Part shown: positions 1 through 64,000 of the stretch, piece by piece
How the letters are laid out: each line of letters opens with the position of its first letter
Position numbering within the stretch: position 1 is the stretch's first letter
Origin: Sipunculus nudus
Lineage: Eukaryota; Annelida; Sipuncula; Golfingiida; Sipunculidae
DNA: 64,000 nt
Reading direction: 5' to 3'
Assembly (NCBI GenBank): GCA_026874595.1
Contig: CM049320.1
Coordinates: 21,835,714-21,899,713, forward strand
Translations under genes and position numbers: made by a program
The notes under the pieces: model-generated
What the model was told of the DNA's origin: nothing
The model's database searches: none
The model's input: only the letters and a program-made list of their open reading frames with translations

Positions 1-1
1 T

Positions 2-112
2 CGAACTATCTTTGATCAACATGCAAATCAAGACAATCCACAAAGTACTGGACATATTGAGATAGCGGACATTGGATCCGATACTACGTCTAATGAAATT
101 TTATCCAAATAA
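2..112 (+). CDS. C-terminal end of an unidentified protein (5' part outside window)
   Basis: The frame is open from the window edge and reads 36 codons to TAA at 110-112. The residues are polar and acidic with a natural-looking composition, including NPQSTGHIEIADIGS and the end NEILSK. The stop is followed by about 870 bases of AT-rich, non-coding-looking sequence and an AATAAA at 985-990, as expected for a last exon plus 3' UTR. I do not recognise the family. A cytoplasmic tail is possible but unproven. The stretch is short, so a chance open frame cannot be excluded. Confidence 0.35.
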   Translation, partial: RTIFDQHANQDNPQSTGHIEIADIGSDTTSNEILSK

Positions 113-1003
113 TCCGAATGAGATACTGGCCTATTGTGTATTTGCATCATTGGAAGATTTTTCTGTTTCATAAGTGGGTATAACTTCAGCTGATGTGTAA
201 CTGGATGGAAATTGTCCCGTCCTCTAGTGGTTATATATCGGCTTGTTGATATGATCTTGTATGTAACCCAAAATCAAAGTAATTTATTGTTCACTAGGGG
301 TTTGCAGGTATGGGATCCATAACACATGACTATCTTGTTAACTTACTTCTGGCATGATTTCCACTGCACATCCCACAAAGCAGTGATCAGATTGCACTTG
401 GTATGGATCGAAGATTCCCAAGATTATGATGTTATATAAATTGCTTGTCAATTAATTCAGCACGAAAGATTGATCTCATATGTAGCGATAAAGACTGATT
501 TCCATATGGTGTACAGTGAATTCGTAAAAGGCGAGTTATTCAAGTGCTCCTTCAGTCTTTATGCAGGTGTCATACTTCTAGGGAGCAAAGCCATTCGGTT
601 ATATTGGTATGAGCACAAGGTACGGCTGTCTGCGCCATGGCGAAGTGTATGTGGAAAAGCTAAAGAAAGAAACAGTAAATAACAAGACTGGTCACCCAGA
701 CAAACAACAAAGACTGGAAATATTTACTACTTTATTTATGACTACTGATGCGTTTGCTATTTTTTTCCATCACAAATGCTTTCAAAGTGGCATTACCATG
801 CTATGTGACGTTACATGTGTATTCTACATTTACTTTGTTATGGTGTAAATATACTGCCATGCCTTACAGACATGACAATGTCTGACATGCGTTATGAATT
901 ATCATATCATGAATGCCAAGCTTCAGCACTGCATTGTATATTGCAAAGTCACTGCATCAAGCTATATTTTAATGTTCTTGTGTAAATAAAATATAAATAC
1001 TCA
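113..1003 (+). other. Probable 3' UTR with polyadenylation signal
   Basis: This AT-rich stretch follows the stop at 110-112 and ends at AATAAA (985-990). An alternative is that 462-564 is an exon: it has an acceptor (TTAATTCAG before 462), a donor (GCAG then GTGTCA) and an open frame containing YVAIKTDFHMVYSEFVKGEL. The two readings cannot be separated without transcripts. Confidence 0.3.
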
Positions 1004-1010
1004 AAAGATC

Positions 1011-3290
1011 CTTTTTATTCATCCAATACTTAATATTTTCAACAGTCTTTCAATATTGACATAATCGACCAGGACTGAAAGTTCTTGCAATTTTTACGTA
1101 AAGGATGAATAAACTTTGAAATACAATGGCATTTCAATATTTTTTTTAAATCAAGGGTCAGCATTGTTTTACCATTGAATCAGTGACAACTTGCCCGCTT
1201 GGTAAGATGAACAACTTTATGCATTGTTGTAGAACAGTCCTTTTGAATGACACGAGAAGAAATTTCGGCCACTGCACACAACAATCTTAGGGCTCCATTC
1301 GGTCAAATCATAGAGTGATTTCAGGGACCATAACGATGAACATTTCATATGCTTAAGCACAATTTTTCGAGCTATGCACGGATGATTTTCATCTATGCTC
1401 CAACTTCCCATTGGAGACAAACCTCCAACTGAACTCTCGGAAAGTTCACCCGAGCGGTTCCCCGTACCGTAGTGACATGATCCCAGTATTACACCCGAAA
1501 GTGACCTTTCTTCTCAGCCGTTAATATACTATAATTATTCTTCGCCGGAACGACTTCGTAGTGATATTCTCCTCTTTTCTATAAAAAATGATAGAATTTT
1601 TTAAAGATTTTCTTGATACAATATATGTAAGAAGTTTGACATGATTAGAATTATTGTATCGTATTCAGGAGATTACATAGATGAAGTTAAACTTGACCAT
1701 AAACTGGGCTATCATTTGCACAGAGAGGTGATGCTTATAAGACATGTTCTAACTGGTGACACCTGAAAATTCCTTTTCGGAAACCGTCTTTCATTCCCAA
1801 GGCTCAGTAGTATGAGCTCGTATTAACATGAAAAATAAAAGATTATACAATAAAAAATAAAGGGAATACAGGATATCGTTAGTTGTCGCGTGAATCGACG
1901 TATTAATTAAATGACTGCTTGTCTGAAAAGCCGCCGGCACACAACTAGCGCCCCTAACGTGCAGCCTAATTAATCTAATTATAAACTGGACATAACACTT
2001 TATTATCGATGGTTCTGAATTATATTAAGGATTAAAATTAAAATTGTTGCTTGAGCTTGAAAAGACAGTATTGGCAAATTGCGGCATTTAGCGCGATTTG
2101 CATTAGAACCGCCTCGAAAAATGATTCTAGGTGAAGTTACACACGATCTATAATTCACGATTTGCGTGAAGTGTTGCAAGTTTCATTTAATCTAGTTATC
2201 ATCCTGATACGTAACAATGATTGTCTCTAATTATTTGAACAAATGAGAATAACGCGAGGACAGTCAATTGCGCCAGTGAAAATGCGTCCTGCTGAATCAC
2301 GCATGCCTACAGAAAACGGGCTTCCGGTTGCATCAGCAATTTGTCCCCCCCCCCTCCATTTACACGAAAAACTTGGCAATATCATGTATTTAAAATCACA
2401 ACGTGTGGCGTGTTCATTACAACATAGACGATGAATGTAGTCCTACGTTTGAGATACTTTCATAAAAAATCTTGAACGTTCTCAAGGCCAAGGTGCTCTT
2501 GGGCGATAATCGGTAATAACAGGCATTTCAGATACAATATGTCTCCAGAAAACTATCGAACTGAATCTCAACATCCCCCCCCCCCAAAAAAATAATACTT
2601 CTATTTTAGGAAATCAAGTGTGGACAAATGATGTATAATCAGTGGCGGATCACAATTCATGACATGAAGTGACGAGAAATGACCACAGACATACAAAACG
2701 TAATCAAGTGTATGTGACGTTAGATTTGCCAGCACCGTGAGCAGAACTTTCTAACAACAACCGCATGTAAGAATTAATTGGTTTAATAAATCTTAGTTAC
2801 AAACAACGATCAATCGGCTGATATCCAAAGTATCCAGTAATGTGACTTAAACTAACCGTAAAGCACACTGCACAATGTAACGCGAAATAATGAAAAAGTT
2901 AAGGAAAAATAGATATATTTTACTTTGTTTTGATTCCATTTGTACAGTTATTACTGCATTTTAACACAGATACACCCTTACTTACAGATAGTAATATGAA
3001 AACAAAACTTACTACTATACGTTTGTGACGCCAACAAATGGCAGCGCCAAAGAGAATTAAAAAAGTTGCAAAAAATGGAAGGACGATCAGTTCGGCACCT
3101 TGAAAAGAGAAACTGTCTTTATAAACGCATTATTTTTATCACAACAGTAAGTGTGCACCTATCATTGAGAATGTCATTATAATATCATTAAGTGGTTACA
3201 CATCATGGCATTTGGCGGGAAACAAACTAAATTTTTAGAAAAATTCACATCAACACAAAATGTATCGAATAATTTCGGATAATTATCTTA
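1011..3290. other. Intergenic, nothing convincing
   Basis: This is AT-rich sequence with poly-C tracts near 2346 and 2576. Open frames are short and look like chance. No splice-flanked coding segment or terminal-repeat structure was seen. Confidence 0.5.
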
Positions 3291-3291
3291 A

Positions 3292-3521
3292 TTAAAGGTT
3301 TTGGCTAAGGAAGTCATGTAGAGCTAGCGCGGATAAGCAGAGTACAAAATAGGCTGCAAAATAGTGTTTAAGAAAAGAGCACTGACTTGGTTCGAGTGAG
3401 GAAGTTTGATCTCCCACTGACACCACTGCTACTGATGCATTCTCCTGAAATATGCCTGTGTCTGAGAAGCTGTCAACTAAGGAGGACGTCACAGCTGGTG
3501 GACTTGTATCTATTCTGTTGG
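3292..3521 (-). CDS. Last exon of the minus-strand lectin gene: stalk and hydrophobic tail
   Basis: The acceptor TTTCATCCGTTCAG precedes a phase-1 start; the exon reads 75 codons to TAA. It encodes a Ser/Thr/Val-rich stalk with one NAS glycosylation sequon, then HYFAAYFVLCLSALALHDFL and a short polar end. This could be a transmembrane segment with a tiny tail or a GPI signal. Phase agreement with 5007 supports membership of the same gene despite the 1.5-kb intron. Confidence 0.55.
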
Positions 3522-6500
3522 CTGAACGGATGAAACAACGTGGCTTGTATTCAGGATATTTTAACAGATGTTTATTTGTATCAGCAACATATTTTGCAAC
3601 ACACAGGCCATTTTAAAAAGCAATGATAGTGGTAATTTCTCGTAGACATAAGTGACCATTCCCAAGAATTGTTCCACCCTCATTGAGGTTATACTGTAAC
3701 TCTCTCCTCAGTCGGTGACTTAAAGAAGCTGCAGTCTGACGGCACATGTAGGGCATAGCTGAAATTCTGAATTCCTAAGTCCCCAGGCAAGATCATAGAA
3801 TTTAATTTTGACAGTTTAATAAAGGCTGTTTGTGGAAAAACTAGCATTACACCAAACTGTGTTCAATAACGGGGCAGATAGTCGCGAATATAGGTAAGAC
3901 GGCAACAACAAGTGATTCTCGCAAAATGCTCGACTGTAATTATCATAATATAAACGCCATTTATACTGGCATCTGTGGCTCAGGGGCAGAGCTTAGTTCT
4001 CAAAGCCTGGAGTTCAAATCTCAACCGAAGCGATGGGGACCCAGGACCCGCAGGTGTGGTAGAAACCGGCCCTGGGTGACACCAGGTTAAAAAATAATAT
4101 GATAGGAAGCGAGTGCCATCGCCCTGTCACGTAGTCCCAAACCGAAATGGAATTAGATAAGAGAGCATATAAATAATGGAAGGGGTTACCTCCTAAAAAA
4201 ATTTAAAAAAATATAAACACCATTTACTCTTGGGTTAATGTTTTTCCCAGATAAATACAAGTTAATTTCCAAGTTTATTATTATTCTGCCATATTTCTCC
4301 ACAAGTAATTTTTATAGAATGACACAAAAGTAGATTTGCTTCATTGTTTTAGTACACATTTTTCTTTTGCTATTTGATTTAGAAGGCGCACATGCCAATA
4401 AAGGCAAAGATAATAATTGAAGTAAAGGACATGATATCGAGCTCGATAAAACAGTAACAATTGCTGGCTAGTTTGCTCAATCAGGTAAGCCCTCTTGGGA
4501 GGGGTTTGACACGACCATGGGCCACTAAGCGTATCACCTTGCTGAAATCACTATATGGTTCAACGGGGTGTCGTAACCTGTTCTTAATATTCGGCATGAA
4601 CAGGAAATGAGTTGCTTTGACCAAACATAATAGTCAAACATACAAGTCGTAAGACCGAAAAGAAGTGACTAATAAAGTTTTGGATGGGGTTAGCAGGCAA
4701 TATTAGCACCTGATGCAAGTTTAGTATAATCCACGCTAGTTACCTATACCTTATGTTATGACTGAGTTAAACCATAGTATGCAATGGAACCTGGTCTAAC
4801 TGGAATTCAGGGGACTATGACTTATAATTATTGTTAGGTTTGTTTTCCCGACATTGTTCATGTACTGCCAGTATTTGAACCCTAGTCAATGAAGAACCCT
4901 CTAACTTAAATACAATTTTCACTGTTTTCACACATCACCGAACGCCTTGTATTACAACTTTCACCAAATGATTAAAGTATGTAAAATTTAAGGTATTAGT
5001 ACTCACTGTTGACACATTGGAACCCGTGGCGGGCAGTACAAAGGGATGCCCTGGTAAATTGGCTTGTACCGTTAGAGACGATGACTGCACAGTCTCCAGC
5101 ATCCGAGGGTTCGCCCGGGGCCCATGGTACACGTTCTTCTAAAAGACAGGATATACACTGCAGGCTATCTTTACATCTGGCACTGAGGAATCGCATGAAA
5201 GACAGGCGCTCAGCGAGGGAGTTATTCTGGTGTACAATCATTTTTCGTGTAGCTATTGCTATATGAAAACGACGGACTGCTCTTTGTTGGTGTGAGATGA
5301 AAAATGTTTAAACAAGTTCAACATATATAAACTTTTGATTCATTTGTGCTTTTGTAGGTATTAATTGATCCGTTTCAGTTTAATCTACACAAAGGCGTTC
5401 TCCACTCAACAATAACACAATGAGGGACTTGGGATCTCGTCTAAAACAAAGATTCACTATTGGAACTGTTGGGCAATGACTTCGTCAGACATTTTCTCCA
5501 CAGGTATGCTTTAACCACAATAATCCGGTGTACATAAATACTGAGTCAGGATATAAAAAATCACCTGCTTCATCATCCATACCACTTATCCAGAAATCTT
5601 TGTGGTAGCCAACCCAGACCTTACCGATATCCAACCTACTGAGATTCAGACGATTAATTATGTTCATCATATGTGTCATGTTCGTCATCTGGACCAAATC
5701 CCCTTTAGGCGAGTGTTGCTGGCAGTGCTTTCTTGCATTTTGCCATGGTAAACTGATTTCATGCAGAGAAAAGGCGGTGTCTCCAGATGTGAAGCAGCGG
5801 GCGATGGACCGGTCTTCTGGACAGGCTGAACATTCTTCAAGAACAAAACCCGTTACAATGGAACCGTCCCGCGTTCATCTAATTATCTCGAGGGTTAAAC
5901 ACATCGCTCATTCCATGTTTTTGCCAACAGAACATAAAATTACATTGCCTTAACCAATTTTCAATTTTATGAAAAATTACATGAACGTATATTGGATAAA
6001 ATATATTAATGCCTTGAGCAGAACTGTATATTAGTTCTGTATGACTTTTTTCTTTCAACCTTTCATGCATCTCTTTGCAAGTGTTTCCGGTTTGTTAAGG
6101 GTGGAGATAGTTTACCAAAGGGGAAACAAAAAGAAAAAAATCATAGAAAGAACAGAATTCGGGACACAGTGTTGCATCAATCAATGCACAGTTGATCAGA
6201 AGAATGCATGCACCGTAACGGCTTTGCAATATAGCCCTCAATGACCGATTAATCTTTATAAGACGCACTGATCGGGCTATTTGTTATCCTTCAAAGGCGA
6301 GTGATCGACACTCAGCCAGTTTTCCTCGAAATCACATTCGGTGATTTGGGAAATATATATATTCCGAATGTCTTAGTTTCACTTTTCGTTAAATAAAGAT
6401 AAATTTCGGTTCCTCTATTTAAGTTTCGGAAAAACGGATTTTCGGAAAAAGGAGATTCGGAAATTCGAGGTTCTACTGTATATATATATATATATAATAT

Positions 6501-7953
6501 GTATATATGTGTGCGTGTGTGTGTTGTGCGAGTGTGTTCATTCGTGTATATGCGAGAGCATGATAAATATTTTTTACATTAGAGAGGAATTTAAGAAAAG
6601 AACATTTAACAAGAAATGTAGTATACGCTGATACCTGGTAGTTGGCAAATGAATCGGTGTCTTTTTAAACATTTGTCGGATTCAAATGTTTTATCTGTGA
6701 AGTAAAACACCCCACAGTTTCTCTTTTTATCCTCCACCCAAAGTCTGTTTATTTTAAATTCTGAAAGAAACAAACAGATGTAAGGTCCGACTTCATCTTG
6801 GTTAATATTTTAATATGGAACAAAGACAACCATTTAGTCTATCCAAATTTAGGTCCCTAAGATATCACATTCCTTAATCAGTACATTTTGCTTGAGCGTC
6901 ATGCATGACATTAACCCGTTTTGGCTACAGCATGGATCACAGTGACACTCAGAAGCAACAGTCAGAAATTGGTGCATTGCTTGAGTTTAGCGAAGGCAAA
7001 CTTTGCTTCAACAGTCACTTTGCTTCAACCATCCATTAACTGATTATATTTTTAAAGATTTGAATCGTTTTTTTTTCTCTACGATGGCTGCTATGTTTAT
7101 TTTTTGTTATATTGTTTTGGCATAAATTAACAAAAACTAATATTTAAAAAAAATAAATCAAATAGACAAGGATTTTGAAATGCAAACAAATTAACACCCT
7201 TCCTAACTTTCTTGCTATGCTTTGTCGAGTTGAAATGTTTTACACAAGTGAAATGGGCTGTTGTCGTAGGGTTGTGTTATTATCTTACGAAAGGGTAGCC
7301 CGTTTGTCCAGTGGAACGTCCTTACTCGTTGCATTAAAGCCCACAGTCCTTCTGGATTTTGACTAAATCTTTCTCCAGGAATAATTGTCCACGGATGTGG
7401 AAGGGTTTTTGCTTCAGTGCTGCACAAATACACAGCCTGGAGCCACCTCTTTGGAGGGTATCCTTCCTTTTCTAGAGAAATAAATGAAAGATGACATGGC
7501 AGTTGTAGCAGTAAAATAACAGAAATCCGGAAAATGATAGTTATGGGTACTCGCATAACGAATATCCCTGACTGTGGCATGTACGGTTGGTATATTACAA
7601 TTTCAAACCAGGCATTAGATTCTCGATTTATAAATAGATTTTAAATTTAAATTAATTTGAATTTCTGAAATATTGTGATAGGTTTTCATTTCCTTCATGT
7701 GAATTAGATTAAACTCTCTGTTCTGTTAATTCCTTTAAAAAATTTAAAAACTGCTCAGTAATTCCAATGCATGTTAATCCATTTATATGCAAAAGCTCTT
7801 ACATATTCAATATCTTTCGATCTTTATATTATTTAATTACCAAGCTAGGGGGAAAATTGGTGCCTGAGTTAAAGAGTAGAAAATATGATTACCTGAAGTA
7901 ACAAGAAATGCAACGTCCAAAGAGATAAAAATCGCTAGAAACAGGAGTGACAT
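3292..7953 (-). CDS. Single-domain C-type lectin-like secreted or membrane protein, 5 coding exons
   Basis: Predicted exons on the minus strand are 7953-7893 (signal peptide), 7471-7289 (linker or unknown module), about 5825-5565 (N half of CTLD), 5138-5007 (C half of CTLD) and 3521-3292 (stalk, hydrophobic C-terminus, TAA). Every internal junction is phase 1, and the summed length of 867 nt is an exact number of codons (288 residues). The CTLD shows CPEDRSIARCF, WQNARKHC, VWVGYHKDFW and, across the exon join, WAPGEPSDAGDCAVI and HGFQC. The sugar-site tripeptide position reads EPS rather than EPN or QPD, and the usual WND before the late cysteine is absent (FTRASLC). Classical Ca2+/mannose binding is therefore doubtful. 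The last exon is Ser/Thr-rich and ends in a hydrophobic stretch (AAYFVLCLSALALHDFL), suggesting membrane anchoring. The acceptor of exon 3 is the least certain: an AG at 5879-5880 would bring in an in-frame TGA, so one of the AGs further downstream is more likely. The 5' end lies head-to-head with the plus-strand CTLD gene starting at 8965. Confidence 0.7.
3948..4226 (+). mobile_element. tRNA-derived SINE with 16-bp target duplication
   Basis: The body at 3964-4210 begins with a tRNA-like head: an A-box-like TGGCTCAGGGGCAGAGC and a B-box-like GAGTTCAAATCTC. It ends in an A-rich tail. It is flanked by ATATAAACGCCATTTA (3948-3963) and ATATAAACACCATTTA (4211-4226), a 16-bp direct repeat with one mismatch. 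The 3' body matches the minus-strand copy at 40572-40957, but this copy is shorter and internally deleted. It lies in the last intron of the minus-strand lectin gene. Confidence 0.8.
5007..5138 (-). CDS. C-terminal half of CTLD (minus-strand lectin gene)
   Basis: The acceptor TATCCTGTCTTTTAG precedes 5138 and the donor AACA/GTGAGT follows 5007. Both are phase 1, and joining to the previous exon forms a Glu codon. The exon encodes WAPGEPSDAGDCAVI and ARHGFQCVN, the hallmark second half of CTLDs (the EPx loop and the last two disulphide cysteines). It lacks the WND Ca2+ ligand motif. Confidence 0.75.
5565..5825 (-). CDS. N-terminal half of CTLD (minus-strand lectin gene)
   Basis: The exon encodes the first half of a C-type lectin fold: the early cysteines, WQNARKHC (the usual WxxARxxC), GDLVQMTN (the GxLxxI/M region), and KVWVGYHKDFW (the WIG/WVG strand). 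It ends in phase 1 at GCAG/GTGATT. The coding frame stays open up to about 5875 but meets a TGA at 5877-5875, so the acceptor is placed at an internal AG (…TGTTCAG before 5825, or …TTGAAG a few bases earlier). Confidence 0.7.
6395..6500. mobile_element. Partial pogo/Tc1-like terminal fragment next to a (TA)n tract
   Basis: The sequence ends with AAATTCGAGGTTCTACTGTA, the reverse complement of a CAGTAGAACCTCG-type terminal inverted repeat common to pogo/Tigger-like MITEs, and runs into (TA)n at 6478-6497. A left partner end was not found. Confidence 0.35.
7289..7471 (-). CDS. Exon 2 of the minus-strand lectin gene: about 60-residue module of unknown type
   Basis: A pyrimidine-rich acceptor (ATTTATTTCTCTAG) opens an exon encoding, among others, GYPPKRWLQAVYLC, HPWTIIPGERF and FHWTNGLPF, ending at TTTC/GTAAGA in phase 1. 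An alternative donor, CGA/GTAAGG at 7325-7320, would be phase 0 and would not fit the next exon. The module has one Cys and no resemblance I can name. WTNGLPF recalls CTLD cores, but the rest does not. Confidence 0.45.
7893..7953 (-). CDS. Signal-peptide exon of the minus-strand lectin gene
   Basis: The ATG is at 7953-7951. The exon encodes MSLLFLAIFISLDVAFLVTS, a compact hydrophobic signal peptide, and ends one base into a codon at a CAG/GTAATC donor (phase 1). The next acceptor (TTTCTCTAG before 7471) begins with two bases and restores a Glu codon, so phase agrees. Confidence 0.6.
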
Positions 7954-8964
7954 ACTGTCTGTCTAGCTTAGTTAGCTTCTCAGTTATATATGGATATCTG
8001 AAAGAGAGAAAAAGCGACTTTCAAACAAACCAGTTTACCTATTCATACTTAAGTCTTATTTTTCATATTTTTTCTCAATTTTATCGAAAAAAATCACATT
8101 TAATATTTACGGTTATACCTTTTGCGACATCAGTTGACCAGCAGGGATCAATGCTTAACCTGTGTGTTCACCTAAATATCAGAAGAACATGTGTCGTTCA
8201 GAGAGATCGTTTCCCTCTGTCAGCTCCGGATTAGTCACCTGTTCAGAGTCTGAGGTGCATAAATCATCCGTCAACTTTTTAACCCTTTCCTGTTTACATT
8301 TATTTTAAATTTCCGGTTAGCTGAACATTATTGAATATCATTGAAACTTAAAAATAATATGCATTTTTTTGTCCTGAAAGAATCTATAAATATCATGGCA
8401 TTCTAGTTGCCCATTTTGAGTGCTCTTTAGTGGCCTGTAAAGAGTAAAGAGTTAATAGTACCATGTTACAACACAAGATGTCAGCAGTACAACCAATAGT
8501 TTGACATATATATGTACAAACAGTCCAATTTGGCTCGAAATTTTACTCCGAATTTCAATCATACCATACAATCCCATGTCGAATTTGTACAAGAAATTTA
8601 AATTCTTGGTCAGGGTGGATAAAGAAGCAAAACAGTACGGTAAAATGCACAGCAGTCGTCAAATTAAAATTGTCAAAACATACTCGGAATATTGTAAATA
8701 TTTCGTTGTGATGGGTTCAAGAGCTATCATTAGCTAATACTCGAAATAGATTGCACAGGGACGTGTGGTTATGCTTGTTTTTTTGCATTATCTGCATGGA
8801 GAGAACTAATTACGAATGTAATAATGTAGGAAATTGGTTGGTCCTGTTTGTATAACCGGATGCTACACCAATATACTTTTACTGGCCATTAGTCGGATAA
8901 ATATCACAAAGAAGCCTTTCAAATATATTAAACACAATCCCTTATTCAGTGTAAAATCGTCACC
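7954..8964. promoter_or_regulatory. Shared intergenic region between two divergent lectin genes
   Basis: About 1 kb separates the minus-strand ATG (7953) from the plus-strand ATG (8965), so both promoters must lie here or upstream of unseen 5' UTR exons. The region is AT-rich. I saw no convincing TATA box or named transcription-factor site. The role is inferred from gene orientation only. Confidence 0.3.
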
Positions 8965-9037
8965 ATGCCCAGTGGTGTGGCGACTGTGCGCAGTCTGTAC
9001 CTCATTTTACAGTTGCTGCTGGTCTGCGATGCTAAAC
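8965..9037 (+). CDS. Signal-peptide exon of the plus-strand lectin gene
   Basis: The ATG has a good context (CACCATGC). The exon encodes MPSGVATVRS followed by LYLILQLLLVCDAK, a classic signal peptide, and ends at AAAC/GTGAGT in phase 1, matching the downstream CTLD exons. Confidence 0.6.
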
Positions 9038-12000
9038 GTGAGTCAATCATCAATGTATAAAATTCTCTTGGTTGGTTTTTATTTTTTATTTGATCAAGAG
9101 ATCATATAGGTTGGTAAAGTGAATTTTATTTTTTTATATTGGAAAACTTTTCAAAGTTTTCAATGGAAACTTTCAGACGGAAATGAATAAGCAAACGACA
9201 TGTACATATTTAAAAAAAAAATAGTAGTGGGCTATAAAATGTTAATCCTTAGGTCAATTTCTTATATGTTTTGAAATCCTCCTCATTAATGTTGCAATGT
9301 GATCGGGTCATTGCTTTCATTATAATCTGCTACCAAAGTCAGTCAACCGGAAGAGGCTAAGGTTTGTTAAAAAGAAAACTTAAAAAATGAAGTTAGACTG
9401 TTGCAAGCAATGAAAAACATGAAGCAAGAAATAATTCAGCATGTTGAACAATTTAAAATAGATATTGGAAACCAGATCTGAGCTAGAAAGTAGTATCGAA
9501 TTTGCACACACTGAAAATGCAGAGGTGAAGATGAAAGTGAGGCTCTGAGAGACGACGAACAGTGCAGTACCGAATTTAGAGTCACGTTTGCAGCAGGCTT
9601 ATGAGGTATCGTTAGAGTACCGAAAGGCACTGAACAACAAAGAAAAATACAAAATCGAATCTTACTTCAGAAAAGGAAGGACACTGGAAAGGTGAAAAGA
9701 GGATTGCCGTGCGGAAATAGTGAATCTGATGACAGTAAATTGTTGAAAGTTGGCAAAAAGTAGATCAGGTGATAAGAGACACATCATGGTAAGGCTGTGC
9801 CGTCAGTATAATCCGTTTAAGTGCGTGCAAAACATGAATACATTTGCCTAAATGTTTAATTTTTTAAAACTAGCCGCGAAACCTCAGATGGAGGTGTCCT
9901 ACAATAGTCGTAAGTGTGCCTCTGGAGAGGCAATCTATTTAATAACGGAGAAAGGGTCCTGGTCAACAAAATATGAGCGCAAAAGCGGTCTCGAATTGGG
10001 TTACGCCTCATGCAAGTGTCTGACCCCGTACAGAGCCTCAAGAGTCCCAAACTCTGTTAAACTCTTTGTAGGTTGCTCCGGATAGCCAGCCTTTGATTTC
10101 AACAATGTTTCAACTCGTTTCAACGGTTGTCTGGAATACATAACACATAATCCGGATGCGATCTTTTTGATGGAATAAGTTTTCTGAGACACCGGATACA
10201 TAACCTGTAATCATGACTGTATAACCCTGAAAATATGTATCTTATACGGACACACAGCCTTCTTAAGAGCAGTTTTTAAAAAAGGGATACCATGTGCATG
10301 TAGGTGCGCCTGCATTAAAGAAAAACAAGCGGCCCCTGGACCATGACGCTCAGCAGACTTTGACATGTATTATAAGATTTAAGTGACCTAATTTCAGGAT
10401 TCAAAGGAGACTTGCCAAGAACCTCCCTGGATTATACATTAGGTGGTTCCAAGGAAAGTGGATACAAATTGTTCTCTATCTGCATAGCTCACACAATATA
10501 GAGTATTTGGTCACCATGACCTACTTCCAGGTTTCCAAGGAGATGTGCCTAGAACCTCCCCGGATGTTGCGTAAGAAGATTCTAGGCCTTACAGTGGCTA
10601 ATTGTGCCCATCCAACATTCAGGGTGTTCATGACATTTTTGGCCAATAGGTTGCAGAATAAAGGTTACAGTGACCTTGTTTAATGCTTCCATGGACATTT
10701 GCCTATAACCTCAATGAATATAACGTCAGGATACAATGGATACAATTTGTGCCCCGTCTGACTGTCTAGGTGGTCAAAATAATGTTTTCGGTCCATAGGT
10801 CGCACAATATAGGTCACCATGACCTTATTTCAAGTTTACAGGGAGATTTGCCTGGGACCTCTCTGCAAGTTACGTTAGAAGATTCTAGGCTTAACAGGTA
10901 CGATCTGGGCCCATCTAGCATTGAGGGTGGTCACACGACAGCCTTCACCTATAGATCGCAGCATATGTTTCCATGACCAAATTTCAGGTTTCCAAGGACG
11001 TTTGGTTAGGACCTCACTGAATGTAACATTAGAAGATTCTAGGTTTATAATTATAATTTGTGCCCCGTCTGACTGTCTGGGTACTCGTATCTGTTTCATT
11101 GTGCCACCGAGGTGGCGTCTGACATCCAGGGTGAAAGAGAATGATGTCGGATAAGTCCTCATTTGTGCATCGAGATACTATGTCAGAGTTTGAATATCAG
11201 GCTATCGGATTTATAAGAATAAATTTTAATGGTATCCATACGTTATTGACGAAATACCGAATACAATCTAAAAATCTTACAGTTATTGACGAAATACCGA
11301 AGAATTGTAAGATTTTTGGATTGTGTCAGAATGTCAAGGGTACAGAATTAACAATTTTTCTTTTTATCAGATGTTCAAATAAATATCTACCCAATATTTA
11401 AATCTTGTCGAATTAATTTTTTTGTTGACCAGTATTTATTTTAAAGCCTCATGTACAATACTTCTTTTTTTAATATGGTAAGGTGGCAAATACAATAAGT
11501 AAAAGGAAAAACTGGACTACAGTCAAATGAAATTGTTATAATAATTATGAGAATATTTCAACCATTTAGGTAAGATGGTAGATAAAGTAAGGAATTTGAT
11601 TGTACAGATATCTATACAAATGACACTACTCCGTCTAACTGGACCACAGCCAGCGAAATCTGTGACGGGAGCATTTTTCCGGATCTGTCTCAGAACAACA
11701 GTCACGTGATAGCGACACGGGCGATGAAGGAACATGGCTATAACAGCATATGGCTTCCACTGAAGAGAGAGGTTCACGACCACTGGCGTCTCAGTGATGA
11801 CACTCTGAGTGGTAACAGATCAGTCTCTAATAAAATCTTCATAATATGCTAAAATACTTGCTGTTCAATGTTGTTAGTCGTTTTAACAATTTTGAACGGT
11901 GACTTAATGGGTCTAACCAGGCTACACTATCCAAGCGGATTCATGCGTATGGTCATGTTGGACGAAAAAAGGTATGGTTCTCAGGCACTTTTAATCAGAA

Positions 12001-12764
12001 TTCAGTGCGAGCGGCGATTCTCTTTTACATTTTTTGGTATGTTTTGATAAAAATGTAATATGAACAGGGAAAAGCATTATAATAAAAAATTTGTTTTGCT
12101 ACACAAGTAAAAGCACTACATAACATAGGAAATGTCATCAAATCTGTACTATTGTATCTTATTGAAAGATGAAAATCAAAATTAATTTGTTTGATGCGGG
12201 GGGTTTAAATTGACGCAAGCGGTGTCTGAGAATCATACCTTTTATTAGGCCTTAGGCTTTAAAATTAATTGCTTTTACACAAAAATGATCTTTCATAGTT
12301 ATTTAGTCAGTTCTTCCGTCCTTGACTTGAAAACCTGCATTTCAGCAACAAAGGATAAACGGGAGAATTTCAGACCAATCGTAAAAGGAAATCATACAGT
12401 ATTACATGAACATATATCGTGTGTACCATGATATATCACTTTGCATCACTCGTAAGAAGTAGACAAACACCACAACTCCTGTTGTGAACCAACACAACTT
12501 CACAAATATGATTAAAAGTCCCGAATTCCAGTTAATGACAGGCACGAAATACACGGTATTCAAATAACACATTTGCTTTTGTTCCAAGCATGCCTTGATC
12601 TAACCTTGTGGCACGAAAAGTCAGGCCGGGAACCAAGCTCAGAACCTATTGTGGCGCCATGTCACGGAAGGCGTACTTTATAAGTCGGCTATGCGGCACA
12701 GCAAAAAAATAAATGTAGTTGACTGAACCGATTTTATTTGTGACACTATAAAGCTGACAATATA

Positions 12765-12814
<50 letters not shown>

Positions 12815-15736
12815 TTGAAACCTCGTTTTACGACCACCGAAAAATAACGACCACTAACGGTCCCAATTCCGTTTTTCTCTTTATATAAGACCGCGCTTAG
12901 TCGACCACCTCCAAAATGCGACCACGAGGTCCTTTTCGTGGTTGTAATTTCGAGGTTTCACTATATAAAGCTTTTGCTATAATACACCTGTCCTATATTA
13001 TATATACCCGTATAATACACACGTGTATGGTTAAATAGTCTACAAGACTGGAGGTCTTTCCAAACGGACACAATAATAGATCATTAATGCTGATAACAAT
13101 TAGTAACAACAATATGTTCTTCAGTTATTGTTGTTGCAGAGTATATAATCACTATATTCAGTCTATTAGCTTCCTCACTTAAAAACTTCAGTAATAACCG
13201 CTATGGCAACTGTTACAAAAACATCCTTCACCATTTATTAAATTTTATCGTAGTACGCACCATGGTTACCGGTTAAATACTAGAGTAGGATGTGGCCTTT
13301 GTCAAACATACACATGCCTAGATTGATTATTTATTGTTTAAATTATAGTGTTCCCTATAATCAGCACAAGCGATAACTTAAACTAACACAATAGGAACAT
13401 AACTTCACAGTCAACCCTTAAACACTGAATTTATAGTTTTTCATAAAAAGTTATTATTTTCAGATCTGTATTCAAACTTTACATGTTATTGTTCCCCTTT
13501 ATCTTGCCTCTATTGATAACTTTATAGTATAGGATTAAAACGATTCTCTGTTTTAGCTGGCTAAACTGGCCTACTTTATGAATCGGGCCGATGATAAAAA
13601 TAATATCCAACATACTGTTTGTCATAGCCTTGTAACTCAGTCTTGAACTTAAGGGTTGGGTGTCAAAGCCAATGTCTCATACGTGCAATGACGACATTAC
13701 CACGGAACCACTTAGGTTAACGTACATACGTTCATGTGCTCTTATCAAACTTTCTTCACACCTCAGAAATCCAGCTAGTCAATTAAAAACTGGTTATCCG
13801 ATAGATGGGAAGGGCATTACTTTCCATGGTACTGGATTGAAATGGGAATTATTCTTTTCTCAAGCACTGCGTCCTCACCAGGAAAGCCCAGGAAAAGAAT
13901 GTGCGCTCCTCCGCGATGAAAATATCTTCGCAACAGAATGTTTTGTTCTTAACCAAGGTTTCATCTGTGAGATAGACGGTGGGTAAAATAAACTTGCCTT
14001 ACTTTATATCTACTGCGATTTTTTAGGGTACGTCGTACAACACCACCTAATGCCAGCCAGCTTAAAGATATATATATATATATATGGTTACCCTGGACTT
14101 TAATCAATTTGAAATTTTGAGGAAGGGCGAAGGGATTGAAACTATTACAATTTACTCTCATCAGTTGCAGTTTCTGTCCATCAAGTGTCGTGTTTATTGG
14201 TTGCGGGTAAATGTCTCATATTCAAGTGTGATCGGGTCAACTGGTATGAGGCAAGGGAGCTTTGTCGTGTCATGTCAGCCATCTTGGTCAGGCCAGTTAC
14301 CTCAGATTTAATAATTGAGCTGCAGACACAGACAAAGTATATGCGGCAAGACTGCAATACCTTCTGGGTTGGTTTGCACCGGGAGGACTGGTGGCTGATA
14401 CCTGGGAGAGAGAACGGCACGTTTTGTAGTTCTGATTATGATTATATGAAGTTCATTTGACACGCTGTTTATATTCGACACATAATAACTGATATATCAT
14501 GTAAATTGAATTGAATTTTCAGTCCGCTATTCTCTAATTAAAAAAATATATAGTAAAAGAAATATGCAATGGATGTCAAAATATATATAAAATATTTAAA
14601 GTTTGTTTGACACTGTAGTGATCGATTCCTCACACTGGGGAACACATCTGGATGTCACGGGTAAATGTGCTGTGATAAAACACCCTGGCGATGAATTCAC
14701 GTGGACACCAGTGGAATGTTCAGAAATCCATAACTTTCTGTGCATGAATAGGAAAGGCAAGTATGGTTGAAATATTAATCAAATAAATTTCAGCGAAAAG
14801 TATCATATACCGTGTGCGTAGGTTTGTCACATGTTTGTATATTGTACAAGAAATTTAAAGGTACAAAGAAAATTTAGCATTTCGAACACGGAGCATGTTT
14901 AAACTAATGTTTACGTTATGGGGTATACAATACATTTAAAACAACTTTTGGATTGCCTTTAGATAGAAAGGATTTTGACAATTGTACCTTGATATTTGAG
15001 GGTATGAACCATTTTCTTTGCATGCTACACTATTTTATCTTAATCTGATTTAATGCATGTTCCTGTTATCAATGTTTCAATACTATAATATATATGCCAT
15101 CTCACTGTTGTGGTAAGTTGTTTTCTTTATATTGCATGTATTTCTTTGGATTTTCAGTTTTAGTTTTCGTCTCTCCTAAAACCACTTCTAAAACAAGGCC
15201 CACTGAAGAAAACTTCGTTTTAATAATACAGTTTCATTTAAAAAAATAATATGAAAATGTAGTTTTGCTTCATGGTAGAATTAACAGAGAAAATTAATGA
15301 TTTACCTAAAAGGAAACGTAATAATGGATACCTTCAACACTTTGCAATGTTTTAAGACTTATTTACATCAATTTATGTTAAATACAACTGTCTACTTGGA
15401 ATGATTGGGTAAATAGAAAACTAAGTCTGATATAAGTAGACTAGTAGAAGTTTAACGAATATAATTACTTTGCAGATAAAAGTAATAAACATATTCGACA
15501 TTTGCATACAATTTCACATTTCATTAAGTTTTAACACCAATATTATCTCATATATATTTATTCCAGGGACGTATGAGACAGCGGGACCAGGGGTAATACG
15601 CTGTTTTGACATTTATGATGGAAATGTTATATTATTGTATCATTCTCCTTACAATTATACACTTATTAACATGTTTTTTTTTTCAGGGAATACCTATGAT
15701 GGTATGACAGGGAGGATACAAACCCATTTTCACTGA
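8965..15736 (+). CDS. Secreted protein with two C-type lectin-like domains, about 7 or more exons
   Basis: Predicted exons are 8965-9037 (signal peptide), 11608-11811 and 13865-13978 (CTLD-A halves), 14186-14425 and 14619-14756 (CTLD-B halves), 14963-15001 (short linker) and one or two terminal exons between 15567 and 15736 (TGA 15734-15736). All junctions through 15001 are phase 1. CTLD-A carries NWTTASEIC, SIWLPLKREVHDHW, ECALL, ATEC and GFICE. CTLD-B carries NWYEARELC, FWVGLHREDWW, KCAVI, TWTPVEC and HNFLC. Neither has EPN, QPD or WND, so Ca2+-dependent sugar binding is not predicted. No transmembrane segment was seen, suggesting secretion. The 2.5-kb first intron and 2-kb CTLD-A intron are filled with repeats, so a missed exon is possible. 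Divergent neighbour: the minus-strand lectin gene. Confidence 0.65.
9386..9830 (+). pseudogene. Decayed coiled-coil coding fragment
   Basis: One strand reads as a charged coiled coil, for example LLQAMKNMKQEIIQHVEQF, then SRLQQAYEVSLEYRKALNN and KYKIESYFRKGR. The frame is broken by one single-base shift near 9478 and by several in-frame stops, all TGA. The family is not recognised. The decay pattern fits CpG deamination of CGA Arg codons in a methylated, non-functional copy. It lies in intron 1 of the plus-strand lectin gene. Confidence 0.4.
10380..11110 (+). repeat. Degenerate tandem array, unit about 145 bp
   Basis: About five diverged copies share the string CAGGTTTCCAAGGAGATTTG, then GACCTCCCTGGATGTTA and GAAGATTCTAGG. 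Their phases start near 10404, 10534, 10692, 10838 and 10991 (spacing 130-158 bp). Related units recur at about 22441 and 22707, where they end in a GACGGACGG tract. It is an intronic repeat, probably the core of a Helitron-like or pearl-like element. Confidence 0.6.
11608..11811 (+). CDS. CTLD-A, N-terminal half exon
   Basis: The acceptor TTTGATTGTACAG and donor GAGTG/GTAACA are both phase 1. The exon encodes NWTTASEICDGSIFPDL, matching WxxAxxxC, and SIWLPLKREVHDHWRLSDD, the WxGL strand region. It lacks the early cysteine pair of long-form CTLDs. Two NxS/T sequons are visible. Confidence 0.65.
11967..12243. mobile_element. MITE with AAAAGGTATGG terminal inverted repeats (copy 1, complete)
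   Basis: The left end is AAAAGGTATGGTTCTCAGGC and the right end is its near-perfect inverse (GTCTGAGAATCATACCTTTT). The element is 277 bp. The interior includes a segment rich in AAAAGCA and a TTGACGC motif shared with copies at 23277, 42233 and 47541. There is no coding capacity. I could not identify a clear target duplication. Confidence 0.7.
12761..12813. repeat. (TA)n microsatellite
   Basis: This is an uninterrupted TA run next to the left end of a small TIR element. Confidence 0.9.
12813..12965. mobile_element. Short TIR element (TGAAACCTCG ends)
   Basis: The left end TGAAACCTCGTTTTACGACC and the right end, whose inverse is TGAAACCTCGAAATTACAACC, form an inverted repeat of about 24 bp around roughly 100 bp of interior. 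This is typical of small Tc1/pogo-type MITEs. Confidence 0.65.
13865..13978 (+). CDS. CTLD-A, C-terminal half exon
   Basis: The acceptor TTATTCTTTTCTCAAG and the donor GACG/GTGGGT are phase 1 on both sides, 114 nt. The exon encodes SPGKECALL, FATECFVLNQ and GFICEID, the last two disulphide cysteines of a CTLD. EPN/QPD and WND are absent. Confidence 0.65.
14186..14425 (+). CDS. CTLD-B, N-terminal half exon
   Basis: The acceptor GTTTCTGTCCATCAAG opens a phase-1 exon encoding GKCLIF, VNWYEARELC, CNTFWVGLHREDWW and LIPGRENG. It ends at TTTT/GTAGTT in phase 1. The donor is not ideal, but it is the phase-compatible one, and the following exon joins in frame. Confidence 0.65.
14619..14756 (+). CDS. 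CTLD-B, C-terminal half exon
   Basis: The acceptor GTTTGACACTGTAG opens a phase-1 exon encoding HLDVTGKCAVIKHPG, FTWTPVEC and HNFLCMNRK. The phase-1 donor would be AAAG/GCAAGT, a GC-type donor. A GT donor two bases later (CAA/GTATGG) is phase 2 and breaks the pattern. Confidence 0.65.
14963..15001 (+). CDS. Short linker exon of the plus-strand lectin gene
   Basis: This 39-nt exon lies between GATTGCCTTTAG and GAGG/GTATGA, phase 1 at both ends, encoding RKDFDNCTLIFE with one N-glycosylation sequon. It is supported only by splice sites and phase. Confidence 0.35.
15567..15736 (+). CDS. Terminal coding region of the plus-strand lectin gene
   Basis: Two acceptors (TTTATTCCAG at 15566 and a T-rich TTTTCAG at about 15687) each precede a similar short peptide (GTYETAGPG and GNTYDGMTG), the second ending RIQTHFH and TGA. 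The frame stays open across the space between them, so this may be one exon, two exons, or alternative ends. The similarity of the two pieces suggests a small exon duplication. Confidence 0.35.
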
Positions 15737-15739
15737 AGG

Positions 15740-16510
15740 ATATAAACAGACTTGATGAAAAAATATAACCTGCAAACTGTCCGAAAAAAAACACTTCGAA
15801 CTGTGTATACACTTTATATTCACTCGCATATTTGAACCATATATAACCTTAGCATATACTGAGCAAGCTACACGAAAGATATCTGTATCAAATACTACCC
15901 ACTAAAATCTCCATAATCATCAAGACGTCGTTCACTCTTCGTACTCACAGGCACCAGATTTGGTCTGATGCACCAGAATAATATATCCTTATAGGAAACT
16001 ATCAGTTTCCATGGGTATAATGAGCACCCAATTCAGTGCCAAGTAATTATTTGAAGAAAGTATGTTAAAAAAACCCCCAAAAAATCGTTGTAAAATACCA
16101 AGGAATCCCTGGCAGATGGCCAACCGAAAACAAACTCAGAAGGCACAAATCATCGGCACATATGCACGGTATGTTAATATCACATGTTATATTATCACAT
16201 AACAACACGAACCCCTAACTTACAAAATGGCAGTCACTTTGCAAAGCATGCTGTATAACAAAATCATTGGATATTTCACCATATGACAGCTAACAAAATG
16301 TAACGTTAGGACACTAACCTACTTGTAACAGCTTGCATGCCAAATATAGATTAAATCCTGTGCGAACGCTTCGCTTGGGAAAATGTATTACGCTTGCATG
16401 ATAAACTGGTCGCAACGATATACCTGCCCGAGCTGTGTACACTAATCACGATATTCTGTATTTTTTATATTTTAAATTTTTGATAAATGTTTATATAAGA
16501 ATGCACTATA
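15740..16510. other. Non-coding, nothing clear
   Basis: This is downstream of the plus-strand lectin stop and is AT-rich. I saw no repeat structure or coding signal, and no clean AATAAA close to the stop. Confidence 0.4.
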
Positions 16511-16521
16511 ACCGTAAATAC

Positions 16522-16589
16522 CTGTGATGTTCCTGCTCCTGTGGAGTATACATATGACACTGGACCTCCAGTCACGTCCCAGTTGTTTC
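16522..16589 (-). CDS. Possible exon of an unknown minus-strand gene
   Basis: On the minus strand TTGACTTCACAG precedes a 68-nt segment, phase 1 in and phase 0 out at CACAG/GTATTT. It encodes NNWDVTGGPVSYVYSTGAG. The frame is also open upstream (KVGTLTFDFTG). A diverged copy with stops lies at about 23005-23205. The function is unknown. Confidence 0.3.
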
Positions 16590-16860
16590 CTGTGAAGTCA
16601 AAAGTCAATGTGCCTACCTTATATGTTCTGTTAAAGTGAACACATGTCTAAAAAGAGTGCCGGGCGACAGTCTTATTCAGAGGCGTTCTGGCCCATTTTG
16701 TACGTGTATATAGCATGATCTCCGTGTAGAGCATGGATAAAGGAACATGAATAATCTTTATATTATTTCGACGGTTTTAAATAAAGAATAACCTGCAGGC
16801 GTTCCTAATATTTAAAATGTGTATATACTATGTAAGAAAAGAATATAACCAGAACGCTAG

Positions 16861-17326
16861 TACAGTTGAACCTCTATAATGTTGGCACCTTTAGGACTCG
16901 GCCAAATTGCGCACTTTATAGAGGTGCCCACTATATAGAGATAATAGCTGCTCCAATCTTTGACAAACCTTTACATATCAGTTTTGGATTGACATTCTAA
17001 CAGTAACATTGAATATAACACAATCCATGTGAATGACAAACTGTGTTTGATGTTGATCATTAAGTGCATCTGCTAAGTAAAATATTGCACTGGGCCAGGG
17101 GGACCTTAATCTCGTAAATTGTGTCAGAGTACCATGTAATTGGTCGGAAGACTAGGGAGTCTACTCATGGTATTAACTATAGCATTTTGTTCTCTTTGCT
17201 GACATAGGAAAGTCTATAGTGATTTTTAGATCAATGTATGAATAAAAAAATAGGACTGCCTAAAAGTTCCTACTTAATTGAAGTACCCACTTCTTTGAGG
17301 TGCACACTAAGAGAGGTTCGAATGTT
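16861..17326. mobile_element. pogo/Tc1-like non-autonomous element
   Basis: The left end TACAGTTGAACCTCTATAAT and the right end AGAGAGGTTCGAATGTTA are imperfect inverted repeats. The interior has internal repeats of the form 'ATAGAGGTGCCCAC' and no open frame. Terminal TA at both ends fits TA-target elements. Confidence 0.6.
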
Positions 17327-17329
17327 ATC

Positions 17330-18595
17330 GACCTCACCACCAGAGCCATAATGTCCCGACCTTTTCGCTCAATTTTTGATACATTGATATACATGATATT
17401 ATTGTATTAACATAATAGGCTCTCTTGGTATATAAGCAGGGCTGTGCCGGCAATATAAAATAAGGGACCCATGGGTCACGGCGCAAAGCTGTATTTATAT
17501 AATCACAAAATATGATTTGGAAGAAGGGGTAGACAAATGCTAGTTTTGTATTGCAATATGAGCTGTATTATGAGATGATGGTGTTTAAATCGCACCATGT
17601 AAGAATTGGATAAAATCCTGGGATGTAGGGAAGAGGAGATGGAGTGCTATTGTCACACAGGTTTCAGCTTGGCCTGATGCTGCAAGTTTACACCATTTCT
17701 TCATTTTTATAATATAAATTTTATCACATGAGTATTTATTCAGTTTCAGTCAAACAATATTATTGAGAATCCAGGATATACAAATTTCAACAATAAATTT
17801 TGCATGGGATCATTTGGAATACATACGGGGCCATCCATAAAAGGTCCATACAATATAAGTAATTGCAAGGTAATATCATGTTACTCATTAATTATCAAAT
17901 TCCTTTTCCATTAATTTTTCTTAAAGTTGTTATTTAAACTAATATAATTGTGTTTCATTACTGTTATTGATATGTTGTTGGTCAATAAAACTACTACAGA
18001 ATAGGGGGTGGGGGGGGGGAGGGGTGGACACTTGTGGCCAGCTGTGGCCAGACAAGAGCAGGCTGGCTGCCCCGTATGCCCCCTTCAAGCGTGTATAATT
18101 AGCCTGAAAGGTCAACAAGGCTGACATACTGGTGGCTGAATAGGAGCTTCAGTATAGCCTACGTGTAGGTATGACATTGTCTCATAACAACTTTAATTAA
18201 AGCTACAGTTTTTAGCCAATTACTTGCACATTTCAGAATTCAGAAGCTGTGCATTACGTGTGCATGATATGAAAATTAAATCAACAGTGCTTACAAACAA
18301 AAAACGTGCCATGACCAAAGTTGGGCAAAATACAAGGTACTGATTTTATATTTATGCGTATTATTTAAAAATTTGCAAAATTCATATATAATTTTGAGTA
18401 TACAATTAAATCTTGATTAAATTAAGTTATATCCGTAAAAAACATCTCTAGCTACAACATTTCTCATGTGAAGTGGGTAAATATCTTTCCTGCTTTTTTA
18501 CAAAGTGCATTATGTTCGGGCCCATGGCTTCTAGAAATTACACAATAATGACCTAATTTCTGGTGTATACATAAAAAACTATATGGAGGAATATT
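17330..18595. other. No gene seen; low-complexity tract
   Basis: This is AT-rich sequence with a G-rich run near 18004-18025. A GGGACCCATGGGTCACGG segment near 17464 recurs, diverged, near 10330, 20318 and 46553, so it is a dispersed repeat edge. Confidence 0.35.
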
Positions 18596-18599
18596 TACT

Positions 18600-18895
18600 T
18601 CAAGTATAATCGAACACAGATCCGTGGTTTTGATCAGTCATAAAGTGTGACAATGGGTTTTTACTGGAAAATTGAGGGTTTTCCTTATTGCGAAGTCGTA
18701 GAGACCGAGTTTTCGATAAGGTAGGAATTTTGTGGACATCTGACAGTGCGCCAAATTTCGGATTCGTAGGTCCAACGGTTTCAAAACGTGCCAGTTTAAC
18801 GCTCGCACAGATGGGCGGACAGCCGACGAACAAACTACCATCGCTATAGCCGAGTTAATTTATAGTCAGCTGAGCTAAAAATGGTGTCCTTATCC
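18600..18895 (-). repeat. Dispersed repeat starting TTTTAGCTCAGCTGAC (copy 1)
   Basis: Read on the minus strand this segment starts TTTTAGCTCAGCTGAC and continues through GTCCGCCCATCTG and a CCAAAATTTGGC-like stretch. It aligns by eye with plus-strand copies at 44745 and 63605. No coding potential is conserved. Confidence 0.6.
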
Positions 18896-18899
18896 AGCT

Positions 18900-19800
18900 T
18901 ATCTATAAAATAAATCCCTGATCGAAATATATCTGTATACTGAATTTTCTTTCAAGTGGCCAATGTTATTATAATAAACATTTTGATAATAATATTATAA
19001 ATATGCTAGCTTGAAAAAAACATTTTAGCTATAGCCAAAGTCTCTCAGTATGTAAAAACGGATTTGGCAATATGTCTTGACTGTCTGTATTTATCAATAG
19101 CTTGACAGAATGCCGGTTGTTTGATATATACATAACAATAAGTATTCAGTGGCTGAGTTAAGGCGATACAATTATCTACCGTGCATGTCCTGTTGCACAT
19201 ATACTGAAGTATATGAAGTACATGTATACTGAACCCACTCACCGTATGTGGAATTATTTGGTGTCTTTTTATAGCTGCAACAAGCACAGGGCAACTTTCA
19301 GCGAGTTTATGTCATGCATTGGCACAATTCAGTTATCTCTAACAAGCATTTCTTTTCTCAAGTAATATACATACTAACATTTACGGCTTGTTAACCAAAT
19401 CACAATACTGTGTGTATACATTCAGATTACAATAACAATTATTTTATACATGCACCATACCGCAGATTTTGCTAAATAGCTTGTACTCAATCACGTGAAA
19501 TGTGTGCCTATGTATAACCTTCTATGGATACAGAGGAACCATATGTGTTCCATATGATAATTATATTAATAATATATTATTTTTAAATTCATGATAATAC
19601 ATGCTATAAAACGCTGACGACGGTCTAAACACTGCACTCTGGTGGTTTTATAACTATCATAACTGATCATCATACGTCACAACACAGTGATTTTATATGT
19701 GAATTTGGTCATGGTCTGCCGTGCGAGACAATGGTTTTGACTGGGGATGCAACTGTTATGATGATATAGCTTTGCAAAAAAGATGGATATAGTTTAAAAT

Positions 19801-19869
<69 letters not shown>

Positions 19870-20355
19870 ATACCAAAAGTGTGCGGGTTGTGTTGTTCGA
19901 ATAAAAACCATATACATTTTTTACTTTAGAGTTTAATGCATAATGTTTATCAAATTTATTCCCTATTATGTAAACTTAATGGTACTACAAGAGAATAACT
20001 ATGGAATCATTCGTTAATGAGATGCTAGAGTACAGACCGAGGAAAACAGGAGGATTAAGTGGTATACGGAATAGGTTACACATTGGAAAAAAGTTTATTT
20101 AAAATGCTTTGAGGACCGGGCTTATTTTGTGCCTGTTGTGTCTTAAATTCCAGATGATGTTATGTTTCAATATCCACTGGATAGCAAATATATAAAATAA
20201 AATTAAAGTCAGGTTATAACAAGCAGGTGAGTGATATGGGAATTTGTATGAAAAGGGAACTTTGGGAAATAAATATATTTATTTGTTTGAAAATAACCTC
20301 AGCTCTTAACTAGTGGCCCATGGGCCATGACGCTCAGCTGAATTCAAGGAATGTT
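18900..20355. other. AT-rich, no gene; (CA)n(TA)n at 19801-19866
   Basis: A compound microsatellite, (AC)11 followed by (AT)22, lies at 19801-19866. Otherwise I see no coding segment or element boundary. Confidence 0.5.
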
Positions 20356-20361
20356 GAACAA

Positions 20362-22095
20362 CTAGATATTTCTTGGCACCGCAGGTGCCATAGAATCTCC
20401 AGAAAATTAATCTCTCCCCTTTAAGAATAGGCCCCCATGTTCAGCAGCATATACTGACACTTTGCAAGCGACTACGGTTTCTTCAATCTTTCAACTTGAA
20501 AAATAAAATTTTTCCCCCAATATGGGGGCCAATTAGTGAATCACTCTTGAGTAGAGGGGATTAATTTATACTAAAAAAATAGTAAGGTAGGTTGAGCCAC
20601 CTGTCTGGTTGAAGAGAAATCTCTCTAAGATAGATGTACGTGCTAAATTGCAGACCAACACATAGAAGGACTCCTCAGATATGAGCAATTTTCACCAATA
20701 ACAAATGTACAGATGGACACCACAAAAAAATGGCAGATGGCGCCAGCCACGCCACCAGTTTTGAGTAAAAGATGGAGGAGGACAAGATCTATGTACAAGC
20801 ATAGTTTCAGACCAATAAAGCACAACACTCCTAAGAAAAGAGCATTAATTTATTTTACGGAAACAGAAAGGTAGGAGGTGCCACCTGTCTGGCTAACGAC
20901 AAAATTTTCAAAGATGGATAGACATGCCAAATTTCAGACCAATACCTTGGCCCACTCCGCAGATATGAGCAATTTTCACCAGAAGCGCATGTACAGATGG
21001 ACGCCACAGCAAAACGATTGCAGATGGCGCCACAAGTCTTGAGTACAACATGGAGGAGTCCAAGATGTATGGATATGCACAATTTCAGGCCAATAGAGCA
21101 AATCACTTCTAAGAAAAGGGCATTAATTTATCCCAAAGAAGGGAAGGTAGGTGGCGCCACCTGTCTGGTTTATGAGAAAACTTTAAAAGATGGATGGACA
21201 TGTCAAATTTCAGAACAATACCTTGAACCACTCAGGAGATATGAGCAATTTTCACCGAAAGCAAATGTACGGATGGACGCAACACAATTACAATTGCAGA
21301 TAGCGCAACGAGGCTTAAATACAAGATGGAGGTATCCAAGATCAAGGGACATGCACAATTTCAGCCCAAACTGTCCATTAGTTTTAGATTTATACTAGTC
21401 AAAGTACTGTTAAGTGGCAATGATGGAGTATTTAAGGAGCGAAAACAAGTAAAAGGACAGAAGATGGCGTCACCTGTCTTCCGCAGAAGACAGATCTATC
21501 CAAGATCTTCGGTCAATTTGATTTTTAGACCAATCCATGAATCCCTTATAGAGATAATTATGATTCTGTGTGATTTTCATCACATATAGCAATATTCAAG
21601 GTCAAGGCCACTCTCATAGGAAAAGTCATGTCCCCAATCTAATATACATCATTCCATACCCCATGTCTATGTATATGCATAATATGAAAGAAATCTGTCC
21701 ATTAGTTTATGACTTATAATGCTCACAGTACTGTTTAGTGGCAATGATAGGGGTGTTAAACAGCACGAAAACAAAAAAAGGATAACAGGTGACGCCAGCA
21801 GTTTCCGGTACATGACAACATTATCCAAGATCTTTGGTCAAGATGTTTTTTTTGGATCAATCCAGGCAACATTTCTTTAGATATTTAAGAATTTGTGTGA
21901 TTTTCCCCCAAAATTGACCTTTTCAAGGTCAAGGTCACTCTTTTAGTGAAGGTCATGACCCCATTTTAAATAGGCTTTCTCCTCTCACCAAGTTTTGTAT
22001 TTTATGTATAGATCCGTAAAATATTTTTTTTTGAGTTTTCGGGTCCAGACGAAATCTCTGCGGCGGCGACGGCGCGACCGTGCCTAAACAATAGT
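20362..22095 (-). mobile_element. Non-autonomous Helitron-like (pearl/HINE-type) element with tandem core
   Basis: Read on the minus strand, the 3' end is a hairpin GGCACCTGCGGTGCC (20389-20375), then nine bases, then CTAG (20365-20362), the same end as the element at 58801-61411. Inside, alternating 140-bp monomers ('GCCACCTGTCTGG' type and 'GCCACCAGTTTTGAG' type) start near 20597, 20752, 20879, 21027, 21158 and 21306, giving dimers of about 280 bp. The 5' part (21450-22090) matches the 5' part of the 58.8-kb element, including AGGTCAAGGTCACTC and a GGCGGCGACGGCG tract. The classification is inferred from the hairpin/CTAG end and tandem core. No Rep/helicase is present. Confidence 0.6.
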
Positions 22096-22372
22096 TTCAC
22101 GCAAAATGACAGCGAGAGTGCAGATATATCATGAATTTTGTGAAGAATTATAAGAAAGGGTTTCAGTGGGCTTTTGGACAGATGACCACTTCATTTGAAG
22201 GTGTCATAAATAGAAAAAAATTGTGTAAAAATTTGAAAAAAATACAGGTAGTGCCACCAGTCTACAGAAACTGATGAAACACTCCATGATCAATATGCAT
22301 GCACAGAATCATGGCGATTAATGCATTAGACATTCATATACTGGAGCTTTTGTATCACATTTTTAATTATTC

Positions 22373-22860
22373 GGGGGGGGGGGGGGGGGCATATAAGTCC
22401 AATAGCTCGGAGGATAAGGATAACAGAGACCGAATTTCAATTTTCCATAAAGACTTTCCATGGACCTCCCTAGATGTCAAATATAAAGATTTTAGGCCAA
22501 GGGGTTACTATTTGTGCCCTCTTACAATATGAGGCTTTATTTGAAGGTCTCAAAAAAAAATCGTAAACATTTGGAAAAAATCCAGGTGGCGCTACCAGTT
22601 TGCAGGAACTGAAGGAACATTCCATGATCAATGTTCATGGAGAGAATCATGGTGATCAATGCAGTCGTTATTCAGCTACTTAAGCTTTTCTATCATTTTT
22701 TTCAGGTTTCCAAGGAGATTTTTCATAGACCTCCCAGGATGTCAAGTTGTAAGATTCCCGATCCAGCGGTAACGATTTGTGCCCATTAAACGGACGGACG
22801 ACCGGACGGACGGCCTGACGGACAAATGACGAAGAGTGATCGCTATCTGGATTATCTTTT
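22373..22860. repeat. Two units of the TTTCCAAGGAGATTT repeat with a GACGGACGG tail
   Basis: Starting at a poly-G run (22373-22389), two units (centred on about 22441 and 22707) resemble the 10.4-11.1 kb array. The block ends with tandem ACGGACGG at 22787-22825. No coding potential. Confidence 0.55.
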
Positions 22861-23004
22861 ACCTAGATGAGGAAGACTGAAATATTCCCTTCCATGTTAT
22901 GTACGGGCATACACATTCCCTATCACTATTTTCAAATCCTTGATTGATTAAAGTATCAACAAGAATGTACTATGCAGGAGCCCTGAGTATAATACAAAGA
23001 CCTT

Positions 23005-23205
23005 AAAATACCTGTGGGTTCCCGGTTCTTCGTTCTATCCTGGATTGAATATAGAGATTCATCCAGAACTTAACAGAGGTGCCTACTCGTATTCCCGGAA
23101 CATAAGCACGTATACCGTGTACGTATAACACTCGGTGGGTTTCTAATCACGTCCTGGTGCTTACTATGAAAAAACGTGGATGTAACGCTTGATCGGTTTT
23201 GCGAA
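23005..23205 (-). pseudogene. Diverged copy of the 16.5-kb minus-strand segment
   Basis: On the minus strand this region parallels 16522-16625 (…CAGGACGTGATT… and …CACAG/GTATTTTAAGG) but carries stop codons in the matching frame. It is most likely a decayed copy of the same exon or repeat. Confidence 0.3.
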
Positions 23206-23276
23206 ATCAGACGCAGGTACAACAACTGCCCAACGACGCCAGTAAAACTTCCCTTAGTTCTTAGGCCAAATAAAAT

Positions 23277-23567
23277 AAAAGGTATGGTTCTGAGGCACCG
23301 CCCGCATCAATTTTAAACCCGCGCATCAAAATTTATTTTGATTTTCAATAGAAACTTACCACTTTTGAGCTGCAGCCGCTCGGACATTTCTCTCGAAAAG
23401 ATAAAATCATACAATTTCTTTTGTTATTTAAGCAAAATAAATCTGTTATTGTCATGCTTTTCCCTTATCATTTTGACATTTTTATCGAAACATACCAAAG
23501 AATTAAAAAAAAAAAAAAACGCCCGCCCGCATTGATTTCTGAAAAAGGTGCCTTAGAACCATGTTTT
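23277..23567. mobile_element. AAAAGGTATGG MITE (copy 2, complete)
   Basis: The left end is AAAAGGTATGGTTCTGAGGC. The right end is GGTGCCTTAGAACCATGTTTT, its imperfect inverse. The interior contains CCCGC-rich stretches at both ends and the shared AAAAGATAAAATCA segment. Confidence 0.65.
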
Positions 23568-23915
23568 TTTTTAAATTCTGGCCTTATGCTTTCAGACATG
23601 CCACGGGTGCTTTTTGTCGAGAGTGTTTTAATATCGCGATATTCGCGAAAGGGAAATTATCGCGAAGCTGAAACCTTCGAAATGAGATGCCCCACCAACT
23701 AAGATGAACAGGGAGGAATGACGCTTCTTTATAAGTGTGATATAATATCTATGAAAACATGGTTCATTAATCAGCAAACAATATGCTCTTGCATGGTATC
23801 GAAACTAGTTGATGCAAACACGCATCAATTATTGCAAAACCTGTGATAATCACCGGAAATATATAGACTGTGACACAGGTCATAACCGAAATGAGTGAGA
23901 TATTGTAGGATATAT

Positions 23916-24476
23916 TGTTACGGAGCCTAATATAAACATATCACGTATGTGTGATAAAAAAAAATTTTGTAATGGAGATAAAAAAAAATCAGATTCTGTA
24001 ACACTATGCAGCGTGAATTGTCTAGGGGAATAAACAAATAACCATAATTTATTCTTAAAACAACCTTAACGTTCCAATACACTAAATCAATACAATTATA
24101 TAGTAAAACAGCGGTATAACAACTAATCAATAAAATCACACAATAAAATAAACAATATGCACAGTACCTGAACACCACCACCGTCACAACGATAAGTTCT
24201 TTAAATGTATACTTTCGGAAAAAATGACAGTCCAGTATAAAGCTCTTGTAACAATCCAGAAAGTAAACCAAGTCCAAAGGAAAATCTATAATTGCCGCAC
24301 TCGTCGGATAAGGTCCTAGAAACTGACACACGCTTCTGCGTCCGCTGGAATCTGCTCTGCTCTCTCTGTCGGCTCTAACACAAAGCCCCTTTATATACCT
24401 CTTCACCCCAAGCCGAGAATTTTCCACTTCTCGAACATTCGAAGAATCTTACATAACACAGTAACCACGCGTTACA
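23916..24476 (-). mobile_element. Solo LTR-like element, minus orientation
   Basis: Read on the minus strand it begins TGTAACGCGTGG, has a TATATAAAG box about 85 bases in, then AGAGCCGACAGAGAGAG and CCAGCGGACGCAG, and an AGAATAAATTATGG polyadenylation region, ending CTCCGTAACA. These blocks appear in the same order in the LTR region at 52481-53172. A convincing target duplication was not found, so exact ends are uncertain. An apparent 166-residue open frame across it is a by-product. Confidence 0.6.
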
Positions 24477-24479
24477 GGA

Positions 24480-25500
24480 ATCATCTAGAAGAACATCGAT
24501 GTGTGTCTCTACATACCAGGGTCCACACGTGTCTCACGACCAGGCGTGAAAGCCCATGGCTAGCATGAAAACGAGAGTTCAACCAGTACGGATTAAACTG
24601 CGAATGTAACAAACGGCCCGGCGAGGGTCTCACAACACAATTTACGTCCGTGTCACACAATAAAAAGAGCACTGGTAGCAAAATCCTTATTTTATACTAA
24701 ATACAAATCCTGCTGTATTTAGATTGTATACGTTATTGTGCAACCGCGAAAATGAAATCCTCGCGAAATAGTAGCCTCGCGTATATAAAACCAAACATAT
24801 TAGCTGCTGCGTGTTCTTGACATTGTCGCCGTGTGTAATAATCATTCCGGAAAATATTAAATTGTCACTTTTGATAATAGATTATTTAAACAGACCTACC
24901 AATAAATATACCAGAGTGAAAGATTAACCTATAAATAAAGAGAAGAGGCATACACTTTGGAGTAGAAATGGAAAGCTGTACGTAATGCCACAGACTGGAC
25001 AGTTAAGGAATTCAAATCAATGAGGATTCACATTATATATTTTCTTGTATCAGTTTAACACTCTTCAAAGGGAGTATTATAAAATATGAAAATGCAAAGT
25101 ATGAAATTGTATAAATGATTTAGCCATGGCCTTGTTTACAATACAATTATAGCAACATTGAAACTACATGAATTTAGTTTAATAAAAAGTGAAGTAACGT
25201 TTAGGGTTACTTTTTGTCCTTTAATCCCATCTCATCACCTAAAAACATTTTTTATTATATATATGCGGATATACCTGATCCAACCAAATATGGCTCTCTT
25301 TAATGAAAATCTTACCTTTTAACCAATGCAATAGATATTGAAGGAAAATATATTTAAAGTTTAAATTCTCAGATCTTTGTGCTTTTGGATAAACACGCTG
25401 GATTTCTTATCAGAAACAGCAAATAATTAAAGCTGGAAAAGCCATCACGAGATAGATGTGCGTATGTAAAAACTTCCTTAGAACTCTATACGTTCCATAT
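24480..25500. other. No gene seen
   Basis: AT-rich intergenic sequence. No splice-flanked frame or repeat boundary could be supported. Confidence 0.4.
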
Positions 25501-25539
25501 GCGATTCAATTTGTAAACCGATTTCACAGCTTTAATATT

Positions 25540-26062
25540 ATGACATTAAAAAAACGATTAAATTACTTGCTCTGGCTTCAGTTTGTAATCTTGTCCGGTC
25601 GGCTAGGAGAGAGCAAAAGAGGACTTTACAGTATACAGCTGCCAAAAGCAGTGCTCTGCTGAGTAACGCAAAGTGGTTCAATACAAGATGTATACCATGC
25701 ATGCAACAGACAAACAAATATCTAATACTTCAGGCTGATGCTGATATAAATTACAATACTGGCAGTCAATTTCAAACAGAGTGCGTTTATATGTGCAGTT
25801 AGTCACGGCCTGCTGTAGTTGATAATGGTTCTGGATGCTGATATACAGCCATTAGTGATGATGAAATGTTCTTCCAGAAAGGCCAGTAATTAAGCCTGAG
25901 TACAGAAGGTGCCAGTACAAGGACAAGGATGCATTAACGTGTATTTTAGACACAGAAACAAAAGAGTACGTGTTGCTGAAAAAATTAACAGTTATGAGCT
26001 TTAATTGCTCTACCGACCTTCCTTTGTTTTGTCCTCCTGTTGTAAATGAGTCTCTGTCTTGA
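25540..26062 (+). CDS. Small secreted four-cysteine protein, two coding exons
   Basis: Exon 1 starts at ATG 25540 just after an acceptor (ACCGATTTCACAG), implying a spliced 5' leader. It encodes MTLKKRLNYLLWLQFVILSG, a signal peptide. Two phase-1 donors are possible: TCCG/GTCGGC at 25597 or TACA/GTATAC at 25630. Exon 2 is 25878-26062 after TGTTCTTCCAG, phase 1, encoding RPVIKPEYRRCQYKDKDALT, then CILDTETKEYVLL, VMSFNCSTDLPLFC and PPVVNESLS, TGA. The mature chain would be about 60-70 residues with four cysteines (probably two disulphides) and two possible N-glycosylation sites (NCS, NES). I do not recognise the family. A defence peptide, a protease inhibitor or a signalling peptide are all possible. 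Confidence 0.5.
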
Positions 26063-26099
26063 ATAATGATTATTTTCCATAACAATAACCATTAAATCT

Positions 26100-26795
26100 T
26101 TAGAAGTAACTTTTGAAGGGTAGATATATTTGTTAAACTTTTGTTTTTTTTATAATAGTAATTAATAACTGTATAATAAACTTATATAGTTTTTCCTATC
26201 AGAGGAGTCCATTTCAGGCCATTAAACCTTAAAAATCCCGTTAAAAGGCTCTTTTTTATGGTTCCCAGGCAAGCAATGTATCACAGGATTACACTTTGAT
26301 CTGACGTATTTAGGCCTTTCATTGCATGTCTGTAACATGTTACTTCATTGTTAGAGGAAGATTTGGTAATTTAGCAATTAGCGGAGGTTACGTAAAACAA
26401 GAAGGGTTGTCCAAGACAACTAGATAAAGAGAAAAGGTATTAATGAGTCTCGGCTAAAGGAATACCTTAGACTGAAAGCAGAGACTGTTTTCCAAGAAAT
26501 ATCCAGACTACCTGATGTAGCTGCTAAATCTGGTAGGACAATGCCTACCTATTTGAGACTGTGCCGTGATCTTCTTCTGGCGAAATGAGCAGGCATACAA
26601 ATAATTTTCATATTGCCATATGTTTCATAAAGTATGGCCTATTTCATAAAGCCATATGTTTAACACTTTATCCTATCTAACGTTATCGTGTATTCAAACA
26701 TGTCGAGAAACAACAATAAACATCATTGCTCATAGTTTCCCGCAAACTGTATATAAAAATTACCGTCAATCCCACAACAAAATGAGCTGTATGGT
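26100..26795. other. No gene seen
   Basis: AT-rich sequence containing possible polyadenylation signals for the upstream small gene (AATAAA near 26176). Nothing else is supported. Confidence 0.4.
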
Positions 26796-26801
26796 ATTAT
26801 T

Positions 26802-27010
26802 CAAACGCCTGCATGTGACGTGTTGATGGCATTGATATTCTCCAATGTATCTATGTTTTGTTGATCAGTCGTAAAATTCATTTTTGTTCCCATTGCACAG
26901 AGAATCTCATTACTACTTAAGTTTGCCGTAAAAGTTTGCTTGTGAATATTGATTTGCCGGGTAATACTACCAGGAAATGTCCCCTTGAATAAAGTTGAAT
27001 CTAATATCAT
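26802..27010 (-). CDS. Possible terminal exon of an unknown extracellular protein
   Basis: On the minus strand a 69-residue frame has natural composition: STLFKGTFPGSITRQINIHK, NLSSNEILCAMGTK and MNFTTDQQNIDTLENINA, ending at TGA. It contains three or four N-glycosylation sequons. A weak acceptor (AATGATATTAG) precedes the fifth codon. No partner exons were identified. Confidence 0.25.
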
Positions 27011-27014
27011 TTCA

Positions 27015-29550
27015 GGCGTCTAGTGTTTATAAGTGAAGTCACTCCCTAAAGGATTGAATTCTCATTGAACTAAATTTGCGGACCTTAATTAATGTCACAT
27101 GCAACACACCACAAATGAAACTGTTTGTAGTACCGTATGCAACGTAATAAGCTCTCGTAAAACTGAATTTTTCCAATTTTTTATAGCCTACCCCCCCCCC
27201 CCCCCCCCCCACCCCGGGTCTCCTAAGTTGCAGTTGGGTCACGTCTTACGATCCCCGGATATTGACACTTTCGTTTGACATCGCAGCACGTTTTCGGTGA
27301 TCCTGAGAAGAAAAAGAGCCCGAATGATGCTTGTGTATAATTATGAATTAAATGAAAACTAATCCAAATGATATATTCAGTGTATTCATCATCTAAACGC
27401 TAACATATTACATAAGAACGGTACTTTAATATCATATATACTTACTGTTAATATAAACAAGCCGACTCATTCTCGTAGCTGATTCCATCTGCCGCTTATC
27501 ACGGGACTGAAAATCCCAAAACGGACGCCAAAAACCTAAACAAGCCGTCCTATTTTATTATGATTATTAATTAAATATCCCCTGAAACAACTCACTTTTA
27601 TATGTGTAACCAACTTTCCCAAATCGCAAATGTCGGTCGATGAACACGGTTTCCACGTGTAAAAAGAATCAAACGTTTAAGCAGCCTGGAAGGTGCTGGC
27701 ACGTTTCAACCTCGGGAACTTCTTCTATAACGACGTATTTTTTTTAAATTGAATCCGACCAAACTGTAATATTTTGACGTAACACTCGCGTAAAGTTAGT
27801 GAACTGGTGTGACCTAAACGACGCAGTTTTCCTCGATATTGATGCAACCGGCCAGAACGCTGATATTCCCATCCATGAACGGTACAGACCGTTTAGATAT
27901 ATTAGGACGGAAAGCGACGATGTTAATAGTAAATGCGGTATAGACGATTCTATCGTATAAATGTAGTGCTGTTCTAGGTTGGATTTTTCATGGGACCTGC
28001 CGTTGAGTAACATCTGCGTCATGGAAACTTATTGCACGGAGTCGAGAGCAAGCTCCCTCGAACGATAATATCTGGAAAACACGCGAGATAACTGCTAATT
28101 CACATTAAATGTGTTCACAAATGGTTTAAGGATGTTTATTCCAACAGTTTTAGAGATGAAATGCTGTTTACTCGACTTAATTCTTTCTTAAACTCACTGT
28201 ATTATCCATTTGTCGATTGACGGCTATCAACCATCGTGCAGCTTTCTGACCATGCATGCATATAATTAAGCGGTACGGCCTTAATGTTCACCCTATGCGG
28301 CGTGCGCGCACACCATAGTCCGCTTAAAAGGGCGTGTTTATATTAAATATGTTAAATTTTATCATGGAAGTGCTTGGTGTGCTATAACAAGCTTTTATCA
28401 GTTAGATCGCTTTATTCACGATTTACGGCAATGATCTGACCGCTGTGTATGTTCTGGTAAACTCCCGCGTTGTTGGAACACGTGCGTTTGTTGTCAAAAT
28501 ATCCATTCAAATGAGGCAGCCTGTTGTGAGACACTTGCCAATAGTAAAAGGCTTGCCAAGATAATGGAAAGCAGAAGGATCGAGATCTGAGAAGTCCATT
28601 TTGGGTTATAAAATAAGACAGTAAACGGTTCCAGATACCGTGGCAAGTATCATTTTCTATCCCAAACTTTTAATATCCATTGGAGGAAAATGATGTATCA
28701 TGTACACCTTTTTGTCACTTTTTCATCAAAAATTTAGGTTTCGCAAATTTTTTTTTGTGGGACGTATTTTGCTCCTCGAAAAATGAATGTTTTTTTTCCA
28801 AGACTGATTCAGAAGTCTTGATTAAAACTAGGTTCAGATATGACTTTTAAGAGGATTTTGGGGAAACTTTTAGGTGCTAATTTAGGGGAAATTTCCTTTC
28901 ACCAGCCAATATTTATGGGCTTGGGATACCCTGACATAATTTCACGCCCTCAAAATCATCAAGCGAGGTAGAGAAATTAACTGTAACTACCACAGCTTTT
29001 TAGTTGAGAATCGCTCATTCCTTCCGATTTAAGGCGATATATAATTATCTGCTTCAATTTGCAATTTGCTTCAATAATGACATTTTGTCGAGTGAACACC
29101 CAAATTTCGCCATGTTGGGCAGGAATACAGAAAATATTGAACAACTGTACACAGATTATGGAAAAGGGTGTTCAATTTATAAAAAAAATCTAAATAATAT
29201 ATAATCTAATGTTTGAACGGAGGCCAGGGATGTGTTTACAACTTAAAACTGTTTATAAATTACATTCATAACGTTCGTTGTTTAAAGCATACATTATAAA
29301 TTTCGATTTAATTATGTCTTGTGCCGTGCATCAACATCAACTGTACATTTACCACAATCGACATCATCATGAACTTTACGTGACCTTACTAGCATATTCA
29401 TTTAATGAATAATCATGAGAATAACTGTTCATTGCAGCCAATCAGGTCGCCGATATTACTGTAAACCCCGAGTCACCTGGCCATAATATAATATAATATA
29501 ATATAAATCTCCAAAACAGAGCACATGCAGTCTGTACCAGTACTCATGTC
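27015..29550. other. Largely unassigned intergenic region
   Basis: A poly-C run lies at 27191-27210. A less AT-rich island at 27740-28030 holds a 92-codon minus-strand frame with unconvincing composition. 28280-28330 is CpG-rich (GTGCGCGCAC). No gene can be supported. Confidence 0.35.
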
Positions 29551-29579
29551 GGCATGTTTTCCGGGATATTTTTTCTATG

Positions 29580-31340
29580 CAAAGGAGACAGTATAAAAAA
29601 AACCTTTAAAACAATGTGGATTGCAGAATGACATATGTCAGACCAAAGATCAAGCAAACAGGAGAAATTGTCAACACCAGAAGAACAGACAGACATAATG
29701 ACAGACTGACACAACCTGGATGACAGTTGACCGGACCTCGTAATGTCAACGGGTAAATGCATAGACGAATAAAATGAGCTATAGTTTGAGTAGATAGGAC
29801 AATATTTGACGAAGTTATGAGCAAAATAAGATTTTTTTGGGTTTTTCAGTGACCTTGACCTTTGACCTGTTAACTAAAAACCAAAAGCTAAAAGGAGTTT
29901 TGTTTTTTAATCAACTAAATAATTTTCAGAGCGATTGCTTGAGAATTGTGGCCTGTATAGTGAAAAAAATGTGAAATATCTCGTTTGACAAGATTTCACA
30001 AAACTGACCCAATGGCGCCTAAGCAAAAATCTAGACATCTCTTATTTTAATAGTGACAAACTTATTTTGGAATATCATTCAATCCCCCCCCCCCCCTATA
30101 GATAACCATGGTAACAGTAGATTGAGACAGCTTCACATCAAAAGAAAGGCCATAGAATGGCAGGTAAAATAAGCTACAGTTATGCAACTACGATAAAATT
30201 TTACGAAGATATGAATAAACATATATTTTGCGGTTTTTATGACTTTGACTTTTGACATATTGATACTTAAAGACATCAGTGTTCTGCATCTTTACGGGTT
30301 CTATCACCATTGTAATATTCAGAGGGATTGCTAAAATATTAATGCCTGTGGAATAACATTATCAGACGAAAGCACAAACAGAAAGGCGAACTAGACGGCA
30401 ACTAGCAAACAAACGGATATACTGACACATCCGAGATGACAGATGACAGTTAAAAGACAGAGGAACAAAATGAGCTCTAGTTTATGTAGATAGACCTCTT
30501 TTTGACGAAGTTATGACGAAAATAATATTTCGAAATTTTTCGCTGACCTTGACCTTTGACAGATATTGACCGAAAACAATAGGCTTCTGTGACTTTAGGT
30601 TTTCTATCAACCGTGAAAGTTTGTAAGTGATCACTGTGCCTTGTAGAGTGGAGACAGACAGACAAACAAACAGACTAGACGACAAAGGTCGAGCGCTTGC
30701 CGGAAATGATGTGGAAACAGTCTAATGAATGGGCAATGCAGAAAAGGAAGAATATGAGCCATAGTTTGTGAAGAAAGGAGCAAATTAACAAATAATTAGG
30801 GAAATTAGATTTGGGCATATTCTAATGAATATTGACCTTGAACTTTTTTATGTTAAAGTTACAAAGTGATTTCTGCAAAGCTTTGGCCTGTTGAATGTTA
30901 ATTAATTATAAACTTATTTATTTTACATGGATTGTACAAATAGTTATTATAACTAATCGAGGCACTCTCCATGGCTCCGGTGATGGCGTAGGGTAGTCTA
31001 CAAGGGTGGAGGAAACCGGAGTACCCGGAGAAAACCACCGGCCTCGGACGGGCAACTACTACCCACTCTCATAGCCACGCCGGGGATCAGTCCCAGGTCG
31101 CCAGCGGGGAGAGCCAAGCGTTTTACCACTCAGCTGTCCAGGTTGTTATATGTAAGACGGAAGAAATAGCAAGAACGCAAAATGGAGGACAATTGACAAA
31201 CAGACAAACATACGGACAAGGTGACACAAAGTTGAGGGCAGTTGGCTAGACCAGGTCATGTAAAACACAAAGGGGAAGAGAATAAGTTGTGAAATAGGAC
31301 CAATATTGACGAAGTTATGAGGGAAATGGTGCCCATGAGG
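29580..31340. repeat. Degenerate tandem array, unit about 290-390 bp
   Basis: The phrase 'ATGAGCTATAGTTT…TTTGACGAAGTTATGA' followed by 'TGACCTTGACCTTTGAC' and a run of ACAGACAGAC recurs near 29772, 30164, 30470, 30755 and 31280, with increasing divergence. One unit is interrupted by a SINE (30890-31147). Non-coding. Confidence 0.6.
30890..31147 (-). mobile_element. tRNA-derived SINE, second family, near full length
   Basis: Read on the minus strand it starts at a tRNA-like head (GACAGCTGAGTGGTAAAACG, an A box) and runs through GGTGGTTTTCTCCGGGTACT, GAGCCATGGAGAGTGCCTCG and the tail TGTACAATCCATGTAAAATA. Head and tail occur separately at 44486/46791, and the tail alone at 57890. It sits inside the 29.6-31.3 kb tandem array and therefore inserted later than the array formed. 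Confidence 0.75.
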
Positions 31341-32339
31341 TGTTCACATGACACCGATGAGTTGATCACATGCCTTTTGCCTTGCTGCACTGATTGATCT
31401 CTTGACCTATATCTTGCACTGAATGAACTCTTGCCAAATCTGAGACAGTTTGCAGTTTCTTAACCTATTTATAGATACAGAAACAATCTTGGCCTGTTGG
31501 TAAATCTGTTTACACATAATAAAAGATATTGGCTATTTTTTTGATTTGCAAGCAGTATCTAGAATTATATAAGATGCAATCATTTCAGTGTTAATTAAGG
31601 TCCAATAATTCTACCAAATCATTTAAGTAAACTTGAACAAAGGTCACCCTAGAATAGTTTTTGTGCAAATGTTACAGAAGTTATAATTGAAAAAAAACAA
31701 TTTTGTAGGAAGACTATTGCAGTCCTCAGTTTAAAATAGACTTTTGGCCATAAAACCAACTTAAGCTTTTCTCCACTCTACCAAAAATCAACAAACTCAG
31801 TCTATTCTTATATGGTTGAAAGAACCATGTCCTAGGATACTTCTTGTGAAAAACTGAACGCTTCACCTTGATAGTTTCATCATAACATTTTAAGATGGAA
31901 GAGGCTAAAATTATGAGGTTTTTGCCCATAAAAACAGGTCAGTGAAGGTGGAGCCACGAATTCTGCAAATTCAATTATGGGTCATGTGAGCACCATTTGC
32001 ACATTACTTTATGATGCTAGCTTCGGTCATCTCTGAGATTGTTTTGTCAGTATGCTTACTTGGCCAAATGGCTAAGTCCAAATTCGCGTTACACCGCCAA
32101 AATTCATCAAACACAAACCATTTGAACAACATTGAGCTCGCCTCAAGAATCATTACTGTAAAATATTGAACAATTTGGATGGACCGTTAACAAGAAGAAG
32201 ACTTTTAAAGGTTTATCAGCTTTTTTTCTATAAAATCTATGTAAATGCAGTTAGCCAAAAAGCTGAATCCCACAATATTTGCTATGATTATTGCCTAAAA
32301 ACTGGGGATGTAAGCTCCTGCTATTCCTGAGAAATTATT

Positions 32340-32560
32340 GGTTAAGGTACATATGACTCATGACCCTCGTTCAAAAAAGGCCAATGCAGGTGGCGCCACC
32401 AATACCTGAATTTGATATATGACTCATGTAACCAACACTGGCATAAAATTTGGTAATGATAGCCCTGGCCCTTTCTGAGATGGTCATTTTAGTATGCTTT
32501 TTTTGGACAGGTGACTTTGGACAGATGCCCTGTTAAACGTTCACTACTAGAATAGTATTA
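32340..32560. repeat. Fragment of GGTGGCGCCACC-type repeat
   Basis: It contains 'GGTGGCGCCACC' and phrases related to the monomers of the 20.6-kb array. It is a short, isolated piece, directly downstream of the minus-strand acetyltransferase gene. Confidence 0.35.
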
Positions 32561-32727
32561 TCAAAACATTTGACACTGCTTGTATTTTTATCTTGTCTAC
32601 AATGCAATAACTGTAAAGGAAAAGCATCCGTGACGAATTCAATTTTTCTTTAGCACTTACCATAATTAAAAAAAATAGTATATGATGCAAATGAAATTAC
32701 TTATTTATATACCTAAACAGTCATTAA

Positions 32728-33633
32728 TTATTTGAAATCATTAGTTTTATTAGTTGTTAACAACCAGTTGTCCACAGCCTTGCTGATGGTATCTAGCGAC
32801 ATCTGTGGGAAAGTTTCATAAATAGCCTTCTTCAGCGCTTCAGCGTCCGGCAGCTTGTGTGCGACAAGTTTATGAGTAACTGGATCCTCTACTAGTTTAT
32901 TGAAATCTTTGAAGCCCTCTGCTTTACCTTCCGGAAACCAAATAGCCCGTAAGCTAAAGTGAAACGGAGTTGCGTCGGGTGAGTTATAAACCTTTTCCAT
33001 CCAAGCTTCGTAATCTTCTAATCTTCCTGGTGTCAGGCAAACATCGTACCAACGACGCCAATCACCAATCAGATCTTGCCGTGGTACATTTGGAAGCAAC
33101 GGTCGGAGTTCACCTCTCCTGTGCATTCTCCAAACCCTTCCTTCTCTCCATAAATATTTGTATTCCAAGAAAGACTCTTCATAAACCTTGGACTCCTTGT
33201 CTGGTTCGAAATCTACCGGAATGGCTTGGAAACTTGGATACCCAACACCACCTTCTACTATATACAAGTCGCCTTCCTTGGCCACGTTTCTGACTATACT
33301 TATCATATGGTTGTTTGGGGTGGATATGGACGATATGGTAAAGTTGATATCGTAGCCCAGCGCCTTTAACAACCAGCAGAGGAAGACGTTTACGGTGTAA
33401 CAGAGTCCCCCGCGACCGGCAAACATAGATTCTTTGATTTCTTCATGTGTTGGGATGTGACGGTCAGCTGGTTTTCTGCTTAACAAATCCAAATTGTTAA
33501 ATGGGTTCTTCTGGTAATGTCTGTATATAATTTTGTTTAGAAGTTCCAGTTTATTTTCCTTGAACTCTGACTCATATGACGGGATATCGAGTACGTGCCT
33601 CAGGAAATCGTCTGCTTCTTGTAACGTAACCAT
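32728..33633 (-). CDS. Arylamine N-acetyltransferase (NAT family), intronless coding region
   Basis: A 301-residue protein that would transfer acetyl from acetyl-CoA to arylamines or related amines via a Cys-His-Asp triad in the cytosol (known for the family, about 290 residues). Visible signatures are FAGRGGLCYTVN with the catalytic Cys78 in the RGGxC motif, and the His in TPNNHMISIV (His109). The third position reads YIVEGGVGYPS, so Glu127 replaces the Asp of the canonical VDxGFG motif. The whole coding sequence is one exon. An acceptor, TTTTCTTTGTAG, sits five bases before the ATG, implying a spliced 5' non-coding exon, as in vertebrate NAT genes. The substrate is unknown. The Asp-to-Glu change could alter or lower activity, or the triad may work with Glu. 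Family assignment is strong. Confidence 0.92.
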   Translation of the reverse strand: MVTLQEADDFLRHVLDIPSYESEFKENKLELLNKIIYRHYQKNPFNNLDLLSRKPADRHIPTHEEIKESMFAGRGGLCYTVNVFLCWLLKALGYDINFTISSISTPNNHMISIVRNVAKEGDLYIVEGGVGYPSFQAIPVDFEPDKESKVYEESFLEYKYLWREGRVWRMHRRGELRPLLPNVPRQDLIGDWRRWYDVCLTPGRLEDYEAWMEKVYNSPDATPFHFSLRAIWFPEGKAEGFKDFNKLVEDPVTHKLVAHKLPDAEALKKAIYETFPQMSLDTISKAVDNWLLTTNKTNDFK

Positions 33634-33639
33634 TTCAGC

Positions 33640-34845
33640 TACAAAGAAAATAATACAATGCTATGAACTTCCTGGATAATGTAAAATTTCATGTTATAAT
33701 AATGAAAATAAAACGCTTAAGAATATCAAATACACTATCGGACAAGAGAGGAAACTTTGCTATGGAACACTTTTTTAAAATGGCCCGGTAATATATCTGC
33801 ATATTATACATTCACCTTTGACCTTGATATATCACATTCACGATTGCACGCCATAAACGTCTGCATATATGTGTCAGAAGAGATGAATTTCAGTTTTTCA
33901 TTTTTAGAAATACTGGAATAAAAGAGAAAGCTGGATGGCTGGAGGGCTTGTATGGAAAATGTACATATTTCTGTCTGCCAAGACAACGAGAAAGTTAACA
34001 GGTGCAGTTTGAAAGATATATAAATAAAATATACATAAAATACCGGGACCCTTTTTGGAGAATAGTCCATTTAAGTGAAGCCAGGTGCAAATTGAGTCGT
34101 ACGTCCTGTTCAGGGTATCTGGTAACATTCCGAGAAAGTGAACATGAATGTGAACATGAACTACCTGATCGAAATAAATGAAGACTGACGGTCCTACCCA
34201 GATAGTAGTGTCCACATGAAGTAAAATTCTCATGTGCATTGTCCCTAAAAACGTCTTAATTGCCGCAAGCAGAACTATTTAATGCAATATAGAGGACAAA
34301 GCGGTCAAGTTTTTTTTTCTGATCCTGGGGCGAAATGTGGTTGTTTGCAGATCAACACCTGATCAGGCACACTCGTACATTACAACTTTTTAAAACCCTT
34401 ATCAACAAAACTTGACATGCTGTAAAATTTGATTGAAAAAATTTGGCTTCGGAAAAAATAGAGCAAGGAGGCTTGGAGGCCGAAAAAAAAATTATATTTC
34501 GCATGAAATACAAGCTCCGCAAAAATAAGGGAGATCTTCATACGCTTTCCCTTAATTCAGTGAAAATACATTTATTTCAATACGATTTCCAATTTCACTG
34601 GCTAAAGTGAAAAGATTAAAGTTTTTTCAGCAGCTATGTCAAACCACAGCTTATGGATAAAACATCTTCGGAATTATGTCAAGGTGAAAAATAAATATCC
34701 ATTGCAAATCTATGACCTTAAACTAATATCGTGCCCAAAAGTTTTAGATGCGGGAGTCAAAACTGATACGCGCGTCCTGAACCCAGCTGTTTTTTTTATC
34801 TCACATGAGAAATTATTTACTCCTGAGAAATTTATTTAAAAAATT
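33640..34845. other. Upstream region of the NAT gene, no other gene seen
   Basis: It probably contains the NAT 5' non-coding exon and promoter, which I cannot place. Frames of up to 111 codons lack coding character. Confidence 0.35.
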
Positions 34846-34849
34846 GAAT

Positions 34850-34869
34850 TATATATATATATATATATC

Positions 34870-34932
<63 letters not shown>
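34850..34932. repeat. (TA)n microsatellite
   Basis: TA run interrupted once by CCATAC. A second run lies at 35860-35897. Confidence 0.9.
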
Positions 34933-34934
<2 letters not shown>

Positions 34935-35485
34935 CAGTGGTACTTTTGTTTAACATTACATTTTTTTTAAATGTTCAAGGGATATAGAATTACGTGCGCA
35001 CTTTGGAGTAATGATGACTGAATAATGTAATATATATCTACATACAAAAAATGAAAATCAATTTACAATTAAATATAATGATATATTTATTGCTAAATGG
35101 TACGTAAACTGTACATGATGAGGCGTTCCTGAAAATTATACAGATCTAACAGAATACTACAATTTTGTGGCTCGAAACAGGACCTGACATAAAGTGACAC
35201 AAAGGCGTAAAATCCATTAGTCCCTCAAACAGACGCCAGTTGCCGCTCCTGCTATGCAACAGCGGAGCAATAATGCCGTGGGGTACCGGTCTAATCTGAT
35301 CACTGAGCTGAAATTATTTTCTGTGTCGGGTGCTGTACTTTGTAGATTAACATATTTGTTCCACGTAATCCTGAAGACTAATAAGTTCCATTAACTGTCA
35401 TGAGTAACTTAAAACCTTCATACAGAGGTTCAGTAATACAAACCTTTCTTTCTGTTCGAGATTCGTTTGTTGTGTAATTTTTCAG

Positions 35486-35575
35486 CCTGCAGGAACTGTG
35501 TTGGGGCCGAAGGTCGAGGGGGATTTCCCAAAATTCATACCTGCAGCGACCTCTATCGGGGATTTTAGGAAAATG
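35486..35575 (+). CDS. Possible 90-nt exon of unknown gene
   Basis: A good acceptor (GTAATTTTTCAG) and donor (AAATG/GTAAAC) enclose 90 nt, open in two frames. The phase-0 reading contains VLGPKVEGDFPKFIPAATS. It could also be a 5' UTR exon of the downstream four-TM gene. No other support. Confidence 0.25.
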
Positions 35576-35856
35576 GTAAACTTCTGTTTTTCATACATTT
35601 AGAAAAAAAATCATATTTTGTTCTCTCTGCCTCCTTCTTGTTCAGTCCATACACCGTTTATTGTCCCATACATTCGAGAAATAAACTGGAATCCGTAAGT
35701 TGTTGCGTAAAGGGTAGGTATCAATCTTTTTATGTGAAGGGGGAGTGGGGGGTGCCAGTCTAGCTGAAGCACATGTGGTAGGTCTGATGCCATGGGCGTC
35801 TTTGTAAAACCATGATCATATGTATCAGTATGCTGGTGCCTCAGAGCTGAGGATTA

Positions 35857-35900
<44 letters not shown>

Positions 35901-36199
35901 TTAACTGTGTATAGAAAATAAAGTTAAATTAAAAAAAAAGGATTTTCTGTAGAAAACACCATTTATTTTCCAATAACCTTTTGAATGTTCCAGATCGATT
36001 TATTGAAACATTATTGTAACTTTGGAACCTCAGGTTAACAAAGAAAGGAAACTAAATTTATGCTGTACTTGTTCAATGCCAGACTGCCTTGACAACATGG
36101 TCAGACGCATGTGACCAGTACATATAGAAAGTTTATTTTTAAACGTGCATAAATTAACATTGACCTGAAAGATTCCTAACAGTGGTTCTACCATCTTCG

Positions 36200-36440
36200 C
36201 TCATTTGTCGGAGTCCGAGTTGGAGTCCGGTTAAATTGAACATGCGTTTTAGATGTTACAGATAATATGAGGAAACATTCGTATTGTATTCTTAAAGAGT
36301 AAATAGTAAAGCATCTGTCACACGTTAAATTATTATGGAACAACAATCCATACAATATATATAAGCTTTTGTTTCGGGGTCCGGCAATAATTACTGCTGA
36401 GTCCGAGTCCGGGGTCCGAGTCCGGGTTTTACCAAGTACC
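36200..36440. repeat. GAGTCCGAGTCCGG short repeats
   Basis: Clusters of the hexamer GTCCGA/GTCCGG occur at about 36208-36232 and 36380-36427, flanking AT-rich sequence. They may be ends of a small decayed element. No target duplication was found. Confidence 0.35.
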
Positions 36441-36444
36441 CTTC

Positions 36445-38530
36445 ATATCCGTTTCCGGCTTGTCGTTCAGGTAAACAATTTTGACAGCCTGAGTTAACGT
36501 GTACACCTTATTTTGCAGATACAAGCCAGCCTTGAGACACGCAAGCCCCGGTATCTAAAATAAATGATTACAATTAAGTCAGTAGTGACAGTACATGTAC
36601 CTTATATGTATACAGTCTGAATACAATTAAAATCTCCTTTAAACTAAAAGTTTAAGTTTTATACTCGTTATAGTTTAAAAGGTTATTAATATAATATAAT
36701 AATATATTATACTTTATAGTCGTAAAGATGCAGTATATGGTGACTTTTTTCTAGCCAGCAAATGTTTAACTTGAGAGGGTGTGTGGTAGTACTGGTGAAG
36801 TGTGTAACACTGCCGGTACTTTAGACCCAGTTGTGGCTCTGTTGTAAACACAGATCATTTCTCATTTTGACTTCACCAGCCATTACTTTTTCTTGTGATG
36901 ATTAATGTAACTGATGCTGAGGAGTAAGGTTATGATTATATAGTGCATCATATATACAAGATACTGTCACTATGTCCATTCAAGTATGCTGTGAAAGGTT
37001 GTATGATAGCTGAAGTTCAATTCGATACATATTAGATAATCTTGTTTATATAATCTTAACTGCAAGAGTAGTAATATATAATTACCAGTATATCTTGAGC
37101 TGATGCTAGCCCCTTCTATAATGCAGTGTCTCGGACCATCGTGGTGCCTACATATAAGTAAAATGTTGGTTTCTTCTGTCATAATTACCACATTTAGGGT
37201 GTGAATGTGACTGTTGATAAATATGAATTCAGAAAACAGACAGGAGTTGCCTGCATAGTTATAATAATTTTTAGACAATCTATGTAATATACTTTGGGAG
37301 CTGAGGAGGGGTGGGACCATTAATCCTTTAAATTGTAGGATTAATAGTTGCACCTTTCTTTAGTCATTTGGGTAAATTTCATAGATTAGTATAATTCCCA
37401 GGAACCCAGGACAACCCTGCTTACAAATGTAGAAACCAATGTCTTTGTTGGGGTGATTTTGGCATGTTTTGTTCTATAAGATGTTTGAGGTGTTTTATAA
37501 AGCACCTATAATATAGGCTACTTGTGTTCCATATATAATAATATACCTATCAGCCTATGAAAAAAAAAAATGCAAATTTATTTTTGGAGATTGCAGAACA
37601 TGTATAGAAACAGGCCTACACGGGAGACTGTCGGATATTAAAATGTTTGGAGTAACTTTACAATCAGTACCTACATTTAGGACAGTTGGATAAAATATTA
37701 CACACAGAATATATTTAGCTGGCAAATACTTTATCTTGGTTATATGTGGAATGCGTGTTGTTCATCCATGCTCTGTATATGCTCTATGCACTTAATTATT
37801 ATAATTAACAATTCACAGGTAAATAAGCTCAATTTCAATGTAAAAGTGTGACGTTTGCATTACAGTCTGGTATTTGCACGGCTGCCAACTGAGTTAAGAT
37901 TAAGCCGAGCCAGCCGAATTCATCAGGAGGTGCCACCGATATCTCATTAAGCCAAAGTGAGTTGATTTTGTGCAGCTCAGTTTGGCTTGAGAGAAAAAAA
38001 TAATACAAAAAGATCAATCTTTAACAATTACAATTAAAAATGCCCGAAACAAATGTTCAGGATTGTTTTTTCCTTTGTTTCTTGTCGCTGAAAGGAAAAG
38101 ATGTGATTTTTATGTATGAAAATGTTGGCTCAATATGAAATTACCAGGATGAACTATACTTGATATTTAATCACAAACTAGTTTAATGTAAAATATATGC
38201 AATATTTGTCAAATGAATAGGCTTTCAGGTCAGTTTAAGCCAGCTGACATTTTGCCAGCTGAGTCAAGCCATGAAACTCGACTTACTACTAAAGTGGTCC
38301 ATCTTTTTGTCCAAGCTATTTACATTTGTGTGGCTAACTCAGCTCTGGCCTGTAGTTTGCATGAGTGTAGACAGGAGATCCATCCTTGACATTCATAGAT
38401 AGGTGTTCTTTTTGGAACTGTAGCTAGATTTATACCTAGCAGGGGCTGAGAATTCAGTTCTATCCTGTTTTGTTTTGTTTCCTCAGATGTTTGAATTACT
38501 TTTGCTCTTTGTATGTAACAATTCTTTCAA
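36445..38530. other. No gene supported
   Basis: AT-rich sequence with GCCAGCTGA-type repeats near 37880-38290. It may hold the 5' UTR exon of the gene starting at 38541, but none could be chosen. Confidence 0.35.
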
Positions 38531-38540
38531 ACATTTCAGG

Positions 38541-41500
38541 ATGATGTGGCAATATTTCTGGGCCCACACTGTTTACCATCTGATGCGATGGTTTCCAAGA
38601 AACAACCAGATGAAAATGTAAGTAAAATTATCTTGACACAGTATCCAGTCTTATTAGATATGTTATTTCATAGGCCTGTGAATCATGACAGAGCCTTAGA
38701 ATTGATTCAGTAATTAAATCTTGTACCTTTGATTCAATTCTCAATTCTTTTATTTTCTTTGTAATAAATTTAAAGGTGCCCATTCACCTACCTTTTGAAA
38801 AAGAATTCATGTGATTTCTGATTTCCTCCGTGTATTTATAAATGATCCAAGGGTAAGGGTAACTTTGGTTGTAAAAAGTTCTTTTAACACCAAGCTTTGT
38901 GATGGATTATGAATTTGTTAATCAACAACATGTTTGTAAACACAACAATATTGACAAATGGGGAAAAACATGTAATCTAAGTTGGTAGGTTGCATATTTG
39001 TTAATAATGTTCCTCTTTAGCATTTGCACAGATAAAAAAACATGCAGGTAATTAAAGCTAGATGTATTACAATATGACTTGACTTCTCATAAAAAAGAAA
39101 GTGGCCAACTTTAGATTTGTCAAAATTCTGTATATGATTTCATTTGATAACATACACATAAACACACACACATATGTATATATACATACACACATGTACA
39201 TGCAAATAACTGCAGACGTTTGCAGTATCATCTGAACTGAACAGTTCCTCTTTATGTCTTTCAGTCGTATTGTGCTGCTGGTTTTCACGCTGGCTCTGTT
39301 GATACCACAGTTCTTTGTTCTCAGTCGGCCGCATACAGAGCGCTACTGTGGACAACATCTCTTTGAACTGCTGGTGGTTTCAGTTGTATACACATTTTGC
39401 ATGATTGGTAAGGCATTTTGGGGATTATAGAGCTGAATTATTTTATAATGTTTAGAATTTGATACTACCAGTAAAAGTTATATTTATTGACTATTCTATC
39501 ACTTTGTGCTGAGAAATCATTATTTTGCATCAGGCAGTCAAGATTGTTAAGACTTTTTACATGTTTAGTAGTTCCAGTCATGTGCTTCTATTAATACAGT
39601 AGAATTACCTCCACAAGGGTAAGAAAATGAATACTTAAAGTGTTAATCCTGAATATTTTTTGCTTAAGGATTCTCCTTCTTGTTTTCATTGATGGAGCCT
39701 GTTCCCTTTGAAGTGAAGCTGGCGTTTCATGTTTTTGGAGCCATTTGTTTCCTCACAGGGTTTATCTTTACTATCTTTACATCATTGGCTGGCCAGTGTG
39801 TAAGTATTAAAAACACAAACAGGACTACATAAATACATTAACAAAAATACAAGCACAATTGAATGCATTGTTACATCCCCAATAAAAACACTAGTTTGCA
39901 CACACTGCATGCATTTCATTACAGCAAAATTTCTGAAGCAAGAAAATAGTGATGTACACATGAATTTAGAATCATTTCTGTCATTACTACCTGGGTTTGT
40001 AACCTACTAATTAACTTGCTAAAAAACTGTCATGTACTTATACTGAAAGGTAATATGTTTTATATACCAAGACATGTGGCACATTCCCAGCCTTCAGCAT
40101 ATGTACAAGACAAAAGGTGTCAGACAAGTAGTTTGTAAAATACTAAAGAAACACAGAAACAGGGTTCTTGTGGGGCCTTAAAAAGTCTGATTTTTTATTT
40201 TGCATTTTAAGACTTGAAAAGGTCTTAAAAATGCCAGGAAACCTGACATAGGTCTTAAAAAGGTCTTAAATTTGATTTTATCGATCCTGATATAATGAAT
40301 GTGCAAAAATAGTTTGGTGATCGAACATAAGCTTGAGCCAGTTTAGGAGAAGTTGCTGCGGTTGCTTGTCAAAGACAGTAGTTTTAAAGACCGGTAGGGC
40401 TATTAAAGAATTTTATATAAAAAAGGGTCTTAAATTTTCTGTCAGCTGGTCTTAAAAGTCTTAAAAATGTCTAAAATTTTTTGCTGTGCCAAGAGGTGCA
40501 GGAACGCTGAGAAACAGTGCATATACATGCTCATGGGTTAGTTAAGAGACTTTAATTCTTGTAGTAGACTTTTTTTTTGTTGAGATGACCGCCTCCAATT
40601 TTTTAATGCTTTGCTTATATGTACATCTGCAGAGTTCCATTCCTGTTTTGGACTACATGACAGGGGCTTATATTTGATATTTCCTGGTGTTAACCAGGCT
40701 TGGTATATCACTCCTGCGGGCCCTGGGAATGTGTCATCCACTACAGGGTCATAACACCAAGGAACCCCCGAAAGGGGCACTCGTTTGTCAGTGACGCACA
40801 ACTGTTGGGCACAGTCTCCCCATTGAGCCTGCTGAGTGCTCACCCTGGGTGGGGGCCAACCTTGAAAAATCTCACCGCCTCGGCTGAGATTTGAACTCAC
40901 AATCTCCCAGCTTTGAGTCCTGCGCTCTACCCCTGAGCCACATAGCCGGTTTCTAGGAGTAGACTTAAATACACTTGCTACAATTGTAAAATCAAAATTG
41001 TCATCATAGTGATTCACACATACATCTTTGCTTGATAAATTATTTCTTAGGTCACACTTTTAGGAGAGAATATGACAATCATGATTCACCTATGCTTAAC
41101 TGGAAGAATGTTTAATTTCATAGGATTTAAGTTTATTTGCACAAAACCTATTAATAATACAGTGGAATCGGTCTGAAAGCCCACCTGTCTTACAAAATCA
41201 CATGTCTTATTAAGAAGACCCTTGAGTTAATACATTCACATTGGTTATACCAGTGCCTGTCTAATCAGACTACCTGTGAATTAAAACTGCTTAAATTGGC
41301 AAGTCCCACGGATGGTCTTATTCCACAGGTTTCACTATTGTCTATGCTTCACCAATGAGTCAGTGTATAGTGTTTTGTACTTTCAGAGTGTATGGACAGC
41401 AGAACTGTACTACTTCTCACTTGCTTCAATGGTACTGACAGTTTTGACAATGTGTGAGTATTTATAATTTATCCTGGATTTATGGTTAAGCCAAACTTTT

Positions 41501-42082
41501 AAGTTAAGTGAAACAGAAAGCTAAAACTGAACTTATGACCACATTGGTTCATCTCTTTTGGAAATTTTCACAGAATTTATGGGGACAACCAAAAGAAAAA
41601 AGGATGTTCTGTCCTTGAATTAACTAAAATGAAAATAGCATTTGTGACTTTAAAATTATCTTTCTCTCCTCTATTTACACAAAGTCTCTAAATTATGTTA
41701 AGTATTAACAGACAAGGATGCAATATCAATTTCAGAATTGCAGATTGAATGATATTGTTGACAATTATTACAGTAATAGTGACTCCAGTAAGAGCAACTT
41801 TATGCATTGTCATACCATAGTGTTTTCTTTGTATACTGCATATTTTGAAATCACCATTGGTTTATGTGCCATCAGTTAACTCACAAATTGTTAAAGTCAA
41901 AATTAACATGAATATTGTTATCATATGTTTGATGTATCTAATATTTTACAGTGTTCTTCATGGTAATGGTACCGTTCTGGCTGGTGAACAGATTTTGGAA
42001 GAACTCCGTTTTGGATTTGCGCTACAGGCAGGGGATCTGCTATGAACCCGTCAAATGCTGCTCATGTGTATGGCACATCTAA
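38541..42082 (+). CDS. Four-transmembrane protein, 182 residues, five coding exons
   Basis: Exons are 38541-38617, 39265-39407, 39669-39799, 41387-41453 and 41952-42082. Phases (2, 1, 0, 1) agree at every join, all donors and acceptors are GT–AG with good pyrimidine tracts, and the total of 549 nt is exact. The start MMWQYFWAHTVYHLMRWFPR follows an acceptor by one base, so there is an upstream non-coding exon. Hydrophobic segments are IVLLVFTLALLIPQFFV, LFELLVVSVVYTFCMIGFSF, AFHVFGAICFLTGFIFTIF and SLASMVLTVLTMLFFMVMV. The tail is short and cysteine-rich (GICYEPVKCCSCVWHI), plausibly palmitoylated. AATAAA lies nine bases after the stop. The layout resembles MARVEL or other tetraspan-type proteins, but I do not recognise the family. 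Intron 3 holds a hAT-like MITE and a SINE. Confidence 0.8.
40160..40509. mobile_element. hAT-like non-autonomous element with 5-bp target duplication
   Basis: It starts CAGGGTTCTTGTGGGG and ends GTGCAGGAACGCTG (inverse CAGCGTTCCTGCAC). It is flanked on both sides by AGAAA (40155-40159 and 40510-40514). The interior is rich in GGTCTTAAAA repeats. It is 350 bp with no coding capacity and lies in intron 3 of the four-TM gene. Confidence 0.7.
40563..40966 (-). mobile_element. tRNA-derived SINE with 9-bp target duplication
   Basis: The body is 40572-40957. On the minus strand the head is GGCTATGTGGCTCAGGGG (A box), with B box GTGAGTTCAAATCTC, and it ends with poly-A (T run at 40572). AGTAGACTT flanks both sides (40563-40571 and 40958-40966). 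Same family as 3964-4210 but about 140 bp longer. A 159-codon frame across it is a by-product of the SINE. Confidence 0.85.
41159..41337. mobile_element. Possible TIR element (CAGTGGAA ends)
   Basis: The left end is TACAGTGGAATCGGTCTG. The right end, read in reverse, is ATAGTGAAACCTGTGGAAT. The match is imperfect, but the layout resembles the short Tc1/pogo-like elements elsewhere in the window. Confidence 0.35.
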
Positions 42083-42090
42083 CAATACCA

Positions 42091-42096
42091 AATAAA
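42091..42096 (+). terminator. Polyadenylation signal AATAAA of the four-TM gene
   Basis: AATAAA begins nine bases after the TAA. A second AATAAA lies near 42117, so the 3' UTR is probably very short. Confidence 0.55.
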
Positions 42097-42232
42097 ATCT
42101 TATTAATGACCATCTCAATAAATTCAGAGATCATTACTATAGATAGTGTTGCCACTGATGAGTGACAGTTATAAACAAGAATTAAGTTTGCAGAAATATG
42201 AAGAAATTGAGTGTATAAGGCCAAAAAAAATT

Positions 42233-42480
42233 AAAAGGTATGGTTGTCAGGCACTTTTTTTTCATAAATCATCGGTGAAGGTTTTTGTTTTTTACCTTTT
42301 TTTGTATGTTTCAATAAAAATGTCATATGATCAGGGAAAAGCATAATATAACAGAATTGTTTTTGCAAAACAGGTAAAAGCACTACACAACAAAAGAAAT
42401 CTAATCAAATTTGTATTATCTTCTTAAGAGATAAAAATCAAAATAGAAACTTTTGATGCTGGGGGTTAAAATTGACGCGC
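42233..42480. mobile_element. AAAAGGTATGG MITE (copy 3, right end missing)
   Basis: The left end AAAAGGTATGGTTGTCAGGC and the interior (TCATATGATCAGGGAAAAGC, TTAAAATTGACGCG) match the other copies. The right inverted repeat is not found, so the copy is truncated. Confidence 0.6.
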
Positions 42481-42484
42481 TCAT

Positions 42485-44480
42485 AAATCATCAATCTACA
42501 ATGGAACCTTGGAAACACAGCCAAAGGGGTTGTATTCCTTGGAGTGTAGTGCATGATGTCTACAGTGTAAATGATCTAAAGGTCATTAACCTGTTCTAAT
42601 GGGTCTCAGGACTCATAGAGTGGTCTGTTGAAGAGGTTTCATGATAATAATGCATAATTAAAATTGTTTTTAAAATGAATGTCATTTTATTTAAAAAAAA
42701 AACATTTTAAGTGCAAATGAAGAGTAAGTTCTGCATGGCTGACAGTGATTTAGTCAACTTTTATCAAATATATAATAAACAGGGTATGGTAAGAAAATCC
42801 TACTTTGCAACTTGAAAGGTCTCTTGCCAGAAGCAAGTACATATATTTTTGTGTGTGGGAGATAAAATATTCATATTATAATTTTGTGATATCCAGGCCT
42901 TAAATTTTACATCCAGGTTTCCTCTTCAATTTTTGTTAATTGTATGTTTGATGCTGGTATTGAGACATTTAAAGAAGAAAGTTAATTGTTTCAGAATCAT
43001 GAGACATACTATTATTTTCCAATTGAACCTGAATTTGGAGAAAAAAATTTTATATGCAGCCAGGATCTTTACAAATATCCAGTTGAACATTCCAGTCTTA
43101 ATGTACAATGGATATTTTGTGTGTAGCCACTATATATATATATTTATGTGTATTATGTACCCCATGTAGTTCTCTTTTTGAAACTGTCTTTCTTGAGTAG
43201 AAAAAGATAGTTACTGATTTTATCGTTATGACAGATTGAAAATATGGAGTTGCATTCCTAGTTTAGTGACAATCAAGTTGCAATATCAGCTGATGGTACC
43301 ATATGTAGTTCTCTTTTTGAATCTATCATTTCTGCATACAAATGATGATATGCATCTTCTGATGTTCACCGAAGATTGGGAATATGAAGTTCTTGTGACA
43401 ATTAGCTCACAGTCAAGTGGTAAATAATGTGAAAACAAAACATGCACTCATAAGCCCTATTCAGATTCCAAGAAATAAATAGAAATATTTTGCGGGTTTA
43501 TCATTTTGATTGGATATTCTGTGGTTATACACTGGATTCTTCAGGCAATAATAACTGTGATAATTGGATGTGATATTTTTATAGCTTACAAGAGTTTGAA
43601 TATAGGTGAACTGATTGTGGTAATTAAGGATATTTATTCTATTTTCTACTTGTGGTTTTCTCATATTTTTGCATTTACAAATGCCAGCATTACACAAAAA
43701 CTCATGAACCATCTTTGTTGCAAATTATAATTTATATCTATTTGTTTAGCAATTATTAATAAAAACCTGAAAACTGATTTGATGTGACACAGTTAATTCT
43801 GAAGGTGAAACCGAACCTCTTACATAAGTTTATTTATTTATAAATTTACATGTATAATAATGAAACTTGCAAATGATTAAACCATTCTGGATGTCTGTAC
43901 CATGTTGTTTCAACTATCAACCATCTTTTACTCTTTCTGACATGCTATACACCATTTGTTTGTGATTGATAGTTGAACGAGAGATAAACTCCTTACAGTA
44001 TATTCAAACTGAATGCAATGAATCACATATACATACACTATTGGCCTTATTATATTTATTTACTTGAGATATTAGATCTTCTGGCAACCAAGCTGGCTTG
44101 GTTTGTATTTGTATATACTATACATTTGTTTGTATTCATGCATGTTTGTGTGAATAAAAAAAAATAAAGTAAGCGTTGTTTTTGTCTTTAATTTGTTTTA
44201 ATGTGTTCCTTTTCTATTGCCTCTGTCAAGAGGTTATGCCTTCATTACCGTTCATGTGTGTTTGTTCACAACATAATTCAAACAATACAGAACGGAATGT
44301 CATGAAATTTTCCGGACATTTCAGGAAATTGGCCAGTGGAGAATCTATTAGATGATGGTGTGGATCCGGCTCATGATCCTGATCATGGAAATTTCTCAAG
44401 GAATATTGACAAATGTACAGCCACTAAAGTATGAACCTAGGAATGTGGAACAGGAAATATAAATTAAATGAATGGAGGAG
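42485..44480. other. No gene seen
   Basis: AT-rich with many short open frames. A TTTCTATTGCCTCTGTCAAG motif near 44211 looks like the edge of a dispersed repeat. No splice-supported exon. Confidence 0.4.
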
Positions 44481-44744
44481 GCTTCAAGGGCTTGGACAGT
44501 CGAGTGGTAAAATGCTTTACACTTGTCCACCTCGGTTCGATACCCGGACTTGCTATTGAAAAGCAGGGGCGTAGCCAGAGGCCCCCCCCCCCCCCCGCTT
44601 CGGGTGGCATCCAGTATTCCAGGTCTTCCTGGAATTTCACTCAGTCTTAAAACACACTCATGTCACTAATATCCGTAGATTTGGGACTTATTTGTTCATT
44701 TCATTAGGTTTGATCCTGCAAATATGATACTTGTGGCACAGCTG

Positions 44745-44990
44745 ACAATAAGTCACTTAAGCTATATAGCGATAGCCTTTTGTCCTCCGTCCGTCTGGCC
44801 GGCCCGCAGTCGGTTCACAGGGAAACTGTTTGAAATTGCTGGACCTACTAATCCAAAATTCAGCAGACAGTTAGTTGTCCTTAAGTTCCTCTACCAAACC
44901 CGAAACTTACTTCCTGTGACCTCGTTCCCTTGAAAAAAATAGGGAAAAACCTGTTTTCCAGTAAAAGCCTGTTGTTACACCTCAAGAATG
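44745..44990 (+). repeat. Dispersed repeat, TTTTAGCTCAGCTGAC family (copy 2, 5' end missing)
   Basis: It contains AGCTATATAGCGATAG, CCGTCCGTCTGGCCGG, a 'CCTACTAATCCAAAATTC' stretch and 'TCTACCAAACCCGAAACTTA', in the same order as copies at 18895-18600 (minus) and 63605 (plus). Confidence 0.6.
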
Positions 44991-46648
44991 CCTCCTACTA
45001 AAACCACTAACGTTTTGTTTATATTTGGCATAGATAATCCTCTACATACTTCCTATGTATACATGCAGGAAATTAAGTCAATATTGTATAATTTTTAGAA
45101 GATATATGGATCTGAACATAATGTATACCTTGTCAAAACATAAGGGAATATATTTTCTCACTTAACATGGTAACTTTTAAAGCTAGAAACTATTTTTAAA
45201 GAATAAAACTTTATTTAATCAAACTTTAATCGTATGCCAGAAATTAGATCAACCTTTTGTATTTTTTTTCAAGTTATTAGCATAAACGTAAAATCATTAC
45301 CTAAAATTTGTTCAACTTTGACCATGGCACATTTTTCTTTTATTTCCTATAAGCACTGATCATTTGATTTTCACATCACATACGAATCAGTATTTACTCT
45401 TTTGAGTCTGAAATATGCAAGGAATTCTAAAAAAAAAGTAGCTTTTATGCAAGTTTTCATACACCATATATGTGCACGGTGGTGTGAAGTGAGTGTCGGA
45501 GCCCTCACTTAGCCACCTGTTATGTAACAAACTTCAGTCGACGCAGCTACATATAGCTCCCTTAGCTCACCAGAGCAGGACTTCCCCTCCCGTCCCAACC
45601 CTTCTCCATGTAGAGGATGAATAAACAAGATGAATGTTATAATTTTATTGATTCATTTAAATGTTTGATTCATTTTTTTCTAGACTTTTGCACAATGAGT
45701 GCACATTGAATTATCAGTGTTAGTTTTTGCTGTAATAGTGTGGATGTGCATGATGAGGAACTCCTTGATTCAGCTTGCTTTCTTTTTTAACATGTTGGAA
45801 ATTCAGTATTAAATTATAGTTGAGATAATATTAGCATATTGATGTTACTTGTCCCTAATCCTACCGACAGTGCGTATACCTGGGTTGACAAGGGAATTTA
45901 ACTTAATATTATATTTTTGTTAATAAAATTAAGCATGTACATTAAACTAAATACACCAATGTACAATCTTTTGTTTAACAGTGATCTAATGAGTTGTCTA
46001 GAAGATGCCATTTTTAAGTGTTTTTATCTTTGAAAAAAAAATTCTTTTAAATTTAGTTAAAGCTCTTTATTATTTCAAAATAGTAAAATATGTGTATGCA
46101 TAATTTCACACAACCAAACTAATTATAAATAATGAGCAGCTTATAATTCTTAATTTACTTATATCTGCATGGTTTTTAATCTGAAAAATGCAATATGCTA
46201 AAATTTATTCATTAAGTAAATCGTCATTCCCTGCCAAAAATGGACATGCTGAAAAAAATGGCTTAATATAAACTTAAAATCTTTATTTCTCTGCCTCAGC
46301 AGGAAGTAAAATAAAGTTATCAGTTCTTTCTGTCCAGCTGTGTCTATCTGCAACAAAATATCAACAAAAAAAACCTATAGTGGTTTTTTCCATATAGAAG
46401 TCTTGTTAAAGTATTAGTTGGGCAATCATATATTTAGTACTTGATTATCACCAAATAGCAGGATCGTTTACTCTTAGCTTTGCAATGAGCAAAATATATT
46501 AAACAAAAATATTAACAAGTATATGAATTTTACAAAATTCAGCTGAGCGCCGTTGCCCATGGGTCCCTTTTTTATTGTTTCATCTCGCATGACTGATATT
46601 TCCAATTGTAATTTAACATTAGTATATTGTTTGGAATTATTAGGAGGT

Positions 46649-46651
<3 letters not shown>

Positions 46652-46727
<76 letters not shown>
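46652..46727. repeat. (TA)n tract inside a palindrome
   Basis: A long TA run with arms GTGGTTTA and TAAACCAC, able to form a cruciform. Confidence 0.85.
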
Positions 46728-46730
<3 letters not shown>

Positions 46731-47354
46731 ACATTGTCTTTGCCACATATTTCGGCCCCCTCCCCTCCCTAAATCCTGGCTACGCCGCTGAAAAGGGTTG
46801 TAGTTACCCGTCCAAGGTTGGTGGCTTTCTTCGGGTCCTCTGGTTTTCTCCACCACTACACACTTCCGAAGGCTACCATCCGAGCCATGGAAACTTCCTG
46901 GTATTACTTAGCTATGGTTGTACAATCCATGTTAAATAAAGTTTAAAACAAGTAACATATCCAGATTTCTGTAATGTTGACCAAAATGTTACTCTTTTTA
47001 TGTTTATTTTGACATGCCATATATTTGAAGTTTTTTCTCCGACCGTACATCATCGGATGTTTTGAAATAAGTGTTTTTATAATCATTTACGTTTCAAGTA
47101 CAGTTGCTCATCAGTGCCATGCATTGTTGAAGAGTTAAAACATTATTTGTCATGCCGTTAGTATACCACAAATTTAAACCAAATTTCTGTAAGTATTATT
47201 ACAACTATTTCCACCTGCTTTTACAATTTATTTATCGTTTTTCTTATATCACGCATAGAAATATAAGGGATGGGCAGCTTCCTCGGGGTTTATATTTTAA
47301 TGAATGAACAATAGATGGCGCTGTAAAGCAGATGAGACATCACGGTATATATTT

Positions 47355-48002
47355 ATGGACGAGAAGCCTTCCAGGATTTATCCTGATAAAAATAAGAATA
47401 TGAGGAGAGAAGCTGTCAGAACAGCTCTGAGAGACTGCAACTATAACTACAGAACAAACGGATCACCAAGCACAGAAGACAAAATTCTGCCTTTTACTAT
47501 GAATATCAGAGGCCGGCAAACGTTCCAAACATTAGGCAAAAAAAGGGTATGGTTTTCAGGCACTTTTTTTAAATCAGTGCGGGCGGGCGATTTTTTTCCT
47601 CTTATTTTGTATGTTTCCATTAAAAATTTCATATGATCAGGGTATGATAATAACAATTTTTTGTTTTTGCTAAACGGGTAAAGGTATTCTTGCAAAGTAA
47701 CGGACCCATATTTCATGATCTTATTGCAATAAAAAAAAATTGTTGCATGTTAAAGTTGACGACCCGGAGCATCTAATGATATCATATTTTTTATGTTACT
47801 CATACATATATTTTGCTAAAGACTGTCGAAAAAGGATAGTTTGCCGAAAATACCCAAACTGTCGATAACTTTGATGAAAGACAATTCCCGATACCAAACA
47901 GAACCTATGACTGGGAGCAAAAGGTAATCAAGATGAAAAGAAGCGCATTACATTTAAAGAAGTAATGGCTATGTATTTATATACATGTATATATATTTAT
48001 TT

Positions 48003-48045
<43 letters not shown>

Positions 48046-48118
48046 AATATATCTATCAACAATCCGTAGACATCTGCTTTCATTTAGGAGGAGAAAGCGT
48101 GGGTATTTAACTGCATGA
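47355..48118 (+). CDS. Small unidentified protein gene interrupted by a MITE
   Basis: Exon A begins at or before ATG 47355 and encodes MDEKPSRIYPDKNKNMRREA, then VRTALRDCNYNYRTNG and ILPFTMNIRGRQTFQTLG. At 47541 a MITE begins. The phase-2 donor that fits the next exon (ATTTT/GTATGT, 47608) lies inside the MITE. Exon B is 47822-47923 (SKKDSLPKIPKLSITLMKD, then NSRYQTEPMTGSK) with donor AAAAG/GTAATC. Exon C is 48088-48118 after CTGCTTTCATTTAG, encoding RRKRGYLTA and TGA. All phases fit. As modelled the product has about 128 residues, basic and soluble, of no family I know. Without the MITE, exon A may have ended differently. Confidence 0.45.
47541..47770. mobile_element. AAAAGGTATGG MITE (copy 4, right end missing)
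   Basis: The left end AAAAGGGTATGGTTTTCAGG and the interior (TTTCATATGATCAGGGTATG, GTTAAAGTTGACG) match copies 1-3. The right inverted repeat was not found. It lies within or at the end of a coding exon. Confidence 0.6.
48001..48042. repeat. (CT)n(TA)n compound microsatellite
   Basis: Short TCTCTC run followed by a TA run, in the intron between exons B and C of the small gene. Confidence 0.85.
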
Positions 48119-48119
48119 G

Positions 48120-48760
48120 AAAAAAAATAGTTACCCGAAAAGATACATATGAACAAATTTTAATTTCTTTCTTTTAAACCCTTACACTGTTAACTTTGAC
48201 TGACATTTGTAAAAAAACACTTTGCAATTGTTTCCCTTTAAGGTATAAGTTAGTTATACAAAATAGACAATGCATCATTAATTTGAAATATAAATTTGAG
48301 AAAATTGTCGTTGCAGTGGCAGCTGGTCACCCTTGTTATAAGCTAGGTTACCTGGCCTGATGTTGCATATAGACATAGTCATAGACATGTCAGGCCTCAA
48401 ATGTTACATAATATGACTCGGAGTGAAGCAAAGGCATGATTACCTTTGATCTTGTAACAGACAACGTGTGGCTACAGGAGGCTCTTTAGGTGGCTAAATT
48501 AACCTAGAACTGCACAAAGCTTAAGGTGGACACCTTATCTGATTGTAACTCCATGTGTTGTCTAAATGTAACTGACATTGACCACTGGCTGGTCAAGTCC
48601 CTGTTTGGGCACAGCATAATGCGGTGATGAATGATATAAGAAAACACTGTTCATTCCCTTGACCCTCTCACTAGTCTTACTTTCAAATAATTAGCAGATT
48701 ATGACTGAAAAGACTGGAACTAGCTAACATATCTCAGCAGTTGGGTGACTTGTCAGAAGC
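48120..48760. other. No gene seen
   Basis: Follows the stop of the small gene. AT-rich; 3' UTR extent unknown, no nearby AATAAA noted. Confidence 0.35.
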
Positions 48761-48770
48761 GTATCCAGGA

Positions 48771-48996
48771 CAGGGGCGGATCCAGGATTTGGGAAAAGCG
48801 GGGGGGGGGGGGGGGTCCAACCCAGGAGGACTAATGAGCCCCTAATAAAAAAGGTCCCCATGCAGGTCTGGAAAAGGGGGGGTCCAGGCCGCAACATTTT
48901 TTCTGAAGCCCTTAAAAAATGTTGTTTCTGATTAAAAAGGGGGGGGGGGGGGGTCCGGACCCCCTAGACCCCCCCCCCCCCCTGGATCCGCTTCTG
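48771..48996. mobile_element. Short TIR element (CAGGGGCGGATCCAGG) with 5-bp target duplication
   Basis: The left end CAGGGGCGGATCCAGG and the right end CCTGGATCCGCTTCTG are inverted repeats with two mismatches. CAGGA flanks both sides (48766-48770 and 48997-49001). The interior is dominated by poly-G and poly-C runs, giving long self-complementary arms. Confidence 0.65.
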
Positions 48997-49579
48997 CAGG
49001 AGAGCGGTCCAGGGGGTCCGGACCCCCACCCCACCCCCTTCTTTAGCCAACGCAACCTTTTTTAAAGGATTTCAGACCAATTTTTGCGGCCCTCCCACTT
49101 TTCGCTTCTATGCATATGGACCTATATTAGGTCTTCTCATTAGTCTTCTCGGGTTTTAGCTCCTTTTTCTAAATCCTGGACCCTCGCCTGCTTGTCGTTA
49201 GCCAATATTTTCTATATCCCAAGGGTAACGTACTTTGAAGGGTACACATACTTTGAGGAAATATATTCATCTTTTCTTTCTTTTTTCTGTTTGTACTTTT
49301 AAGCAGAAACAGACACAAGAAAACAAACGGGCTGCTTATTTCCCACACTTGCGGTATGTTAAATACCTATATGTAAATATTAAATCCATTTAAGCAGTCG
49401 AACATGTCTTTTAAATTATCATTTGAATTACGGTTTGCTAAATCCTGTGTTAAAATTAATTTTTCACCCCAATTATCAAACGTTTCATATATAATAATAA
49501 GAAGAATAGCCGATATTTGTGCTGTAAAAAGTATTTATGATATGTAAACCTTTGGATCATGAAACTTTGAAAGATTTTG

Positions 49580-49770
49580 CGGGCTTAAGACTTGAAACAT
49601 GCGGAGCAGGTGCGGACTGAAAGGAAAATTTTGCGGGGCGGGTGCTGGCTAAAAGAATTATAGTAACTTTGGGGCGGGGCGGGCTGGATTTTTTTTTCAT
49701 TGCGGGGCGGGCTGACATTGCATGGTGCAGGGCGGGTGCGGTTCAATTTTCGGTCCGCGTAGGGCCCAAG
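49580..49770. repeat. GC-rich repeat island, GCGGGGCGGGTGCGG units
   Basis: Six or so short copies of GCGGGGCGGG(T/C) stand out from the AT-rich surroundings. Probably the interior of a decayed hAT-like element. No coding capacity seen. Confidence 0.45.
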
Positions 49771-50639
49771 TTAATGTGGGCCTATGCATAGTCCGTACTC
49801 AATGTTGACAGGTGCTGCAAAACTGAAGATTCACTTTCTTTTTTTCGAGCCATTTGACCATATATTTATTTTAAATTTCCATATATTAGAAAGAAATGAT
49901 GAACTGAATCAATCATAATGATATTAATAATTTCGAAAATGATCATTTTTTTGGCACTATTTAAAAGGACAACATAATTAAGCCATATGCTATAATGTTT
50001 GGATTCTAAAACACTGATGTCATAAACGACAGAAAAGAAAAATACATGCTAATGGTAAAAGTAGGCGAGTCGGAGACAAACAATGATGAACAAACTTGTC
50101 AATGGAATTGAAATACTTGGCAAAATGCCACGTATTTGCACCCATAACATTATCAAAAATCATAATTCTAAATAAAAATCTCCCGCTCGCACCATATTTC
50201 AGTTCCCAGAGTCGGCAGAACTTTTTTTTTTTACTCTGGCCTCAAAAAAACGTAACCAGTACCCGATTTAGTTATATTTTGTTAGTCTATAACATCTAAG
50301 GGACGGGTTATAGCGACTGGAAAACCTGGGCTGGAAGAGCTGGTGGAAAGTTTTAGCTATGATACATCAACCTCCAGGGTCAGTGGTCCGCCTGTTTGTC
50401 AACACAGTCATGTGTACGGAACGAGTCTTTGCTTACGCCAACTACCTTCATTCATGTATTAAAATGCTGCGCCTCCAGCTCCCTGGGTTATTATATTCGC
50501 CGAAACAGTGTTCAGCCGCCGCGTTTATTCCGGAGAACTCCAGTGATACGCCTTGACAGACATGTCTTAACCTGGCATACATAATCACAGGGGAACTGAA
50601 ACTGGGCATGCTTAATCGCAGGGGAACTGCATGGTGTCT

Positions 50640-51235
50640 TACAAAGATTATAGTAGTACCACCTACAATCCTTTTATTCGTAATATCCTTCTGTGAATCT
50701 TTTTTAGTGGCGACAGCACACATCTCATGACTGGCTTGACTTATCGGCCTGAAATTGTGTCTTGGATAGCTTAAAATTTCTCGGACACCAGACTTGTGGC
50801 GCCCTCTATGTACAATCACGTATTAGTACAACACAGCCACGAATTTATCTAGGGAGTGGTTTCATGTATCCGCCTTAAAATCCTCATGTCCATAGATTTG
50901 GGAATGGTTTGTCATGTATACATGACTTTTGAATACAAGACTTGTAGCCCCATTTACAATCGATTTTATATGGCGTCTATCTGTAGACACAGGCCTCCAA
51001 AGTCATTGGAATCGTTTAAGGTATAATGGCCTGAAATTGTATATGTCCATAGACCTAGGATAGCATTATCTTGCAAACATGACTGGTAGTGCCAACAACA
51101 ATATATTTAAGTCCATCAGTGCATCTTTAGATACTTGGGTATCTCTGATTCCACAGATTTGGAGGGTTGCCACATCATCAGACTATCCATATGCATGCCT
51201 CATTTTATCCATGCCTCCTTGATTCGGCGGATAAC
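50640..51235 (-). repeat. Degenerate tandem array, unit about 143 bp
   Basis: 'ACTTGTGGCGCCCTC', 'ACTTGTAGCCCCATT' and 'ACTGGTAGTGCCAAC' recur at about 50797, 50939 and 51082 (142-143 bp apart), each preceded by CATAGATTTGGGA-type sequence and CCTGAAATTGT. These resemble, in reverse orientation, the monomers of the 20.6-kb element. Confidence 0.55.
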
Positions 51236-51239
51236 TGTA

Positions 51240-52475
51240 GTCGCTTAATTAATTGCTGACTGCTCATATATTAGTTTACAAACGAAAGCATCCCCTGAAC
51301 ATATATCTATATAACCATGCACAACTTGACGAAAACCTGCCTTTTTAGTACTATAATTCAGTTACTTTAATTTTCTTCGAATAAGTTAAAAATAACTTTA
51401 AGTGTCCGGAATTTACCTGAACGCAGAGACAAAATATTGGAATCTCTATAGAAGCTAAACGCTACGGCATTGATTATTCTTAGCCCGTGCAGTTCATGAA
51501 AAAAAGGGCAAGTCCCAAAAAATAATCCATTAAATTTTAAATGTATTCTTCATCACAATGATATGTTTTCATTTTAGGTAATTCTTTAATTACATCCCGA
51601 CCGCGTGCTTCATTTATTTCATTAGGAGGAAACCTTTGTTCTTGATTTATTGACTCTTGGCATTTTCGGTTATACTTGTTTTCTAAGTTGTTTAATGTTT
51701 GCCAATGTGAACGTTAGTTTCCCATGCGTGACAGTGCATGTAATTCTTAATCCGAAAGTCAGACCTGTACGAACTTATACTTGACTTTGGCTGTAATGCC
51801 TACTTTATTTTCCCTTATTTTATGCTGTGTCTGTACTTATTAATGCAATATACACATGTTCCTACTTATATAAAGTATATAAGGTAGATTTATGTGATCA
51901 AAGTTTATTTAATGTTGAATATTCATGGGTCTGATATCAATTCCAATCTGACGGTTATGACAGCCATCTTGACGTGTGTAAACGTTGCAAATATGTTCCG
52001 AAGACTGCTGAAAGGGAATAAGTGTAGCTAGCTATATTTGTTCCACGGTTATAAAACCTGTCATTACAAATTGATACATACATTTTCGTCTATTATTAAA
52101 TTGATAACGGCCATCAACACGCAAGGCTTGATTTTTGCCAAGGGGAGAGAATCGCAGCAACAGAATGAAGTCATATTTGGAATTCTGGTTTTGGATGGTA
52201 AGCAAACGCTTATTTGTCAGTGTTTGGTGTGTTCCCGACTCAATATTTTTGTTTTCGTCTTATTGCATTTTCTAAGACTTAAAGACACCCACAGATAAAA
52301 TGAATGAATTCGCATCTGTGATAAAGAATACATGGATGGGCACATGCTTGCATGCATGGGTATCAGACAAACATATTCAAGGCATATCCCTTTTTTTGTA
52401 TGCATGCCTTCCACGCTCAAGTTTGTATAAATATCACTTTTCTCGTGGTATTCACCTTTATATGTGTAGGGGGTA
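51240..52475. other. No gene supported
   Basis: One splice-like segment near 52128-52197 (frame with FAKGRESQQQNEVIFG before GGATG/GTAAGC) is too weak to call. Otherwise AT-rich sequence. Confidence 0.35.
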
Positions 52476-52480
52476 TACGT

Positions 52481-53936
52481 TGTTACAGGTGTCACTTTTA
52501 TTGTGGTACATGTTTCTGTGGGCGTCCAGTTTCGTGTCAAGCGCAGACCCTGTGCGCTGCTATAAATAACCGCACCTGCTGAACTCTCGCGGAGTGTAGA
52601 AACGCAGCGCTCATACTAATCTGGAACTTTCTGGGGTGGTCGCGCTGTATGAGCGCGTCTTGTAAAGTTCTTTGGGTGTGTGTATTATATATTGTTGGGT
52701 TCTTTGGGATTGTTTGTGAAATATAAGTTCCTAGAATTTTCGGATGAAAAGTTAAATATAGGGGCTGTGTTTTAGAGCCGAAGGGGAGAGAAATATTCCA
52801 GCGGACACGGAAGAGTGTGAGCCAGTTTTGGACCTATCCTATAATTGCACTAGTGTCAGGGATTCTACGAACTCTATGCAGATTTAGTGCGGCCTGTCTC
52901 CAGTTTGCTTTCGGGATTATCACAAGAACTTTACTTTGGACTATTTTAATTGTATACGTGGATTATTAGTTTTAAAGGACTTGTTGTCGCTGTGACAGTG
53001 ATGGTATCCAGGTACTTAAACTTTATTTATTATACTGTGTAATTGTATTGATTTGCTGTTATGCTGTTGTTATACTGTGTAATTGTATTGATTTAGTGTA
53101 TTGTAATGTTAGTATGGTTTTGGGAATAAATTATAATTATTTGTTAACAAAAAAACACTGACTTCTTAATTCATTCCCGGCTCGTCCGGGATGCTTAATA
53201 GTTTTGAAACTTTATTAGGCCTTGACCTAGACACAATGTTTTATCATACATTGTTTACAAGATTATATATTGTTTACAATACATTGTTTACAGGATTTAT
53301 CTCAGTGGTTTTAGTTATTGTTTTAACATCTTAACATGGCAGATTTCAAACCTGAGACATTTGTTGAAGATCCCGACCCTGATCAACTTGAACAGTTGAC
53401 AAAAGATCAGTTGTTGCACTTGGGACAACACTTAGGGCTAGGTGTGAAAAAAAAGCTTCGAGAAAGCCTGATATTACTGCTAAAATCATGCAAGATCTAG
53501 CTAGCATAAGTTTAATTGAAGAGAGTGAATTGGAAACATAAAAAATGACAGCCTTGCTATGCAGTTAGAATTAAAACAGTTAAAATGCAACATGAACTAG
53601 CATTAAAGCAAATAGAATTAGAAGAACAAAGAGAAGAGATGGAAGAACATGAAAGGTTAAAAAGTTAGAATTAGAAAAAGAAAAACAAAGAGAAGAGAGG
53701 GAATTAGAAAAACAAAAAGAAATAGAAAGAGACAGACTAGAAAAAGAAAAAGAAATTGAGTTAAAACTAATGGAGTTAGAAATACTTAGAAATAGAAAAA
53801 CTAGAACATGGTCTAAGTTCTGCCCCAACTCACAGTTTTGATGTTACTAAATTAACACATTAGACATTTTTTTATCTCCATAGCAAGATTTATGCTCGTC
53901 ACGACTTCGTGATCTGTTGTTGTTGGGTTCCGTAAC
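52481..53936 (+). mobile_element. Truncated Gypsy-type LTR retrotransposon remnant
   Basis: It starts TGTTACAGG with an apparent 4-bp target duplication, ACGT (52477-52480 and 53937-53940), and ends GGTTCCGTAACA. The LTR-like part (to about 53173) has a TATAAATA box near 52560 and AATAAA near 53127. It is followed by GGCTCGTCCGGGAT (53179-53192), the kind of sequence found at the LTR/leader junction and primer-binding region of many Gypsy elements, then a gag fragment. pol is missing. The terminal 70 bases match the end of the LTR at 23916-24476. The 5' LTR/leader boundary is uncertain. Confidence 0.65.
53336..53860 (+). pseudogene. Broken gag fragment of the LTR element
   Basis: ATG at 53336 opens a frame with the acidic N-terminus and the Leu/Lys-rich helix seen in Gypsy-like Gag proteins, followed by a long Glu/Lys/Leu coiled coil. 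It is broken by single-base shifts and stops (near 53450, 53494, 53537, 53666 and 53785) and ends abruptly. No capsid or zinc-knuckle region remains. Non-functional. Confidence 0.6.
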
Positions 53937-54116
53937 AACGTTTTAAAAATATAATCAGGCCTCCATTCTGTCGAATAGCACTTAAGAAACTAAATTTCGA
54001 CGATCGCAAGTGAAGCCATATCCTCACCCCATCTATCCTCTCCGCTCTTCCGCCAGAGGTCGTTTCTACTCGAACTCTTGTGAGTCCGAGTCTGCGCAGT
54101 GTGGTATAGTGACACA

Positions 54117-54170
54117 AGTATATACAATCATAGACATATCTTTCTATGTCTATGATACAATGTATATACT
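54117..54170. other. Hairpin with 12-bp perfect stem and extended arms
   Basis: ATCATAGACATA (54127-54138), a 6-nt loop and TATGTCTATGAT (54145-54156) form a perfect stem. Outer arms AGTATATACA and TGTATATACT extend it across a 4-nt bulge. It may be a small folded RNA or simply a palindromic repeat. Confidence 0.4.
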
Positions 54171-54944
54171 CATATCACAGTATACATTTCGCATTGTGGT
54201 AGGAATTGGCTGTATACCATGCGCGGTAAATGAAAGAAATAAAACAAACAATGATCGATTACTATTCGATTATTTTTTGTATCTCCCATATTAATGTGAA
54301 AATGCTGAATGGTTTATACAGGTCTAAAATATAAAAGGAGTAAATTCGGGCTTATTTTTGCATCACACCGAAATGTAAAGATGACGGATGGGTTGTTGGC
54401 AATTGTTCACTGCTCAAGATTTAGATTTAATACTGTTCGCTATTTGTATCTCGTGTCTCTGATATGTCTCACATTTCTAGATGACTTCTTTGCATGTATA
54501 TAGGCCTGCATATAGTGATATAGGCCCATATGTGATCGTTATATGCAAAGATGCAGCAAATTAAATGGATTCTAAAAGAAATCGACCAATCATCAAATAA
54601 TTGGTAACCATAATTAATTGAAAATTTAATCTAATATATTGCTTTTCTAAATATATATATCGGATTAGGCCGGCCGGCCTATATATATATAGAGGGCCTA
54701 TATGAACTTATTCTGGAATTATATTGCGCAAATTGCAGTGTGCCAAAGAGGAAATCGGTGTTCTATATTTGTGGCCACAGATTTAAATGGTAGATATTAA
54801 TGGATTGGATCGACGATGTTGCATATGCGCCCCCCCCCCCCCATACACACTCGCACACACATTTAAATAGGCAGTATGCCTCCCCCCCTCCCATCTTTCG
54901 GGCGTGGCCACACGACATGCAGACATCATTAAAGGCAAAGAACA

Positions 54945-54945
<1 letters not shown>

Positions 54946-55014
<69 letters not shown>
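54946..55014. repeat. (TA)n microsatellite
   Basis: Long uninterrupted TA run. A poly-C run lies at 54831-54842, another at 55548-55566, and more TA at 55706-55760. Confidence 0.9.
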
Positions 55015-55017
<3 letters not shown>

Positions 55018-55227
55018 TGCAAGTCATCTTTCATCGGCCGTTTAAATTTATGTCTGAAAAAAAATATTATTGGTTAACACGTGATTATTTACCACTGGAA
55101 AAACAATGTGATAAACTCAATTCGACTATTCGCTCGCTTATCCAATATGGGAAAATAATGGTAAATAATAAGATCAATCAAATTTATATAATATGCGCAC
55201 GGTCTGGCGATTTTGCCTTGTCACTGT

Positions 55228-55278
55228 GTGTCACGTGATTATGCACATGGACCAGTCTATTGACAAGTCACGTGACAC
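55228..55278. promoter_or_regulatory. Pair of inverted CACGTG E-boxes, one a perfect CLEAR motif
   Basis: GTGTCACGTGA (55228-55238) and TCACGTGACAC (55268-55278) are exact inverted repeats. The second lies in GTCACGTGAC (55267-55276), the consensus of the CLEAR element bound by TFEB/MiT factors in vertebrates. They lie about 100 bases upstream of a signal-peptide ATG. The role as promoter elements is inferred. Confidence 0.5.
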
Positions 55279-55375
55279 AAATAGACCATCACGAAGCTGA
55301 GAACAACAAACATGAATTCTCCACATCAGGCGGAAGCGGTTTGATCGCAGAGTCTTATCAAACGTGAGCCGGATT

Positions 55376-55409
55376 ATGATAACGTTATCATTGCTCCTTA
55401 TCTATACAG
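55376..55409 (+). CDS. First coding exon with signal peptide, gene unidentified
   Basis: ATG at 55376 encodes MITLSLLLIYT and ends at ACAG/GTAAGT, a perfect donor, in phase 1. The upstream sequence is less AT-rich and carries the E-box pair, so this looks like the 5' end of a plus-strand gene for a secreted or lysosomal protein. The next exon is unknown; 63072 is one phase-compatible candidate. Confidence 0.45.
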
Positions 55410-55724
55410 GTAAGTAGAATGATTTACATGCGTGTCATACGACTCACGTCAATGAGATTATGTTTGTTAATGTTATATAATTGACTGTGTTGTTTGACAA
55501 TGAGGACATGCACTGATGCAGACAGACATATTCAGTGTTGTATAAGCCCCCCCCCCCCCCCCCCCCATAAGTAATAAACGAAAATTCAGCATTTAATGTC
55601 TAATCACGTAACACATACATGCATGTGCCACTTTACACAATATCAGTTTACATGTGAAGATTTAAGTGTCTTTCTTTGATAACATAAAATATTAGTGATT
55701 ATTTACATATATATATATATTTAT

Positions 55725-55760
<36 letters not shown>

Positions 55761-55769
55761 AACAAACTT

Positions 55770-57885
55770 ATTTTGCATGGATAAAAGCTCTTTAAATTAG
55801 GTTTGTCTGTACGCTCCCGAGGCAGCGGAAATCTTGCGCTTCTAAAGAAGCAACTGATTTTCACACTGCCAGCTTTGACAGTTTATGATATATTTAGACA
55901 CCAGATGGCAGTTTTTTGTCCGCTGAACAAAACGTGCATATGATGTGACAAGCAGCCAACCAGATGCCAATTTATAAACAAACACGCGACAGGCATCCTG
56001 GCTCCACCCATAGCTGCGCTTCAAGCGCCGTTTGAAGACCAAGTTTACGTTCAAATTTTAATTGCTCCCTCTGCATTCTCGCATCATCGACCGATTCGAT
56101 TCTGACAGTATGACTGTGTTAGCTTAGCCATGTGTCTAGTGTCTGCAGAACTGAAACCAGCCAGCGTGGTGTGCACGCAGCCTTTTTTTGTTATGTTTTG
56201 TTTGAATTACAGCTCACCGACCGGGCATCCTATGTGCCCAAGGCCCTAAGTAAACCACATCTGCGGCAATTCTCTCTGAGCCTGTGGCCTGTTCATACTG
56301 TTACCGGGGCGATGAGCTGTCACTCAAAACGAAATGAACATGATTGGCTCCGTGTATTCCTCGCTTGGCCGTGTCTACCAGCACAAGGTACCTCTCATCT
56401 GATTGGACAAAAATACAGTGCTCCCCTCTGGTGTTGCAATTCAGGATATGAGGTCATAACAAACAGCGCTTACCTTATAGTTAAAGCACTGTGTGAAGAG
56501 CATAGTTTGTCTGGTAAATTTCACACTAGTGTATACCACTGCCATTTTCCGGTAAATGCCATTTCCTGGTAAATGCGGAAATGTCGGCATGGACAATAGA
56601 GCATGGACAGTAGCCCTGCCCCTCTGTCAAATTAGTGGCAAATATGAACAGATTTAATGCTTCATTTAAATTATTTTCAATTATGGATAAATTGAAAATA
56701 ATCATACCAAACACACTACAAACTACATATATCTGTAGTTTGATAAAGTAATCCTAAACACAGGTAAAATTGGATTTACTTACAATTCTGTTCCTGAAGG
56801 AGAATTCACCATTTTCAGTGCAAATCAGATTGCAGGCTGCTAACAGAACTCGGCAAATTGTGTGACAAATGAATTAAACTAAGTCTAACAGAAATGGTCA
56901 ATTATGGAACAATATTTAAAATTTCATATGTGTTCCTGTACTGGTATTTATCACAATTTTTTAGGTGCCCTTTAGCCCTAGCTCACATGCTCTCTTACTA
57001 CGCTACGCTGTGCAAGAGCCCTAGAATATGATTTGAGGAAACTGGAGACATTCCACATGACAATTAAATTCTTATATTTCGTCTAAAAATGTGTTATGCG
57101 TTATAAAAATATTCTTATCAAATGCGCATATAACATACCACTTAGACAGTGTTTGTCCATGTTAAATGTTGATTAGAAGCATACACATTGTCATAATAAA
57201 CGTTGATACACGGGGAACGAAGTTTGCTCTGGGTTTCCCCCAGCCACGGCTGGCTGGCAGCTGCCTGTGTAACCAGTGGTAACGGGCCATGTTGGCTCAG
57301 CGAGGAAAGGTCACGCTGTTCATTGTTTCAGATTCTGAGACAGTTTCAAGGGCCAGGGTTACTAAAGTTTTAAAAGTGTGTCTTGTTTATATACAAACAC
57401 ATAATATTTAGCTTAATTTCTTGGTCATTCAAATAAAGTACTATATCTCCCTTAGAATACTTACAGATTCCTTGTCATAAACGCAATATTTGATTTTACA
57501 TGTTTTTTTTTCCCGACAAAGGTTTAAGTTCTCCAGTTTACTCTGAAGCTTTTTATGCGGCGGTATCCAGGATCCTGGATATAGCTGCATTTAATGCAGT
57601 TTGGTGCCCTTATATATGTATACATGTCTGTAGGCTGTACACAACTGTTCTTAATATTATCAAGTATATCGTGATTATGTCAGGTCTTATCACTGTTTCC
57701 CCTAACAGCAAAAGAGAGCATCCTTTGCACCTCTTCATCCATGATTGAGTCATCAAAGGGCATACAGGACAAGGTAGCTTAGCTGGCTGTATATCTCTTG
57801 GCTAGAACCTGTAGGCTGTACTCTTCAGTGATGAACTCTTCTGTAATACAACTGTCTAACAGTTACTGACTACCAAGCTCCAACA
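55770..57885. other. Presumed intron; no exon confirmed
   Basis: A 146-codon frame at 56132-56572 lacks coding character. At about 57529 a segment reading LSSPVYSEAFYAAVSRILD follows a T-rich acceptor and is phase-compatible with 55409, but has no clear donor. The rest is AT-rich. Confidence 0.3.
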
Positions 57886-57887
57886 TC

Positions 57888-57966
57888 AGAGCCATGGAGA
57901 GTGCCTCGTATTAGTTATTATGAATAGTTGTACAATCCATGTAAAATAAAAAAAAGTTTATAATTA
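57888..57966 (+). mobile_element. SINE tail fragment (second family)
   Basis: It contains AGAGCCATGGAGAGTGCCTC and TTGTACAATCCATGTAAAAT with the A-rich end, matching the 3' part of the SINE at 30890-31147. The tRNA head is missing. Confidence 0.65.
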
Positions 57967-58800
57967 GCACAACTGGTCATTATGACCACAATTACATAAC
58001 AACTGACCCAAGTTTACCCTGACCATATAAGGCACAGCCCAGGGGATAAGAGTCAAAAACACTACTGGTCTGGTACTGCCAACCAGAGACACTATATATG
58101 ATGTATATAGTAATTAATACACTATGCAACAATGCACAGCCACACTGTTTAGATGAATAGCAGTCTAAAAAAATGAGGAAGCATTTATTTTGTACACTTG
58201 TATGATTATGTCAGATAGGAGTTCGGCATGTACTCAAGGCTCGAAATTCTTTGAAATTTTCACCTTTCGAATGGAAAGGCATTAATACAGTTTTTTGCCC
58301 TTCTGCAAAAAATAGGCTTCCCACTAAAGATGCATCCTACCATCATAACAAACTTTCAGTCACAGTTCCTTCAGTGTAAACCTAATTCTGTCATCTTACA
58401 TGCCATCCTGCATGCACACTTGTGGCCAAAAAGAACTGAATGTTTTCAATACTAGAAGTATACACTGTTATATCAGAAACAAGATTTTGCAGTGAAACAA
58501 AATGAGAAAATATAAGAGATGAGGGCCTAAATACTGGAGAATATAAGGAATAATATACCATTTTGTAGGAAAATATAGGAAATAAAGGGAATACGTTGAA
58601 CACCACCTGTAAAATATTTGGTTTTTGTGTCATGCCTGTAACCTATCAGCTACTCAGGGTTGGGCAAAACCTGGGTTTTAAGCATTAAGCCTAGCCCAGT
58701 GGGTTTTTCTGGGTAAACCCGGGTTTTATGGGTTTTACAGGTTTTATGGGTAATTTGATGTCAATTTGAAATTGAATATAATTTTATGCAGTGGTAATTG

Positions 58801-61411
58801 TATCCCCAGACAAAGTCGGGGGATACTATGTTTTCATACCGGTCCCGCCGCCGACGCCGCCGCCGCATATAAATCTTGTTGGCGCGATAACCCAAAAAAT
58901 ATTTCACGGAACTTTACCAAACTTGGTATATGTATAGATATGGGTAAGAGGACGACGCCTATTTAAAATGAGGTCATGACCTTTACTAGGAGAGTGTCCT
59001 TGACCTTGAATAGGTCCAATTTTGGGGAAAATCACACAAATTCTTTAATATCTCAAGAAATCTTGCATGGATTTATCCCAAAATCAACTTGATGGAAGAT
59101 CATGGATAGGGTTGTCATGTTCGAGAAACTGGTGGCGCCACCTATTATTCTTTACTTGTTTTCATGCCGTTTAATACCCCCAAAATTGCCACCTTACAGT
59201 ACTGTGAGCATTATAAGTCAAAAACTAATGGACAGATTTCTTTTATATTATGCATATACATAGGTATGGGTTATGGGATGATGTTAATTTAAATTGGGGT
59301 CATGACCTTTCCTATGATAGTGGCCTTGACCTTGAATATTGCCATATATGGTGAAAATCACACACCTCTTTTGATATCTCCAGTGTTGATAGCCATATGG
59401 ATTTCAAAAATGACTTATGTATGGCCCACCACTAAAGTAAGAACCCTATAGGTTCTAGGGTCATGAGGTCAAAGGTCAAGGTCACTGGACTGGCATTTTA
59501 AAAGATACTGTGGATGCATTTTAAGCCAAACTTTCATCCCAGGTCTTCCATCTTGAATATATAGCTCACTTGCCAATAGTGGATGATCCATATAAATTTT
59601 GGGGTCACAAGGTCAAAGGTCAAGGCCACAGGAGCTATCTGTCCAAAATTTAGTTTCTGGATGATAATTCCTGTTTTTATTTATGCATTGATTTCAAATT
59701 TGACTTATATATGTCCCATTGAAAAAGCAAGACCCATATTGATTTTGGGGGTCATGAGGTCAAAGGTCAAGGTCACATGACTCTTCTTTAAAAAGATTGT
59801 GGATGCATTTTCCGCCAAACATTTCATCTCAGACCTTTCATCTTGCACATATAAGTCATCTGCCAATAGAGGAAGACCCCTATCAGTTTTGAGGTCACAA
59901 GGTCAAAGGTGAAGGTCACAGGAGCCATCTGTCCAAAAATTAGTTTCTGGATGATAATTCCTTCTTTTTTTGATGTATGGATTTCAAACTTGACTTGTAT
60001 TTGACCCATTGGAAAAGCAAGACCATAATTGATTTTGGGGTCATGAGGTCAAAGGTCAAGGTCACAGGAAACCTCTTTTAAAAGGTTGTGGATGCAATTT
60101 CAGCCAAATAATTCATCCAAGATCTTTCATCTTGCACATATAGTTCACCTGCTAAGAGTGGAAGACCCCTATCAATTTTGAGGTCACAAGGTCAAAGGTG
60201 AAGGTCACAGGAGCCATCTGTCCAAAAATTAGTTTCTGGATGATAATTCCTGCTTTTATTGATGTATGGATTTCAAACTTGACCTGTATATGTCCCATTG
60301 GAAAAGCAAGACCTAAATTGATTTTGGGGTCATGAGGTCAAAGGTCAAGGTCACAGGACACATCTTTAAAAAGATGTGTATGCATTTTCAGCCAAACATT
60401 TCATCTCAGATCTTTCATCTTGCACATATAGTTCACCTGCCAAGAGAGGAATAACCCTATCAATTTTGAGGTCACAAGGTCAAAGGTGAAGGTCACAGGA
60501 GCCATCTGTCCAAAAATTAGTTTCTGGATGATAATTCCTTCTTTTATTTATGTATGGATTTCAAACTTTACTTGAATTTGACCCATTGGAAAAGCAAGAC
60601 CCGAATTGATTTTGGGGTCATGAGGTCAAAGGTCAAGGTCACAGGACACATCTTTATAAAGATTGTGGATGCATTTTCAGCCAAACAATTCATCTCAGAT
60701 CTATCATCTTGCACATATAGTTCACCTGCCAAGAGTGAAAAACCCCTATCAATTTTGAGGTCACAAGGTCAAAGGTGAAGGTCACAGGAGCCATCTGTCC
60801 AAAAATTAGTTTCTGGATGATAATTCCTGCTTTTATTGATGTATGGTTTTCAAACTTGACTTGTATATATCCCATTGGAAAAGCAAGACCAAAATTGATT
60901 TCGGGGTCATGAGGTCAAAGGTCAAGATCACAGGACACATTTTTAAAAAGATGTGGATGCATTTTCAGCCAAACATTTCATCTCAGATCTTCCATCTTGC
61001 ACATATAGTTCTCCTGCCAAGAGAGGAAGAAAACTATCAATTTAAGGTCACAAGGTCAAAGGTGAAGGTCACAGGAGCCACCTGTAAAAAAAATTAGTTT
61101 CTGGATGATCATTCCTGCTTTATTGATGTATAGATTTCAAACTTGACTTGCATATGTCCCATTGGAAAAGCAAGACCCAAATTGATTTTGGGGTCATGAG
61201 GTCAAAGGTCAAGGTCACAGGACACATCTCTAAAAAGATCAAGGTCACAGGACCAACATCTTCAACAAGATTGTGGATTGTTAGATGGAAGAAACAATAA
61301 ATATGCGAAGTGTCAGTATATGCTGCTAAAAATGGGTCTGTTCTTAAAGGGGGGGGGGGGGCTACTATGTCTGGGGATACTCTGGCACCTGCGGTGCCAA
61401 GAAATGTCTAG
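58801..61411 (+). mobile_element. Helitron-like (pearl/HINE-type) element nested in the hAT-like element
   Basis: It begins TATCCCCAGACAAAGTCGGG, itself a short palindrome, followed by a CCGCCGCCGACGCC tract. It ends with the hairpin GGCACCTGCGGTGCC (61384-61398), then nine bases and CTAG (61408-61411). The same 5' region and the same 3' end occur in reverse at 20362-22095. Helitron-like elements with tandem cores are well known from bivalves. No Rep/helicase present. Confidence 0.65.
59440..61230 (+). repeat. 289-bp tandem repeat, about 6 copies, with DR1 nuclear-receptor-like sites
   Basis: The period is 287-291 bp, measured from the motif AGGTCAAAGGTCA at 59466, 59757, 60046, 60335, 60623, 60912 and 61199. 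Each unit has a second site half-way (59610, 59900, 60189, 60477, 60766, 61053), mostly AGGTCAAAGGTGA. So there are two diverged half-units of about 144 bp. The later units are much more alike than the early ones. Several minus-strand open frames here are by-products. Confidence 0.85.
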
Positions 61412-62639
61412 TTATGATTCTGTGCTTAATATTTTGTTTATATAAAATAATATCAATAGCAGTGTCTGATATGAAATACTCAACACATAAGGCAATTATT
61501 TGTGATACACTTAACTGAAAAAGAAAGAGAAAATAATCATGAGTCTTTGGACAAGTGCTGTGAAGACATAGAGTTCTCATACCTCAGCCCATCATTTCAC
61601 ATTTTTTCAGGACTTTTTCAGTTAAACTTTGATAGTGGATTACTTTGTGGGTGTATAGACAAACTGATGTGGAAGTGGCTCCTGGCAACCGAAAACTGGC
61701 TACTTGAAATCATTTTAATTTGGATATTTTTTTTCCCGGTTTGAACTTAAAATGTAGCATGGTCTTTTACAGTAACTTCATTTACACTGTTAATTACAGA
61801 TATTATATCAGCATACTTTTACTTGTAGTAGGTGTAAACAAAAATAAAAAATATATACATGAGACTTCATAGATACATAATTCAGTAATCATCTGCATCA
61901 TATGGGTACCATTATTCCACTCTGATGATAATGATGATCAAGCGCAGGCTGACTGATATCCCTTTATCAATTACCTGCTGATTCAGCCACCCATCTTGTG
62001 CAGTGCACACCCCAGCCACAGCCTCTTTTGTTGGTTACCAGTATTTATGGCCAGGTTAAAGGAGGTCTTGTGCACTTTTAATTGTTAGCAAATGTCCAGA
62101 TGCAGATATCAGTAAGTTACATGATGAGTGGGAAGGGGATTCCTCAGTCACCTTGATGCAATTAAAATATCTTCTGTCAGTGTCAGGCTATCATGACTGG
62201 CTAGCCCTAATGTTTCTCCTTTGTCAATGCACCTTGCAATTGTCTAGTCATATGTGCTGAATGGGGCCACAATGCACATTATTAAAGTAAGACACACTGA
62301 CTGGGAAAAAGAAGGCTTCAAAGCTGATGAATTCCATAGGGCTCTGATAAGTAACTTTTAATTCCATTTAAATTCACTTTTATGTACAGATTTTGATTGA
62401 TTCTTTACAATTCAGTCACATGTAACCAGTAATACTAATCTGTTAATATATGACAGGATTTCCTAATAATTATTACACTACTTTATACTTTGGGTATTAT
62501 ATATATACATAAAGTCCATATCATATTGCCCATAAAACCCACCATAAAACCCACATGTGGGTTTTAACACTTATTTCCCGCCCAGGTAATCAGGAGTATT
62601 ACCTGCCCGGGTTTACCCGCCCAACCCTGCATCTACTAA

Positions 62640-63060
62640 TGTGGAAAACATCAAGGCGTTCATCTTTCAAACAGATTGGTAAATAAAAAAAATGAAAAAT
62701 GCTTTTCCATGCACATGTTTGCCTGTCTATGACAGTTGAATAAGCGTTATTTCAAGCCCTGATACTCATATAGCAGGTCTGGTGTATGAAGCCAGATTAA
62801 ATAAATTTTTTATATATTATTTCCACTGTCTGGCATTAGTGAACTTGTGATGTCAGATGTAACAGTAACCTTTTGGAGTTTGGTGAGTTTATTTAAAAAG
62901 AAAGACTGTTTAAAATGGGACAAGATGTTTTTAACTTAAGCTCTATGTATTTAATATCTACAGCATCATTTTATGGAACATTTAATATTGATTGCAAATG
63001 TAAAATTTATTAGGCCCCTCTATAAGCCATTATGGATTTTTTGCATTGGTAATTGGGAAT
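62640..63060. other. Nothing clear
   Basis: AT-rich, no repeat boundary or coding segment seen. Confidence 0.4.
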
Positions 63061-63071
63061 AAATTTCCCAG

Positions 63072-63274
63072 CTTGTACACGAGACTTTACGGTATGTACC
63101 AATGCCACTGAAAACTGTAGGAAAGCAAGATCTAGACTAAATAAAGAAATAGCAAATATGGAAAAATTATTTAAGCTACTTATTCAGAATAAACATGCAT
63201 TATATCAGAATGAACATTCAGCAGAGTATTTAATTATAATATCCATTAATAGGGTACTTATATTCTTTTTGTAA
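63072..63274 (+). CDS. Possible exon: cysteine-containing coiled-coil extracellular segment
   Basis: After AATTTCCCAG, a phase-1 frame reads CTRDFTVCTNATENCRKARS, then RLNKEIANMEKLFKLLIQNK and HALYQNEHS, up to TAA at 63272-63274 unless a donor intervenes. It has three Cys, one NAT sequon and a heptad-like helix. Phase matches the signal exon at 55376-55409, but linkage is only a guess. Confidence 0.35.
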
Positions 63275-63604
63275 TGTTGTTGAATACATTTGAAAGTTTG
63301 TCTTTATGTCTATTTGTCATTTGTCTGTTGTCCTTAATAATACAAAACAGAGGGCTTGGCAGGACTTGGTTGCTTGAAGCAATAACGATAAGGGTTGCCC
63401 AGACGTCCAGACTCCAGACCACAGGGGGAGATCCACAGAGGGGACACCAATCCATATCAAGAGACGCCCTCAGTCACAACACAGGGTTTTCAAGGGCAAG
63501 AAAATTTGAAGAATCTGGGACCCTCAGGCCAAAATGTTTGAGAGTCCCATCATAGTTTGGTGCATCCCAATGGGAGTTAGTATCATGTGAAACAAGATCA
63601 TTTT

Positions 63605-64000
63605 TAGCTCAGCTGACTAAAAGTCATCTGAGCTATAGTTATGGTCTATTGTCTGTCGTCATCTATAGAACCATCTGTATGTCCGTAAGACCTACGCATC
63701 CAAAATTTGGCACACTGTTAAATGTCCCCAAGATCTCCTACCAAACCAAAAACTTGGTCACTGTGACTTCATCTTCGAGAAATTAAGGAAAAACCTCAAT
63801 TTTCCATTTGAAACCTATTATCACACTTTTGGACTCCCTAAAATCAGAACCACTCCTCTTTTGAAGTTTTTCTTCTTATTTACCATAAATATTCCCTTTT
63901 GTATTTCCATGTACATGCAAAAAATTAAGTCAGTATTATGTTATTTATAAAAGTTATTGGCCCAGACACAATGCACTTTGTAAAAAATCTGAAAAGATAT
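63605..64000 (+). repeat. Dispersed repeat TTTTAGCTCAGCTGAC (copy 3, runs off the window)
   Basis: It starts TTTTTAGCTCAGCTGACTAA with a nearby inverse AGTCATCTGAGCTATAG, giving a short terminal palindrome, and continues through TGTCCGTAAGACC and 'CCTACCAAACCAAAAACTTG' as in the copies at 18600-18895 and 44745-44990. Confidence 0.6.

Follow-up and report, generated by a model that had tools for sequence, protein, structure and literature searches.

A non-autonomous Helentron of Sipunculus nudus carries a satellite-like array of nuclear-receptor-type half-sites

A satellite-like array of DR1 motifs in the genome of Sipunculus nudus is the cargo of a non-autonomous Helentron (HINE), which was delimited within the 64,000 nucleotides of contig CM049320.1 analyzed here (the window, from whose first base all positions are counted unless a locus is named). 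The central array of this HINE repeats a cassette of four half-sites in DR2-DR1-DR0 arrangement. Our best explanation, to which we assign a probability of roughly 0.45, is that the cassette is bound by host nuclear receptors and has been favored in the element for that reason. The features of the element and of a sister element in the same window are as follows.

58800-61413, plus strand: whole element, a HINE of 2,614 bp, beginning with GTATCC after TT and ending with CTAGTT, ends that are repeated in other genomic copies
58800-58811, plus strand: 5' subterminal inverted repeat (subTIR) GTATCCCCAGAC, complementary at 12/12 positions to 61369-61380
58815-58826, plus strand: inverted repeat (IR) partner of the 5' subTIR, 11/12 complementary across a 3-nt gap (hairpin -9.7 kcal/mol, z = -4.55)
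58845-58866, plus strand: short, imperfect CCG-type microsatellite-like segment, read by eye and absent from the TRF list
58887-59383, plus strand: left module, two diverged units (58887-59057 and 59213-59383) at an offset of 326 bp, 72% identical by alignment
58971-58982, plus strand: IR0 or TREpal-like palindrome AGGTCATGACCT in left-module unit 1, by alignment
58998-59010, minus strand: TCAAGGTCA-type site in left-module unit 1, reading CCTTGACCTTGAA on the plus strand, by motif reading
59297-59308, plus strand: IR0-like palindrome GGGTCATGACCT in left-module unit 2, by alignment
59324-59336, minus strand: site reading CCTTGACCTTGAA on the plus strand in left-module unit 2, by motif reading
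59396-61239, plus strand: central array of A and B monomers of ~144 bp in a 289-bp higher-order unit, with 13 half-site blocks, by TRF and alignments
59458-59484, plus strand: first half-site block, GGGTCA-TG-AGGTCA-A-AGGTCA-AGGTCA (DR2+DR1+DR0), read and aligned
59466-61211, plus strand: whole span of the 13 DR1 sites, by motif scan
61369-61380, plus strand: 3' subTIR GTCTGGGGATAC, 12/12 complementary to the 5' subTIR and also present in other copies
61383-61399, plus strand: 3' palindrome TGGCACCTGCGGTGCCA, 14 bp from the element end
20360-22075, minus strand: sister element with a 276-bp array lacking DR1, having the left module (81%), the right end (80%) and the palindrome in common with the DR1 element

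The anatomy is that of a HINE. The 12-bp subTIRs fall within the 11-15 bp expected at both ends, a short IR lies beside the 5' subTIR, the CCG-rich run occupies the place of the left-flank microsatellite, a palindrome is located close to the 3' end, and the element is inserted at TT without a TSD. TT precedes GTATCC in the window copy and in six loci of the source genome with distinct 5' flanks (L009, L036, L037, L039, L042 and L044). Both ends were recovered in one locus for the window copy, L009, L036 and L037, and no TSD was seen in them by eye. The palindrome-bearing copies L009, L036, L037 and L043 end in CTAGTT followed by differing flanks, and L033 has GTAGTT instead. A further subTIR match, in L005, has two mismatches, no TT and no other part of the element, and was taken as chance. 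No stop-to-stop ORF of at least 120 aa (the cut-off applied) lies inside 58800-61413, in line with the absence of coding capacity in HINEs, and neither the tRNA scan nor the Rfam gathering scan of the window gave a match.

The 13 DR1 sites in a 289-bp array that had been reported in the first-pass annotation were recovered by motif scan and TRF. Eight are perfect (AGGTCAAAGGTCA) and five carry one changed base (AGGTCAAAGGTGA, with AGGTGA as the second half-site); all are on the plus strand, starting at 59466, 59610, 59757, 59900, 60046, 60189, 60335, 60477, 60623, 60766, 60912, 61053 and 61199. Their half-sites and spacing are those of the DR1 consensus, as expected of a nuclear-receptor response element. 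The same annotation had described a triple half-site, which is seen at 11 of the 13 positions, where AGGTCA directly follows DR1 (the exceptions are 59610, with AGGCCA, and 60912, with AGATCA). The block really has four half-sites, however, because RGGTCA, previously missed, is located two bases upstream of DR1 in 13/13. The repeated 27-bp block reads RGGTCA-nn-AGGTCA-A-AGGTSA-AGGTCA, i.e., a DR2, a DR1 and a DR0. Across the whole window, 15 DR1 sites with at most one mismatch were found against a mean of 0.09 in dinucleotide shuffles, 13 of them being tandem copies and not independent; the two outside the array, at 29856 and 33812, are both on the minus strand. Independent weight comes from these two, and from the A-to-B conservation and the genome-wide 19-mer count given below. 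TRF reports a period of 289 with 6.2 copies (59458-61239) and an additional 146-bp row, a sub-period, and alignments extend the start of the array to ~59396. CpG observed/expected is 0.04 in the array (59396-61239) and 0.65 in the window; the spacer difference between A and B monomers, TG versus CA, may reflect the decay of an ancestral CpG.

The distance from DR1 to DR1 alternates within 141-147 bp, with a mean of 144.4 bp, in agreement with the regular spacing of ~144 bp noted before. Its interpretation as a sign of nucleosome phasing found no support: a test of one 289-bp unit showed no 10-bp AT-dinucleotide signal (P = 0.46), and monomers of 140-180 bp predominate in oyster HINEs according to the accessible text of PMC7492417. 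A classical heterochromatic satellite was rejected, since the array measures 1.8 kb and lies inside a bounded multi-copy element.

The source genome comprises 1,426,538,692 bases (1.43 Gb) in 153 contigs, and both the array motif and the element end are abundant in it. The proposed genome-wide count of DR1-bearing copies gave 22,468 exact matches to the 19-mer AGGTCAAAGGTCAAGGTCA, the triple half-site (11,219 and 11,249 on the two strands), versus 0 for a reversed-pattern control. The 22-base 3' end TGGCACCTGCGGTGCCAAGAAA was matched exactly 2,964 times (1,515 and 1,449; control 0). The motifs sit in a mobile element, as suggested earlier, and exist in thousands of copies. Among 100 listed places of the 2,964, 28 copies, all on contig C1, were fetched by their 3' end alone, and 27 were usable (the stretch fetched for L080 was cut short at one end). 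By best match, 11 of the 27 carry the DR1 array, 14 an array of the left-module IR0 (TREpal-like) type, three of these calls (L062, L078 and L084) resting on <200 bp, and two the array of the sister element. In 20 evenly placed 10-kb stretches the DR1 13-mer occurred once and the 19-mer was absent, where ~3 19-mers would be expected from the genome count; the sites are clustered.

Among the 89 exact 19-mers with sufficient flank in the fetched loci, 68 belong to this HINE family, 20 to a second repeat family and one stands alone. The second family, whose flanks are mostly dissimilar, is present on the minus strand of the window (29850-29868 and 30544-30555, the latter a shorter form of the 19-mer), in L002-L005, in L034, where the copies are 1,269 bp apart, and in L045. 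The upstream flank in L034 resembles unit A (z = 4.1, 0/200 shuffles) and unit B (z = 3.2, 2/200), and the two families sharing the 19-mer may be remotely related. Besides the window, nine of 16 fetched loci contain A0, the distinctive first unit of the array, four of the nine forming one local cluster. At C1:1405-1422 kb (L035, L041, L042 and L043), HINE copies are embedded in a satellite made up of ~55-bp units, apparently head-to-tail; the 3' palindrome is lost between TACTCT and GTCTAGTT in L035, L041 and L042, and is kept with one mismatch in L043. Viral and bacterial collections yielded a single match to a 20-mer; the viral contig concerned (L001) has no tandem repeats, and the match was taken as chance. 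Three other pattern scans of these collections gave zero matches.

The left module recurs in the sister element and forms arrays in other genomic elements. It carries a second arrangement of half-sites, namely the palindrome AGGTCATGACCT, presumably the motif named TREpal, and on the opposite strand TCAAGGTCA, which we take to be an SF-1/ERR-type site. The stretch GAAAATCACACA, which contains no half-site, occurs unchanged in each of the four left units in the window (59027-59038, 59353-59364 and the left units of the sister element). The 5' terminal module of the sister element was not found, and homology between its array (e2) and the array of the DR1 element (e1) was not significant. The existence of a sister array without DR1, together with the two of 27 copies that carry it, indicates that DR1 is not needed for movement.

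Within the window, the half-site block is more conserved than the remainder of the monomer. Between the A and B consensus sequences, 26/30 columns are kept in the block versus 58/113 outside (P = 0.002, best-window permutation, 10,000 permutations). The most diverged unit, A0, retains 24/24 half-site bases and 82/112 bases outside, and overall 308 of 312 half-site bases are kept, against a base-specific expectation of 285.7. Variants were then divided among genomic copies into shared variants, present in more than one copy, and singletons, present in one. A first sample comprised 147 monomers, taken from the window and from 14 of the 16 loci L030-L045, which had been located by the 19-mer and are in part local duplicates (C1:1405-1422 kb). 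In it, shared variants were found at 82/3485 half-site positions versus 1006/15502 flank positions, and singletons at 24/3485 versus 119/15502 (ratio test, P = 0.0007; P = 5×10−6 without three of the four cluster loci).

Because these first loci had been found by the motif itself, the test was repeated on copies chosen by their 3' end. The first eight DR1 elements gave 9/760 versus 127/3387 for all variants (P = 0.0001), with a ratio test of P = 0.17; the first-round ratio test for the IR0 type gave P = 0.013. Eight loci were added after this first-round ratio test on DR1 elements, which brought the number of DR1 elements to 11, with 24 A and 21 B monomers. In this enlarged sample, shared variants affect 2/1066 half-site positions versus 113/4760 flank positions, and singletons 10/1066 (0.94%) versus 78/4760 (1.64%), the latter leaning to depletion (P = 0.096); the ratio test of shared against singleton variants is significant (P = 0.0054). 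For the IR0 arrays (21 units from 14 elements, with RGGTCATGACCT and CCTTGACCTTGAA as blocks), shared variants were found at 3/524 block positions versus 323/4730 flank positions and singletons at 10/524 versus 82/4730 (P = 0.73; ratio test, P = 2.8×10−5). All copies tested besides the window copy come from contig C1, and some are local duplicates.

The cassette is thus preferentially conserved among the older, shared variants. The prediction that DR1 is better conserved than other parts of the unit holds for pooled monomers (12/1066 versus 191/4760 for all variants, P = 2.6×10−7), less cleanly for B monomers separately, in which the block is not the window of lowest variation (rank 16/113 in the 3'-end-chosen sample and 21/113 in the motif-found sample). 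In the IR0 units, the 27-bp window starting from the palindrome, which includes a non-motif stretch beyond it, ranks 119/292. Since singletons are not significantly rarer in the half-sites, there is no evidence of the host keeping sites at individual insertions, although the lean to depletion among DR1 singletons weakens any claim of purely neutral decay. The pattern suggests retention of the motifs in the lineage that spread and gives no sign that single insertions are retained.

Candidate receptors are available in the source genome. Among 67 zf-C4 matches, counted exon by exon, nine were fetched and five were searched against solved structures. Four of these DNA-binding domains matched best to COUP-TF1, NR2C2, HNF4-alpha and RXR-alpha, respectively, and in the fifth RXR-alpha was barely ahead of NR2C2. 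By these matches, the genome encodes HNF4-, RXR-, COUP-TF- and NR2C-like domains, i.e., cognate receptors for such sites. HNF4 binds DR1 of the form AGGTCAxAGGTCA (PMC3252374), and a snail RXR has been reported as a DR1 binder (PMC4388693), each according to the text available. The arrays may be bound by receptors of this kind.

Under the favored explanation, the half-sites would owe their persistence in the lineage that spread to the binding of some factor. The binders of the cassette would be DR1-class host receptors (HNF4, RXR, COUP-TF or TR2/4-like, all genome-encoded), and binding in the germline or in early cells would leave the element DNA accessible or active, so that lineages retaining the cassette would be favored. 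After insertion, copies would decay with no detectable host maintenance, and the many sites remaining in the decaying copies could titrate receptors or, from time to time, be co-opted. The presence of the same 19-mer in the second repeat family, with mostly dissimilar flanks (20/89 sites), counts for this explanation. The rank of the block in B monomers, the rank of the IR0 window and the equal conservation of half-site-free GAAAATCACACA count against it, as does the DR1-free array of the sister element and of two of the 27 copies. More tentatively, and with the odds somewhat against it, a Helentron superfamily may have built satellite cargo around half-sites on more than one occasion, once as DR2-DR1-DR0 and once as IR0 with an extended half-site, each geometry being kept by lineage selection. 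If so, a transposon would depend on the hormone or metabolic receptor network of its host and would seed tens of thousands of potential sites.

The constraint on the block could also be explained with no receptor at all, if the AGGTCA block were a short internal repeat that owes its uniformity to array mechanics, such as slippage, gene conversion or use as a rearrangement motif like the CENP-B-box-like satellite motifs. The block does seem to slip, as a second-family copy (L004) has an extra 7-mer and monomer L037-1627 appears to have lost its upstream half-site; other windows in B are equally conserved; and nematode work cited in PMC7492417 concerns, by its title, conserved motifs that promote satellite rearrangement. 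However, the IR0 and opposite-strand TCAAGGTCA block, which belongs to another type of array, is likewise depleted of shared variants, and the IR0 block is a palindrome rather than a tandem hexamer. We consider such passive cargo somewhat unlikely. Binding by a replication or transposition factor (Helentron Rep/helicase, RPA or a host replication factor), with the likeness to receptor sites being incidental, would predict what was observed, a depletion of shared variants with no significant one of singletons, as expected from constraint in the spreading lineage. This is improbable given the sister elements with a DR1-free array and the proposal that the termini, i.e., subTIRs and stem loops, are what transposition requires (accessible text of PMC4067079).

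The first-pass annotation, whose interpretation is partly supported as a whole, had also raised the idea of a receptor-binding platform or decoy sponge. In a host-level form of this idea, many insertions would be kept by the host through receptor binding. Such a role would suit the sheer number of exact triple half-sites and has precedents in the MSL sites supplied by DINE-1-like elements (PMC4067079) and the HNF4 sites in Alu (PMC3252374), as far as the available texts describe them. It is nonetheless very doubtful, as the singleton rate in half-sites of the motif-found sample is close to that of the flanks, and as two of 10 aligned, position-matched A0 sequences, those of L030 and L032, have mutations in the half-sites. 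An ordinary local satellite whose motifs arose by chance, outside any mobile element, would account for the tandem array reported by TRF. It is hardly credible in view of the defined ends in several copies, the thousands of exact 3' ends and the recurrence of the distinctive first unit from copy to copy.

HINEs with central repeats are a known kind of element, and the nuclear-receptor half-site cargo is apparently new. In the accessible text of PMC7492417, Cg_HINE of Crassostrea gigas likewise has subTIRs of normally 11-12 bp with an adjacent complementary IR and a microsatellite, central satellite-like repeats mostly in the length range given above, a 3' subTIR and palindrome, and a TT preference without TSD; its group 2 likewise has related flanks around unrelated arrays. 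The term "transcription factor" is absent from its main text, and the likeness is one of anatomy. DINE-1 and HINE-Mo, as presented in the accessible text of PMC4067079, share subTIRs, an IR (DINE-1), a microsatellite, a 3' stem-loop, a TT target and the lack of coding sequence, and DINE-1-like copies supply MSL binding sites in Drosophila miranda. They differ in that, instead of half-site arrays, the sites named for them are MSL sites and, close to Cyp genes, putative transcription factor sites. In mite HINEs the distance of the subTIR from the element end is 2-4 nt on the 5' side and 38-60 bp on the 3' side, versus ~0 and 33 here. Alu elements with HNF4/RAR sites (PMC3252374, available text) are likewise high-copy mobile elements spreading DR1/DR2-type sites, but they are retrotransposons without a tandem array of four half-sites per unit. 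Neither "nuclear receptor" nor "transcription factor" occurs in the available text of PMC11136912. In the open-access literature searched, no paper joining Helentron and nuclear receptor was found, nor was the 19-mer or its reverse complement found in text; one paper there mentions Helitron, nuclear receptor and response element together.

If receptors bind the arrays, then more than 22,000 exact triple half-sites have been placed in one genome by such repeats, which would bear on how receptor networks gain and lose targets and on why transposons retain motifs for host factors. If the arrays are not bound, motif scans in such genomes would be swamped by transposon cargo.

Two further observations concern the window. 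AGRKGGCGC, which we take to be a CTCF-like core, occurs nine times in it versus 0.3 in 30 shuffles, partly inside HINEs, as found by motif scan at the following window positions.

20735, 21022, 21149, 21154, 22584, 32388, 47313, 50799 and 59135: AGRKGGCGC

Such cores were considered as the conserved block of the sister array (e2) and rejected, since its A copies vary at the cores. In addition, an open frame of 310 aa at 32731-33660 on the minus strand matches Pfam Acetyltransf_2 (arylamine N-acetyltransferase) with E = 7.6×10−19.
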